Of a stretch of 64,000 bases of DNA, positions 1-64,000 are shown in pieces. This DNA is from Acidihalobacter prosperus. Lineage in GTDB: Bacteria > Pseudomonadota > Gammaproteobacteria > DSM-5130 > Acidihalobacteraceae. The position numbers and the translations under genes are program-made. The notes under the pieces are model-generated. The model was not told the origin of the DNA. It worked only from the letters and a program-made list of their open reading frames with translations, and searched no databases. Position 1 is the stretch's first letter. Each line of letters opens with the position of its first letter. Location of the stretch: the NCBI RefSeq assembly GCF_000754095.2, contig NZ_JQSG02000002.1:1-64000 (forward strand). The letters are read 5' to 3'.

Positions 1-135
1 CGCCGATTTCTTGGCGCGGGCAGGCTTTTTCTTCGCCGGCGCGGCCGGCACAGACGCCTCACTGTCTGTCGCTTTCGATTCGGCCACCTCGCCGCCTGCG
101 GGCTGCTGATTCATATCCACGTTCTCGACCGACAT
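1..135 (-). CDS. Partial Lys/Ala-rich protein, N-terminus only
   Basis: Only the first 45 codons are in the window; the gene continues past the left edge. The visible N-terminus is polar (begins MSVENVDMNQQ) and turns into an Ala/Pro/Lys-rich stretch (PAAPAKKKPARAKKSA) typical of basic, nucleic-acid-binding tails. A good ribosome-binding site (AAGGGGAA) lies 5-7 nt before the ATG, which supports this as a real start. I do not recognise the family from this fragment. Confidence 0.6.
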   Translation of the reverse strand, partial: MSVENVDMNQQPAGGEVAESKATDSEASVPAAPAKKKPARAKKSA

Positions 136-177
136 TCAAATTCCCCTTATTAAACCATCGTGATGCAATAATACTAG

Positions 178-205
178 AATATATTCTGCGCACCTTCCAA
201 CACAA
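178..205 (-). promoter_or_regulatory. Possible sigma-70 promoter with 12-bp palindrome
   Basis: On the minus strand a TTGTGT box (200-205) and a TATATT box (178-183) are 16 bp apart, upstream of the partial gene starting at 135. The -10 region lies inside a perfect 12-bp palindrome AGAATATATTCT (176-187), which could be an operator. The match is modest, so this is a suggestion. Confidence 0.3.
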
Positions 206-283
206 GCATCGAAAAATCTTTTTTTTCGTCTCGATCCGGCGCAGGGTAAGCACCTTGACCCTCAACCCGTACAATCCGCTGCC

Positions 284-820
284 ATGACCGATTCAAAAAC
301 CCAGACTGAAGAGATGGCATTGAAACAAGACCATAGTATGGATATCCGCGTCGGCCTACCTCGCAGGCTGCTTTCAATCGTGTACGACTCGTTATTGATG
401 TTTGCTCTGCTTATCGTGGCGAATGCGTTGTTGATCCCGTTTCAACACGGCAAACCCATCGCTCCCGGCAACCATCTTTACCAGCTCTATCTTCTATACG
501 TCATTTATCTCTTCTTCGCCTGGTTCTGGATACATGGCGGACAAACGCTGGGCATGAAGGCATGGGGCATTCGCCTCGTATCGACGGATGGGAAACCTAT
601 CGGATGGAAACGCGCCACGGTGCGTTTCGCCGCGGCGTCGTTTTCCTGGATATTGCTCGGGAGTGGTTTTCTGTGGTCCTTGTTCGATCCCGACAAACGC
701 GCATTACACGACATACTGAGTCACACGCGGCTTGTGCGAGTAAGATTCGCGTCAGCGAAGACGTCTGAGCGCAAACAGACTGATGAAAAGGAAAAGCCCG
801 AGCGGCAACATGGCGCTTAA
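284..820 (+). CDS. RDD family membrane protein
   Basis: The protein has 178 aa. An Arg near residue 27 (LPRRLLSIVYDSLL) and Asp residues near the first and last helices are typical of the RDD family, with three to four hydrophobic helices (about 30-52, 68-85, 118-135) and a conserved central segment GGQTLGMKAWGIRLV. RDD proteins are inner-membrane proteins of mostly unknown or transport-related function. The C-terminus is a charged Lys/Glu/Arg tail. No clear ribosome-binding site precedes the chosen ATG; internal Met codons at residues 11 and 19 are alternatives. Its last 69 bp overlap the 3' end of lptG on the other strand. Confidence 0.8.
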   Translation: MTDSKTQTEEMALKQDHSMDIRVGLPRRLLSIVYDSLLMFALLIVANALLIPFQHGKPIAPGNHLYQLYLLYVIYLFFAWFWIHGGQTLGMKAWGIRLVSTDGKPIGWKRATVRFAAASFSWILLGSGFLWSLFDPDKRALHDILSHTRLVRVRFASAKTSERKQTDEKEKPERQHGA

Positions 821-1819
821 CAACGGCGCCAAGCCGAAAACAAGCCCAACCTGGTTACTCAGACGATTGAGAAAATAGAAACCCACACCCACCACGATAC
901 CGATGAACAGGCGCTGACCCGCCCCGCCCGAGCGTTGCGAACCAAACACGAAGGGGATGGCCAGCATGAGCATGACCAATGCCGAAAGCGGCGTTGTGAA
1001 ACGCTGCCAGAACGACAATTCATAGCGAGCGGCATCCAGGTGATTGTGTTTCAGGTAACCGACATATCGGGCAAGCGCCGGCAATGTCATTTCAGCGGGA
1101 CGAGCATCCAGAAGGTCGAAAAGGCGCGGCGAAATCAGCGCCGGAATCCGCAGCTGAGAGAGCCTGTCGACAACGATCCGCTGCATATCCTCGAATTCGC
1201 TGCGTTGCACTTCTTGCAGCAGCCAGGCACCGTCCTTGTAGCTTGCGCTGGCCGCGTGCAAGGCCAGACGCATCTGGCCCACCGGTGAAATCGTGTAGAT
1301 GCTGACACCTTCCAGGCGACGTCCCGGTAACGCATGGTCGATATGGATATAACGGTCGCCATCGCGCGCCCAGATATTGCTGCCTTCACGCACGACCTGC
1401 TGCCCGCTCTCTGCTGAAACCTTCAGGTCCTGCCCAGTGCGGGCGGCATCGGGAGCGACCCACTCTCCGAAAGGCAAGGCCACGACAATCATGAGCAATC
1501 CAGCCATCAGCGCGGAGCGAACAACGCCGGCAACCGAGACGCCCAATGCTCGAATGGCGATCAATTCGCTATGTGCCGCGAGGTTGCCGAGGCTTAATAA
1601 ACTGCCGATGAGGACTGCGGTCGGGAACAGGGTGTACATGCGTTGCGGCTCGGTGTAGAGCGTGAACAACATGGCCTGAGCAAGGCCATAATGGCCACGT
1701 CCGACACTGTCGATTTCGGCAAGAAAAGCGAATACCCAATCAAGCAACGTGAGCAGCAGCAGGGCGACCAGACTGCCCCCGATCACCGTGCGCATGAGAT
1801 AGGCGTTGATCCGCTTCAA
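752..1819 (-). CDS. lptG: LPS export system permease LptG
   Basis: LptG and LptF form the inner-membrane core of the LptB2FG ABC transporter that extracts LPS and passes it to LptC-LptA. The 355-aa protein begins LKRINAYLMRTVIGG, has three N-terminal membrane helices, a periplasmic beta-jellyroll region (about 120-260) and three C-terminal helices (from about 270). The likely start is a TTG that overlaps the lptF stop as TTGA (translational coupling). The first Met in frame is 8 residues further in. The reading frame stays open far upstream into lptF but that part is not LptG-like. The 3' end overlaps the RDD gene. Confidence 0.9.
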   Translation of the reverse strand: MKRINAYLMRTVIGGSLVALLLLTLLDWVFAFLAEIDSVGRGHYGLAQAMLFTLYTEPQRMYTLFPTAVLIGSLLSLGNLAAHSELIAIRALGVSVAGVVRSALMAGLLMIVVALPFGEWVAPDAARTGQDLKVSAESGQQVVREGSNIWARDGDRYIHIDHALPGRRLEGVSIYTISPVGQMRLALHAASASYKDGAWLLQEVQRSEFEDMQRIVVDRLSQLRIPALISPRLFDLLDARPAEMTLPALARYVGYLKHNHLDAARYELSFWQRFTTPLSALVMLMLAIPFVFGSQRSGGAGQRLFIGIVVGVGFYFLNRLSNQVGLVFGLAPLLSAMLPLGLFLFISLFALRRLR

Positions 1820-2910
1820 GACAGCCGCCTCGATGCAAAAGGCAGCCGCCAGCCTGCCTGGCGCCACCAGAGCAGAGCCGCCAACAAGAGCATCAGCAAA
1901 TGAGGCCACCACATGCCGATCGAGATCGGCACGATGCCCTTTTCCATCCAGGATTTCGCGATCAGGATCAAATTGGCATAAACAACATAGAGCAGCATTC
2001 CGAACACGAGCTGGCCGTACCGCCCCTGACGTGGGCGCACGTGACTCATCGGCACCGCCAGCAGAATCAGAATCAAGGCCGACAACGGAATCGCGAGCCG
2101 CCATTCCAACTCGGCCAGGTCGGCGGCACCGCCCTGACGCCACAACGAAAGCGTGGACATGGAGATGCGGCGAGGCGCGCCATTTTCGCTTACCGCCGCC
2201 AACGGCATGGCCGCCTGATAGCGTTCGAAGCGCAAGATACGGTAATCGGCCACGCCGGCCTTGCCGTCGTAGCGCGTGCCCTGCTCCAGCTTCAGCACGC
2301 GCAGCCCCTTCCCTCGATCGATTTCGAGCATGCCGGTACGCGCGCTGAGCACGATCGGACTGCCCTCGTCCACTGCGTGCACGAAAATATCCTGCAGACG
2401 CTTTCCGCGATCGCCGAGACTCGCCACGAAGGCCACGATCCTGCCGCCGTCGAGCGCCATGAAACGCCCGGACTCGACCGCAGCGAAATCCATTCTCTGC
2501 TGCCCTTCGCGCTGTATGACGACGCTTTTCTGCGATGCCCAAGGATAGGCGACCAGCATCAGATACAAAGACATCAAGGCCATCGGCAGACCCAGCAGCA
2601 TCAAGCCGCCATACAATCTTCGCGGACTCACCCCGGCTGCCTGCATCGCCGTCATCTCGCTATCGCGATACAAGCGTCCCAGCGTCAGCATGATTGCGAG
2701 AAAGAGCGCGACCGGCAGCAAAAGCATCATGGCCTTGAGGCTTTCGACGGCCACCAGCGAGGCCAGCAGTTCGACAGGCAGAGCACCGCTGGCCGACAGA
2801 CCAAGCAAACGCACGAAGGTGCTGCCGACAATCACCAGTCCAAGCACGAAACCTACTGCGAGCAGGGACAAGAGGACTTCGATGGCCAGGTATCGTGCGA
2901 GAATGCGCAT
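1816..2910 (-). CDS. lptF: LPS export system permease LptF
   Basis: This is the 364-aa partner of LptG in the LPS extractor. It has a YjgP/YjgQ-family layout: N-terminal helices (about 12-35 and 55-78), the conserved cytoplasmic loop with DSEMTAMQAAGVSPRRL (about 83-99) that contacts LptB, a periplasmic domain, and three C-terminal helices from about residue 275. It is the first gene of a two-gene lptF-lptG operon and is divergent from pepA, an order common in beta- and gammaproteobacteria. Confidence 0.92.
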   Translation of the reverse strand: MRILARYLAIEVLLSLLAVGFVLGLVIVGSTFVRLLGLSASGALPVELLASLVAVESLKAMMLLLPVALFLAIMLTLGRLYRDSEMTAMQAAGVSPRRLYGGLMLLGLPMALMSLYLMLVAYPWASQKSVVIQREGQQRMDFAAVESGRFMALDGGRIVAFVASLGDRGKRLQDIFVHAVDEGSPIVLSARTGMLEIDRGKGLRVLKLEQGTRYDGKAGVADYRILRFERYQAAMPLAAVSENGAPRRISMSTLSLWRQGGAADLAELEWRLAIPLSALILILLAVPMSHVRPRQGRYGQLVFGMLLYVVYANLILIAKSWMEKGIVPISIGMWWPHLLMLLLAALLWWRQAGWRLPFASRRLS

Positions 2911-3014
2911 GCGGACACGGGAGGATTTTTAGACCGCGCAAGTTTGCCATAGAATAGCCCGGGTACCGTAACGGCATTCGAATGCCGCCCCGCCAATGGA
3001 CACGGAGCCCGCCC

Positions 3015-4517
3015 ATGGAATTCTCCCCCGCCACACTCGCCGTACAGGAAACCAAGACTCCCTGCCTCGTACTGGGCATTTTCAAGGGCAGCAGCCGCCC
3101 CAGCGGGCTGATCAAACAGATTGACGACGCCACCGGCGGCTGGCTGCAAAAGCAGCTCAAGCGCGGTGATTTCGGCGGCGCCAAGGGGCAGACTCAGTAT
3201 CTGTACGACCCGCCCGGGCTGCTGGCCGAGCGCCTGCTGCTGGTCGGCTGCGGGGACAGCGCCGAATTTGGCGAGCGCGCCTATCTCGAAGCCTGCCAAA
3301 CGGCGGCCAAGACGCTCAACGAGGGAGGCGCCAAACAAGCCGTGTCCTGCCTGCCCGCACTCAAGGTCGGCCGCCGCGATCTGGCCTGGAAGATACAGCA
3401 AGCCGCCTACAATACGGGGATTGCGCTATACACCTTCGACGAATTCAAAAGCAAGGCGGAAAAAACCAAGGCGCCGCTGCGTCGACTGGATCTGTGGATC
3501 GGCGCAGACGAGGATACCGCCCTGGCGGCAGCATCGATACGCGTCGGCGAGGCGCTGATTGCAGGCGTCACCCTGGCCCGAGACCTGGCGAACCGGCCAG
3601 GCAATGTCTGCACACCGACCCATCTCGCCAAGCAGGCCAAGGCGCTGAAAAAGCAACATGCCCGCATGAGTCTAGAGGTGCTGGAAGAGGCCGACATGGA
3701 AAAACTCGGCATGGGTGCGTTTCTTTCGGTATCCCGCGGCAGCGAGGAACCCGGCAAACTGATCGTGCTGCACTATCAGGGCGGTGAAAAAAATGCGCGC
3801 CCCCTGGTGCTTGTCGGAAAAGGCATCACCTTCGACACCGGCGGTATCTCTCTCAAGCCGGGCGCACAGATGGATGAAATGAAGTACGACATGGGCGGCG
3901 CCGCCAGCGTGCTGGGCACGCTGGACGCCTGCGCACGGCTGGAGCTGCCACTGAACGTCGTCGGCATCATCGCGGCCGCGGAAAACATGCCCGACGGACG
4001 CGCCAGCAAACCTGGCGACATTGTCAAAACCCTGTCCGGGCAAACGGTCGAAATCCTCAACACCGACGCAGAAGGCCGACTCGTCCTCTGCGACGCACTG
4101 AGTTATGCCGAACGCTTCGATCCGGACTCGGTCGTGGACATGGCCACCCTGACTGGGGCCTGCATCATCGCCCTCGGCCATCAGGTGAGCGCGGTACTGG
4201 GCAATCACCCGCCTCTGATCCAGGAGCTCATCCAGGCTGGACAGACGAGCTTCGACCGTGCCTGGGAGCTGCCCCTGCTCGATGAATACCAGGAACAGCT
4301 CAAGAGCAATTTCGCAGACATGGCCAACATCGGCGGACGGGCCGCCGGCACCATCACCGCCGCCAGTTTCCTCTCACGCTTCGCCAAGGCCTATCACTGG
4401 GCGCACCTGGACATCGCCGGCACTGCCTGGATCAGCGGCGACAAGAAGGGCGCCACGGGGCGCCCCGTGGGCCTGTTACTGCAGTGGCTGCTCGACCGCG
4501 CGGCCGGCGGCCGCTGA
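3015..4517 (+). CDS. pepA: Leucyl aminopeptidase (M17 family)
   Basis: This is a cytosolic di-metal aminopeptidase that removes N-terminal residues from peptides; in E. coli PepA also binds DNA. At 500 aa it is full length. Metal-binding and catalytic motifs are present: KGITFDTGGISLK near residue 270 and the family signature NTDAEGRL near residue 350. The start at MEFSPATLAV is preferred because a GGAG sits 7-8 nt upstream; an in-frame ATG 33 nt earlier lacks a site. holC follows directly. Confidence 0.95.
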   Translation: MEFSPATLAVQETKTPCLVLGIFKGSSRPSGLIKQIDDATGGWLQKQLKRGDFGGAKGQTQYLYDPPGLLAERLLLVGCGDSAEFGERAYLEACQTAAKTLNEGGAKQAVSCLPALKVGRRDLAWKIQQAAYNTGIALYTFDEFKSKAEKTKAPLRRLDLWIGADEDTALAAASIRVGEALIAGVTLARDLANRPGNVCTPTHLAKQAKALKKQHARMSLEVLEEADMEKLGMGAFLSVSRGSEEPGKLIVLHYQGGEKNARPLVLVGKGITFDTGGISLKPGAQMDEMKYDMGGAASVLGTLDACARLELPLNVVGIIAAAENMPDGRASKPGDIVKTLSGQTVEILNTDAEGRLVLCDALSYAERFDPDSVVDMATLTGACIIALGHQVSAVLGNHPPLIQELIQAGQTSFDRAWELPLLDEYQEQLKSNFADMANIGGRAAGTITAASFLSRFAKAYHWAHLDIAGTAWISGDKKGATGRPVGLLLQWLLDRAAGGR

Positions 4518-4530
4518 TCATGGGGCCGCG

Positions 4531-4965
4531 ATGACACGCGTGGATTTCTATCTCCTGCCCACTCACGAAGCCTCCGCCCGCCTGAGATTCGTCTGCAAGC
4601 TGGCGGGCAAGGCCGTCGCCAGCGGCAAGCGCCTGCATATCCTCGCGGCCAGCGCCGATGAGTGTCATGCGCTCGACCTAATGCTGTGGACACAAGAGGA
4701 CACGAGCTTTCTGCCGCATGCATTGACGCATGCGGCGGATGCCGATTACCCGATCACGCTGGGGCACACGTCCGAATCGCTGGCGGATGGTGTCGCGCTG
4801 GTCAATCTTTCCGACGCCATGCCGGCACGCTTCACACAGTTCGAACAAGTGGCGGAAATCGTCGACGAGGACCCGGCACGCAAGGCGCGCGCGCGCGCGC
4901 ATTATCGTCTATACCGGGAGCAAGGCTGCGAGTTGCAGCACCACCCACTGGGACAAGCCACGTGA
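4531..4965 (+). CDS. holC: DNA polymerase III chi subunit
   Basis: HolC (144 aa) is the chi subunit of the clamp-loader assembly; it bridges the psi subunit and single-strand-binding protein. The sequence MTRVDFYLLPTHEASARLRFVCKLAGKAV and the central GKRLHILAASADECHALDLMLWTQ segment match the family. It lies 13 nt after pepA in the conserved pepA-holC-valS order. A run of eight GC dinucleotides (4885-4900) lies inside the gene and encodes RARA. Confidence 0.93.
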   Translation: MTRVDFYLLPTHEASARLRFVCKLAGKAVASGKRLHILAASADECHALDLMLWTQEDTSFLPHALTHAADADYPITLGHTSESLADGVALVNLSDAMPARFTQFEQVAEIVDEDPARKARARAHYRLYREQGCELQHHPLGQAT

Positions 4966-5846
4966 GGCGACCCGATCCACGCGACATACCCACGCTGGAC
5001 GATCTCGTCTTCCCCGGCGAAGCCCTCGAGGGCGGCGTTCCGGGCGCCACCGGTGCGGACAGTCCATCCGCGGGAACCGTCAGGGAACGTCTCGAACCGC
5101 ATTTCCAGCATGGCACCCGCGACGCGGCCCCGCATGACCGCGGCCTCGAACCCTGGGTCCCGCAACGCGGGGAACTCGATCCGGCATCTTTCGACCTTGG
5201 CTCGCCGGACGGGCAAGAAGCCGTTCCGGCAACCCGATTGACGCCCACGCCCGAAAGCGACGATCGGCCCCCGGCATCGCCCCTCGATTCCGACGCACCG
5301 CTGTTCACGGACCCGCTCACGCCGGCGCTTCTGGAAGACCCCGACATCCCAACCGACGTCACCGGACCCTCTGCCCCGCGACTGGCGCCGATCGTACGAC
5401 TGGAATCCCTGGCCGCGCTGGCCCGACAGGAACCCACGTTCGGCCCGCGCCCCGCTCCCCCGCACAGGCCCGCGCAGGACGGCGAGGCCCACAACATGGA
5501 CTGGCCGGATCACGAGGATCCGTGGGCATTGCCTGCACGGCCGTCATCCCAGACGGAAGCCCCGCCGCCGCCGCGAGATGCTCCTGAGGCGTACGTTACG
5601 CCTGCGGCGGATGGCGAAGAGTCATCTCCCGCCCACGAACTCGCGCCGACGGATGCCGCGCTCACGGCACTCAGATCGATCGGCATCGCCAGCGATTCCA
5701 AAGACGACATTCACCGGCAGGACACGGACACGCCCGAAGCCCGTATCGAAGCCGCGATCGAACGCGCGCTCGCAGCCGAGATACCCACGCTGACACAACG
5801 CGTCGTCGAAGCCGTACTCGAGGAATTGCGTCGGCCACGGCACTGA
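4962..5846 (+). CDS. Acidic Pro-rich protein of unknown function, holC-valS interval
   Basis: The protein has 294 aa. The start is a GTG overlapping the holC stop as GTGA, so translation is probably coupled. Residues 1-235 are low complexity, rich in Pro, Asp, Glu and Ala, and probably disordered. The last 35 residues look helical (EARIEAAIERALAAEI then VVEAVLEELRR) and are the best candidate for a conserved interaction helix. No signal peptide or membrane helix is visible. I do not recognise the family. The position suggests co-expression with replication and translation genes, but that does not define a function. Confidence 0.7.
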   Translation: MRRPDPRDIPTLDDLVFPGEALEGGVPGATGADSPSAGTVRERLEPHFQHGTRDAAPHDRGLEPWVPQRGELDPASFDLGSPDGQEAVPATRLTPTPESDDRPPASPLDSDAPLFTDPLTPALLEDPDIPTDVTGPSAPRLAPIVRLESLAALARQEPTFGPRPAPPHRPAQDGEAHNMDWPDHEDPWALPARPSSQTEAPPPPRDAPEAYVTPAADGEESSPAHELAPTDAALTALRSIGIASDSKDDIHRQDTDTPEARIEAAIERALAAEIPTLTQRVVEAVLEELRRPRH

Positions 5847-5861
5847 TCGGCCCCGCCACGC

Positions 5862-5890
5862 TCGGCAGCCCGCGCCAGCGCCGTTATAAT
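5862..5890 (+). promoter_or_regulatory. Sigma-70 promoter of valS
   Basis: A perfect TATAAT (5885-5890) is preceded at 17 bp by TCGGCA (5862-5867, four of six consensus bases). The ATG of valS is 34 nt beyond the -10 box. This is the clearest housekeeping-type promoter I see in the window. Confidence 0.6.
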
Positions 5891-5924
5891 CCCCCGCTTC
5901 GCAACGCCCACCGGACACCGCCTC

Positions 5925-8690
5925 ATGGATAAGAGTTACGACCCGCACGCGATCGAACAACGCTGGTATGCGCACTGGGAGGCGCAGGGTTATTTCGCCC
6001 CCCAGGGTGAGGGTCGGCCCTATTGCATCATGATCCCGCCGCCGAACGTCACCGGCACCCTGCACATGGGGCATGCCTTCCAGGACACGCTGATGGATGC
6101 GCTGATCCGCTACCACCGGATGCGCGGTGACGACACCTTATGGCAGGCCGGCAGCGATCATGCGGGCATAGCCACGCAGATGGTTGTCGAACGTCAGCTC
6201 AACGCCGAGGGCAAAACCCGCCACGATCTAGGCCGCGAGGCCTTCATCGACCGCGTATGGCAGTGGAAGGGCGAATCAGGCGGCAACATCACCCGTCAGC
6301 TGCGCCGCATGGGCGCTTCTCTCGACTGGAGCCGCGAGCGCTTCACCATGGACGAAGGTCTGTCGAAGGCCGTTCAGGAGGTGTTCGTCCGACTCTATGA
6401 CGAAGGCCTGATCTATCGCGGCAAGCGTCTGGTCAACTGGGATCCCGCCCTGCATACCGCGATTTCCGATCTCGAGGTGGTTTCGGAAGAGGAGCAAGGC
6501 TATCTCTGGCACTTCCGTTATCCGCTCGCCGAAGGCGACGGCCATCTGGTGGTGGCCACCACCCGTCCGGAAACCATGCTCGGCGACACGGCGGTCGCCG
6601 TCCATCCTGCCGACGCGCGCTATCAGGGCATGATCGGCCGCAGCATCCGGCTACCGCTCACCGACCGCCTGATCCCGATCATCGCGGATGAATACGTCGA
6701 TCCCGAATTCGGCACCGGCTGCGTCAAGATCACCCCGGCCCACGATTTCAACGACTATGCGGTCGGCCAGCGCCACGACCTTCCGCTGATCAACATCTTC
6801 ACGCCCGATGCCCGCATCAACGGCGAAGCGCCGGAAGCCTTCCAGGGGCTCGACCGCTTCGACGCGCGCAAGCGGGTGGTCGCCGCCATGAAAGCGCTGG
6901 GCTTGCTGGAAAAAGTCGACGACCACAAACTGATGGTGCCGCGCGGCGACCGCTCCGGCGAAGTGATCGAGCCGTACCTGACCGACCAATGGTACGTCAA
7001 GGCCGCACCGCTTGCGGCGCCGGCGATCCAGGCCGTGGAGGACGGGCGCATCCGCTTCATCCCGGAAAACTGGAGCAAGACCTATTTCGAATGGATGCGC
7101 AACATCGAGGACTGGTGCATCTCGCGCCAGCTCTGGTGGGGCCACCGCATCCCCGCCTGGTACGACGATGACGGTAATATCTACGTGGCGCGCTCGGAGG
7201 CCGAGGCGCGCAGCAGGCATGGTCTTGCCGACGACGTCGCACTGCGTCAGGACGGCGACGTGCTCGACACCTGGTTCTCTTCCGCACTGTGGCCCTTTTC
7301 CACCCTCGGCTGGCCGGACAAGACCCCCGAGCTCGAACGCTACTACCCCACCAGCGTGCTGGTCACCGGCTTCGATATCATCTTTTTCTGGGTCGCGCGC
7401 ATGGTGATGATGGGCCTGAAGTTCATGGGTGACGTGCCCTTTCACGAGGTCTACGTACACGGCCTGGTACGCGATGCCGAGGGCCGCAAGATGTCCAAGT
7501 CCAAAGGCAACGTGCTCGACCCTCTGGATCTGATCGACGGCATCAGCCTCGACGCGTTGCTCGACAAGCGCACCCGCGGACTGATGCAGCCGCGCATGGC
7601 CGAACGCATCGACGCCGCCACGCGCAAGGAGTTTCCGGACGGCATCCCGGCCTTCGGCACCGATGCGCTGCGCTTTACCTTCGCCGCGCTCGCGACCACC
7701 GGCCGCGATATCCGTTTCGACCTCGGGCGCATCGAGGGCAATCGCAATTTCTGCAACAAGCTCTGGAATGCGGCGCGCTACGTGCTGATGAATACCGAAG
7801 ACCGCGATACCGGCCTGGGCGACGGTCCCGTCGAGCTGTCGCTCGCCGACCGCTGGGTGACCTCGCGCCTGCAGCGCCTCGAACAGGAAGCCGCGGAGCA
7901 CATTGGCGCCTACCGCTTCGACCTGCTGGCGCGGGCACTCTACGACTTTACCTGGCATACCTACTGCGACTGGTATCTCGAACTCGCCAAGACCGTGCTC
8001 ACGGACGAACAGGCGAGCGAGGCACTTCAACGCGGCACCCGCCGCACCCTGGTGCGCGCGCTCGAAGCCGTACTGTGTCTGCTCCACCCCATCATGCCCT
8101 ATATCACCGAGGAGATATGGCAACAGATCGCGCCGTTGGCCGGCGAACGGGGCGCAACCATCCTGCTTCGCCCTTATCCGGCAGGCGATGCCGCCCAGAT
8201 CGACGAAGCGGCGGAAAACGAAATGGCCTGGGTGCAGCAGTTCATCCTCGCCATTCGTCGCATCCGCGCGGAAATGGACATCGCGCCAGGCAAGCAGGTG
8301 CCGCTGATGGTCCAGGGATACGACGCCGGAGAACGCGAGCGTTATGCGGCGCATCGCGGCTTCATCGACGCGCTCGCGCGACTCTCCGAGGTACGCTGGC
8401 TGGGCAATGATGAAACCGCCCCGGAGGCGGCCACGGCCCTGCTCGGCGAAACTCGACTGCTGATCCCACTTGCCGGCCTGATCGACAAGGAAGCCGAACT
8501 GAGCCGTCTCGACAAGGAAATCGCCAAGCTCGAAAACGGTCTGTCACAGGCTCGCGGCAAGCTTGCCAACGAGAATTTCGTGGCGCGCGCGCCGGTGTCG
8601 GTGGTTGAACAGGAACGCGGTCGCGTACGCGACATGGAAACGGCCATCGCCCAGTTGCGCGAACAGGCCGCGCGCATCCAGGCACTGTGA
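5925..8690 (+). CDS. valS: Valyl-tRNA synthetase
   Basis: Class I aminoacyl-tRNA synthetase of 921 aa that charges tRNA-Val in the cytosol and edits mischarged Thr. The HIGH-type motif reads HMGH (about residue 47, in [14 protein letters not shown]) and the KMSKS motif is intact (KMSKSKGN, about 522). The insertion (CP1) editing domain lies between them. The C-terminal coiled-coil tRNA-binding arm (about 850-920, [18 protein letters not shown]) is present. The start gives [15 protein letters not shown], the usual family N-terminus. Confidence 0.97.
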
Positions 8691-8718
8691 TCATCGACGC
8701 ACGGCCGGAGGTGGAACG

Positions 8719-9273
8719 ATGAGCAAGCTGCCGGATCAGCATGAACAGATCATCCAGACCCATGCCGCCCTCATCGTCAACGTGGTGCGCGCCGCACAAA
8801 ACCCGGCGTTGCGACCGCCGCTGGAGGACGTCCTACGGGTCAGCGTCGAGAACGGCTGGGGCGATCTGGTCAGGGTGATCCGCAAGATCCTTGATGGTTC
8901 GCGCGATCTCGGCCTGCTTGCCGGTCTCGATGAGGAGGACGGCGTCATTGCGGAAGCCATACTGCGTGGCCTGCAAAATCCCACCACGTTGCCCGATCCC
9001 AACGTCAAGCCCGACCCTATACTGGCCGCGCCGGGACTTGCCGCCATGATTCATGCCTGCAGGCGCGGCGACGTGCAAGCCCTTCAGCTGCTCTCCGGCA
9101 TGGCCGAACAGATGACGCGCGTCGGCGGCGACATGGGGCGCATGGGCGGCATCATCCGTCGCCTGGTCGACGGCGAACGCGATCCGGAGATGCTTTCCAA
9201 GGGCATGACCGCCCAGGGCGAATCGCTGTTGTTGGCCGTACTCGACGAGCTTGGCAAGCTCGACGCCCATTGA
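8719..9273 (+). CDS. Helical protein of unknown function downstream of valS
   Basis: The protein has 184 aa and its start is supported by GGAGGTGG just upstream. It is predicted soluble and mostly alpha-helical, with no signal peptide, Cys cluster or nucleotide-binding motif. A Met/Gly-rich stretch (SGMAEQMTRVGGDMGRMGG) lies at about residues 127-145. It lies 28 nt after valS and may be read from the same transcript. I do not recognise the family. Confidence 0.75.
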   Translation: MSKLPDQHEQIIQTHAALIVNVVRAAQNPALRPPLEDVLRVSVENGWGDLVRVIRKILDGSRDLGLLAGLDEEDGVIAEAILRGLQNPTTLPDPNVKPDPILAAPGLAAMIHACRRGDVQALQLLSGMAEQMTRVGGDMGRMGGIIRRLVDGERDPEMLSKGMTAQGESLLLAVLDELGKLDAH

Positions 9274-9308
9274 CCCAGCGGAAAATCCGGTCTGCGACGA
9301 ACTGCCGC

Positions 9309-10562
9309 TCAGCCGTAACGCGCCAACGTCAGCCCTTCGCTGTCGATGTCCGGCTCACGCCCGGACATGATATCCGCGAGCAGGCGCGCCGAACCGCAGC
9401 TCAGGGTCCAACCCAGCGTGCCGTGACCGTTGTTCAGGAACAGATTGCCGTAGCCCGTCGGCCCGACGACCGGCGGACCGTCCGGCGTCATCGGGCGCAG
9501 GCCGCACCAATATTCCGCCCGTGAAAGATCCGCCGCATCGGGGAACCAGTCGCGCGCGACACGCTCGATCACGCCGTAACGCGCCTCGGACAGCGACAGA
9601 TCGTAGCCCGCCAGCTCGGCGATGCCGGCCACGCGCAGCCGATCGCCCAAACGGGTAATGGCGACCTTGCGCGCTTCGTCGATCATGGTCGAGACGGGGG
9701 CAGCCTCGGACGTCACGATGGGCGCGGTCAGCGAGTAACCCTTGACCGGGAACACCGGCAGCCGAATACCGAGCGGCGCGAGCAGGCTCGGCGCATAGCT
9801 GCCGGCAGCGATGACATAGGCATCCGCGGATAGCGGCCCATGATCCGTGTCCACGCGCTCGATACTGTCGCCGGAGGCGTGTGCCGCCTGCACGCCAACA
9901 CCGTAGCGGAACTCGACGCCGGCGGCACGGCAATGGCCGGCCAGCGCCTCCGTGAACTTGCGGCAGTCGCCGATCTCGTCGCCGGGAAACGATAGCGCGC
10001 CGGCCAGCCGATCGCGCACGCGTGCCAGTCCCGGCTCGACGGTCAGGCACTCGTCGGGCGTCAGCAGGCGTGCAGGGATGCCGGAGTCTTCCAGCAGCGC
10101 CAGTTCCCTGTCGAGTCCCTCAAGTTGCGCGGGATATCGGAACAGTTCCAAGGTGCCGCCCGTTCCCTCGTCGTAGCGCAGGCCGAGGGCCTCGCGCAGC
10201 TCGACCAGGGCGCCATGACTGTAACGGCCCAGGCGCAGCAGGCGGGATTTATTGAGTGCGTAGCGGTCTGCGGAGCAATTGCGCAACATCTCGGCGACGA
10301 AACGCCATTGAGCGGGGTCGCGCCGCCAGCGCATCACCAGAGGTGCATCGGCATCGAACAGCCAGCGCAGGGCCTTGAGCGGCACACCGGGCGCGGCCCA
10401 TGGCGTCGCATAGCCCCATGACACCATGCCGCCGTTGGCAAAGCTGGTTTCGAGCGCAGGCTCCGCCTGACGCTCCACCACGGTCACCTCATATCCGGCG
10501 CGCTGCAGATACCATGCGCTGGTCACGCCGATCACACCGGCGCCCACGATCAGGACTTTCAT
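9309..10562 (-). CDS. dadA: D-amino acid dehydrogenase small subunit-type (DadA)
   Basis: This is an FAD-dependent oxidoreductase that deaminates D-amino acids to 2-oxo acids and passes electrons to the respiratory chain from the inner face of the membrane. It has 417 aa, with an N-terminal Rossmann dinucleotide motif GAGVIGVTSAWYL (6-20) and the DAO family C-terminal segment with GLRPMTPDGPPVVGP and NNGHGTLGWTLSCGS (about 370-400). No dadX racemase lies next to it. It is convergent with the unknown gene ending at 9273. Confidence 0.9.
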   Translation of the reverse strand: MKVLIVGAGVIGVTSAWYLQRAGYEVTVVERQAEPALETSFANGGMVSWGYATPWAAPGVPLKALRWLFDADAPLVMRWRRDPAQWRFVAEMLRNCSADRYALNKSRLLRLGRYSHGALVELREALGLRYDEGTGGTLELFRYPAQLEGLDRELALLEDSGIPARLLTPDECLTVEPGLARVRDRLAGALSFPGDEIGDCRKFTEALAGHCRAAGVEFRYGVGVQAAHASGDSIERVDTDHGPLSADAYVIAAGSYAPSLLAPLGIRLPVFPVKGYSLTAPIVTSEAAPVSTMIDEARKVAITRLGDRLRVAGIAELAGYDLSLSEARYGVIERVARDWFPDAADLSRAEYWCGLRPMTPDGPPVVGPTGYGNLFLNNGHGTLGWTLSCGSARLLADIMSGREPDIDSEGLTLARYG

Positions 10563-10659
10563 GCCGCCTCCCTCACGTCATCGAACGACCGCCCGGCGCG
10601 GGCATGCGCCGGACGTCAGGGACGGCCTCCACTGCCCGCCCCCCGGAAGGCGCCGGATT

Positions 10660-11520
10660 CTACCCGAAACGGCCGGTGATGTAGTCCTCGGTTTCCTTGC
10701 TGCCCGGATTGGTGAAAATGGTGTTGGTGTCGTTGAATTCCACCAGCTTGCCGAGATACATGAAGGCGGTGTAGTCGGAAACACGCGCCGCCTGCTGCAT
10801 GTTGTGGGTCACGATGGCGATGGTGTAATCGTTCTTGAGTTCGTAGATCAACTCCTCGATCTTAAGCGTCGAGATCGGGTCCAGGGCCGAGGCGGGCTCG
10901 TCGAGCAACAGCACCTCCGGCTTGACCGCGATCGCGCGCGCGATGCAAAGACGCTGCTGCTGACCGCCGGAGAGCTGGGTGCCGTTCTGCTTGAGCTTGT
11001 CCTTGACCTCGTCCCAGATCGCCGCCTTGTTGAGCGCCCATTCCACGCGGTCATCCATTTCGGCGCGCGCCAGCCGCTCGTAAAGCTTCACGCCGAAAGC
11101 GATGTTGTCGTAGATGGACATCGGAAACGGGGTCGGCTTCTGAAACACCATGCCGACCTTCGCGCGCAGCAGGTTCAGATCCTCGCCGGGACCCAGGATA
11201 TTGCGTCCGTCGAGCAGGATCTCGCCTTCCGCCCGCTGATCGGGGTAAAGATTGTAGATACGGTTGAAGCTGCGCAGCAGGGTCGATTTGCCGCAACCGG
11301 AAGGCCCGATGAAGGCCGTGACCTGACGTTCCGGAATCTGCAGGCTGATATCGTGCAGCGCATGATATTTACCGTAAAAGAAATTGAGATCGTTCACCAC
11401 CAGTTTGGGGTTCGACACCTCATGCAGGCCTATGTGCCGCGCGTCTTCGCGCGGCCGGGCGGCGCCACCGGTGTCGCTCGCATCGATGGCATGCTGCTGT
11501 TTGACGGACGTCTGTTTCAT
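10660..11520 (-). CDS. pstB: Phosphate ABC transporter ATP-binding protein PstB
   Basis: ATPase of the high-affinity phosphate importer, 286 aa. Walker A is GPSGCGKST (about 72), the Q-loop is [16 protein letters not shown], the ABC signature is LSGGQQQRL (about 179) and Walker B is [12 protein letters not shown]. The first 40 residues form a variable leader. It is the last gene of pstSCAB; phoU, which often follows, is not found here. Confidence 0.96.
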
Positions 11521-11536
11521 GGGGTCACTCCGTTTT

Positions 11537-12379
11537 TCAATCAGTATTACGCGGGCGCAGCACGACGCGCGCCGCGATATTCATGACAAGCACCGAGAGC
11601 GTGATCAGCAACGCGCCGGCCCAGGCCAAGTGCTGCCAGCGCTCATAGGGACTCATCGCGAAGTTGAATATCACCAGCGGCAACGCGGGCATCGGCTTGT
11701 TCATGTCCAGGTTCCAGAACTGATTGCCGAGCGACGTGAACAGCAACGGCGCGGTTTCGCCCACGATTTGAGCCGTCGCGAGTACGATACCGGTTACCAG
11801 TCCGCTCATGGCCGAGCGGTAGACGATCCACACGGTCACCCGCCAGCGCGGCGCACCCAGCGCCACGGCGGCCTCGCGCATGGTATCCGGCACCAGACCC
11901 AGCATGTTGTCGGTGGTACGCACCACTACGGGGATGACGATCAGGGCGAGCGCCATGGCGCCGGCCCAACCGCTGAACTGCCCCATGTGCACGACCACCG
12001 CCTCGTAAACGAATACGCCGAGGACGATGGAGGGTGCGCTCAGCAACACATCGTTGATGAACCGCACCACCGGCGTGACCCAGGAGCGTCGCCCGAACTC
12101 GCACAGATAGGTACCTGCTAGCATGCCGATCGGCGCACCGAAGAGCACGCCGAAGACGGTCAGCAGCAAGGTGCCCGTGATCGCATTGGCCAAGCCACCA
12201 CCCGTACTGCCGGGCCCCGGAGTATTCTCGGTGAACACCCGCCAGTCGAGATGGACCGCGCCTTCAGCAATCAGCGTCCACATCAGCCAACCCATGAAAA
12301 ACAGGCCAAACAGGGTCGCGGCCACCGACATGCCCTGATTGAAATAATTGACGAAACGACGGCGTGTGTATCGATTCAT
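11537..12379 (-). CDS. pstA: Phosphate ABC transporter permease PstA
   Basis: Inner-membrane permease, 280 aa, with six predicted helices and the binding-protein-dependent transport loop around residues 180-200 ([18 protein letters not shown]). It pairs with PstC to form the phosphate channel. It lies 9 nt after pstC and 16 nt before pstB, consistent with one transcript. Confidence 0.95.
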
Positions 12380-12388
12380 GGCGGATTC

Positions 12389-13396
12389 TCAGGCCTTGCG
12401 TCCGCCCTGCGTGCGCTCCAGCCGCATCAGCAGCAGACGCGCGAAGGACAAAACGATGACGGTGATCACGAAGAGCAGAAAACCAAGAGCAATCAGCGAC
12501 GAGGTATACAGCTTGCCGTCGGCCTCGGTGAATTCGTTGGCCAGGGTGGACGAAATGGTGTTGCCCGGCATGAACAGCGACAGATGCAGGTCGTGCGCAT
12601 TGCCGATCACGAAGGTAACGGCCATGGTCTCGCCCAGCGCGCGACCCAGACCCAGCATGATGCCGCCGATGACGCCGACCTTGGTGTAGGGCAGCACCAC
12701 TCGCCAGATCACCTCCCAGCGAGTCGAGCCCATCGCATAGGCCGATTCCTTCAAGGTGCGAGGCACGATCTCGAATACGTCGCGCATGATCGCCGCGATG
12801 AAGGGGATCACCATGATGGCCAGAATGAAGCCGGCGCTGAACACGCTGATGCCGATCGGCGGCCCCTGAAACATCGGGCCGATCAACGGCAGCACGCCCA
12901 GGGTGTCGGTCATCAGGGGCTGGATATGGTCGGTGAAATACGGCGCGAAAACGAACAGGCCCCACATGCCGTAGATGATCGAGGGGATCGCGGCCAGCAG
13001 CTCGATCGCGGTGCCCACCGGACGCTTCAACCAGTCCGGCGCCATTTCGGTGATGAACAGGGCGATGCCGAAGCTGATGGGGATGCCGAACAACATGGCG
13101 ATCAGCGAAGTCACGAGGGTCCCCACCATCGGCGATAGCGCCCCGAATTTCAGCGTGACCGGATTCCACTCGCTGCTGACCAGGAAATGCCAGCCGAAGT
13201 GCTCGAAGGCCGGCCAGGCAGACCAGGCCAGCGTCAGCAGGATGGCCGCCAGAACGCCGAGCACGAACAACGCGAAGAATAGCGTCGTCCATTGGAACAG
13301 GCGGTCGCCCCATCTCTGGGGATGCGCGTTGGCCACGACGCCCGCCGGTCTCTCATTCTGCACGCTATCGGCCCCTGCGGAGGTTATCGGATACAT
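12389..13396 (-). CDS. pstC: Phosphate ABC transporter permease PstC
   Basis: Inner-membrane permease of 335 aa. A cytoplasmic leader of about 35 residues is followed by six helices; the EAA-type loop reads PRTLKESAYAMGSTRWEVIWRV as two overlapping family segments near residues 215-237. It is separated from pstS by 134 nt that hold two perfect hairpins, so its expression is probably lower than that of pstS. Confidence 0.95.
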   Translation of the reverse strand: MYPITSAGADSVQNERPAGVVANAHPQRWGDRLFQWTTLFFALFVLGVLAAILLTLAWSAWPAFEHFGWHFLVSSEWNPVTLKFGALSPMVGTLVTSLIAMLFGIPISFGIALFITEMAPDWLKRPVGTAIELLAAIPSIIYGMWGLFVFAPYFTDHIQPLMTDTLGVLPLIGPMFQGPPIGISVFSAGFILAIMVIPFIAAIMRDVFEIVPRTLKESAYAMGSTRWEVIWRVVLPYTKVGVIGGIMLGLGRALGETMAVTFVIGNAHDLHLSLFMPGNTISSTLANEFTEADGKLYTSSLIALGFLLFVITVIVLSFARLLLMRLERTQGGRKA

Positions 13397-13451
13397 GATC
13401 GGACTCGGAGGGTGAAATTTACAGGCTTAGCAGGCCCGAGACAAAACAAAA

Positions 13452-13484
13452 GCAGGGAATCGGTTCTGCGAACCGATTCCCTGC
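13452..13484 (-). terminator. Rho-independent terminator or attenuator after pstS
   Basis: A perfect 14-bp stem (13452-13465 with 13471-13484) closes a 5-nt loop. On the minus strand it is followed directly by TTTTGTTTTGT. It starts 46 nt after the pstS stop and lies before pstC, so it should terminate a share of transcripts and give more pstS than pstCAB mRNA. Confidence 0.85.
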
Positions 13485-13487
13485 CCC

Positions 13488-13517
13488 CGACCGCGCCGGG
13501 CAAGCCCGGCGCGGTCG
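13488..13517 (-). terminator. GC-rich hairpin at the pstS 3' end
   Basis: A perfect 13-bp GC-rich stem (13488-13500 with 13505-13517) closes a 4-nt loop, 13 nt after the pstS stop. It has no T-run of its own and lies 3 bp from the terminator hairpin. It may stabilise the 3' end of a short pstS mRNA. Confidence 0.65.
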
Positions 13518-13530
13518 CATCGGTCTCGCG

Positions 13531-14592
13531 TTACTCGGCGTCGCTGGACGTCCAGACCGCGGCACCATCGCTACCCTTGATGTCCGCCGCCCAGGTCGCC
13601 TCGACCATCTTCACGACCTTCTCGGGCATCGGCACGTAATCCAGCTTCTCCGCCATCGCCTGGCCATGGTGGTAGGACCAGTCGAAGAACTTGAGCACCG
13701 CCTTGGTCACCGCCGGCTTCTCGGCCTGCTTGTAGACCAGGATGAAGCTGGCGCCGGTGATCGGCCAGCTCTTGGCGCCGGGCTGGTCGGTCAGCACCAT
13801 GTAGTAACCAGGCGCATGCCGCCAGTCGGCACCGGCGGCGGCGGCCTGGAAGTTCTCGGCCGTCGGAGAAACGTATTCGCCGTCGCGATTCTTCAGGCGC
13901 ACGTAGTTCATCTTGTTCTGCAGCGCGTAGGCGTACTCGACGTAACCGATCGAACCATTGATGCGATTGACGTAGTTGGCCACGCCCTGATTGCCCTTGC
14001 CGCCCACGCCGGCCGGCCAGTCCACGGACTTGTTGTTGCCGACCTTGTCGGCCCAGGACTTGCTGACCTTGGTCAGGTAGTTGGTGAAGATGAAGGTCGT
14101 GCCGGAACCGTCGGAACGATGCACCACGGTGATCGCACGGTGCGGCAATTCGAGACCCGGATTCATGGCCTTGATGCGGGCGTCGTCCCAGTGCTTGATC
14201 TTGCCCATGAAGATATCGGCGAGCAGTTCGCCATCGAGGCGCAGGTGGCCCACGTGCAGACCCTTGATATTGACCACCGGCACCACGCCGCCCATGATCA
14301 TCGGGAACTGCATCAGACCGTGCTTTTCCAGCTCTTCGGCCTTCAGGGGCGCGTCGGAGGCGCCGAAATCGACCGTCTTGGCCTTGATCTGCTTGATGCC
14401 GCCGCCGGAACCGATGGCCTGATAGTTGAACTCAACGCCCGTGGCCTTGTGATAGGCATCCGCCCACTGGGAGTACACCGGATAAGGGAAGGTCGCGCCG
14501 GCGCCATTGATCTGCTTGACTTCGGCCTGGGCAAGGCCGGCACCCATTAGGGCGACGCCGACGACCAGGCCCTTGCTGAAAGACTTGAGCAT
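13531..14592 (-). CDS. pstS: Phosphate-binding periplasmic protein PstS
   Basis: Periplasmic phosphate receptor of the Pst importer, 353 aa. A signal peptide (residues 1-23, ending LAQA) precedes the mature start EVKQINGAGATFPYP, the usual PstS opening. Phosphate-binding loops are visible, including GSGGGIKQI (about 62) and RSDGSGTTFIF (about 161). It is preceded by a Pho box promoter and followed by two hairpins. Confidence 0.96.
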   Translation of the reverse strand: MLKSFSKGLVVGVALMGAGLAQAEVKQINGAGATFPYPVYSQWADAYHKATGVEFNYQAIGSGGGIKQIKAKTVDFGASDAPLKAEELEKHGLMQFPMIMGGVVPVVNIKGLHVGHLRLDGELLADIFMGKIKHWDDARIKAMNPGLELPHRAITVVHRSDGSGTTFIFTNYLTKVSKSWADKVGNNKSVDWPAGVGGKGNQGVANYVNRINGSIGYVEYAYALQNKMNYVRLKNRDGEYVSPTAENFQAAAAGADWRHAPGYYMVLTDQPGAKSWPITGASFILVYKQAEKPAVTKAVLKFFDWSYHHGQAMAEKLDYVPMPEKVVKMVEATWAADIKGSDGAAVWTSSDAE

Positions 14593-14664
14593 GTCTATTA
14601 CCTCGATTTTGGTTGCGAATGAAGCCAGAATCGGGGTCCCCCCCCTCGCTAACTGGCTACGCGC

Positions 14665-14698
14665 AGTCTAGGGAGCCTCTATGACAGCATCGTGACAC
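14665..14698 (-). promoter_or_regulatory. Pho box promoter of pstS
   Basis: On the minus strand two 7-bp repeats, GTGTCAC (14692-14698) and CTGTCAT (14681-14687), are separated by exactly 4 bp, which is the PhoB-binding geometry. Ten bases further on is a TAGACT -10 box (14665-14670), the spacing seen in E. coli PhoB-activated promoters that lack a -35 box. The pstS ATG is at 14592. PhoB control is inferred; phoB/phoR are not in the window. Confidence 0.85.
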
Positions 14699-14814
14699 GC
14701 GGCTTGATGCGAAACGCAGCCTGAGGCGGACCGCCATGCTAGGATCACGCCGCCTCGTCCACTACCGCGCCGGCTGGCCTGGCGCGACTTCCACACGGTG
14801 ATTCGACAACACCC

Positions 14815-17226
14815 ATGTCATTGATCAAATTGATCAAAAGAGCCGCCATCCTCGCCTGCGCCAGCCTAATGCTGGCCTCGGGCACCGCCGGCGCCAAACC
14901 GGAAAATTTCGATGCCGGCGGGCTGCGCCAGGCTCAGCAGTCGATTTCCGACATCGAAAAGGCACTCAAGCAGGACATCGCCGATGTCACACAACTGCAA
15001 CAATGGCTGGCCGAGGTCGACGGTGACCGTCAACTGGCGCAAAGCTGCGTCCAGTCGCAGGAGACCAAGGCCAAGGCGCTCAAATCGGAAGTCGATGCAC
15101 TCGGCCCCCTGATCAAGGGCGAGTCCTGGCAAATCACCTCCAAGCGCTACGCCCTCGAGCGCGAACAGGCCCAGACCGCCCAGAACCTCGCCAACTGCCG
15201 CCTGTTGCTGGTCAACAGCAACGCGCTATACAAGACACTGCAAACGCGACGCAGCGAACAGCTCGCCAGCCAGCTGATGATTCGCGGACGCGGCACCTTG
15301 TCCCTGATGGCCGCATTCGCCGCCTCGCCGCCGCCTTACGCGGACTGGGTGCACTGGCCCGATCTGCGCGATCATCTCGGCCAGCTCAGCCCGCTCGACA
15401 GCGGATTGCTCGCGTTGATGAGTGCGTTCGGCCTGATCGCCGGCCTGCTGGGGCGGCGTCGGCTGCAATCGCGCCTGCGTCCGGTCGACGCTGCGCGCGA
15501 TCGCGGGCGCGCGATCGCGCTGGCTCTGGTCGTCAGCCTGAATCGCTACCGCCCCGGCCTTGCGATCACCGGCATGTGGTCGCTGTTCTGGCTCATCGCC
15601 GGGCAGCAGGACGATCAGTGGCCTCTGCTGGCGGCCCTGAGCTACGTGCTGTTCGTCTATCACCTGGCGCTGGTGCTGATACGCGGCATGCTCGATCCGC
15701 CGCCACCGGCCACCCACCATCTGCACTTTGCGCCCGAACTGAGTCATCACTTCGCGCGCATCCTGCGCTGGTTGACGTTCAATGCGCTGATCGGCCTGAT
15801 CCTGTTCGCCACGCCGTTGACCGGAGCGATGAATGAATCGGTCATACTGCTCGCCCGTTCGCTATGGGGCACGCTGTTCGTCGCCAATCTGATCGCGACC
15901 ATCTGGCTGATTCGAAGATTGCGCGACAAGTCGGGCATCGGCCCCATCCGTCTTGCCTTTGCGCTGGCACTGGTCGCCGGCCTCGTGGCCGAGTGGGCCG
16001 GCTACCGCAATCTCAGCCAGTTCATCGTCGGCGGCGTCGTCTACACCCTCATCGTTCTATTGTTGACCTGGCTGCTGGTCACGCTGGTCAACGACCTGTT
16101 CAACAGCCTGGAAGAAGGTCGGCATCCCTGGGAACAACGCCTGCGCAGCCGGCTGGCCTTGCGCGAGGATGGTTTCATTCCCGGCCTTTTCTGGCTACGC
16201 ATGCTGCTGAACACCGCGGTCTGGGGCATTGCCGCCTTCGCCCTGTTGCGCATCTGGGGCCTGTCCGTCGCCGGCCAGACGTTGCTTCTCCATTATCTGA
16301 CGCACGGCTTCACGCTCGGCAAGATCAGCATCGTGCCCTCGCGCATCGCCGTCGCGCTGCTGGTACTCGCCCTGTTGCTCTCGCTCGGCTCCTGGGCCCG
16401 CTCCGCGCTCGACCAGCGGCTCAGCCATGCGCGCATGGAGCGCGGCGCACGCGAAGCGGCGGTTGCCATCACGGGCTATCTCGCCGCCATCGCCGCAGGT
16501 CTCATTGCCCTATCGGTCGCCGGCTTCAATTTCCAGAATCTGGCACTGATCGCCGGCGCGCTGTCGGTGGGCATCGGCTTCGGCCTTCAGAACATCGTCA
16601 ACAATTTCGTCTCCGGCCTGATCCTGCTGTTCGAACGCCCCATCCGCACCGGCGACTGGATCACCGTGGGTCAGATCGAGGGCCACGTGCGGCGCATCAG
16701 CATCCGCTCGACGCAGATACAGACCTTCGACCGCGCCGACGTGGTGGTGCCCAATTCCGACCTGATTTCCGGCCCGGTCACCAACTGGATGCTGCGCGAC
16801 ACCTTCGGCCGCGTGCGCGTACCCGTCGGCGTGGCCTACGGCACCGACACCCAACTGGTCAAGGAAACGCTGCTTGCGCTTGCCCACGAGCACCCGCAGG
16901 TCATCTTCGACGACAGTGCCATCCCCAACCCCTATGTACTGTTCATGTCCTTCGGCGACAGCTCGCTCAATTTCGAGCTGCGCGTCTACATTCGCGACGT
17001 GAGCAACCGCCTGTCCGTGCTGAGCGACCTCAATTTCGCCATCGACGCAGCCTTCCGCAAGGCCGGGATCGCGATTCCCTTCCCGCAGCGCGATATCCAT
17101 ATCATCCGCACCCCGCAGGACACCGCGGTTGTCGATGCGGACGACAACGTCCGCCCGATGCCGCAGTCGCCCGCAGCTGAACCTCCAGCGCCGCCCACGC
17201 CGTCCGGGCAGACGCCGCCGGGATGA
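14815..17226 (+). CDS. Large MscS-family mechanosensitive channel
   Basis: The protein has 803 aa. A signal peptide (1-27, ending GTAGA) is followed by a periplasmic helical/coiled-coil region (about 30-165), then several membrane helices and a C-terminal MscS domain (about 560-760) with the pore-helix segment GALSVGIGFGLQNIVNNF and then FVSGLILLFERPIRTGDWI. This is the KefA/YbdG-like large class that opens under osmotic downshock. The tail is Pro-rich. The next gene starts 4 nt before its stop (ATGA overlap), so it heads the rimK cluster. Confidence 0.9.
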   Translation: MSLIKLIKRAAILACASLMLASGTAGAKPENFDAGGLRQAQQSISDIEKALKQDIADVTQLQQWLAEVDGDRQLAQSCVQSQETKAKALKSEVDALGPLIKGESWQITSKRYALEREQAQTAQNLANCRLLLVNSNALYKTLQTRRSEQLASQLMIRGRGTLSLMAAFAASPPPYADWVHWPDLRDHLGQLSPLDSGLLALMSAFGLIAGLLGRRRLQSRLRPVDAARDRGRAIALALVVSLNRYRPGLAITGMWSLFWLIAGQQDDQWPLLAALSYVLFVYHLALVLIRGMLDPPPPATHHLHFAPELSHHFARILRWLTFNALIGLILFATPLTGAMNESVILLARSLWGTLFVANLIATIWLIRRLRDKSGIGPIRLAFALALVAGLVAEWAGYRNLSQFIVGGVVYTLIVLLLTWLLVTLVNDLFNSLEEGRHPWEQRLRSRLALREDGFIPGLFWLRMLLNTAVWGIAAFALLRIWGLSVAGQTLLLHYLTHGFTLGKISIVPSRIAVALLVLALLLSLGSWARSALDQRLSHARMERGAREAAVAITGYLAAIAAGLIALSVAGFNFQNLALIAGALSVGIGFGLQNIVNNFVSGLILLFERPIRTGDWITVGQIEGHVRRISIRSTQIQTFDRADVVVPNSDLISGPVTNWMLRDTFGRVRVPVGVAYGTDTQLVKETLLALAHEHPQVIFDDSAIPNPYVLFMSFGDSSLNFELRVYIRDVSNRLSVLSDLNFAIDAAFRKAGIAIPFPQRDIHIIRTPQDTAVVDADDNVRPMPQSPAAEPPAPPTPSGQTPPG

Positions 17227-17696
17227 CTACCGCGACCTCGTCATCGCCGCGCTGCCTGGGCTGGCGCGAATGGGTTGCCCTGCCCCAGCTGGGCATCGAC
17301 CGCATCAAATGCAAGGTCGACACCGGCGCGCGCACCTCGGCCCTGCATGCCTTTTACAGCGAGCCTTATCATGACGCCGACGGGCGCCCGCGCGTCCGTT
17401 TCCGCCTGCACCCAGACCAGGACGACACCGCGCGCGTGGTTGAGTGCGATGCCCCCGTCATCGACGCGCGCGTGGTCAGCGATTCGGGCGGCCATCGCGA
17501 GCGACGCCTGGTCATCCAGACTCCGGTGGTGATCGGCGCCTGGGTCATGCCTATTGAACTGACCCTGACCAATCGCGATACCATGCGCTTTCGCATGCTG
17601 CTCGGACGCACGGCGATGCATCACCGCTTCCTGGTCGACCCGACGCGCTCCTTCCTGGCGGCCAATCCGTCCATCACCCCGGAATCACTCCCATGA
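17223..17696 (+). CDS. RimK-associated ATP-dependent zinc protease family (retropepsin-like)
   Basis: The protein has 157 aa. The core [13 protein letters not shown] then [15 protein letters not shown] (about 13-43) carries the Asp-Thr-Gly signature of this aspartyl-protease-like family (PF05618), which is commonly linked to rimK. Its start overlaps the channel stop and its stop overlaps the rimK start (both ATGA), so the three genes are tightly coupled. The likely role is processing or controlling RimK products; the substrate is unknown. Confidence 0.85.
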
Positions 17697-18598
17697 GGAT
17701 CGCGATCCTATCGCGCAACCGCAGGCTCTACTCCACGCGCCGCCTGATCGAAGCGGCGGAGGCGCGCGAGCACGAAGTCATCGTCCTCGATCCCCTGCGC
17801 TGCTATATGAACATCACTTCGCTCAAGCCCTCGATCCATTACAAGGGCGAGCCGATCGAGGATGTGGACGCGGTGATCCCGCGCATCGGCGCCTCGATCA
17901 CCTTCTACGGCACCGCCGTGCTGCGCCAGTTCGAGATGATGGGCGTGTTCCCGGTCAACGAATCCGTGGCCATCAGCCGCGCGCGCGACAAGCTGCGTTC
18001 ACTGCAGCTGCTTTCGCGCAAGGGTATCGGTCTGCCGGTGACCGGTTTCGCCCATTCGCCGGACGACATCGACGACCTGCTCGACCTGGTCGGAGGCACG
18101 CCGATGGTGCTCAAGCTGATCGAGGGCACCCAGGGCGTCGGCGTGGTGCTGGCCGAAACCCGGCAGGCCGCCGCCAGCGTCATCCAGGCTTTCATGGGAC
18201 TCAAGACCAACATCCTGGCACAGGAATTCATCAAGGAGGCCGGCGGTGCCGACATCCGCTGCTTCGTGATCGGCGGCAAGGTCATCGCGGCGATGAAACG
18301 GCAGGCCAAGGAAGGCGAGTTCCGCTCCAATCTGCATCGCGGCGGCAAGGGTCTGCCCATTCGCCTGACACCGCAGGAACGCGCCACGGCGGTCAGCGCC
18401 GCCAAGATCATGGGCCTCAACGTCTGCGGGGTCGACATTCTGCGTTCGAACCATGGCCCGGTGGTGATGGAGGTGAATTCCTCGCCCGGACTCGAAGGCA
18501 TCGAGAACACCACCGGCAAGGACATCGCCGGCGACATCGTCCGCTTCATCGAACAGAACGCCCGGCCCAATCGGACGCGTACCCGCGGCAAGGGCTAG
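17693..18598 (+). CDS. rimK: Ribosomal protein S6 glutamate ligase RimK
   Basis: ATP-grasp ligase of 301 aa that adds glutamate residues to the C-terminus of ribosomal protein S6 in E. coli and some Pseudomonas. ATP-grasp features are visible: [17 protein letters not shown] (about 139), [19 protein letters not shown] (about 176) and the metal-binding [15 protein letters not shown] (about 258). The N-terminus [18 protein letters not shown] is typical. Confidence 0.94.
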
Positions 18599-18603
18599 GC
18601 GGC

Positions 18604-19653
18604 ATGCGAGAAGGCTTCGAGATACTGGGCCGCCATATCGCCCCCGGCACGCGTTGCGCGATCGAGCTGCCGTTGCCGCCGCTCTACACCCATACCCCGC
18701 TGACCATGCGTCTGCACGTCGTGCATGGACGCCGGCCGGGACCGCGCCTGCTGGTCTGCGCGGCGGTGCACGGCGACGAGATCAACGGCGTCGAGATCAT
18801 CCGTCGTCTGCTCGCGCACCGGCAGCTCGACCGCCTGCGCGGCACGCTGATCGCCGTTCCGGTAGTCAATGTCTACGGGCTGGTCGCCCAGTCGCGCTAT
18901 CTGCCGGACCGCCGCGACCTCAACCGCAGTTTTCCCGGCTCCGACCATGGCAGCCTGGCGGCGCGCATCGCCAACGCCTTCCTGAACGAGGTCGTGGCAC
19001 GATGCAGCCACGGCATCGACCTGCACACCGGTGCGGTCCATCGCACCAACCTGCCGCAGATCCGCGCCAACCTCGACGATACCGAAATCAACCGCCTGGC
19101 ACGCGCCTTCGGCGTCAGCGTGCTGCTCAACGGCGAACTGCCGGAAGGCTCGTTGCGCCAGGCGGCGGATGCGGTCGGCGTGCCCATTCTGCTCTACGAG
19201 GCCGGCGAGGCCCTGCGCTTCGACGACCTAAGCGTGCGCCTCGGCGTCTCCGGCATCCTCAACGTCATGCGCGCGCTCGACATGCTGCCGCCCACACGCA
19301 AACCCCGGCGCGGCGACGCACGGCCCTTCGTGGCGCATGGCTCGAGCTGGGTCCGGGCGCCCGCCAGCGGCATTCTGCGCAGCTACGCCGCCCTCGGCGC
19401 CTACGTCGATCGCGATGCTTTGCTCGGCATCGTGGCCGACCCCTTCGGCGACAACGAGAGCGAGGTGCGTGCACCGGCGGCCGGCGTGGTCATAGGACGT
19501 ACGCAGATACCGCTGATCCACGAGGGCGAGGCGCTCTATCATCTCGCGCGCTTCAAGGCCCCGGAGGCGGTCGCCAGCAGCCTGGAAATATTCCAGGGCG
19601 AGCCGTCGCTGGGTGCGGACTTTCAGCCGCCCGGGGCCGAGCCCGACGTCTGA
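18604..19653 (+). CDS. Succinylglutamate desuccinylase/aspartoacylase family hydrolase
   Basis: Zinc carboxypeptidase-like amidohydrolase of 349 aa. The zinc-site motif HGDEINGVEI (about 57-66) and a later GIDLHTGAVHRTNLPQ (about 138) supply the usual His-x-x-Glu and His ligands. It lies 5 nt after rimK. With rimK and the protease it forms a cluster seen in many proteobacteria, where it may remove glutamyl or N-acyl groups. The actual substrate is not known. Confidence 0.88.
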   Translation: MREGFEILGRHIAPGTRCAIELPLPPLYTHTPLTMRLHVVHGRRPGPRLLVCAAVHGDEINGVEIIRRLLAHRQLDRLRGTLIAVPVVNVYGLVAQSRYLPDRRDLNRSFPGSDHGSLAARIANAFLNEVVARCSHGIDLHTGAVHRTNLPQIRANLDDTEINRLARAFGVSVLLNGELPEGSLRQAADAVGVPILLYEAGEALRFDDLSVRLGVSGILNVMRALDMLPPTRKPRRGDARPFVAHGSSWVRAPASGILRSYAALGAYVDRDALLGIVADPFGDNESEVRAPAAGVVIGRTQIPLIHEGEALYHLARFKAPEAVASSLEIFQGEPSLGADFQPPGAEPDV

Positions 19654-19749
19654 ATCGTAGCCGCGGCTTCTGGACAGAACGGGCGCGGACGGCGAAGATG
19701 CTCCCGTCGCAAGCCCACCGACATCGCATGCCAACGACAAGGAATTCTG

Positions 19750-20193
19750 ATGCAATTCAGCGCCAAACGCCTTTTCGACCGGGTGACCGGCCTCGTCTTC
19801 GCGGTCATGCTGCTGTTTCTGACCATCGGCATCATCATGGGTACGGGACACCTCTTCACCCTACTGTTCGAGATGGCCAGAAGCGGTGAAATCGCGCGCG
19901 GCTACCTCGACATCATCTCGGAAGTACTGTCGCTGTTCGTACTGATCGAATTGTCGCGCTCGCTGGCCGAATACTTCCGCGTCAACCGCCTGCGCCTGAC
20001 CTTCATCGTCGACGCCGCGATCGTCTTCGTGCTGCGCGAAATCATGATCGAGCTGTTCGAGCACAAGCTCGTCGTTGACCGCACCTATGCCCTGAGCACG
20101 CTGCTGTTCGTGCTCGGCGCGCTACGCATCGGCTCGGTGCTGGTGTACCAGCGCGGCCTGTCGATCGGCAACCGCGATGCGGACGGCGCCTGA
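19750..20193 (+). CDS. PsiE-like (phosphate-starvation-inducible E) membrane protein
   Basis: Small integral membrane protein, 147 aa, with four predicted helices (about 12-38, 48-68, 82-100, 112-132). The FRVNRLRLTFIVDAAIVFV segment and the overall pattern match the PsiE family, which is induced by phosphate starvation in E. coli. No Pho box is visible in the 96 bp upstream. The molecular function is unknown. Confidence 0.8.
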   Translation: MQFSAKRLFDRVTGLVFAVMLLFLTIGIIMGTGHLFTLLFEMARSGEIARGYLDIISEVLSLFVLIELSRSLAEYFRVNRLRLTFIVDAAIVFVLREIMIELFEHKLVVDRTYALSTLLFVLGALRIGSVLVYQRGLSIGNRDADGA

Positions 20194-20259
20194 GGCGCGT
20201 ACCGCTTCTGCTAGGATAGTCTGCCGTCGCTGCGCTCAACCCGCCCCAGGAGACCGCCC

Positions 20260-21582
20260 ATGACCACCAAGGACACCGTCACACTCACCGACAACGCCAC
20301 CGGCAAGCAGATCGAGCTGCCGGTTCTGCGGGGTGAAGACGGCCCGGCCGCGATCGACGTGCGCGACCTCTACCGGGAGCTGGGCTATTTCACCTACGAC
20401 CCAGGCTTCCTGGCCACGGCCAGCTGCCAGAGCGCGCTGACCTATATCGACGGCAACGAAGGCATCCTGCGCTATCGCGGCTACCCGATCGAACAACTGG
20501 CGCAGCACAGCAGCTATATCGAGGTCTGCTATCTGCTGCTCTACGGCGAACTCCCGGTGTCTGCGGAGCTGGAGACCTTTACCCGCCACATCACCCGCCA
20601 CACCATGCTGCACGAGGCGATGCGCCGTTTCATGAGCGCCTTCCGCCACGACGCCCACCCGATGGCCACCATGGTCGGCGTGGTCGGCGCGCTGTCGGCC
20701 TTCTACAGCGATTCCACGGACGTGCACAATGCCCGCCAGCGCGAAATCTCCGCGCACAGGCTGATCGCCAAGATGCCGACCATCGCCGCCTGGAGTTACA
20801 AGCACTCCATCGGCGAACCCTTCGTCTACCCCGACAACGAACTGGGTTTCACCGAAAATTTCCTACGCATGATGTTTGCGGTGCCCACGGAAGCCTTCGA
20901 ACCCGATCCGCGCTTCGTACGCGCGCTCGACCTGATCCTCATCCTGCACGCCGATCACGAGCAGAACGCCTCGACCTCGACCGTGCGCCTGACCGGCAGC
21001 TCGGAAGCCAACCCCTTCGCGGCCATCTCGGCGGGCATCGCCTCGCTGTGGGGACCGGCGCACGGCGGCGCCAACGAGGCGGTCATCCGCATGCTCGACG
21101 AGATCGTCGCCGAAGGCAGGCCCGTTCAGCACTACGTCGATCGCGCCAAGGACAAGAACGACCGCTTCCGACTCATGGGCTTCGGACACCGCGTCTACAA
21201 GAATTACGACCCGCGCGCGCGCATCATCCGCAAGGTCTGCCACGAGCTGCTGATCAGCCTGGAACCCGGCAACCCCAACCAGGCGCTGTTCGACGTGGCC
21301 ATGGAGCTCGAACGCATCGCCCTGCAGGACGAATACTTCCAGGAACGCAATCTCTACCCGAACGTCGATTTCTATTCGGGCATCATCCTCAGCGCCATGG
21401 GCATTCCGCTCAACATGTTCACGGTCATTTTCGCCATGGCCAGGACCGTCGGCTGGGTCGCGCACTGGATGGAAATGATGTCCGACCCCAAGGCCCGGAT
21501 CGGCCGCCCCCGGCAACTCTATGTCGGCTACGGCGCCCGCGACTACGTCCCCCTGAAGGCACGCCGGGAACGACCGGCTTGA
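20260..21582 (+). CDS. gltA: Citrate synthase
   Basis: Condenses acetyl-CoA and oxaloacetate to citrate at the entry of the TCA cycle. The protein has 440 aa, the length of the hexameric, NADH-sensitive type II enzymes of Gram-negative bacteria. Catalytic regions are intact: [15 protein letters not shown] (about 229) and [11 protein letters not shown] (about 265), then [14 protein letters not shown] (about 307). A likely ribosome-binding site (AGGAG) precedes the ATG. Confidence 0.96.
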
Positions 21583-21599
21583 CCCGCAAGACCACAAAC

Positions 21600-21623
21600 A
21601 TTAGATTTTACTAATATTACTAA
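21600..21623 (+). promoter_or_regulatory. AT-rich dyad and direct repeat upstream of DUF2892 gene
   Basis: ATTAG (21600-21604) and CTAAT (21611-21615) form a short dyad, and TTACTAA is directly repeated (21608-21614 and 21617-21623). The block stands out sharply in GC-rich DNA and lies 20 bp before the ATG of the small membrane protein. It looks like a regulator-binding site; the protein that binds it is unknown. Confidence 0.4.
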
Positions 21624-21643
21624 CCGTTCAGGAGCACTCGATC

Positions 21644-21844
21644 ATGTCCATCACGCGTATCGTCATGGCCACCGCCGGCACCTTCATCCTGGTCAGCCTG
21701 CTGCTGGCGCATTTCGTCAATCCCAACTGGCTGTGGTTCACCGCCTTCGTCGGCGCCAACCTGCTGCAGTCCGCATTCACCGGCTTCTGCCCGCTGGTAA
21801 CCATCCTCAAGAAGCTCGGCGTACGGCCCGCAGACGCCTTCTGA
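21644..21844 (+). CDS. DUF2892 (YgaP-type transmembrane) small membrane protein
   Basis: The protein has 66 aa and two membrane helices (about 5-24 and 32-50). The segment [15 protein letters not shown], with its single Cys, matches the inner-membrane part of YgaP-like proteins. In other bacteria this domain is often fused to or next to rhodaneses and sulfide-responsive regulators. An AGGAG ribosome-binding site lies before the ATG. It stands alone here, without a rhodanese domain. Confidence 0.8.
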
Positions 21845-21881
21845 GCGAAAACGCGACTCAGCCCCACGGGCGGCACGGCGT

Positions 21882-23474
<1,593 letters not shown>

Positions 23475-23551
23475 GGGTGTCTACCGCTAAACCTGCGAAA
23501 AGCGGGCGATTATAACGCCGCGCGGCGGCCGCGTCGCGGCTGCCGCGCGAT

Positions 23552-24016
23552 CTAAAGATTCCGGGCCATCACCAGCGCATCCTCTCGCCCGCGTGCCGCA
23601 GGATAATAGCCCTTGCGCAAACCGACCTCGTTGAAACCTTCGGACAAGTACAGATTCAACGCGGTACGGTTGGAAGGGCGCACCTCAAGAAAGGCCGTTT
23701 CGGCGCCCTGCCCCTTTGCCCAGTTCACCAGCGCACGCAGCAAGAAGCGCCCGTAACCGCGCCCCTGAGACTCAGGACGCACCGTGAGATTGAGAATATG
23801 GTATTCGCCCACCGCGAGCGAGGTGATGGCGTAACCGGTCAATTCGCCTTGCTGATCCATCGCCCAGCAGGTATAGCCCGCCCGCAGGCAGTCGCGGAAA
23901 ATGGCCTCGGTCCAGGGGTGCGAATAGGCCCTCCGCTCGATGCCCATCAGCGCATCCAGATCCAGCACCTCCAGCGGGCGCATCCGCGGGACCGCCTCGC
24001 GAGGCCGGCTGCTCAC
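23552..24016 (-). CDS. rimI: Ribosomal protein S18 alanine N-acetyltransferase RimI
   Basis: GNAT acetyltransferase of 154 aa that acetylates the N-terminal alanine of ribosomal protein S18. The acetyl-CoA loop is PESQGRGYGRFLLRAL (about 80-95), and ALNLYLSEGFNEVGLRKGYY (about 118-137) is typical of RimI. Its ATG overlaps the stop of the upstream uracil-DNA glycosylase (4 bp), so the two are co-expressed. Confidence 0.88.
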   Translation of the reverse strand: MSSRPREAVPRMRPLEVLDLDALMGIERRAYSHPWTEAIFRDCLRAGYTCWAMDQQGELTGYAITSLAVGEYHILNLTVRPESQGRGYGRFLLRALVNWAKGQGAETAFLEVRPSNRTALNLYLSEGFNEVGLRKGYYPAARGREDALVMARNL

Positions 24017-24807
24017 CCGTCACCCGCTATCTGCGCGCGCGCGAGGCGCAAATCGTCCCAGGCACGCGCCTTCTGCTCGGGACTGCGCAGCAGATAGGCC
24101 GGATGATAGGTCACGATCAGCGGGATCGTACCGGCATAGCGGTGGACACGCCCGCGCAGTTGCCCGACCGGTGTATCGGTTTGCAGCAGGCTTTGCGCCG
24201 CGAAGCGTCCCAGCGCCAGTATCAGCCGCGGCTGCACCAGGGCGATCTGGCGGTCGAGATAGGCCCCGCAGGCACTCACCTCCTCGGGTTGCGGATCCCG
24301 GTTGCCGGGCGGACGGCACTTGACCACATTGGCGATATACACGGCCTCGCGGCGCAGGCCGATGGCGACGAACATGTTGTCCAGCAATCGTCCGGCACGA
24401 CCGACGAAGGGTTCGCCGCGGCGGTCTTCCTCGGCCCCCGGCCCCTCGCCGACGACCATCCAGTCCGCCGTTCGCTCGCCGACGCCGAAAACCGTTTGCG
24501 TCCGCCCTTCGGCCAACGCACAGCGGCGGCAGGCCGCCACCGCGGCCTCCAGCCGCGGCCAATCCATCTCCGCCACGTCCGCCCTCGCGCCTGCCGTGAC
24601 ATGGCCTGCCGCCACGGGCGCCGGCGCCATATTCGCCAACGCGATCTCCTCGGCCGCGGCATCCGCAGCCACGGGCGAGCACTGACCCGACACTCGCGGC
24701 GCGGCGCGCAGTGCCCAAGGCTGTATGCCCATCGCCGAAAGATAATGCGCGTTTCTCGTGCTCACTCCGGCTTCCCGTTGCTTGTTTGGCGGAATGCTAG
24801 CGTCCAC
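24013..24807 (-). CDS. Uracil-DNA glycosylase, family 4 (Fe-S type)
   Basis: Removes uracil from DNA. The protein has 264 aa. The catalytic core starts at about residue 85 with a CxxC iron-sulfur motif (CRRCAL), motif GEGPGAEEDRRGEPFVG (about 120), NVVKCRPPGNRDPQPEEV, which supplies a further Cys, and motif HPAYLLRSP (about 237). The first 80 residues are a low-complexity linker, like the N-terminal extensions seen in proteobacterial members. A GTG (SerThrArgAsn start) 15 codons in is a possible alternative start. Confidence 0.88.
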   Translation of the reverse strand: MDASIPPNKQREAGVSTRNAHYLSAMGIQPWALRAAPRVSGQCSPVAADAAAEEIALANMAPAPVAAGHVTAGARADVAEMDWPRLEAAVAACRRCALAEGRTQTVFGVGERTADWMVVGEGPGAEEDRRGEPFVGRAGRLLDNMFVAIGLRREAVYIANVVKCRPPGNRDPQPEEVSACGAYLDRQIALVQPRLILALGRFAAQSLLQTDTPVGQLRGRVHRYAGTIPLIVTYHPAYLLRSPEQKARAWDDLRLARAQIAGDG

Positions 24808-24844
24808 ATCGAATTGTAGCGCCGCACGGCGAACGCGCGGCCGG

Positions 24845-26389
24845 CTAGACGTCGCCGAGCTGAGGGTGCGCGCGCTGCACCACCGAGGCCAGCTTGTCCA
24901 GGGCGTTCAGATAGGCTTTGGCCGAGGCGATCACGATATCGGTATCCGCGCCCTGGCCGTTGACGATGCGTCCGCTGCGCTCCATGCGTACCGTCACCTC
25001 GCCTTGCGCATCGGTACCGCTGGTGATGTTGTTCACCGAATAGAGCTGCAGCTGCGCCTTGCTGTCGACGATCGATTCGATGGCGCGGAAGGTGGCGTCC
25101 ACCGGGCCACTGCCCGCAGCCTCGGCCGAGCGTTCCTCGCCGTATACGCTCAGGGTGACCTTGGCGAGCGGCACCTCGCCGGTCTCGGAACAGACGCGCA
25201 TCGACACCAGCACATGCTGCCCGGTTTCGGAGGCCACCGTCTCGGACACCAGCGCCTGCAGGTCCTCGTCGAAGATCTCGTGCTTCTTGTCCGCCAGCAC
25301 CTTGAAGCGGGTGAAGGCGTCGTTGAGTTCCTCCTCGGAGGCGAACTCGATGCCCAGTTCCTTGAGCCGGGTACGCAGCGCGTTGCGTCCGGAATGCTTG
25401 CCGAGCACGATGCGGTTGGCGCTCCAGCCCACATCCTCGGCGCGCATGATCTCGTAGGTCTCGCGCGACTTGAGCACGCCGTCCTGGTGGATGCCGGATT
25501 CGTGCGCGAAGGCGTTGGCGCCGACGATGGCCTTGTTCGGCTGCACCGGGAAGCCGGTGATGGTCGACACCAGTCGCGAGGCCGGCACGATCTGGGTGGT
25601 GTCGATGCCGGTATCGCAGGCGAACATGTCGCGTCGCGTGCGCACCGTCATCACGATCTCTTCCAACGCGGCGTTGCCGGCACGCTCGCCGAGCCCGTTG
25701 ATGGTGCACTCCACCTGACGCGCGCCGGCCTGCACCGCCGACAGCGAGTTGGCCACGGCAAGACCCAGATCGTTGTGGCAATGCACCGAAAACACGGCCT
25801 TGTCGGCATTCGGAATCCGGTTCAGCAGGGCTTCGATCAACGTGCCGAACTGTCCCGGCAGGTTGTAGCCGACCGTATCCGGGATGTTGATCGTGCGCGC
25901 ACCCGCCTCGATCGCCGCCTCGATGATCCGACAGAGAAAATCGACCTCGGAACGGCCGGCATCCTCGGCGGAAAATTCGACATCGTCGGTGTAGCGACGC
26001 GCGTGGTGCACCGCCTTGACGGCCTGCTCGACGACCTGGTCGGGCTCCATGCGCAACTTGTGCGCCATGTGGATGGGCGAGGTCGCGATGAAGGTATGGA
26101 TGCGGCCCGCCTTGGCCGGTTTGATCGCCTCGCCGGCGCGGTCGATGTCGCGCTCCAGCGCCCGGGCCAGCCCGCAGACCACGCTGTCGGTGACGGCGCG
26201 TGCCACCGCGCTCACGCCCTCGAAATCGTCGGGACTGGCGATCGGGAAGCCCGCCTCGATCACGTCGACCCGCATGCGCTCGAGCACCTTGGCGATACGC
26301 ACCTTCTCGTCGCGCGTCATCGATGCGCCCGGACTCTGCTCGCCGTCGCGCAGGGTGGTATCGAAAATGATCAGACGATCGTTGGACAT
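24845..26389 (-). CDS. leuA: 2-isopropylmalate synthase
   Basis: First committed step of leucine synthesis: condenses 2-oxoisovalerate with acetyl-CoA. The protein has 514 aa. The HMGL-like TIM barrel opens with [15 protein letters not shown] (8-22) and contains the metal motif CHNDLG (about 203). The C-terminal LeuA dimer/allosteric domain covers about 390-514. The start [13 protein letters not shown] is the family norm; the frame stays open upstream but without leuA-like sequence. No leader peptide or attenuator is visible. Confidence 0.96.
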
Positions 26390-26769
26390 GGCTGCTCCCG
26401 CTAACCCGGCGACCGGGGCCGGATGTTCGTTTAGAGTATGGGTCGGAAAACCGCTTCGCGCCGGCCGACGGGCGCGATCAGACGAACGATCGGTTCGTCG
26501 GATGCGGCGCGCCGCCGCTTGCGCGACCCTCTCGCAGGGCGCTGCCACGGCGCGTGACGAGCGTGTTCGGACCATGATAGCCAAGCCCCGATGCACTGCC
26601 AAGCCTGGCAGCGGGGCCCCGGCACGGGGTTTCGTTCGTCGGCGCGACACGATACATTGCACCTCACTCCCCATGACAATCGGACCGGATGAGCGTATCC
26701 GACGGCGCGAACAGGCCATCCCTGGCCGCGCGCCGACGGCAGGCGCCGAAAGCCCGAGGAACAACACCC
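26390..26769. other. Gene-free divergent region leuA / ABC importer
   Basis: This stretch of 380 bp between two divergent starts must carry the promoters of both leuA and the ABC importer. I find no convincing -35/-10 pair, T-box, leader peptide or strong dyad. Apparent reading frames through it are upstream extensions of the flanking genes. Confidence 0.5.
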
Positions 26770-28347
26770 ATGAGCGATACACCCCGACACCGAAAATCCG
26801 CGACGACCAAGCCGCTCTCGCCCGAGCGCCGCGACTTTCTGCGCGCCAGCGGCGTGCTCGGCCTAGGCCTCGCCAGCAGCGGTCTGGCATTGCATCCGGG
26901 CAGCGCCCGGGCCGCCGAGCCGCCCAAACGCGGCGGCACCCTGCGCGTCGCGGTCCCGGCCGCCAAGTCCATCGACCCGCTGAAGATCGACAGCGCCGGC
27001 GCCATCGCCATCGTACAGCAGGTCGGCGAGTATCTCGTCTGGGCCGAGCCCGACCTCAGCCTGCGTCCGGTGCTCGCCACCGCATGGCACACCCCGGACG
27101 GCGGCAAAACCTGGATTTTCGAGCTGCGCCGGGGCGTCAGGTTTCACGATGGCCGCGAGATGACGGCCGACGACGTGGTCGCCACCTTCGAACGGCTGGT
27201 CGACCCCAAGCAGGCCTCGGTGGCGCGGGCACAGATCCCGTTCCTCAAGCCCGGCGACACCACGAAGGTCGATCGCCATACGGTCAAGTTCGCGCTTGAT
27301 CGGCCAGTGGGCGAGTTCCCCTATTACACCCAGATATATAACGCGATCATCCTGCCGCACGACTACGCCGGCGATTTCGCCAAGCATCCGGTCGGCACCG
27401 GCCCGTTCCGCATGGTCGACTACAAACCGCAGCAACATGCGCGCTTCGAACGCAATCCGGATTACTGGGATGCCGGCAAACCCTATCTGGATGCCGTGCA
27501 CCTTGGCCTGTACGGCTCGCCCCAGCCGATGATTCTCGCGCTGCAGGGCGGCGGCGCCGACATGATGCTCGGCATTTCCTCGATCGACGCCAAGCCGCTG
27601 CTGGACAAGCCGGACATCCGTATCGCCCGCGCCCATTCTTCCGCCACCCGCCTGCTCGCCATGCGCGTCGACCGCAAACCCTTCGACGACCGCCGCGTGC
27701 GCGAGGCGGTGGCACTGTGCCTGAATCGCGAAGCCATGCTCGAGGTGCTGCTCGGCGGCGCGGGCGAACTTGGCAACGATCATCCCGTCGCCCCCATTTT
27801 CGGCGATCACATCCGGCTCAAGCAACGCCGTCGGGATATCGCCCACGCCAAGCAGCTGCTGGCGCAGGCAGGCCATCCCACGGGTTTCGACATCGACCTC
27901 TACACCGGCGACTATCTGGAACTGCCTCAATACGCCATCCTCGCGCAACAGATGCTGGCGCCCGCCGGCATTCGCGTGAAACTGCACGTGGAGCCGCTCA
28001 ACACCTATTACGACCACTGGACCGAGGTCGATTTCGGCCTCACCGACTGGACCGGCCGCACCACACCCTCGCAGATACTGTCCGCCGCCTTCGGCGGCCA
28101 CTCCGAATGGAACGCCGCCCACTGGAAACACCCCGGTTTCGACAAGCTGGTGGCGGAGCTGGAGGCCACGGTCGATCCAAGGCAACGCGACCGTCTCGCC
28201 AATCGGGCCGCCGCGATGCTGCATGACGACGTGCCCGCCGCCATCGCCTACTTCATCGACCTGCTGCGGCCGATGCGGCGCAATGTCAGAGGCGTCGAGG
28301 CCAATATGTCGCAATATCTCGATCTCACCCGCGCCTGGCTGGCCTGA
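26770..28347 (+). CDS. ABC transporter substrate-binding protein, peptide/nickel type (SBP family 5)
   Basis: The protein has 525 aa. The N-terminus carries a Tat signal (RRDFLRAS at about 20, hydrophobic stretch, cleavage near ARAAEPP), so it is probably folded before export. The mature part shows SBP_bac_5 features: [45 protein letters not shown] as separate blocks. A GAGGA precedes the chosen ATG. It heads an operon with two permeases and a fused ATPase. The ligand (peptide, opine, metal chelate) cannot be told from sequence. Confidence 0.88.
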
Positions 28348-28363
28348 GACACCCGACAAGCGC

Positions 28364-29323
28364 ATGGCGGTCTACATCGTTCGCCGCTTGCTGCTGCTAT
28401 GCGTCACGCTGGCCGCGGCCTCGGCGCTGATTTTCGCACTCACCGGCGTGCTGCCCGGCAGCATCGGCCGCATCATGCTCGGCCCCTTCGCCTCCCAGCA
28501 CGCGGTCGATGTACTCAATCGCCAGCTCGGCGCCAGCCTCCCCTTGTGGGAGCGTTACCTGCACTGGCTGGACGGCCTGGCGCATGGCGACTGGGGACGT
28601 TCGCTGGTTTACGACACCCCCGTCCTGCCGCTGGTTCTGGACCGCCTGAAGCACTCACTCGTGCTCGCCGCGGCAGGCCTGGCCCTGCTGCTGCCGAGCG
28701 CCATCGCCAGCGGCGTCTATGCCGCCCTGCGCGAAGGGCACGCCTTCGACCGCATCGTGTCCGTGCTCAGCCTGTCCTTCGGTGCGATTCCCGAATTCGT
28801 CACCGGCGTGGTGCTGATCGTCGTCTTCGGCATCACCCTGCACTGGCTGCCGATCCAGGCCATGCCGGCAGCCGGTGCCGGCACGCTCGACTGGCTGCGC
28901 CATCTGATCATGCCGGCGGTCGCCCTGGCGCTGACACTGTTTTCATATGTCTTCCGCATGGCACGCAGCGGCATGATCGAAGCGCTCGCGGCCGATTACA
29001 CACGAACCGCGATACTCAAGGGTCTACCCCGCCGCGTGGTGCTGTGGCGGCACGTGCTGCGCAACGCCCTGCTGCCGACGATCACCGTCGTCGGCGCGCA
29101 GATCGGCTGGATGGTCGGCGGCCTGGTGGTGGTCGAAACCCTGTTCCGCTATCCCGGCATCGGCAGCCTCACCTACAGCGCCGCCACCAACAAGGACATT
29201 CCGTTGCTGGTCGGCTGCAGCCTGATGATCACCCTGGTCTTCGCCCTGTCGAATTTCCTGGCCGATTTGATCCACGCCCTGCTCGACCCCCGTGCACGCC
29301 ATGCCATCGCCCGCCCCGTCTGA
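28364..29323 (+). CDS. ABC transporter permease, DppB type
   Basis: The protein has 319 aa. It opens with MAVYIVRRLLLLCVTLAAAS, the usual DppB-like first helix, then a periplasmic segment and five more helices. The EAA loop lies at about residue 215 (DYTRTAILKGLPRRVVLWRH). It is 16 nt after the binding-protein gene and overlaps the next permease by 23 bp. Confidence 0.9.
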   Translation: MAVYIVRRLLLLCVTLAAASALIFALTGVLPGSIGRIMLGPFASQHAVDVLNRQLGASLPLWERYLHWLDGLAHGDWGRSLVYDTPVLPLVLDRLKHSLVLAAAGLALLLPSAIASGVYAALREGHAFDRIVSVLSLSFGAIPEFVTGVVLIVVFGITLHWLPIQAMPAAGAGTLDWLRHLIMPAVALALTLFSYVFRMARSGMIEALAADYTRTAILKGLPRRVVLWRHVLRNALLPTITVVGAQIGWMVGGLVVVETLFRYPGIGSLTYSAATNKDIPLLVGCSLMITLVFALSNFLADLIHALLDPRARHAIARPV

Positions 29324-30121
29324 CCACAGGCGCCCGCCGCTGACCCTGCTGCTGGGCCTGAGCCTGATCGCCCTCTGGGTCGTCTGCGCGCTGGCCGCAC
29401 CTTGGATCGCACCCTACTCTCCGACCGCGGTGGATTTCGGCGCCCTGTCGCAGCCGCCTTCCTGGCAGCATTGGTTCGGCACCGACCGCTTTGGCCGCGA
29501 CATCCTCAGCCGGGTGATCTACGGCGCCGCTCAGGTACTCATGGTCGCTCCCGCCGCCACCCTCCTGGGCCTGCTGCTGGGCACGCTCATCGGCCTGATC
29601 ACGGCCTATTACGGACGCTGGATCGACGAAGCCATCATGCGCATGCTCGATGCCGTCATGGCGCTGCCGCTGATCGTGCTGGCCATGCTCGCGCTCACCC
29701 TACTCGGCCCCTCCAAGCTCAACGTCGTCCTGGTCATCGGACTGGTATTCGCGCCGCTGGTGGCACGCACGGTCAGGGCGCGCGCGATGATCGAGGTTCG
29801 TCGGGAATACCTCCTCGCCGCACGCATGCGGGGCGAGGGCACGGCCTATCAGCTGTTACGGGAAATCCTGCCCAATGTCGGCGGGCCGCTCGTCGTGGAG
29901 GGTACGATTCGTCTTGGCTACGCCGTGTTCACCTCGGCCACGCTGGGCTTCCTCGGCCTCGGCGCGCAACCGCCCAGTCCCGACTGGGGCCTGATGGTCA
30001 GCCAGAACCAGACCCAGCTCACCAGCGCCCCGTGGACCGTGCTGTTCCCCGTTCTCGCCATCGTGCTGGTGGTGATCGGTATCGGCCTGACCGCCGACGG
30101 CCTGCGGACCCGGCTCGACGC

Positions 30122-30125
<4 letters not shown>
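29301..30125 (+). CDS. ABC transporter permease, DppC type
   Basis: The protein has 274 aa. The DppC-like N-terminal segment includes APWIAPYSPTAVDFGALSQP then HWFGTDRFGRDILSRVIYG. The EAA loop (EYLLAARMRGEGTAYQLLRE) is near residue 170. The start is uncertain: a GTG at 29292 or the ATG at 29301, both inside the 3' end of the previous permease. Its stop overlaps the next ATG (ATGA). Confidence 0.88.
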
Positions 30126-32131
<2,006 letters not shown>

Positions 32132-32143
32132 TCCGCCTGTACC

Positions 32144-32929
32144 CTATTCGGGCTGCGCGCGCCGCTGCCGCAGCTTGCGCCAGCGGCGCCAGGCGAAATG
32201 CAGCGGGCCGGAAAGCGTGTACAGCACGAACAGCGAATACAGCACGATCGAGGGCCACAGCGCGATCAGCACGAACAAGCTGAGTACCGCGATCACGCTG
32301 ACGAACGGCACCCGCTTGCGCAGATCGATGTCCTTGAAGCTGTAATAGGAAAATCCCGAAACCATCAGGCCGCCGCTGACGAGCGTGATCACCAGCGCGG
32401 GGATCATCAGCGTCCGGCCGTCGACCGAAAACTGCTCCCACATCCACACCGTGCCCATCATCACGGCCGCCGCCGACGGGCTCGGCAATCCCTGGAAGAA
32501 GCGTTTGTCCTGGGTACCGACCTGAGTGTTGAAACGCGCCAGACGTAGCGCCGCGGACGCCGTATAGATGAAGGCGGCCAGCCAGCCGGCCTTGGCCCAG
32601 AACCAGCCCAGGTCGTGCAGATGCACCAGCGCCCACTGATACATCACCAGGGCCGGCGCAAGCCCGAAGGACACCATGTCGGAAAGGCTGTCGTATTCCG
32701 CGCCGAAGGCGCTCTGCGTGTTGGTCATGCGCGCCACGCGGCCATCCAGCCCATCGAGCACCATGGCGATGAATACCGCGATGGCCGCCGCCGTGAAGCG
32801 ACCGTTCATGGCCGCGACAATGGCGTAGAAACCGCCGAACATCGCGCCGGTGGTCAGCAGGTTGGGCAGCAGATAGACCCCCCGTGGATGTCTCACACCC
32901 GCGACCAGCCCACGATTCTCATTGCCCAT
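32144..32929 (-). CDS. pssA: CDP-diacylglycerol-serine O-phosphatidyltransferase
   Basis: Makes phosphatidylserine, the precursor of phosphatidylethanolamine, in the inner membrane. The protein has 261 aa. The CDP-alcohol phosphotransferase signature is complete: DGRVAR, eight residues, G, three, D, three, D (about 60-82). Multiple helices follow and the tail is basic. It is the membrane-bound subclass II type, unlike the E. coli enzyme. It lies in the conserved ilv-psd-pssA order. Confidence 0.92.
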   Translation of the reverse strand: MGNENRGLVAGVRHPRGVYLLPNLLTTGAMFGGFYAIVAAMNGRFTAAAIAVFIAMVLDGLDGRVARMTNTQSAFGAEYDSLSDMVSFGLAPALVMYQWALVHLHDLGWFWAKAGWLAAFIYTASAALRLARFNTQVGTQDKRFFQGLPSPSAAAVMMGTVWMWEQFSVDGRTLMIPALVITLVSGGLMVSGFSYYSFKDIDLRKRVPFVSVIAVLSLFVLIALWPSIVLYSLFVLYTLSGPLHFAWRRWRKLRQRRAQPE

Positions 32930-32969
32930 GCGTTTCCTCATCACTTGTCGCCCCCGGCCGCTCCGCGGC

Positions 32970-33572
32970 TCACGGGCGCAACAGCTTGCCGATGACCTGC
33001 CCCGCTCGCAGCCGTGCGCCGGCTTCGACTTCGACGCGCGAGGCCTCTGGCAGGTACAGCTCGACGATCCTGCCGAAGCCTGCAAAACCGCAACGGCTGC
33101 CATGGCCGACCCGTTCGCCCGCATGCGCGCGGCAGCGCAGATAACCCGGCAGGCGAGAACGGTGTACGGCCACGACGATATCATCCAGTTCGTCGGTCTG
33201 CACCCAAAGCGCGGCCTGATGCTCTTTCGCCGCTGGCGAACCATGCCAGACCTTGAGCAGCTTGCCCTCGATGGGGGCATACAGCCCGTAGGGGCCGGCC
33301 GCATCCTGGACTACGCGGACGCACTGCGACGAACGCTCCCGATAGGGGTCGCGGCAGGATTCGACGGACAGTACGCGCCCGTCCACGGGACTGAGCACGG
33401 CCAGCGGCGAGGCGGGCGCACGGCGGGGCAATTCGCGGAAAACGAACGCGAGCACGAAGGTGCCGATCCAGAGTGGTGCCGCGATCAGCACATTCTCGGT
33501 CGCCGTCAGCGCCAGGGCCAATGCCAACAGGCCGAAAACCGGCACGCGTCCCTCACGCACGATCGGCATCAT
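32970..33572 (-). CDS. Phosphatidylserine decarboxylase-like protein lacking catalytic residues
   Basis: The protein has 200 aa and the same length, order and position (between ilvC and pssA) as short-form Psd. An N-terminal membrane segment (about 12-45) and LSPVDGRVLSVES (about 60-72) are Psd-like. The C-terminal block reads CGFAGFGRIVELYLPE (161-176); active Psd has Phe-Gly-Ser here, and the Ser becomes the pyruvoyl cofactor. Position 168 is Arg. The Asn-Val-His motif expected near residues 88-98 is replaced by VQDAAGPYGLY. It is probably not a working decarboxylase by the known mechanism. The frame is intact, so it is not an obvious pseudogene. Confidence 0.75.
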   Translation of the reverse strand: MMPIVREGRVPVFGLLALALALTATENVLIAAPLWIGTFVLAFVFRELPRRAPASPLAVLSPVDGRVLSVESCRDPYRERSSQCVRVVQDAAGPYGLYAPIEGKLLKVWHGSPAAKEHQAALWVQTDELDDIVVAVHRSRLPGYLRCRAHAGERVGHGSRCGFAGFGRIVELYLPEASRVEVEAGARLRAGQVIGKLLRP

Positions 33573-33616
33573 CGACGAATCCCTTCTGTTGGGCAGGGGT
33601 TGCGGCGCGGAAGCCG

Positions 33617-33642
33617 GCGGGACGGCTGTGACGCCGTCCCGC
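33617..33642 (-). terminator. Hairpin after ilvC
   Basis: A perfect 10-bp GC-rich stem (33617-33626 with 33633-33642) with a 6-nt loop begins 6 nt after the ilvC stop. There is no T-run, so it may be a 3'-end stabiliser or a weak or factor-dependent terminator between the ilv genes and the psd-like/pssA pair. Confidence 0.5.
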
Positions 33643-33648
33643 TGCGAC

Positions 33649-34713
<1,065 letters not shown>

Positions 34714-35205
34714 TCAGGCCCGGAGCACGCGATCGCCGCGGGCGATGCCCATGGCGCCGGAACGCACCACCTCCAGGATATGGCGTTCACCCACCGCCTC
34801 CATGAAGGCGTCGAGCTTTTCGCCGGTGCCGGTCAGTTCGATGGTATAGACCTCGGGCGTGACGTCGATGATGCGGCCGCGGAAGATATCGGATAGCCGC
34901 TTGATTTCCTCGCGTCCGGCATCGGCCGCGTGCACCTTGATCAGCATCATCTCGCGCTCGATGTAGCGATATTCGTTCAGCTCCATCAGCTTGACCACGT
35001 CGATGAGCTTGTTGAGCTGCTTGACGATCTGCTCGACGATCTGCTCATTGCCAGTGGTCACCAGGGTCATGCGCGACAGCGTCGGATCGTTGGTCGGCGC
35101 CACGGTCAGGGATTCGATGTTGTAGCCGCGCGCGGAAAACAGCCCGGCCACGCGCGACAGCGCTCCGGCTTCGTTCTCCATGAGAATGGATATGATGTGG
35201 CGCAT
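34714..35205 (-). CDS. ilvH: Acetolactate synthase small (regulatory) subunit
   Basis: The protein has 163 aa. An N-terminal ACT domain (about 2-78, MRHIISILMENEAGALSRVA) binds valine for feedback control, and a C-terminal IlvH domain follows. It lies 11 nt after ilvB and 48 nt before ilvC in one operon. Confidence 0.95.
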   Translation of the reverse strand: MRHIISILMENEAGALSRVAGLFSARGYNIESLTVAPTNDPTLSRMTLVTTGNEQIVEQIVKQLNKLIDVVKLMELNEYRYIEREMMLIKVHAADAGREEIKRLSDIFRGRIIDVTPEVYTIELTGTGEKLDAFMEAVGERHILEVVRSGAMGIARGDRVLRA

Positions 35206-35216
35206 GCGTACTCCCG

Positions 35217-36914
35217 TCAGACCAGAATCATTTCGTTTTGACCGGCGCCGGCCGGGATCATCGGATAAACGTTCTCGCTATCGTCGGTCACGAAGTCCAT
35301 GAACACCAGCCGGTCCTTGATGGCCAGGGCTTCCTGCAAGGCGCCCTCCACGTCGCCGGGCCGCTCGATGCGCATGCCGACGTGGCCGTAGGATTCGGCC
35401 AGCTTGACGAAATCCGGCAGCGCGTCCATGTAGGACATCGCGTAACGGCCCTGATAGAAGAACTCCTGCCACTGCCGCACCATGCCCATGTAGCGGTTGT
35501 TGAGGGTGATGACCTTGATCGGCAAGTGGTACTGCAAACAGGTCGAAAGCTCCTGGATGCACATCTGGATGCTGGCCTCGCCGGTCACGCAGACCACCGT
35601 CTCGTCGGGATACGCAAGCTGCGCGCCGATGGCGAACGGCAGGCCGACGCCCATCGTGCCAAGACCTCCGGAGTTGATCCAGCGATTGGGTTTGTCGAAC
35701 TTGTAGAACTGCGCGGCCCACATCTGATGCTGACCGACGTCGGAGGTCACGTAGGCGTCGCCGCGGGTCAGCTCGTAGAGCTTTTCGAGCACGAACTGGG
35801 GCTTGATCAGCTCGCTGCCGCGGTCGTACTTGAGACAGTCCATCGCCCGCCATTCCTCGATCTGCTTCCACCAAGCCTTGAGCGGCGCGGCCTTGGGCTT
35901 CTTGCCGCCCGACTTGATCACCTCGATCAGATCCGCGAGCACGTCGCCGACCTGGCCGACGATCGGGATGTCCACGCGCACCGTCTTGGAAATGGAGGCG
36001 GGGTCGACGTCGATGTGCACGATCTTCGCGTGCGGACAGAACTTGTCCACGTTGCCGGTCACGCGGTCGTCGAAGCGCGCGCCGATGGCGATCACCACGT
36101 CGGCCTGATGCATCGCCATGTTCGCCTCGTAGGTCCCGTGCATGCCGAGCATGCCAAGGCACTGACGATCGGACGCGGGATAGCCGCCGAGCCCCATCAG
36201 GGTGTTGGTGATGGGGTAATCGAGCATGCGCGTGAATTCGGTCAGCGCATCGGACGCCTGGCCGAGAATGACGCCGCCGCCGGCATAGATGATCGGCTTT
36301 TCGGCCTGCAGGATCAGCTCGGCGGCACGCTTGATCTGCCCCGGATGCCCCTTGACCGTGGGATTGTAGGAGCGCATGCGGATCGACTTCGGGTACTTGA
36401 AGCCCGCCTTGGCGGCGGTGATGTCCTTGGGAATGTCCACCACCACCGGACCGGGGCGACCGCTCGCGGCGAGATAGAACGCCTTCTTGATCGTCTCGGC
36501 GATGTCCTCGACGCGCTTGATCAGGAAATTGTGCTTGACGATGGGTCGCGTGATGCCCACCGAATCCGTTTCCTGAAACGCGTCGCTACCGATCGCATGG
36601 GTGGGTACCTGGCCGGTGAATACGACCAGGGGCACTGAGTCCATGTAGGCATCGGCGATGCCGGTGACCGCATTGGTCGCGCCCGGCCCGGAGGTCACCA
36701 GCGCCACGCCCACACGGCCCGTCGACTTGGCATAGCCCTCGGCCGCATGCACCGCTCCCTGCTCGTGGCGGGTGAGGATGTGGCTGATATCCTTCTGTTT
36801 GTACAGCGCGTCGTAGATGTGGAGTACCGCACCGCCGGGATAGCCAAAAATCAGATCAACGCCTTCCGCCTTCAGGCAACGCACAAATATTTCGGCACCG
36901 GTCAGTTCCACCAC
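35217..36914 (-). CDS. ilvB: Acetolactate synthase large (catalytic) subunit
   Basis: ThDP- and FAD-dependent enzyme that starts branched-chain amino-acid synthesis. The protein is about 565 aa. The ThDP-site Glu lies in [17 protein letters not shown] (about 45-60). The C-terminal ThDP motif usually begins GDG; here it reads [14 protein letters not shown]. That GDG-to-GEA change is unusual for the family and worth checking. The start is chosen at one of two tandem GTG codons (36914 or 36911) because GGAG lies 5-8 nt upstream; an upstream TTG in frame is less likely. Confidence 0.9.
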
Positions 36915-37330
36915 GTCTTCTCCGCCTCGCAATGCGCGACGGCGCCACCTCGGGCGCCGTCGGCAGATTCTCGATCACATGGCGCGTATCGCTCGCGCCT
37001 CGACTGGAACATTGCATAGTAATATGTCGTCACAAAAAAATCATCGCCCGGCGCCAGAGGATCCTCGCGCATGAGGACGGTTCGCCCCTATAGTCCTGTC
37101 GACGAATTGCCGTGGCTGCGCGCGGGGATGCCTGCGGACCCACCCGCCCCTGGCACGAAGGATTGCGGACGCGCCCTGGTCGAGGCCGAAACGATTGCGT
37201 TTTACCGGCGCCGGCGCTATTCGACCGCTGCGTTGATGTTACTGGGGCGGCGACCCATCGCTGACGCCGAGCGGGCATGACATGACAACGGCAAATCCCG
37301 ATCCACGGGACACCCACCACGGAGCAACGA
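36915..37330. other. Intergenic region ilvB / Asp-Glu racemase
   Basis: These 416 bp hold the upstream region of ilvB (minus) and of the racemase (plus). A run of seven A (around 37034-37040) is the only striking compositional feature. A 69-codon frame (37071-37280, plus) has no family resemblance I can see and no clear ribosome-binding site, so I do not call it a gene. No attenuator-like leader rich in Ile/Val/Leu codons is visible. Confidence 0.5.
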
Positions 37331-38026
37331 ATGAAAACCATCGGCCTCATCGGCGGCATGAGCTGGGAGTCCACCGTGCCCTATTACCGGCACATCAACA
37401 CCCGGGTGAAACAGCGCCTCGGCGGTCTGCATTCGGCCCGGCTGCTGCTCTACAGCGTCGACTTCCAGGACATCGAGACCCTGCAGCAGGCCGGTCGCTG
37501 GGAAGACGCGGCCGATCTACTGAGCGAAGTCGCCCGCATGCTGGAACGGGCCGGCGCCGACTGCGTGGTGCTGTGCACGAACACCATGCACAAGGTCGCC
37601 CCCGAGATCGAAGCCGCCGTCGCCGTCCCGCTGCTGCATATCGCCGACGCGACCGCCACCGCGATCCGCAAACAGGGCATCCGGCGCGTCGGGCTGCTCG
37701 GCACGCGATTCACCATGGAGGAGGACTTCTACCGTGCCCGGATCGAGGCGCACGGCATCGAAACCCTGGTGCCGGAAACGGCGGACCGCGAAATGATCCA
37801 CGCGGTGATCTACGAGGAACTCTGCCTCGGCGTGGTCGAGAACACATCTCACCAGCGCTATCGAGAAGCAATCGACCGGCTGGTCGAGCGCGGCGCCGAA
37901 GGCATCATCCTCGGCTGTACCGAGATCGCCATGCTGGTCTCGCCCAGCGACGCCACGGTACCGCTCTTCGACACCGCCACCTTGCATGCCGAGGCGGCGG
38001 CGGATTTCGCACTCGAAGACGCATAA
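37331..38026 (+). CDS. Aspartate/glutamate racemase family protein
   Basis: Cofactor-independent amino-acid racemase, 231 aa. The N-terminus MKTIGLIGGMSWESTVPYYR is typical of the YgeA/aspartate racemase branch. Both catalytic Cys are present: CTNTMH (about 82) and GCTEIAM (about 196). Substrate specificity (Asp, Glu or broader) is not clear. The ATG follows an ACGGAGCAACGA ribosome-binding region. Confidence 0.88.
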   Translation: MKTIGLIGGMSWESTVPYYRHINTRVKQRLGGLHSARLLLYSVDFQDIETLQQAGRWEDAADLLSEVARMLERAGADCVVLCTNTMHKVAPEIEAAVAVPLLHIADATATAIRKQGIRRVGLLGTRFTMEEDFYRARIEAHGIETLVPETADREMIHAVIYEELCLGVVENTSHQRYREAIDRLVERGAEGIILGCTEIAMLVSPSDATVPLFDTATLHAEAAADFALEDA

Positions 38027-38400
38027 GCCGGCATACGCTGGCCAACGGACGATCGCAGGGCGTCCGTTCCGGCGGCGGCCCGCCCCGAGGGTAGCCGCCA
38101 CACACCGGGAGGCCGAGCCGCGGGCCTCCGCCGTCCGCTCTCGATCGCCGAATGCACCGGCGCATCGTCTGGATACGGGCAATCATCGCAAACACTCGAC
38201 GAAGTGCTGACGCGCATGAGGCTGCGGCGATACGCAGAGGAGGCATCTTCGCTTATCCCTCTCCCGTTTATCAAACCGTTACACAGCGCCGCTAACATGA
38301 CAGCGCGGCATGCGGTATACGGTCGGAAATTCCCGGCACGCATATCGCAGTCCATCGTGGAAAAGAACAACACAAATAAACGCCAAACAGGAGAGAGCGC
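38027..38400. other. Intergenic region with weak inverted repeats
   Basis: These 374 bp after the racemase contain a 7-bp inverted repeat (AACGGAC 38044-38050 with GTCCGTT 38062-38068) that could terminate the racemase transcript, and a second 7-bp pair (GGAGGCC 38108-38114 with GGCCTCC 38123-38129). The AT-richer right half (about 38240-38390) probably holds the promoter of the next gene. I see no gene. Confidence 0.4.
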
Positions 38401-38766
38401 ATGACCGACGCCCCGGCAACCCCCGAAACCCAAGCGACCGCCAGCACGGCCGGTACCGCGAAAATCATCTACATCCTCTATCTCGTCGGCCTGCTGTTCG
38501 GCATCACGGGTCTCGTAGGCGTGGTGATGGCCTACGTCAACCGCGGCGACGCACCTGAATGGCTGGGGGAACATTATCGTTTCCAGATCCGCACCTTCTG
38601 GATCGGCGGGCTGTACCTGTTCGTCGGTGGGCTGCTCAGCCTCGTCGTCATCGGCTATTTCATCCTGCTGTTCTGGGCTATCTGGCTGATCGTGCGCTGC
38701 GTCAAGGGACTCAAGGCACTCGATCAGCAACAACCGCCCGCCAACGTCGCCAGCTGGTTTTTCTGA
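38401..38766 (+). CDS. DUF4870-like small membrane protein
   Basis: The protein has 121 aa: a polar Thr/Ala-rich leader (1-20), then three helices (about 22-45, 66-90 and 78-100 region), with the conserved HYRFQIRTFWIGGLYLF between helices 1 and 2. It is an inner-membrane protein of unknown function. A strong AGGAGAG ribosome-binding site precedes the ATG. Confidence 0.8.
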   Translation: MTDAPATPETQATASTAGTAKIIYILYLVGLLFGITGLVGVVMAYVNRGDAPEWLGEHYRFQIRTFWIGGLYLFVGGLLSLVVIGYFILLFWAIWLIVRCVKGLKALDQQQPPANVASWFF

Positions 38767-38871
38767 GCTGGCCGGTGTGCGCATCGTCGCTGTTGGCGGC
38801 GATGCGCACACGAGAATGCGATTCCCGGCAAAATAGACGCGCGGCAGACAGCCGCGTATCGGGAGTCGGAC

Positions 38872-39342
38872 ATGCCAGCACGGATTTGGGTCGATGCGGA
38901 CGCCTGTCCGGGAGTCATCAAGGAAGTCATCTTTCGCGCCGCCACGCGAACCGGCACGCAAGCGACCCTGGTCGCCAATCACGCCATGCGCGTGCCCGCC
39001 TCGCCCTTCATTCGCTTCCTGCAGGTCGCTTCCGGGTTCGACGTGGCGGACAACGAGATCGTGCGGCGTGCGGAAGCTGGCGATCTGGTGATCACCAGCG
39101 ACATCCCGCTGGCGGCCGAAGCGATCGACAAGGGGGCCGAGGCTCTGAGCCCCCGCGGCGAGCTGTACGCCGAGGGCAACATCCGCGACCGGCTCAACAT
39201 GCGCGATTTCATGGAAACGCTGCGCGCGAGCGGTGTGCAGACCGGCGGACCCTCCGCCCTCAGCCAAAGCGACCGAAAAGCCTTCGCCGACCAGCTCGAC
39301 CGCTGGCTGACACGACGCGCCGCGACATCCAACGCTCGATAA
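38872..39342 (+). CDS. YaiI/YqxD family (DUF188) protein
   Basis: The protein has 156 aa. It opens with [17 protein letters not shown] (4-20) and continues with the family's [19 protein letters not shown] (about 66-84), features of this PIN-like fold family with conserved Asp residues. The function is not established. It stands between a small membrane-protein gene and an SDR gene. Confidence 0.9.
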
Positions 39343-39435
39343 CGCTTCGTCCGGACGCCAACGGCACACTAGGCGGAACGTTCGCCCCCGCCGCCGGTCC
39401 ACCCCACATCAAGCGCACATCATGGAGACGACACC

Positions 39436-41813
<2,378 letters not shown>

Positions 41814-41859
41814 TTAGTCGCTTGAGCGCGCCCGCGCGGGCACGCCGGCCCGCCCTGCA

Positions 41860-42171
41860 TCATTTCAGCGGCCGAGAGGGGTAGCCCGCATCCGCCGTCG
41901 CGGCCGTCAAGGCCGCCACGCTGGCCTTGTGCGGATCGTAGGTGACGCTCACCGTCTTGCGATCGAGGTCGGGGCGCACCTGGGTCACGCCCGGCACCTT
42001 GTCCAGGGCCGCGCGAATGGTGACGGGGCACAGGCCGCAGGTCATATTGGGTACCGACAGGGTGATATGACGCAACGCGTGCGCATCCCCATGCGCCGCC
42101 GGCGCGGGCGTCGCCGCCCAGACAGCCGGCGTCATCGCCAGAAAACAGGCAACGATCAAGGTCTTGCTCAT
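41860..42171 (-). CDS. merP: Periplasmic mercury-binding protein MerP
   Basis: The protein has 103 aa. A signal peptide (about 1-19, ending AVWA) precedes a small HMA domain with MTCGLCPVTIRAALDKVPGV (about 43-62), whose two Cys bind Hg(II) and pass it to MerT. A His/Ala-rich linker (about 20-36) separates the two. Confidence 0.93.
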   Translation of the reverse strand: MSKTLIVACFLAMTPAVWAATPAPAAHGDAHALRHITLSVPNMTCGLCPVTIRAALDKVPGVTQVRPDLDRKTVSVTYDPHKASVAALTAATADAGYPSRPLK

Positions 42172-42191
42172 GATCCGATCCTCCGTAATCT

Positions 42192-42548
42192 TCAGTAGCC
42201 CAGCAGGTAGGGCGCAATATCCGGCAGCGCCAGCACCACCAGCAGAATGACGCCGACCGACCAAAAGATGAAGCGCTGCCGGCGCCGCACTTCGGGTATC
42301 GCGCAGGCTTGCCCGTCGTCGCACGTTTTTTCGTTTCGGTATAGCCGTCGGAAGGCGAGCAACAGAAACATCGCCACCAGGGCAATGAACAGCGGTCGGT
42401 AGGGTTCCAGCGCCGTCAGGCTGGCGATCCAGGTGCCGCTGATGCCAAGACCCAGCAGAATCAGCGGACCGAAGCAGCAGGCGGACGCGCCGACGCCCGC
42501 CACGATCGCGCCGGCGAGATTCCAGCGCCCGCGATCCTTTTGCGTCAT
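42192..42548 (-). CDS. merT: Mercuric transporter MerT
   Basis: Inner-membrane protein of 118 aa with three helices. The vicinal Cys pair in the first helix (ASACCFGPL, about 22-30) and a second Cys pair in the cytoplasmic loop (KTCDDGQAC, about 74-82) relay Hg(II) from MerP to MerA. GGGAG lies 9-10 nt before the ATG. It is the first gene of the operon, directly behind a MerR-type promoter. Confidence 0.94.
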   Translation of the reverse strand: MTQKDRGRWNLAGAIVAGVGASACCFGPLILLGLGISGTWIASLTALEPYRPLFIALVAMFLLLAFRRLYRNEKTCDDGQACAIPEVRRRQRFIFWSVGVILLVVLALPDIAPYLLGY

Positions 42549-42576
42549 GATGTCGTCTCCCGTGATGGGGGAGCAC

Positions 42577-42607
42577 ACGATAACGCCGTACCCAGGTACG
42601 GACTCAA
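42577..42607 (-). promoter_or_regulatory. MerR-type operator/promoter of merTPA
   Basis: On the minus strand a TTGAGT -35 box (42602-42607) and a TATCGT -10 box (42577-42582) are separated by 19 bp, the overlong spacer typical of MerR-activated promoters. Within the spacer CCGTAC-CTGG-GTACGG (42586-42601) is the same dyad as the mer operators of Tn501/Tn21 (CCGTAC, four bases, GTACGG). The -10 box is about 28 nt from the merT ATG. No merR gene is found in the window. Confidence 0.92.
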
Positions 42608-42693
42608 GTCGTCCATCCCGGCGGACGCGTTTTGCCAAGTCGTCGTGAAACGGCTACCCTCACGCATAAAACAGCACATCGAACAGGGCAATT

Positions 42694-43995
42694 ATGGCGA
42701 GCCTGGACCCCCATTCGCAGCAGCCCGGCAGAGGCGACGTCGGCGCGCCCGAAACGGACGGCAGCTGCGATCTTTTCGACCTCGCCCCGGCCGGACTCGC
42801 CGTGATCGTCGATGGCCGACTCGCGCGCGTCAACGCGATCGCGCAGCAGATACTCGAAGCCGACACGCCCGACCAGCTGATCGGGCGTGGACTGATGGAT
42901 TTCGTGCACCCGATGGATGTCGTGCAGACCGGCAATCGCCTGCGTCGCCTCGAATCCGGCGGCATCCCCAATCCCGCGACCGAGGTCCGGCTGATCAGCC
43001 TGCGCGACAATCTGCGCGTGGTGGCGGCCAGCAGCCGCCTGTGCCGCCACGAGGGGCGCCCCGCGCTGCTCGTGGTCGCGCTCGACATGACGCGGCGGCA
43101 TCTGATGGAAGCGCAACGGCAGGACAACGAGCAGAACCTGCGCCGGCTGTTCGAAAGCATGCAGGACGTGTATTACCGCACCGACGCGCAGGGCATCGTA
43201 CAGATGGTCGGCCCGGGCGTACGCCGCGTGCTCGGCTACGAACCGCGGGAGATCATCGGACGCGCGGCCGAGGACTACTACCCCAATCCGGACGACCGCG
43301 ACGCCTTCAAGCAGGCCATCCGCGAATACGGCGAGGTCGCCGACTTCCCCGGCCAGATGGTGCGCAGCGACGGGCAGGTCATCGACATCTCGATCAGCAG
43401 CCACGCCCTCTACGACGAGGACGGACAGTTCGCCGGCGTCGAGGGCATCTACCGAGACGTGACCGAGCGCAAGATGCTCGAACGCAAACTGCGCCTGCTC
43501 GCGACCACCGACCCGCTGACCGGCATCGCCAATCGACGCGATTTCCTCGAACGCGCCGGCGACCGTCTGCGCCACCACCGTCGCTACGGGCCGGGCCTGA
43601 CCCTGATCATCCTCGACCTCGACCACTTCAAGGCCGTTAACGACCGTTTCGGCCATGTCGCCGGCGACCGGGTGCTCACGCGTTTCGTCGAGGAAGCTTG
43701 CGCGGAACTGCGCGAAACCGATCTTTTCGGCCGTCTCGGCGGCGAGGAATTCTGCCTGATCCTGGAGCAAGCCAACGCCGCGCAGGCCCTGCAGGTGGTC
43801 GAACGCATCCAACTGCGCATGCGCCAGACCACTTTCGAGGACGACGGCGAACGCTACCGGGTCACGGTCAGCGCCGGCGCGACCGAAAGCAACGCCGACG
43901 ACCACCTCATCGAACGGCTGCTAGAACGCGCCGACAAGGCGCTGTATCAGGCCAAACGCGACGGCCGCGACCGCGTCGTCTGGTATCGCGACTGA
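42694..43995 (+). CDS. PAS-PAS-GGDEF diguanylate cyclase
   Basis: The protein has 433 aa. A first PAS domain (about 25-130) and a second PAS/PAC domain (about 145-265, with VLGYEPREIIGR and GIYRDVTERKMLER) precede a GGDEF domain (about 268-433). The active site is GGEEF, and an RETD inhibitory I-site lies five residues before it, so the enzyme is probably active and product-inhibited. No membrane helix: a soluble sensor making c-di-GMP. It is divergent from merT and shares the 145-bp intergenic region with the mer promoter. Confidence 0.93.
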   Translation: MASLDPHSQQPGRGDVGAPETDGSCDLFDLAPAGLAVIVDGRLARVNAIAQQILEADTPDQLIGRGLMDFVHPMDVVQTGNRLRRLESGGIPNPATEVRLISLRDNLRVVAASSRLCRHEGRPALLVVALDMTRRHLMEAQRQDNEQNLRRLFESMQDVYYRTDAQGIVQMVGPGVRRVLGYEPREIIGRAAEDYYPNPDDRDAFKQAIREYGEVADFPGQMVRSDGQVIDISISSHALYDEDGQFAGVEGIYRDVTERKMLERKLRLLATTDPLTGIANRRDFLERAGDRLRHHRRYGPGLTLIILDLDHFKAVNDRFGHVAGDRVLTRFVEEACAELRETDLFGRLGGEEFCLILEQANAAQALQVVERIQLRMRQTTFEDDGERYRVTVSAGATESNADDHLIERLLERADKALYQAKRDGRDRVVWYRD

Positions 43996-44002
43996 ACTGA
44001 CC

Positions 44003-44857
44003 CTAGTTGCGATACGCGGGCCCGGTCACCGGCACGCCGTTGCTCATGTAGCTCAGGAAATAGGCCAGATCGCGGTAGCGCACGCTCTGCGGCTTGAACG
44101 GCCGCGCGCGGATCTTCTTGTTGCAGCCGATGAAGCGGCGGTCGAGCGTCCCAAGCCCACCCCATTTGGCGCGGTACACTGGGAAACCCGCGGGCATGCC
44201 CAGCGCGGGGCTGATCAGCTGCGCCCGCAGCCGCTGCCCGGAATGCAGCATGTGGCAATCCGCGCAGGAAAGATTGAGCCGCCCGATGGGCGCGTAGAAG
44301 AAGGTCTTGCCACGTGCATAGGCGGCCAGCGCGGCCGGCGTATTCGGCGTGGCGACGTGCATCGCCCGCCCCGCCGAGGTGCTCGCCAGGTAGGCGAGGA
44401 TTTCGGCCAGCGGGCCGCGCTCCCAGGCCAGCGGCTTGAGGCCGTTTTCAAGCCGGCAGCGGTTGACCGCCAAGGCCAGCGTCTCCACCTGTCCGGTCTT
44501 CGCGTCGAAGCGCGGATAGTCCTGGCGAATCCCGATGCCGCCATGCGGGAAGCAGTCGGCATAGCGGTGCCCGTTGGGAAACGGCGTGTCGAACAGCCGC
44601 TTGCCCGCCGCCACCGCCAGCGCCTGCGGTGGGAACTGCATCACGCTGCGATACTGCGCCAGCGCGTCCGCACTCGCGATTCCCGGTATCCATTCCCCCT
44701 GGGCGTAGGCCTTGAGCGGCACGCCCGGGAAACGCGTCTGGAAATAATTCCGGAACGCCGCCAGATCCCGTGCCGGCGAAGGCTGGGCGGCGCTGCTGGC
44801 GCTGCCGAATGCCAGCAGCGCCAGCAGCGGCAACCAAAAGCTGCGCGATAGTTTCAT
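44003..44857 (-). CDS. soxA: Sulfur-oxidation c-type cytochrome SoxA
   Basis: Subunit of SoxXA, which couples thiosulfate to the carrier SoxYZ in the periplasm. The protein has 284 aa. Signal peptide 1-24. One haem site CADCH (about 198) is present; the first site is degenerate (DCFPHGG), as in single-haem SoxA proteins. The active-site Cys ligand is in [11 protein letters not shown] (about 248), matching the family's Cys-x-x-x-(V/I)-Arg-Ala-x-Pro-Phe. It follows soxX after 36 nt. Confidence 0.93.
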
Positions 44858-44893
44858 CGAGGATCGTCCATCGGTGTGTCGGGATATCGCCCG

Positions 44894-45286
44894 TCATTTG
44901 AGCGAATACAGAAAATCCATTATCTGGTGAATCTGCCTGCGCGTCAGCAGCTGATTGGCGCCGTAGGGCGGCATGATCGTGTTGCTGCCGTAGTTCTGGC
45001 GCGCGTCCCATATCTGCGCGAACAGTCGCTGGCGGTCGGGAAACGGCGGCTGCAGCGGCTGCGCGATGTCTCCCGCCATCACCGCGCCCTTGATCTGGTG
45101 GCATGCGATGCAGTTGCCGCCCTTGCGGCTGAACGCGAGTTGCCGACCTGCGGCGATATCCGCTGCGGATGCGGGCGCGGGCTGTGCCGCCGGTTGCCGT
45201 GCGGCCAACGCGATCACGCCCAGCAACGCAGCCACGGACAGGCCCGCGCACAAGGTCGGAAATCCGCGACAGGGATTCATTTTCAT
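44894..45286 (-). CDS. soxX: Sulfur-oxidation c-type cytochrome SoxX
   Basis: The protein has 130 aa. An N-terminal hydrophobic export signal (about 10-30) is followed by one haem site [10 protein letters not shown] (about 57) and a probable Met ligand in [14 protein letters not shown] (about 100). A GGAG five nt upstream fixes the start at MKMNPC. It is paired with soxA; soxYZ, soxB and soxCD are not in this window. Confidence 0.92.
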
Positions 45287-45340
45287 GACGACTCCGGGAC
45301 GATGGGCGTGTCCGCGAAGGCTTTCGCCGGCCAGCGCCAA

Positions 45341-45385
45341 ATGCACCAATGCGGTGCATCTTACCCCGATTGCCGTCGGCAATCG
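45341..45385. promoter_or_regulatory. Twin 19-bp dyads between soxX and ettA
   Basis: Two inverted repeats stand 7 bp apart: ATGCACCAATGCGGTGCAT (45341-45359; 7-bp arms) and CGATTGCCGTCGGCAATCG (45367-45385; 8-bp arms). Both are 19 bp long and lie in the divergent soxXA/ettA intergenic region. They are candidate operators for soxXA; neither has a T-run that would suggest a terminator. Confidence 0.5.
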
Positions 45386-45496
45386 ATAATGCTGAACTGC
45401 CGATCGAATTTGATTATCACTCTCCCCCCGCTGGCGCCCCGGCGTCCGATTCCCGATAATGACCGCCCGTCATCCATACCCGAACAACCATCCCCT

Positions 45497-47164
<1,668 letters not shown>

Positions 47165-47173
47165 CCGCTCTTG

Positions 47174-47205
47174 CTCATCCACCCGCCAACAGGCGGGTGG
47201 ATGAG
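47174..47205 (+). terminator. Perfect hairpin after ettA
   Basis: A 14-bp perfect stem (47174-47187 with 47192-47205) with a 4-nt loop starts 9 nt after the ettA stop. It is not followed by T-residues. It may be a 3'-end structure or bidirectional terminator, and it marks the border of the AT-richer islet. Confidence 0.6.
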
Positions 47206-47291
47206 GGCAAGCGTAATCCGCAGTTTCGGACCACATCGGCAAACCGCATATCGATAAGACGCCGTCGGCCAAGTCCAACAACAATCGTCCT

Positions 47292-47342
47292 ACTTAACAA
47301 TCAGCTCCGCCGCAGGCGTCTGCCGGAATCTCCTTGTTGGTT
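47292..47342 (-). other. attC-like imperfect inverted repeat next to GNAT pseudogene
   Basis: A 51-bp element whose ends pair: on the plus strand ACTTAAC (47292-47298) faces GTTGGTT (47336-47342). ACTTAACAA pairs with TTGTTGGTT with two G-T wobbles and one mismatch; two unpaired positions follow, then AG-C-TCCG pairs with CGG-AA-TCT with an extra base; the tip is a small GCAG/CTGC hairpin. The outer core reads GTTAAGT on the minus strand, fitting the integron consensus GTTRRRY. It abuts the stop of the minus-strand GNAT gene, where an attC would lie. It is shorter than most known attC sites and no integrase gene is present. Confidence 0.4.
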
Positions 47343-47773
47343 CATTTCACAGGGGTATTCCATGCCCCCGTATCATTAAACCTCTCTCCACTCAATTTGA
47401 ACCCCATCCTTGCGTAAAACTTCACTGCCAAGTCTGAAGGAAGAGTTACAGTAGCTTCGTGGAATTGATGAAGCGTTTCAGCAAGGAGTCGGCAACCGAT
47501 TCCACGACTCTGAAATTCCTTTCGAACAAAAGGCAGGGAAAGGAAATTGGTTGATTTAAAAGCAACGTGTCCAACGATTACGCCATTCATCACCGCACAA
47601 AATTCACGCCTTCCCCTGCCATGCAGCCCGCGAGCTCCTTAGGACTACTAAGCGTATTCCAATGCGTCAACTTCCTCTCGAAATCCAACCGTCATCTGTG
47701 AAAATTCGGTTGACGACCGAATGCGATCACTGATCGAGAGCGCATCAGCGATTTCAGTGCGTCTAATTTCCAT
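47342..47773 (-). pseudogene. Frame-disrupted GNAT N-acetyltransferase
   Basis: Reading from an ATG at 47773, three consecutive frames together spell one GNAT-like protein. Frame 1 gives MEIRRTEIADALSISDRIR and runs to VDA; frame 2 continues WNTLSSPKELAGCMAGEG; frame 3 continues REFCAVMNGVIVGHVAF and runs to the stop at 47342. Two small indels therefore break the gene. The last 83 codons are open and hold the acetyl-CoA loop (EFQSRGIGCRLLAE). The DNA is clearly AT-richer than its neighbours. Sequencing error is a possible alternative. Confidence 0.75.
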
Positions 47774-47854
47774 GCGCATTTGGCATCTTAGATGCTTTCA
47801 CGAGGCCACCCAAATTCGAATCACACATTTTTCGCATCTGCTTAGGACGGCTTG

Positions 47855-48532
47855 TTAATCTTCGACTAGAGTTCGATTCTTGCGCGCCATGACAACAGGA
47901 CCGATAAGCAGCCCAACCCCGTCGAGAATCCCATGCACGATGATACAAGCCCAGAGATTTTGGGTGAGCACGAAGGTCAATGTAATGGCGAATGTAGCCA
48001 GGAAGATCGGGATAAGATGTGCCAGTCCCCAAGCCAAGTGCGCTAGCATGAATGCAACAATCGAAAGAATGCACGCCAGCCAAACGCTACCAAGGAGGTA
48101 CTGGCCTATACCGATAGCGTAACCACGATACAAAATCTCCTCGGTGAAAGCAGCCGTGGTCACAACAAAGAGCCGACGCCAGAGCGGCATCTCAAAAAGG
48201 GTTTTTTGAAGCTCCAGTTGCTTCTGAGAAACATCAAAAAATTTGTACTTATCCAAAAAGTGCTGATAAACACCAAAAATGAAAAACAGAACAGCGGAAG
48301 CAATGACAGCCATCCCCAACATTTGCCATGTAGGCCATACCAAGCCAATAAGCCTACGCCATGTATCAATGCCTGTAGCAGCGATAACAAGCTCAATCGC
48401 AGCCACCACCCATAACGATATACGTGGAGCCAGTGATAATTGATCGATACGCAGCCGCTTAAAGTAGGCCAACGAGAGTGGTGACAAGGTGAGCGCAAAA
48501 AAGAGGCCAAGATATAAGAGAAAAAGCATCAT
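47855..48532 (-). CDS. CPBP family intramembrane metalloprotease
   Basis: The protein has 225 aa and about six to seven helices. CPBP (CAAX-type/bacteriocin-processing) motifs are present: EEILYRG (about 130-136), then a His in MLAHLAWGLAHLIP (about 162-175) and HGILDGVGLL (about 200). Such proteins cleave within membranes; roles include prenyl-protein processing and bacteriocin immunity. Codon use and base composition are AT-richer than in the flanking core genes, pointing to acquisition. Confidence 0.82.
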   Translation of the reverse strand: MMLFLLYLGLFFALTLSPLSLAYFKRLRIDQLSLAPRISLWVVAAIELVIAATGIDTWRRLIGLVWPTWQMLGMAVIASAVLFFIFGVYQHFLDKYKFFDVSQKQLELQKTLFEMPLWRRLFVVTTAAFTEEILYRGYAIGIGQYLLGSVWLACILSIVAFMLAHLAWGLAHLIPIFLATFAITLTFVLTQNLWACIIVHGILDGVGLLIGPVVMARKNRTLVED

Positions 48533-48611
48533 AGATAGTCGTATCCTGAGGGCAAATGATCACGCTGAATGAAAGGCAACGTTCGTCCTCGCGCATTGTC
48601 AGGAATTTTAT

Positions 48612-49142
48612 TCATTCCCCAAACGAAACCGTGAGCACATCGTTAACCGGACTGAACTCGACAAGGCCAATCTCAGATACGGTGCAAGCAAGTGGCAACC
48701 TGAAAGATTGACAGGCATCCAAGGCCAGACCAAGTTGCGTTGCAGACAGCCCCATCGCCAACGTGCAATGCGGCATCCAAGTGGCGGGTACGTAGTGCTG
48801 CCAAACGCCATCGGCGACGTTAGAAAACCGCTCGAAAAAACGTTCGTGCAATCCCAGAAGTTTGGAGGTGACTTTCGGAGCGAGTAATAACACGTGTTCG
48901 CTGGCGGTGAACCACCCCAACGTCGCCAGTGTCAGCTCGAATGGCTGGAGAGATTGGGCGAAATCGCTCAGCAGCTGCCGAGTCGCCGGCAAGTCAACTG
49001 AATCGGCGACAGCGAGGGAAATGTGCGGGCGAGCATTGCCGTTTCGCATCGTGGTTGCGCCGAACCGAACGAAGTCATCCCATACCGAGAGCAGCCGCGA
49101 CTCGCCGACCCCGTCGAAGAACATCTCAATCGCGTAGCCCAT
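48612..49142 (-). CDS. 2H phosphoesterase / 2'-5' RNA ligase-like protein
   Basis: The protein has 176 aa. Two His-x-(Ser/Thr) motifs, the hallmark of 2H phosphoesterases, are at HISLA (about 40) and HCTLA (about 124), about 84 residues apart as in this superfamily. It may act on 2'-5' or cyclic phosphodiester bonds in RNA; the real substrate is unknown. It lies in the AT-richer islet, in the same orientation as its neighbours. Confidence 0.75.
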   Translation of the reverse strand: MGYAIEMFFDGVGESRLLSVWDDFVRFGATTMRNGNARPHISLAVADSVDLPATRQLLSDFAQSLQPFELTLATLGWFTASEHVLLLAPKVTSKLLGLHERFFERFSNVADGVWQHYVPATWMPHCTLAMGLSATQLGLALDACQSFRLPLACTVSEIGLVEFSPVNDVLTVSFGE

Positions 49143-49160
49143 CGGAACAGAACCTGAAGC

Positions 49161-49239
49161 GCCATCTGCACTCTAGATATTGTGGAGACGTACTTAGTTC
49201 CCTCCCAATGTGGCAGTTATGTATTCGCTAGCAGATGGC
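49161..49239. repeat. Separated 9-bp inverted repeat
   Basis: GCCATCTGC (49161-49169) and GCAGATGGC (49231-49239) are perfect inverted copies 61 bp apart in the gene-free gap between the 2H gene and the next GNAT. No integron core (GTTRRRY) is found at its ends and no target duplication is evident. Its meaning is unknown. Confidence 0.35.
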
Positions 49240-49289
49240 CCAATCACGAAAGTGGCATAAGTATCACTGTGCGCAGTGGCTTTGGTTGC

Positions 49290-49820
49290 TCAAAACATAT
49301 ATCCAAGCAGATCGATCGGCCCATCCACCCAGCCTTTTTCCCCAATCTGCTTGACCATGATTTCGTTGGCAATCCTTTCAACCGCTGCGCCGTAGTTCTT
49401 GTGGTCGTTGATACGCAACCATAAACAAAGCGCGTCCAAGCCCTGAAAACCGTTGCGCTCGTAAAGTCGAGCGCGGTTTACGATGGCGAAAAGAAAATCG
49501 ATGCGCGAACGCCTCGCCAGTTCGGACAGCTTGTCAAGCAATTCGGACGCGATCCCCCGATCGCGGAATTGCGGGTCGACACACAAATCCACGATCCCGA
49601 AAATGGTACGTGGTTGGTCGTCGACCGCGATTACACGGTGATCCACACCCATATGCGCAATCAGGGAGGTATCGTCGTAAACCAGAAAGCGAAAGTGCGG
49701 GAGTTGCTTGTAGTACGACCAGGGCTTCTGATGATCGGGAAAGCAGCGGTTCTTCAGATCGATGATCTTTGCGTGAGCGGCCGGCGAAATCTCGTATTCC
49801 TGAATCAGTTCAATTTTCAT
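49290..49820 (-). CDS. GNAT family N-acetyltransferase
   Basis: The protein has 176 aa. The acetyl-CoA loop is PQFRDRGIASELLDKL (about 86-101), preceded by a hydrophobic beta-strand (FGIVDLCVD). The C-terminal part RARLYERNGFQGLDALC is typical of the fold. Substrate unknown. The start at MKIELIQEYE is preferred; an upstream in-frame ATG adds 19 residues without family-like sequence. Composition is AT-richer than core genes. Confidence 0.8.
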   Translation of the reverse strand: MKIELIQEYEISPAAHAKIIDLKNRCFPDHQKPWSYYKQLPHFRFLVYDDTSLIAHMGVDHRVIAVDDQPRTIFGIVDLCVDPQFRDRGIASELLDKLSELARRSRIDFLFAIVNRARLYERNGFQGLDALCLWLRINDHKNYGAAVERIANEIMVKQIGEKGWVDGPIDLLGYMF

Positions 49821-49885
49821 CGGTGGATTTGAAATCCTCGTTGAGCCAACTTTGTCAGTTGTTAGGTGACACATCACACGGATAT

Positions 49886-50701
49886 CTATCGGTACGCCAC
49901 GACAAAATACGCACCCACCTCCCTTTCAAGGCTTTCCAGAACTTCCGTCGAGCGCGCCGCTTCAAGGTACTCGTTGCGAAGGGCTTCGATTCGGATCGCA
50001 TCGTCTGCAGCAATTCCAAACAACGGACTCTTCAAGGCCGATGCCAGCACGTCGTTCAAATGCTCCGCCGAAAGATAATTCGAGGTAGGCTCAACGATCA
50101 CGTCCGATCTTGAGTAACCCGTTTCCGCCAGCAAAGCGTGGCAACGCTCAGGCGTACCCGTATCGTGCCCGACCGGCGATACATAAATACCCTGCGTCCC
50201 AGCGAGGGAGCGCAACAAATGGCCGGTCGCATGGGAATTTCCCGCCCAACAGTTGAACACCAGTCTGCCCCCTGGCCTCAGCAGCGCATGCCAGCGGCGA
50301 AGCGCCGCCGAAACATCGGCCATGTACGGCAACGCATTGCAGCAGGTGACGAGGTCGAAACTTGCTGCAGGAAAATCCAAGTCTTCGGCATCGGCCAGAC
50401 GCAGATCCAGATTGTCCAGGCCGGACTCGGCCAGCGCAGCGGCAGCCTGAGCCAGCATGCCCTCCGAAATATCCACGCCAACGACCTGCCCGCCATCGCC
50501 AACGAGGCGTGCCGCGGGTATGGCTACGAAGCCGGTCCCGGTAGCAATGTCGAGGACACGCTCGCCCGGCTGCGGTGCAGCGAGATCGAGAAAGCGCTCG
50601 GCCATGCGCGCATGCAGTTCGCTGCGCCCGTATCCGGAGCGCGCATCGAAAAACTCGGCCACGCGCGCCTTATAGGGTACGTGCATCCTGGTACCCGGCA
50701 T
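49886..50701 (-). CDS. Class I SAM-dependent methyltransferase
   Basis: The protein has 271 aa. SAM-binding motif I is VLDIATGTGFVAIPAA (about 50-65), motif II VVGVDISEGML (about 73), then DLVTCCNALPYM (about 116) and LLRPGGRLVFNCW (about 136). It looks like a UbiE/small-molecule type; substrate unknown. The chosen ATG (MPGTRMHVPYK) has a GGAAGAGGG 6 nt upstream. Confidence 0.85.
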   Translation of the reverse strand: MPGTRMHVPYKARVAEFFDARSGYGRSELHARMAERFLDLAAPQPGERVLDIATGTGFVAIPAARLVGDGGQVVGVDISEGMLAQAAAALAESGLDNLDLRLADAEDLDFPAASFDLVTCCNALPYMADVSAALRRWHALLRPGGRLVFNCWAGNSHATGHLLRSLAGTQGIYVSPVGHDTGTPERCHALLAETGYSRSDVIVEPTSNYLSAEHLNDVLASALKSPLFGIAADDAIRIEALRNEYLEAARSTEVLESLEREVGAYFVVAYR

Positions 50702-50935
50702 TGTCGCCCTCTTCCACCTGGTTGATTGGGTGTACACGCATAAGGCGCCGCCGAACCATCGCAGCAGGTCGGCGTCTAAGCGCATTGTCTTTCGACCGCC
50801 CAACCGGGAATACGTGCGTTTAACCCATCACAAACCATTGGGGCATGCACCCGCGTCCTCGCGTAAAATCCGCATCACCGTTCATTGACCCGTGGCGCGG
50901 ACAGCGGCTGCCGCGCACTGGAAAAGGATCTGCTC

Positions 50936-51577
50936 ATGTCAAACCCAGAGACAGGAAGACCACCCGTACAAAACAGCGATTTCTGGAACCAGCGCTATGC
51001 GGCCCAGGCGTTCGTCTGGACCGCCAACGCGAACCGCTTCGTGGCGGAAGAAGTCGCTGATCTGCCGCCTGGCAGGGCCCTGGATCTCGCTGCCGGCGAG
51101 GGCCGCAACGCGGTCTGGCTCGCCGAACAGGGCTGGCAGGCGCACGCGGTCGATTTTTCCGATGTCGCCATGAAAAAGTGCCGCCGTCTGGCGGCAGAGC
51201 GCCAGGTTGCCGAACGCGTGACCTGCGAGGTGGCCGATCTGCACGATTATGTGCCCACACCCGACGCCTACGACCTCGTCTTGTTGATCTACCTGCAGAT
51301 TCCGCAGGCCGAGCTGACCCCGGTCATCGCAAGAGCGGCCGAGGCGGTGGCGCCGGGCGGCACCTTCCTGCTGGTCGCGCATGACTCGGCCAATCTGAAG
51401 GACGGCTACGGCGGCCCGCAGAATCCCGATGTACTCTACACCGCGAACGAGGTGCTCGCGGCGCTGGACGACCGGCTGGAAGTCGAGAAGGCCGGCGTGG
51501 TCGAGCGCCCAGTGGAAACCGATGCCGGCACCCGCGTCGCCCTCGACTGCCTCGTGCGCGCACGACGCCCCTGCTAA
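50936..51577 (+). CDS. SAM-dependent methyltransferase, TehB-like
   Basis: The protein has 213 aa. It opens with NSDFWNQRYAAQAFVWTANAN (split here as DFWNQRY and FVWTANANRF), typical of thiol/tellurite-type small methyltransferases, then motif I ALDLAAGEGRNAVWLAEQGW (about 48-67) and VAPGGTFLLVAHD (about 138). An AAGGAT ribosome-binding site precedes the ATG. It is divergent from the other methyltransferase. Confidence 0.86.
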   Translation: MSNPETGRPPVQNSDFWNQRYAAQAFVWTANANRFVAEEVADLPPGRALDLAAGEGRNAVWLAEQGWQAHAVDFSDVAMKKCRRLAAERQVAERVTCEVADLHDYVPTPDAYDLVLLIYLQIPQAELTPVIARAAEAVAPGGTFLLVAHDSANLKDGYGGPQNPDVLYTANEVLAALDDRLEVEKAGVVERPVETDAGTRVALDCLVRARRPC

Positions 51578-51657
51578 TCCGTCGCCGCGTCGTGCCTCGA
51601 TTCCAGCGGCGCACGACGCGTTAACATGCAAGCCCATCTTCCAAGACCCGAACCCCA

Positions 51658-52506
51658 ATGACCGACATCGACCGCCTGTTCAGCCGCCTGGACGCCTTGC
51701 TCGACCGCCTCGAACCCCTGCTGCCCGCCGCCACTCCGGAAACGGACTGGGACGCTGTGGCCTTCCGCTGGCGCCGACCCGGTTACCTGCAGCCGGTACG
51801 CCACCCGCAACTGATCGAGCCCGACGCCCTGCTCGGCATCGAGCGCCAGAAGTCCTTGCTGGCGCGCAACACGGCGCAGTTCGTGCGCGGCCTGCCGGCC
51901 AACAATGCCCTGCTGTGGGGTTCGCGCGGCACCGGCAAGTCCTCGCTCATCCGCGCCATGCTGGAGCAGTTCGCCGGCGAGGGCCTGCGCCTGATCGAGG
52001 TCGAACGGCGCGATCTGGCCGACCTGCCCGAGATCGTCGAGCCGTTGTACGAACGCCCCGAACGCTTCGTGATCTTCTCCGACGATCTTTCCTTCGAGGC
52101 CGACGACCCGAGCTACAAGGCGCTCAAGGCAACGCTGGACGGTTCGGTTGCCGCCGCCCCGGACAACGTTCTCATCTACGCGACTTCCAATCGCCGTCAC
52201 CTGCTGCCCGAATACCAGCGCGACAACCTGGACACGCGCGTGGCCGACGGCGAGATTCACCACGGCGAGGCGGTTGAAGAGAAGATTTCCCTGTCCGAAC
52301 GCTTCGGCCTGTGGATCGGTTTTCACGCCTTCCGCCAGGAAGACTACCTCGGCATCGTCTACCACACATTGCAACGCATGCAGGTCGCCTTCGACGAGGA
52401 AACGGTACGCCCCGAAGCCCTGCGTTTCGCGCTGGAACGCGGCTCGCGCAGCGGCCGAGTAGCCGCCCAATTCGCGCGCGACTGGGCCGGGCGCAACGCG
52501 CTTTAG
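51658..52506 (+). CDS. AAA ATPase of DUF815 family
   Basis: The protein has 282 aa. The Walker A motif is GSRGTGKSSLI (about 87-97), followed by a probable Walker B region around FVIFSDDLSFE (about 137-147) and an arginine-containing sensor segment YATSNRRHLLPE (about 174). DUF815 proteins are soluble P-loop ATPases of unknown function, common in proteobacteria. Confidence 0.88.
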   Translation: MTDIDRLFSRLDALLDRLEPLLPAATPETDWDAVAFRWRRPGYLQPVRHPQLIEPDALLGIERQKSLLARNTAQFVRGLPANNALLWGSRGTGKSSLIRAMLEQFAGEGLRLIEVERRDLADLPEIVEPLYERPERFVIFSDDLSFEADDPSYKALKATLDGSVAAAPDNVLIYATSNRRHLLPEYQRDNLDTRVADGEIHHGEAVEEKISLSERFGLWIGFHAFRQEDYLGIVYHTLQRMQVAFDEETVRPEALRFALERGSRSGRVAAQFARDWAGRNAL

Positions 52507-52630
52507 TCGCGCGCGGAGCGCGTCCTGGGCACGCCCCGCCAACTCGCTTGCCCGCTCATCGGGCTGACTGGGCCGGCGCGGGCGGATGCGCTAGGCTTGA
52601 ACGACCCGTCGCCATCCGGGCATACGCCAC

Positions 52631-52972
52631 ATGGCCAAGCCGCATCCCGACAGCGAATTCGTCGCCTATGTACTCGAACTCATGCAGCCGCTGGGGCCGG
52701 TTCGGGCCAGGCGCATGTTCGGCGGACACGGGCTGTTTCTGGACGACCGCATGTTCGCCCTGATCGTGCACGGCACGTTGTACCTCAAGACCGACGACCA
52801 AAACCGCAAAGCCTTCGAACGACACGGCCTGCCGCCCTTCAGCTACACCGCCCGCAACCGCGTCGTGTCGATCGCCTACCATCAGGCGCCCGAGGACTCG
52901 CTGGAGGATGCGGATGCCATGCGCGCCTGGGCGCAGTCTGCCCGCGCGGCCTCGTTGCGCGCCGCCCGATAG
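52631..52972 (+). CDS. TfoX N-terminal domain protein
   Basis: The protein has 113 aa. The TfoX_N segment RARRMFGGHGLFLDDRMFAL (about 23-42) and LYLKTDDQN are present. It lacks the C-terminal domain of the competence regulator Sxy/TfoX, so it belongs to the widespread stand-alone type of unknown function. Confidence 0.85.
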   Translation: MAKPHPDSEFVAYVLELMQPLGPVRARRMFGGHGLFLDDRMFALIVHGTLYLKTDDQNRKAFERHGLPPFSYTARNRVVSIAYHQAPEDSLEDADAMRAWAQSARAASLRAAR

Positions 52973-53048
52973 GGGATCCCGAGCTGGGCGACAGGAACTT
53001 TCGCATCCCGCCCGCGGTCATTGCAGCAGGTTTCGCAGGCGCCAGACC

Positions 53049-53933
53049 ATGCTGTACACCGAACCGCACTCGGGGCCCGCCCCGGTCATCCAGGTCATCC
53101 AGGCGGCACATCGTCAGGTCGCGATCGACGCGTACGAGCTTGACGATCCCGCCATGCTCCACGCCATCCGCATCGCAAGCCATCGCGGCGTGACCGTGCA
53201 GGTCATCATCGCCCCTCACCCGCACGGCCGGCCGCCGGGCTGGGCGCGCGCGGAGTTTCATCGACTGGCAGCCGCCGGCGCCGAAGTACGCTGGAGTCCT
53301 TACCGTTTCAGCCATCGCTATGCGATCGACCATGCGCACATCGTGATCGACGATCAGGGAAAGGGGCCGGGCATCGTCGACTCGGAAAACCTGACGCATC
53401 GTGCATTTTTCAGGATTCGAGGCGACCTCTGGCTGAGCCGCGATCCGACCGTGACCCACGCGCTCGCCCAGGTCTTCGACGCGGATTGGCTACGCCGACA
53501 CGCCGGCGGCGCGCCCCGTCGCGTGCTGCTGGTATCTCCAGGCAAATCGCGGCCGCTGGCCCGCCTGCTGGCACAACCCGGCCCGGTCGACCTGGAGGCG
53601 CGCAACTTCGGCTACCTGCCGCGCATCATCCATGCGCTGGAGCGCAAGGGGCGGGACGCGCGCGTGATCCTGCCGGCCTCCATCAGCGCGTACGATCACG
53701 ACAATCTCAAATCCGTGCTGCGCGCCGGCGTCTCGGTACGCTATCTGCGCCACCTCAACCGCCAGGGCACGCTGATCGCGGGCCGCACGCAGGGCTTCGT
53801 CGGCTCGCAGAACCTGTCGTGGAGCGTGCTGCATTCGAGCCGCGACGTGGGCATCGTCCTGCACGGCCGCAGTGTCGCCGCCCTGAGGGCCGCCTTCGAC
53901 CGCGACTGGCGCCAAGCCAGCCCGGCGGCCTAG
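53049..53933 (+). CDS. Phospholipase D-like protein with degenerate HKD motifs
   Basis: The protein has 294 aa with two PLD-like halves. Motif 1 reads HAHIVIDD (95-102), with Lys replaced by His. In motif 2 the region before GSQN (252-255) has Arg, Gly and Gly where His, Lys and Asp are expected. The trailing GSQNLSW is intact. No signal peptide is visible. The fold is probably kept but classical PLD catalysis is unlikely. The first Met follows a GCCAGACC stretch without a clear ribosome-binding site. Confidence 0.7.
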   Translation: MLYTEPHSGPAPVIQVIQAAHRQVAIDAYELDDPAMLHAIRIASHRGVTVQVIIAPHPHGRPPGWARAEFHRLAAAGAEVRWSPYRFSHRYAIDHAHIVIDDQGKGPGIVDSENLTHRAFFRIRGDLWLSRDPTVTHALAQVFDADWLRRHAGGAPRRVLLVSPGKSRPLARLLAQPGPVDLEARNFGYLPRIIHALERKGRDARVILPASISAYDHDNLKSVLRAGVSVRYLRHLNRQGTLIAGRTQGFVGSQNLSWSVLHSSRDVGIVLHGRSVAALRAAFDRDWRQASPAA

Positions 53934-54451
53934 CCGACCTCGCCGCGGCGGCCGCTATTGCAGGGGCCGATACGACGGCCGGTCAGCGCTTCGTTGAGAT
54001 ACAGCCTGATCGGACGCGAGGTATGCAGCAAGCCGCGCCCGCCGGCGATCAGCAGATGCGCGCGGCCGCTCAGGCTTTTGCCGCGATAGTGGATGGTGGC
54101 CTGCCCGTTCGCCGGCATGGCGCCGCGCGGTGTGCAATGCAAGCGCCAGCGCACCGTGCCGCGCGCATCGCTCAGGCGGCGCCGCCGGCAGTCGCGCTCG
54201 CCGACGCCCGGGAAGGGATGCGACGCCGACAGGCAGATATCGCGGTGACGCGGCATGAAGGGCAGTGACGCGCCGGCGATCTGTTGTCGGGTTTCGATGC
54301 GCCAGCGCCCGGCTGCGAGCGGCAATGTCTTGGGAGATGCGCCGGCCATCGCGCCACACGGCAAGGCCGCACACAGCGCGAGGGGAAACGGCAGGAGGAA
54401 TCGGCGTAGGAACACCGAAACGCATGATGGGATCTCAGGCTGCGCGCGCAC
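53930..54451 (-). CDS. DUF3617-like exported protein
   Basis: The protein has 173 aa. A signal peptide (about 12-38, LALCAALPCGAMAGA) is followed by AGRWRIETRQQIAGAS (about 47), a CLS segment and a C-terminal GTVRWRLHC block, the general pattern of DUF3617 periplasmic proteins with spaced Cys residues. Function unknown. Its last 4 bp overlap the stop of the convergent PLD-like gene. Confidence 0.65.
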   Translation of the reverse strand: MRAQPEIPSCVSVFLRRFLLPFPLALCAALPCGAMAGASPKTLPLAAGRWRIETRQQIAGASLPFMPRHRDICLSASHPFPGVGERDCRRRRLSDARGTVRWRLHCTPRGAMPANGQATIHYRGKSLSGRAHLLIAGGRGLLHTSRPIRLYLNEALTGRRIGPCNSGRRGEVG

Positions 54452-54463
54452 AGGCGTGTGGGA

Positions 54464-54754
54464 TCAGCTCGCCTCGCTCGACTCATAGTCGCCGCGCGTG
54501 AAATTCTCGATCGCCTGCCGGGCCTCTTCGACCTGATCGAGAATGCGGCGGGCATGTTCGAGCATGACGAGACCGGCCTCGGTTGGCGTCACCCCGCGAT
54601 GATGACGGGTGAACAGCGCCACGCCGAGCTCCCGTTCGAGCTTGCACAATTGCTGAGACAAGGCCGGTTGGGAGATATGCACGCGTTGCGTGGCCCGGCC
54701 GACATGTCCGACCTCTGCAATTGCCAGCAAATATCTGAGTTGTCTCAATTCCAC
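54464..54754 (-). CDS. Stand-alone LysR-type DNA-binding domain (truncated regulator)
   Basis: Only 96 aa, beginning VELRQLRYLLAIAEVGHVG. The winged helix-turn-helix is complete (QRVHISQPALSQQLCKLERELG, given in two parts: QRVHISQPALS and QQLCKLERELG), then PTEAGLVMLEHARRIL. The roughly 200-residue effector-binding domain is missing; the frame ends with FTRGDYESSEAS. It is likely a deletion remnant or a minimal DNA-binding protein. The GTG start fits the family; an ATG 13 codons earlier is possible. Confidence 0.7.
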   Translation of the reverse strand: MELRQLRYLLAIAEVGHVGRATQRVHISQPALSQQLCKLERELGVALFTRHHRGVTPTEAGLVMLEHARRILDQVEEARQAIENFTRGDYESSEAS

Positions 54755-55087
54755 AACTGAATGGACACGCGAATGATTCGAAAAGTTGCACATAAATAGC
54801 CCAAAAACAGCGGATTATTGATCGTTTTTGCTTATTGTCGCCTTCCGTCGTCGCATTTGGCTGATAATATTCACTCAAATTAATTATGGTTTTTATGCCC
54901 ACAGACAACGCCACACGGGATCTGACACCTCGCCTCACCCGTGAACTGCCATCACAAGCGGCACGCGGAACACCCATGCATCTGACGCCCGCCCAACGAG
55001 CGTGGACTCCTCTGCTAGGATGCCCGTCGCGACCGGCACGACGTGTCGCCATTTCACTAATAACTCCAAACGACAAAGGATTGCCAA
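54755..55087. other. AT-rich divergent region LysR fragment / outer-membrane protein
   Basis: These 333 bp contain an AT-rich block (about 54790-54895) in otherwise GC-rich DNA. It probably holds promoters for the LysR fragment and the outer-membrane protein, and possibly LysR-type (T-N11-A) sites, although I cannot single one out. Reading frames across it show no family resemblance. Confidence 0.4.
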
Positions 55088-55915
55088 ATGAAGCAATATC
55101 AATCGCTTGCCGCCTTCTCCCTGTTCAGTGTCGCTCTTGTCGTCCCGCACTTGGCCCAGGCGGCGCCGGTCCCCGCCGCCATCGTGCGCAACGACAACAT
55201 CGGCTCGATCGGCTACGTCAATCTACATCAGGACTACGCGGAAACCGGCACCAATATTGCCGCCAACGGCAACGTGCTCAGCGGCACCCTGGACAAGGAA
55301 ACCGGCAACCTCAACGGTATCGAATTCGACGCCTCATCTCAGTGGCGTCACATCGGCATCCGCACGCATCTCCTGTATGCCGCCGGCAACACGCAATACG
55401 ACGGCCACTACCTGTCGAACAACGCACCGGCCACCGGTACCACACAGAACAAGTTCTTCGACGCGAGTTTCGGCATCCACTACGGCTTCGCACTCTCCGC
55501 GCTGCCCCGCCTCGCCTTCATGCCGGGTTTCGAGGTCGGCTACGACATCTGGAACCGCGACCTTGGCAGCTACAGCGAGGTTTATCTGAACGGCTACTGG
55601 ATGGGCAAGCTGGGCCTGCAATACGCCGTGACGCCGCAATTGATCCTCGACGGCGGCTACGGCGCCGGACGGACGGTGTCGCCGCGCGTCGATTCCGGGC
55701 TTACCAGCCAGACCTACACACTCGGCGCGGCGGGCATTTCCAGGGCCTGGGTGGGCGTGGACTTCGTGCTCGACAGTCATCTCAAGCTGTATGCTAAATA
55801 CAGCGCCACTGCGTACCGGTATCTTGCCAGCGCGGCGGATGCCAACGGCTATTACGAACCCGACAGCAAGACGACGCATGACACGGTCAGCGCCGGCATC
55901 GGTCTGCGTTTCTAA
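55088..55915 (+). CDS. Probable outer-membrane beta-barrel protein
   Basis: The protein has 275 aa. A clear signal peptide (1-26, ending AQAAP) is followed by alternating polar/aromatic strands and a C-terminal Phe (AGIGLRF), the usual outer-membrane insertion signal. It resembles opacity/OmpW-sized barrels, but I do not recognise a defined family. AAAGGA lies before the ATG. Confidence 0.75.
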   Translation: MKQYQSLAAFSLFSVALVVPHLAQAAPVPAAIVRNDNIGSIGYVNLHQDYAETGTNIAANGNVLSGTLDKETGNLNGIEFDASSQWRHIGIRTHLLYAAGNTQYDGHYLSNNAPATGTTQNKFFDASFGIHYGFALSALPRLAFMPGFEVGYDIWNRDLGSYSEVYLNGYWMGKLGLQYAVTPQLILDGGYGAGRTVSPRVDSGLTSQTYTLGAAGISRAWVGVDFVLDSHLKLYAKYSATAYRYLASAADANGYYEPDSKTTHDTVSAGIGLRF

Positions 55916-55941
55916 TGCCGCAAGACGGCCCGGTGCACGGC

Positions 55942-57105
55942 TCAATGCCGCGCCGGGCCGCCCTTGGCGTAACCGGTCAGCTCCAGATAACCGTCGCCGC
56001 GCAGTGCGCGCCCGGACTGCGTCCCCGCCACCGCCACCGCCCCCTCCCAGTAACGCACGGCAAACGGCAGCAGCTGGTCGTCCAGGCGCGCACGCACGCG
56101 CAGCGCCAGATCCAGCGAAGGCACGCTCAGGCGCCAGGCCACCGGATAGCGCGCGCCGCCCGGCGCGCGCCACCACGCGGTCGGCGTCGCCGCGACGGCA
56201 TCGGCGGGCAGATGCACCACGCGGCCGTCGGGCGCCACCCAGGTGCCAGCGCTGAAGCGATCCTTGCGCCCGTCGCGGTCGCGCAGACGGTAAAACATCA
56301 GGCTCGAGCCATCGTCGAGGCGCAGGCCGAACCAGTCCCAGCCCACCTGATCCGGCGCCAGTGCGCTGGTGCTCCACTCGTGATCCATCCACACGTCGCC
56401 GGTCACCGCATAGGCATGACCGCCCAGCCGCAGTTCGCCGCTGGCCGACAGCCGAGGCATCGAGTAATAGAAAGACGCATCGCCCGGCGCCGGCCCCTTG
56501 CGGCTGAGACCCGCATCGCCGTTGAGCACCACACCGGGCGAGGATGAGGACTTCAGCGACAGGCTCAGCCCCACATCCCCGCGGTGCGCGCGCAAACGCC
56601 ACGGAAATCCCTGTCCCTGTGAGGCCACCGACCAGTCGTCGACCCAGACGCGGAAGGGAACGGCTTGGGCGCCGGCCAGCCCCAGCGCGCCGCGCGACAG
56701 GCGCTGGTAGGCGTGGAAGCGATGCCCCTCGATATCGCTGACCGCGAAATCGGCCATGTAGACCTGATTGGCGCGCCAGGGCGAATCGCCTGCGGGGCGC
56801 TGCGGCGTCAACGCGAAACGGAACACGGTCAGCTCGAAGCCGAAGGGCCGGCCTGCGGCATCGCGCAGATTGCCGGTGTAGTACCACCATTCGGTGCGAA
56901 ATCGCGGATGCGGGCCGTGATCCGCCGGGAACCGCAGCGGCCGCGGCGCCAGCGCGCGGGCGAATCCCGGCACGGCTGCCCGCGAGCCAAGCAGGGCCTG
57001 CAATGACGTGGATGCCGGCTGCTGGGCATGGTCCGCAGGCAGCCGGCAGGCCAACAGCGTCAGTGCGCCGCAGATCAGCCCGGCGTACGCTGCGACCCGC
57101 TTCAT
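55942..57105 (-). CDS. AttH/CrtC-like lipocalin-fold lipoprotein
   Basis: The protein has 387 aa. The N-terminus ends in a lipobox (LLAC at about 17-20), so it is probably lipid-anchored. FRTEWWYYTGNLRD (about 68-81) and DVWMDHEWSTS (about 247) are hallmarks of the AttH/carotenoid 1,2-hydratase-like fold. In many proteobacteria it accompanies an FtsX-type ABC transporter, as here. Its ATG overlaps the permease stop (ATGA). The enzymatic role is unknown. Confidence 0.87.
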   Translation of the reverse strand: MKRVAAYAGLICGALTLLACRLPADHAQQPASTSLQALLGSRAAVPGFARALAPRPLRFPADHGPHPRFRTEWWYYTGNLRDAAGRPFGFELTVFRFALTPQRPAGDSPWRANQVYMADFAVSDIEGHRFHAYQRLSRGALGLAGAQAVPFRVWVDDWSVASQGQGFPWRLRAHRGDVGLSLSLKSSSSPGVVLNGDAGLSRKGPAPGDASFYYSMPRLSASGELRLGGHAYAVTGDVWMDHEWSTSALAPDQVGWDWFGLRLDDGSSLMFYRLRDRDGRKDRFSAGTWVAPDGRVVHLPADAVAATPTAWWRAPGGARYPVAWRLSVPSLDLALRVRARLDDQLLPFAVRYWEGAVAVAGTQSGRALRGDGYLELTGYAKGGPARH

Positions 57106-59597
57106 TCCGCCCTCAGCGCGCGTGCCGGCGCGGCGCGCGCCATGCGCCAGCCCGGGTAAAGCCCGGCCAGCAGCGCGGCCGTCAGCGCCACCGCCACCCC
57201 CTGGGCCAGAAACGCCGGATCGATATTCAACGGCAGGGTCCAGCCAAAGGCGCGGCGATTGATCACCGCCGTCAGCACCCACGACAGCCCCACGCCCAGC
57301 GGCAGGGCCGCAAGCCCGGCCGCCAAACCCAAAACCGCGGTCTGCGCCGTGACCACGCCGAGCATTTCCAGCGGCGTCATGCCCAGCGCACGCAACACCG
57401 CGTGCTCACGCTGGCGTTCGAGCGCCAGCGCCATCAGGCTTGCCAGCACGCCGACAAAGGCCACGCCGAGCAACAGCAGGCGCAGGACGCGCGTGATCGC
57501 GAAGGTCTGGTCGAAGATGTGCAGCGACTGGTTCACGATGGCGGCATTGGCGCGCACGCGGGCGCCGCCGGGTATGGCCAGACGGCGCAACGCGGAGAGA
57601 ACCGCCGGGCGGTCGGCGCCCGGGCGCAGATACACGGCCAGCGAGCTCGTCTCCTGCTCGTGCCACACCTGCGCATACAGCGCGCGGGGCATCAGAATCA
57701 GCCCGCGCCCGCCACCGTAGTCGCGGATCACCGCGGCGATCGGGAAGGCACGCGGCCCCGACGGCGTGTCCAGCGTCAGCCGGCCGCCCGGCTGCAGGCC
57801 CAGGCGGTAGGCCATCGGCTCGGACACGAAGATCGCGCGTCCGGCTTCAAAAGCCCGCCAGGCATCGGGCAGCGCGGACTTGATCGAGGCGGCCGGATGC
57901 GTGCCGGGCGGCGCGCCCAGGGCCAGGATCATGAAACGCCCATCCGGCCCACGCACTAGGACGCGCAGCCCGGTGGTCACGCGCGCCACGCCGGGCAGGC
58001 GCGCCACCGCATCCGCCAGCCCCGTCGGCAGGCGCGCCGGCCCGCCGTCGAGGCCGGCGGACACGTAATAGTCGCCGCGCAGCGTCTGGTGCAACCAGTC
58101 GACCACCGCGACACGGAAGCTCGATACCATCACGCCCACGCCAATGGCGGCCGCCAGCGCGACCGCCAGCGCCGCGACGGCCAGTCCGGTACGCCCCACC
58201 GAGCGGCGCACGCCGGTCAGCGCCAGACGCGTGCGCACGCCGGCCCGCTCGCCCAAGCGGGCGAGCAGCGCGGCGAAGACACGCAGCCATGCGGGCATCC
58301 ACAGACTGGCGCCCAGCAGTATCGCGAACAGCCCCGCGAAGGCCGAGAGCAGACTGCGCGTGGTCAGCAGCAACAAGGCTGCGCCCGCGCCGGCCAGCAG
58401 CAGCCCCGCCGCCAGGCGCCAGGGCTCGCGGCGGCGGCCGCGCGCCTCCTTCGACATCGGCTCGCTGCACCCGCGCGGCGCCAGACCGGTCGCCTCCAGA
58501 GCGGGCGGCAAGGCTGCGACCAAGGCCACCACTACCGCCAGCGCCAGCCCGGCAAGCAGCAGCCATGGATCGAGATAGACACGGCTGACCGTCAGCGTGA
58601 AATACAGATCGTCGATGGTCCGCGTGACCAGATGCACCAGCCCATGGCCGAGAAGCACTCCCAGCGCAAGCCCCGCCAGGGCACCCATCGCGGCAAGCAC
58701 GGCGGCCTCGGCCAGCACGCCGCGCAATACCTCGGCGCGGGTCACGCCCTGAGCACGCAGCAGGGCGATCAGCGGCCCGCGCCGAAGCACCGAAAACACC
58801 AGCGCGTTGTATACCAGATAGGCGCCGATCAGCATCGCAAGCAGGCTCATCGCGGTCAAGTTGAGGCGAAACGCCCGCGTCATGCGTGCCGCCGCGGCGA
58901 TAATCTCGTCCGTCGGCTGCAAATGCAGCGCGGGCGGCAGGACGGCGCGCAGACGGGCCAGCTGCGCCGGCGCGAGATGCAGCTCGATGCGGTTCAGCGC
59001 ATGCGTCTGCCCGAGCAGATGCTGCGCAGTGGCGATGTCGGCCACCACCACGCCCTGCAGAATGGCGGCCTGCCCGCCCCCAAGATACCCCAGCAGCGTC
59101 AGCGTCCGCGTGCGCCCGCCGACGCGGGCGGCGAACCGCGCGCCGACCGTCACGTCCAGCCCAGCGGCCGTGGCGCGCGACATCATCACGCCCGTGGGCG
59201 CGGTCATCAGCGCCAAACCGCCGCCGGACAACGCCGCGGCCAGCTTCGGCGCGAGCGCGGCCTCGGCCAGCGGCGCGATGCCGAGCAATTGCAGATTGCG
59301 GCCGCGCACGCGCAGCGTACCTTCGACGCGCGGCGCCGCGCGCTCGATGCCCAGCGACACGCGCAGCTGCGTGTACCACGCCTGCGGCACCCCCGATGGC
59401 CCGCCGACCAGACGGTAGTTGGCGCCGCCGCCGAGCGCCTCGGTGGACAAGCGGAATCCCTTGAGCGCGCTCTCGTTGGCCAGCTGCACGGCAACCACCA
59501 CCGCGACCCCGAGCGCGATGCTGAGCAGGGCCAGCGCCAGCTGGGCCGGGCTTTTCAGCCAGTAGCGCAGGCCCGCACGGGCGAGCAGTCGGCTCAC
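57102..59597 (-). CDS. FtsX-family ABC transporter permease
   Basis: The protein has 831 aa and the double-FtsX layout: helix 1 (about 17-38), a large periplasmic domain, helices near 255-375, more helices around 395-490, a second periplasmic domain and a final helix bundle (about 705-815). This is the MacB/LolCE-like class that does not import but works on lipoproteins or exported molecules. It is encoded between its ATPase and the AttH-like lipoprotein with overlapping ends. Confidence 0.9.
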
Positions 59598-60280
59598 GCC
59601 GGCACCAGCTTTCCATCCGTCAGCCGCAGACGTCTTTGCGCCGCCTCCGCCACGGATTCGCTGTGCGTCACCATCAGCAGGGTGGTGCCGTCGCTGCGCA
59701 CGGCGTCGAGCAGCAGGCCCAGCACCTCGGCGCCGGTGGCGGCGTCGAGACTGCCGGTCGGCTCGTCGGCCAGGATCAGCGCCGGACGATGGGCCAGCGC
59801 GCGGGCGATCGCGACGCGCTGCTGCTCCCCTCCTGAAACCTGTTCGGGATAGGCTCCCGCCCTGTCGTCCAACCCCACCCGCCGCAGCAGATCGAGCGCC
59901 AGCTGGCGCGCCTCGCGCGGGCGGGCGCCATTGAGCTCGCGCGGCAGGCGCACGTTTTCGAGCAGGGTCAGATTCGGGATCAGATTGAAGAACTGGTAGA
60001 TGAAACCAATGTGCCGGCGCCGGAATAGCGTGCGCTCGCGCTCGCCAAGCCGGCTCAGCTCGACGCCGGCGACCCAGACCTGCCCGGCCACGGGCGGCTC
60101 GATGCCCGCGATCAGGTTGAGCAGGGTCGACTTGCCACTGCCGCTGGCGCCGAGCAGCGCCACCGATTCGGCACGGTCGAAACGCACGTCGACGCCGTCG
60201 AGCACGACATGGCGACGCTCGCCGTCCTGGTACTGATGGCGCAGCCTCTGCAACCGAACCTGGGGCGCGCCTTCAGCCAC
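59594..60280 (-). CDS. ABC transporter ATP-binding protein, LolD/MacB type
   Basis: The protein has 228 aa. Walker [10 protein letters not shown] (about 41), Q-loop [19 protein letters not shown] (about 91), signature [15 protein letters not shown] (about 146), Walker [13 protein letters not shown]. The LolD-like pattern fits the FtsX-type permease that follows with a 4-bp overlap. Confidence 0.93.
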
Positions 60281-60692
60281 CCAGCACCGTGACGATCACG
60301 CGCCGCCGCTGGCCGTGGCTGCGGTGCTCCCACAGGTACACTCCCTGCCAGGTGCCCAGCGCCAGCCGTCCGGCACGGACCGGCACGGTCAGCTCGCTGC
60401 CGGTGAGCACGCTGCGCGCGTGTGCCGGCATGTCGTCGGGGCCTTCGTTGCGATGCACGAACATCGGGTCGCCGTCCGGGATCATCCGCGACATCAAGGT
60501 TTCGAGGTCGCGACGCACGTCCGGATCGGCGTTCTCGCAGAGCATCAGCGAGGCGCTGGTATGACAGACGAACACGTGACACAGGCCGGTATCCACCGCG
60601 CACGCGGCAAGGCGCTCGGCCAGCATGGCGGTAAGATCGTAGGTTCCCCGGTCTCGGGTATCGACGGTGAACTCGAATTGCTGCGTGGACAT
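60273..60692 (-). CDS. YjbQ family protein (UPF0047, secondary thiamine-phosphate synthase type)
   Basis: The protein has 139 aa. HVFVCHTSASLMLCENADPD (about 39-58) and the C-terminal GTWQGVYLWEHRSHGQRRRV (about 113-132) contain the conserved His/Glu residues of the family. Some members show low thiamine-phosphate synthase activity; the native role is uncertain. It overlaps the start of the ABC ATPase by 8 bp, so it may head that operon. Confidence 0.9.
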   Translation of the reverse strand: MSTQQFEFTVDTRDRGTYDLTAMLAERLAACAVDTGLCHVFVCHTSASLMLCENADPDVRRDLETLMSRMIPDGDPMFVHRNEGPDDMPAHARSVLTGSELTVPVRAGRLALGTWQGVYLWEHRSHGQRRRVIVTVLGG

Positions 60693-60851
60693 GCCGCGAC
60701 TCCTTCTCTCGCCGCCGGCGGCCATGCCGGGAACGACGCGTATCGTTATCGGGTCACAAGAATGCGAGGGCTGCCAGTTTAACAGGATTGACACCACAGC
60801 CCCGTAGCATGCCCGACATGCGTGTGCCTAATGCCGCCTGAAGGCCAATCC

Positions 60852-62054
60852 ATGAATATCCTGATGTTGAGCGATGTTTATTTTCCCCGCGTGAACGGGG
60901 TCTCGACGTCGATCGCGACCTTTCGCCGGGAACTCGAGACGCTCGGCCATCAGGTGCATCTGCTTGCGCCGGCTTATCCCACGGCAGGCGCGTCCGAGGC
61001 CGGCATCACCCGGATACCCGCACGCTATCTCTTTGCCGACCCGGAAGATCGCATGATGCGCCGCGGCGCACTGCTCGACCTCACCGCGGAGCTGGCCGAA
61101 CGAGACATCGACATCCTGCATATCCAGACCCCCTTCGTGGCGCATCACGCCGGCGTGCGACTGGCCCGCCGCCTCGGCGTACCCCGGGTCGAAACCTACC
61201 ACACCTTCTTCGAGGAATACCTTTATCACTACCTGCCGTGGATGCCGCCCGCGCTGACGCGCTTTGCGGCGCGCCGCTTCTCGGCCATGCAGTGCAACGA
61301 TCTCGACGGCTTGGTCGTGCCCTCCTCGGCGATGGCCGAACGCCTGCGCCTGTACGGTGTGCGCACGCCGACCCGCATCATCCCAACGGGTATCGACCCC
61401 GAGCATCTGCAGGGCGGCGACGGCGCGGCATTCCGCCGACGGTTGGGCATCGCGCCCGAGCGCCCGACCCTGGTCCATGTCGGGCGCATCGCCTACGAAA
61501 AGAACATCGACTTCCTGCTGCATATGCTGGACCGGGTCCGCAAGGCGCTGCCCGATGTACTGCTGATCATCGCCGGCGAGGGTCCGGCACTGCATCATCT
61601 CAAGCGCCTCGGCCGCCAGCTCGGGCTCGACGACCACCTGCGCTTCGTCGGCTACCTCGACCGCGAGCAGGCCTTGCTCGACTGCTATCGGGCGGGTGAT
61701 GCCTTCGTTTTCGCCTCGCGCACGGAGACCCAGGGGCTGGTGCTGCTGGAAGCCCTCGCACTCGGCGTGCCGGTGGTTTCGACCGCCGTCATGGGTACGC
61801 GCGACATCCTCGCCCGCGAGCACGGTGGGGCACTGATCGCCGAAGACGACACGCAGGATTTCGCAGACAAGGTGCTGCACCTGCTGCGCGATGCCGAACT
61901 GCGCGCGCGGCTTGCCCGTGAAGCGCCGATCCATGCCGCGCAATGGAATGCCGCGCACCAGGCCCGTCGTCTGGAAACGTTCTACCGCGACATCATCCAT
62001 CACGACGCCGTCGCCAACGCCTCGCACGCGTCCATCGGCAACGCACCGCACTGA
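60852..62054 (+). CDS. Glycosyltransferase family 4 protein
   Basis: The protein has 400 aa with a GT-B fold. N-terminal MNILMLSDVYFPRVNGVSTS is typical of MgtA/mannosyltransferase-like members. The nucleotide-sugar segment VHVGRIAYEKNIDFLL (about 213) and the ASRTETQGLVLLEAL Glu-x7-Glu region (about 290) are intact. It probably builds a glycolipid or cell-surface glycan; donor and acceptor are unknown. Confidence 0.9.
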   Translation: MNILMLSDVYFPRVNGVSTSIATFRRELETLGHQVHLLAPAYPTAGASEAGITRIPARYLFADPEDRMMRRGALLDLTAELAERDIDILHIQTPFVAHHAGVRLARRLGVPRVETYHTFFEEYLYHYLPWMPPALTRFAARRFSAMQCNDLDGLVVPSSAMAERLRLYGVRTPTRIIPTGIDPEHLQGGDGAAFRRRLGIAPERPTLVHVGRIAYEKNIDFLLHMLDRVRKALPDVLLIIAGEGPALHHLKRLGRQLGLDDHLRFVGYLDREQALLDCYRAGDAFVFASRTETQGLVLLEALALGVPVVSTAVMGTRDILAREHGGALIAEDDTQDFADKVLHLLRDAELRARLAREAPIHAAQWNAAHQARRLETFYRDIIHHDAVANASHASIGNAPH

Positions 62055-62118
62055 AACGGCCGCCATCGGGTCCGGCGCACGGTGGCACAATAGGCGCAGG
62101 TCATCGACAACGCGCCAC

Positions 62119-64000
62119 ATGCCCTTCCGCCCAGCCGCCATCCGCCGACACCTGGTCGCCCTGCCTCTGACCATGGGCCTGTCCGCCGCGATACGCGGCA
62201 CGCTGGCGACCGGAATACCGCTGCTCGGACTGGCCGCGTTGCACCATCCCGTGCCGGCCCTGATCGCCGCGCTCGGCGCATTGCAAACCTCCATCGCCGA
62301 TGTCGGCGGCCCTTATCGCGATCGCGCCATCACCCTCGGCCTCGCCTGCCTGTTGTTGCCTCTGGCTGCCTTGAGCGGGCAGTGGCTCGCGCACTGGTGG
62401 TGGGCCGCCACCCTGGGCGCGGCCATGCTCGCGGTCGGCATCGGCCTGGCCCGGGCATTCGGACAGCTAGGCAGCTCGCTGGGCTTTGCCACCGGCGTGG
62501 CTTTCTTGATCGGCATGGTCACGCCTGCCGCCGTCGCACCGCCGGCACTTCTCGGGGGCAGCCTGCTGTTCGGTGCCGGCTGCACCCTCGGCATCGCACT
62601 GATCTTCTGGAAACTGCGACCCTACAAACGCGTCGAATACGAGGTGGCCGAATGCTTTTCGGCCACGACGGCGGTGGTCGATGCCGCCGTGCGCGCCCTG
62701 CGCCGCGATACGCCGCTGACGGATGGCGGCGCACTCTCGCATGCGCATCATGACTTGCGGCTGCGGGTCGAACAGGCACGCGCCACGCTCGACCAGCTTC
62801 GCCGCGACAGCGACGGCCGCAACCTCACGCTGCCGCGTCTGCTGGTGCTGATCCGCTCCGCCGCCCGCATCGGTGCCAACACCCTTGCCGCGGGCGACAC
62901 CGAGACCGGTCGTCACGCCTGCGCCCTGCACGCGCAGGCAGCCCTTGTCCGTACTCTTGAGCAGCTTGCACGCATCTGCCGCGTCATCGCGCGCGATCTC
63001 GCCTTCGGGCGCGGGCAGCTGGATACCCGCCCCTACGAAACCGAACTCGGCCATCTGGCCCGCGCCCTCGAACGGTTGCGCCGCCTGCCGGACTGCCCAC
63101 CTGCATTGTGGCTCGAATTCGAGCATGCCCTTAGGGCCCTGGACCGCAACCGCGCCCATCTGCGGAACGCCGTCGAGGTGCTCGACCAGCTGTTCGGCGA
63201 CGAACATGCCGCCGGCAGCCGGCTGCTGCCGCGGCTGTACGCCCGCGAACTGCTGCGCCGCGGCCTCAACAATCTGCGCGCGAACCTCAGCCCGCGCGCA
63301 AGCCTTTTTCGCCATGCCCTGCGGCTGTCGCTGGCCGTCGCCTCGGGCACCGCGCTCTACAGCGGATTCGCGCTCCCGCACGGCATCTGGATACCCTTGA
63401 CCGTGCTGGTCGTGTTGCAACCCGACATCGGCGGCACCCGCGCACGCGCCTTCCAGCGCACGGCGGGCACCGTGGCCGGAGTCGCGCTCGCGGGCCTGCT
63501 GGTCACCCAGGTGCGTGATCCCGGCCTGATCAACCTCCTGCTGCTGGGGTTGACCTTCTTCACGCTGTTGTTCCTGCGCCGACGCTATGCGCTGGCCGTG
63601 ACCCTGCTGACGCCGCTGATCATCCTGCTGCTCGAACGCCTGGCCCCCAGCGGTCTGGCGCTGGTCTTCGAACGCGTGGCCTACACCCTGGCCGGCGCCG
63701 TGCTGGCGCTGGCCGCCGGCTACTGGCTGTGGCCGAACTGGCAACGCCGCCACCTGCCGGCGCAACTGGCAACCGCGTTGACCTCGACCGCGCGCTATGC
63801 GGCTGCGGCCCTCGATCATTTGCGCAGCGGTACCGGCGTCGACACCGTGACGATCGAATTGCGCCGGGCCGCCGAAACCGACGCCGCCAACGCCGACGCC
63901 GCCTACCAACGGATGCTGGCCGAGCCGCGTCGACAGCGGGAAAGCACACGCGCCTATCTCGCCCTGGTGAGTTACAACGAACGCCTGACGCGCCACATCA
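62119..64000 (+). CDS. FUSC family (YccS/AaeB-like) membrane protein, partial
   Basis: At least 627 codons; the gene runs off the right edge. It has two bundles of hydrophobic helices (about 20-170 and 400-545) separated by a long helical cytoplasmic stretch (about 180-395), the FUSC arrangement. GIWIPLTVLVVLQPDIGGTR (about 422-441) is the FUSC signature region. Members export aromatic acids or other organic anions. The start at MPFRPAAIRRHL is the first good Met. The antisense frame of about 500 codons here is a shadow. Confidence 0.87.
   Translation, partial: MPFRPAAIRRHLVALPLTMGLSAAIRGTLATGIPLLGLAALHHPVPALIAALGALQTSIADVGGPYRDRAITLGLACLLLPLAALSGQWLAHWWWAATLGAAMLAVGIGLARAFGQLGSSLGFATGVAFLIGMVTPAAVAPPALLGGSLLFGAGCTLGIALIFWKLRPYKRVEYEVAECFSATTAVVDAAVRALRRDTPLTDGGALSHAHHDLRLRVEQARATLDQLRRDSDGRNLTLPRLLVLIRSAARIGANTLAAGDTETGRHACALHAQAALVRTLEQLARICRVIARDLAFGRGQLDTRPYETELGHLARALERLRRLPDCPPALWLEFEHALRALDRNRAHLRNAVEVLDQLFGDEHAAGSRLLPRLYARELLRRGLNNLRANLSPRASLFRHALRLSLAVASGTALYSGFALPHGIWIPLTVLVVLQPDIGGTRARAFQRTAGTVAGVALAGLLVTQVRDPGLINLLLLGLTFFTLLFLRRRYALAVTLLTPLIILLLERLAPSGLALVFERVAYTLAGAVLALAAGYWLWPNWQRRHLPAQLATALTSTARYAAAALDHLRSGTGVDTVTIELRRAAETDAANADAAYQRMLAEPRRQRESTRAYLALVSYNERLTRHI

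Follow-up and report, generated by a model that had tools for sequence, protein, structure and literature searches.

Bacterial homologues of phosphatidylserine (PS) decarboxylase (Psd) are routinely annotated as decarboxylases. The family comprises a short form (PF02666; PRK05305 models of NCBIfam) and a long form of the E. coli type. In another enzyme family, degenerate LytM proteins such as EnvC are catalytically dead members that control a partner enzyme. For E. coli Psd, mutants of the Asp-His-Ser set have indicated that Ser254 and His144 matter for cleavage, that Asp90 and Asp142 are partly exchangeable, and that some His mutants undergo slow cleavage (PMC7952604).

The gene considered here, psdL, lies in a stretch of 64,000 nucleotides from Acidihalobacter prosperus, referred to as the window. 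Its product shares with short-form Psd homology over nearly the full length, the hydrophobic hairpin, the place in the ilv-psd-pssA operon and the SPxDG motif, whereas it differs in lacking the pyruvoyl Ser and the catalytic His, in scoring below the model cut-off, in possessing fixed residues of its own, and in residing together with a long-form Psd. The latter belongs to the same superfamily and is encoded in the same genome by a separate gene on another contig, with the motifs SPVDG, YHRIH and MGST intact. The likeness to EnvC-type LytM proteins is one of analogy only, consisting of a dead family member, the logic of partner control, and a weak structural model resembling M23/LytM barrels, whereas the family, compartment and target are different and descent is not shared. 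We lean toward the reading that PsdL is a pseudoenzyme derived from short-form Psd that works with the PS synthase PssA, in that it would either modulate PssA or bind PS or pass it on.

The psdL locus

The psdL frame comprises 603 bases on the minus strand, the strand being absent from an earlier note on this DNA, and its translation ends in ...GHGSRCGFAGFGRIVELYLPEASRVEVEAGARLRAGQVIGKLLRP. A ribosome-binding-like agaagg stands ahead of the start, ATGATG. The gene order on the minus strand is ilvB-ilvH-ilvC-psdL-pssA (Table 1), and pssA, which encodes a CDP-alcohol phosphatidyltransferase, starts 28 bases past the psdL stop. A fusion of psdL with ilvC or pssA, hinted at by long open frames, was rejected, as the surplus residues come from reading high-GC DNA out of frame. 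An apparent oligopeptide/dipeptide ABC transporter cluster, named from sequence only and composed of a binding protein, two permeases and ATPases, occupies positions 26689-32131 on the plus strand of the window and meets the ilv operon convergently at pssA.

Table 1. Coordinates of psdL, its key codons, its neighbours and other Psd-like genes (window positions unless a contig or locus is given).
Feature	Position	Strand	Basis
psdL, catalytically dead short-form Psd homologue, 200 aa	32970..33572	-	homology and alignment
Arg168 codon, aligned with the pyruvoyl Ser	33067..33069	-	alignment; computed from frame start 33572
Tyr95 codon, aligned with the catalytic His in Asn-Val-His	33286..33288	-	alignment; computed from 33572
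T126-D131 codons (TDELDD), acidic motif fixed in dead copies	33178..33195	-	alignment; computed from 33572
pssA, type II phosphatidylserine synthase	32144..32941	-	PF01066, E = 2.5e-21
ilvC, directly upstream of psdL	33649..34665	-	gene order
ilvH	34714..35205	-	sequence and gene order
ilvB/ilvI, acetolactate synthase large subunit	35217..36932	-	sequence and gene order
Long-form psd of the same genome	G000:C1:178472-179131		PF02666 search of the genome, E = 2.3e-64
Extra Psd-like genes of G003 and G004	L120:2560-3069; L121:2582-3127	-	DVHVQRSP and LGSTVVLEMP

Homology to Psd and loss of the catalytic residues

PF02666 matches PsdL at 31.2 bits, above its gathering cut-off of 22, which places the protein in the superfamily, and the NCBIfam short-form model NF003680 matches it with E = 1.2e-25, while the best NCBIfam score, 90 bits, lies below the equivalog cut-off of 262. 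A phmmer search against PDB sequences returned chance WYL matches only. Alignment with short-form Psd proteins and close relatives revealed substitutions in both catalytic columns, with Arg168 standing where the self-cleavage motif FGSRVD has its pyruvoyl Ser and Tyr95 where NVHxNRSP has its His, so that the earlier note had correctly read FGR at position 168 as a missing pyruvoyl Ser and the Asn-Val-His region as gone. It had also described the frame and the hydrophobic and C-terminal blocks as intact, in agreement with the retention of the N-terminal hairpin, the C-terminal block and the SPxDG Asp (D64), the last being kept by 89% of the homologues that lack the His/Ser pair, hereafter called dead copies. 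The HGS at 157-159, named in that note as a possible active Gly-Ser accompanied by a conserved His, was rejected as an alternative cleavage site: it aligns to the GQG columns, 91% of dead copies have Gln at residue 157, Gly158 is also present in intact copies, and the catalytic His is gone anyway.

Because Ser254 and His144 matter for cleavage of E. coli Psd, PsdL should neither mature nor decarboxylate, a prediction derived from knowledge of the E. coli mutants. As an enzyme homologue without essential catalytic residues that is under selection, PsdL qualifies by sequence as a pseudoenzyme.

An AlphaFold2 model of PsdL, built from three sequences only and weak (pLDDT 68, pTM 0.66), places helices at residues 12-23 and 28-45 ahead of a beta-rich domain, the acidic motif at the turn that joins strand 118-126 to strand 131-137, and residue 168 at the turn preceding strand 169-175. 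Foldseek with this weak model gave IIA-Glc and M23/LytM domains as neighbours, with no Psd entry among the matches listed.

Extent of the dead family and complementarity with long-form Psd

The search of the window's genome with PF02666 yielded no match beyond psdL itself and the strongly matching long form on the other contig. Judged by its motifs, it is this different, intact enzyme that carries out PS decarboxylation. The earlier note had offered another Psd in the lineage as an alternative to a pseudoenzyme, and the two readings are supported together, the catalytic residues of PsdL being lost and the gene being under purifying selection.

Relatives were sought with a 16-sequence alignment in 276 genomes drawn across the class, which gene content and the named relatives suggest to be Gammaproteobacteria. 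Short-form homologues were present in 97 of them, with the sequences of nearly all being read, and a homologue without the His/Ser pair was found in 83 genomes and an intact short form (NVH and FGS) in 14. A strong long-form Psd accompanied the dead copy in 78/83 genomes, as opposed to 0/14 genomes with an intact short form (Fisher p = 4e-13, in a test that takes related genomes as independent), and a second PF02666 match was likewise found in 0/14 of the latter. The dead copies without a strong long form belong to G085, G115, G179, G200 and G221, all of which are drafts in 150-470 contigs. Every one of the 53 long forms read (53/53) retains the Asp as well as HRxH and GST. Two genomes of the window's family, G003 and G004, carry an extra Psd-like gene away from pssA, in addition to a dead copy and a long form (Table 1).

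Among 86 dead copies, 71 lack both catalytic residues, 13 keep the Ser only, 2 keep the His only and none keeps both, the Ser column being Gly, Arg or Ala in most; in the intact short forms compared, both residues are present in 44/44. A local oddity or sequencing error was discarded as an explanation, the loss being common to 86 loci. In a draw across the phylum, the 29 loci read besides that of the window were all intact (17 in the class, 12 outside), so that dead copies were seen solely inside the class: the 12 out-of-class loci read, which were the stronger of the matches there, all carry NVH and FGS (0/12 dead). In one Burkholderiales metagenome-assembled genome (L025:3842-4465, plus strand), the ilvC-psd-pssA arrangement includes a short-form Psd with LHANR, whose cleavage site reads Phe-Ala-Ser in place of Phe-Gly-Ser. 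Searches of the open-access literature for Psd pseudoenzymes, for inactive or paralogous Psd, and for Psd with pssA and ilvC returned nothing relevant, and the PsdL family is apparently an undescribed pseudoenzyme branch, as far as that literature extends, of a known enzyme family.

Origin of the dead copies

In a protein tree of 100 rows, a single branch with SH-aLRT support of 100 divides all dead from all intact copies, and the minimum number of changes between the two states is 1, versus 14.2 with shuffled labels, on a tree that is unrooted. From these sequences, the catalytic residues were apparently lost once, long ago. Several losses in quick succession may have occurred instead, the tree being unrooted and some dead rows, G093, G195 and G085, having long branches. 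Two intact short forms, in G103 (L052) and G209 (L058), combine TDEKDD with NVH and FGS and are possible evolutionary intermediates.

Link to PssA

The earlier note had placed the gene in a conserved position between ilvC and pssA, and this extends to the family, with pssA directly downstream in 82 and ilvC directly upstream in 81 of the 86 dead loci. The exceptions to pssA adjacency are G150, where the contig ends, the related genomes G074 and G189, in which psdL has ilvC upstream and pssA lies elsewhere, and G157, in which psdL has neither neighbour. On the other side, ilvC is not directly upstream in G175, G093 and G221, where pssA still adjoins, and G173 is a contig end. Linkage alone is weak evidence, because the ilvC side is lost in G175, G093 and G221 and the pssA side in G074 and G189.

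The covariation of evolutionary rates is more telling than linkage for the tie to PssA. After removal of IlvC and long-form Psd, the partial correlation of PsdL and PssA log-distances is 0.51 over 46 genomes (0/1000 permutations), and over the same genomes it is 0.25 for PsdL and long-form Psd (0/1000 permutations) and 0.00 for PsdL and IlvC; with the long-form control omitted, the PsdL-PssA correlation is 0.54 over 74 genomes. Part of this covariation could stem from psdL and pssA having been transferred horizontally together. The suggestion of the earlier note that PsdL works with PssA thus gains indirect backing from adjacency and from PssA-specific rate covariation, the joint function itself being the inferred part.

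These data bear on the strongest of the rival explanations, according to which PsdL is a pseudoenzyme whose role does not concern PssA; it might, for instance, be a partner or chaperone of long-form Psd or a PS-binding membrane protein in its own right. The co-occurrence of dead copies with long-form Psd, the partial correlation with that enzyme, and the psdL of G157 away from pssA are all in its favour; however, co-occurrence is expected anyway because some enzyme must make phosphatidylethanolamine, PsdL covaries twice as strongly with PssA, and psdL adjoins pssA rather than the long psd, which leaves this explanation unlikely.

Selection, new constraints and repeated loss

Within the window's genus, the dN/dS of dead copies is 0.17-0.20, as befits the description of the gene in the earlier note as selected and not decaying, and it ranges over 0.11-0.30 wherever synonymous change is unsaturated. 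The pattern of constraint has shifted. E102, D127, E128 and R154 are fixed in 86/86 dead copies, and D130 (83/86), G156 (84/86) and G191 (84/85) are nearly so, in columns that are variable in intact enzymes, whereas columns invariant in intact enzymes have been freed in the dead copies, for example those at PsdL residues 86, 88, 90, 94, 95, 117 and 118, as well as 143, 144, 165, 168 and 169.

Such residues might instead belong to a new enzyme, in which the Psd scaffold carries a new active site, possibly metal-dependent, made up of E102, D127, E128, D130 and R154. Invariance of the acidic residues and the Arg in 86/86 copies is equally typical of an active site and of an interface, but the substrate-side residues of Psd have been freed, and the intact short forms of G103 and G209 already have TDEKDD, so that the motif is compatible with an ordinary Psd. 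A new enzyme is accordingly improbable.

Loss of psdL was surveyed in 40 genomes without it, chosen by the strongest pssA matches, and no remnant or diverged psdL was found beside pssA at these 40 loci. Of the 32 such loci with ilvC in range, 31 have ilvC and pssA 5-311 bases apart, and the remaining one (1/32) holds an unrelated open reading frame between them. On a PssA tree, the dead and deleted states require about 24 changes, with at least 6 for either label on well-supported branches alone, and therefore psdL has been lost many times. Repeated loss with retention of pssA means that PssA can function without PsdL, and that psdL is useful where retained and dispensable elsewhere.

The same losses raise the prospect of a relic, that is, a dying gene held temporarily by translation coupling to pssA, in keeping with rapid evolution (median PsdL distance 2.2) and with a dN/dS mostly above that of pssA or ilvC in the same pairs. 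Nevertheless, this dN/dS is far from neutral and well below 1, the frames are open throughout the class, residues are invariant over 86 copies, and clean deletion is evidently possible, so that retention is not forced; a relic is as poorly favoured as a new enzyme. That PsdL still decarboxylates PS by some other means, the pyruvoyl or a comparable group coming from a different residue, is highly improbable: 13 dead copies retain the Ser and some E. coli His mutants still cleave slowly (PMC7952604), but the Ser column is mostly Gly, Arg or Ala, both residues occur together in 0/86 copies, and nearly all carriers have an intact long form.

Proposed role of PsdL and its significance

The reading of PsdL as a pseudoenzyme working with PssA brings together the observed features of the family, namely the missing residues, the single separation in the tree, purifying selection, complementarity with long-form Psd, and linkage and rate covariation with PssA. 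In this model, the ancestor of PsdL would have been the active Psd of an ilvBHC-psd-pssA operon. In a gammaproteobacterial ancestor that possessed a long-form Psd, the local copy would have lost both catalytic residues, the His and the pyruvoyl Ser, while retaining the membrane hairpin and the barrel and fixing the charged residues E102, D127, E128, D130 and R154. PsdL would remain membrane-bound as a partner of PssA. Its former substrate side, together with the newly fixed charged residues, may bind either freshly synthesized PS or PssA itself. PsdL could then either tune PssA or pass PS to the long-form Psd, a regulator and a lipid carrier fitting equally. A broader proposal, that in many gammaproteobacterial families the dead proteins serve type II PssA as a subunit dedicated to regulation or to handing on PS, is put forward tentatively and with some reserve.

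A whole branch of Psd, present in about 30% of the sampled genomes of the class, lacks the chemistry of the family and has nevertheless been retained, which raises the question of what a dead Psd does for PssA, the producer of its former substrate. Should PsdL control PssA, membrane lipid composition would be regulated at a new point, one previously undescribed in bacteria. With intact, dead and deleted states at one locus, the family may offer a natural case of the passage from an enzyme to a partner protein.
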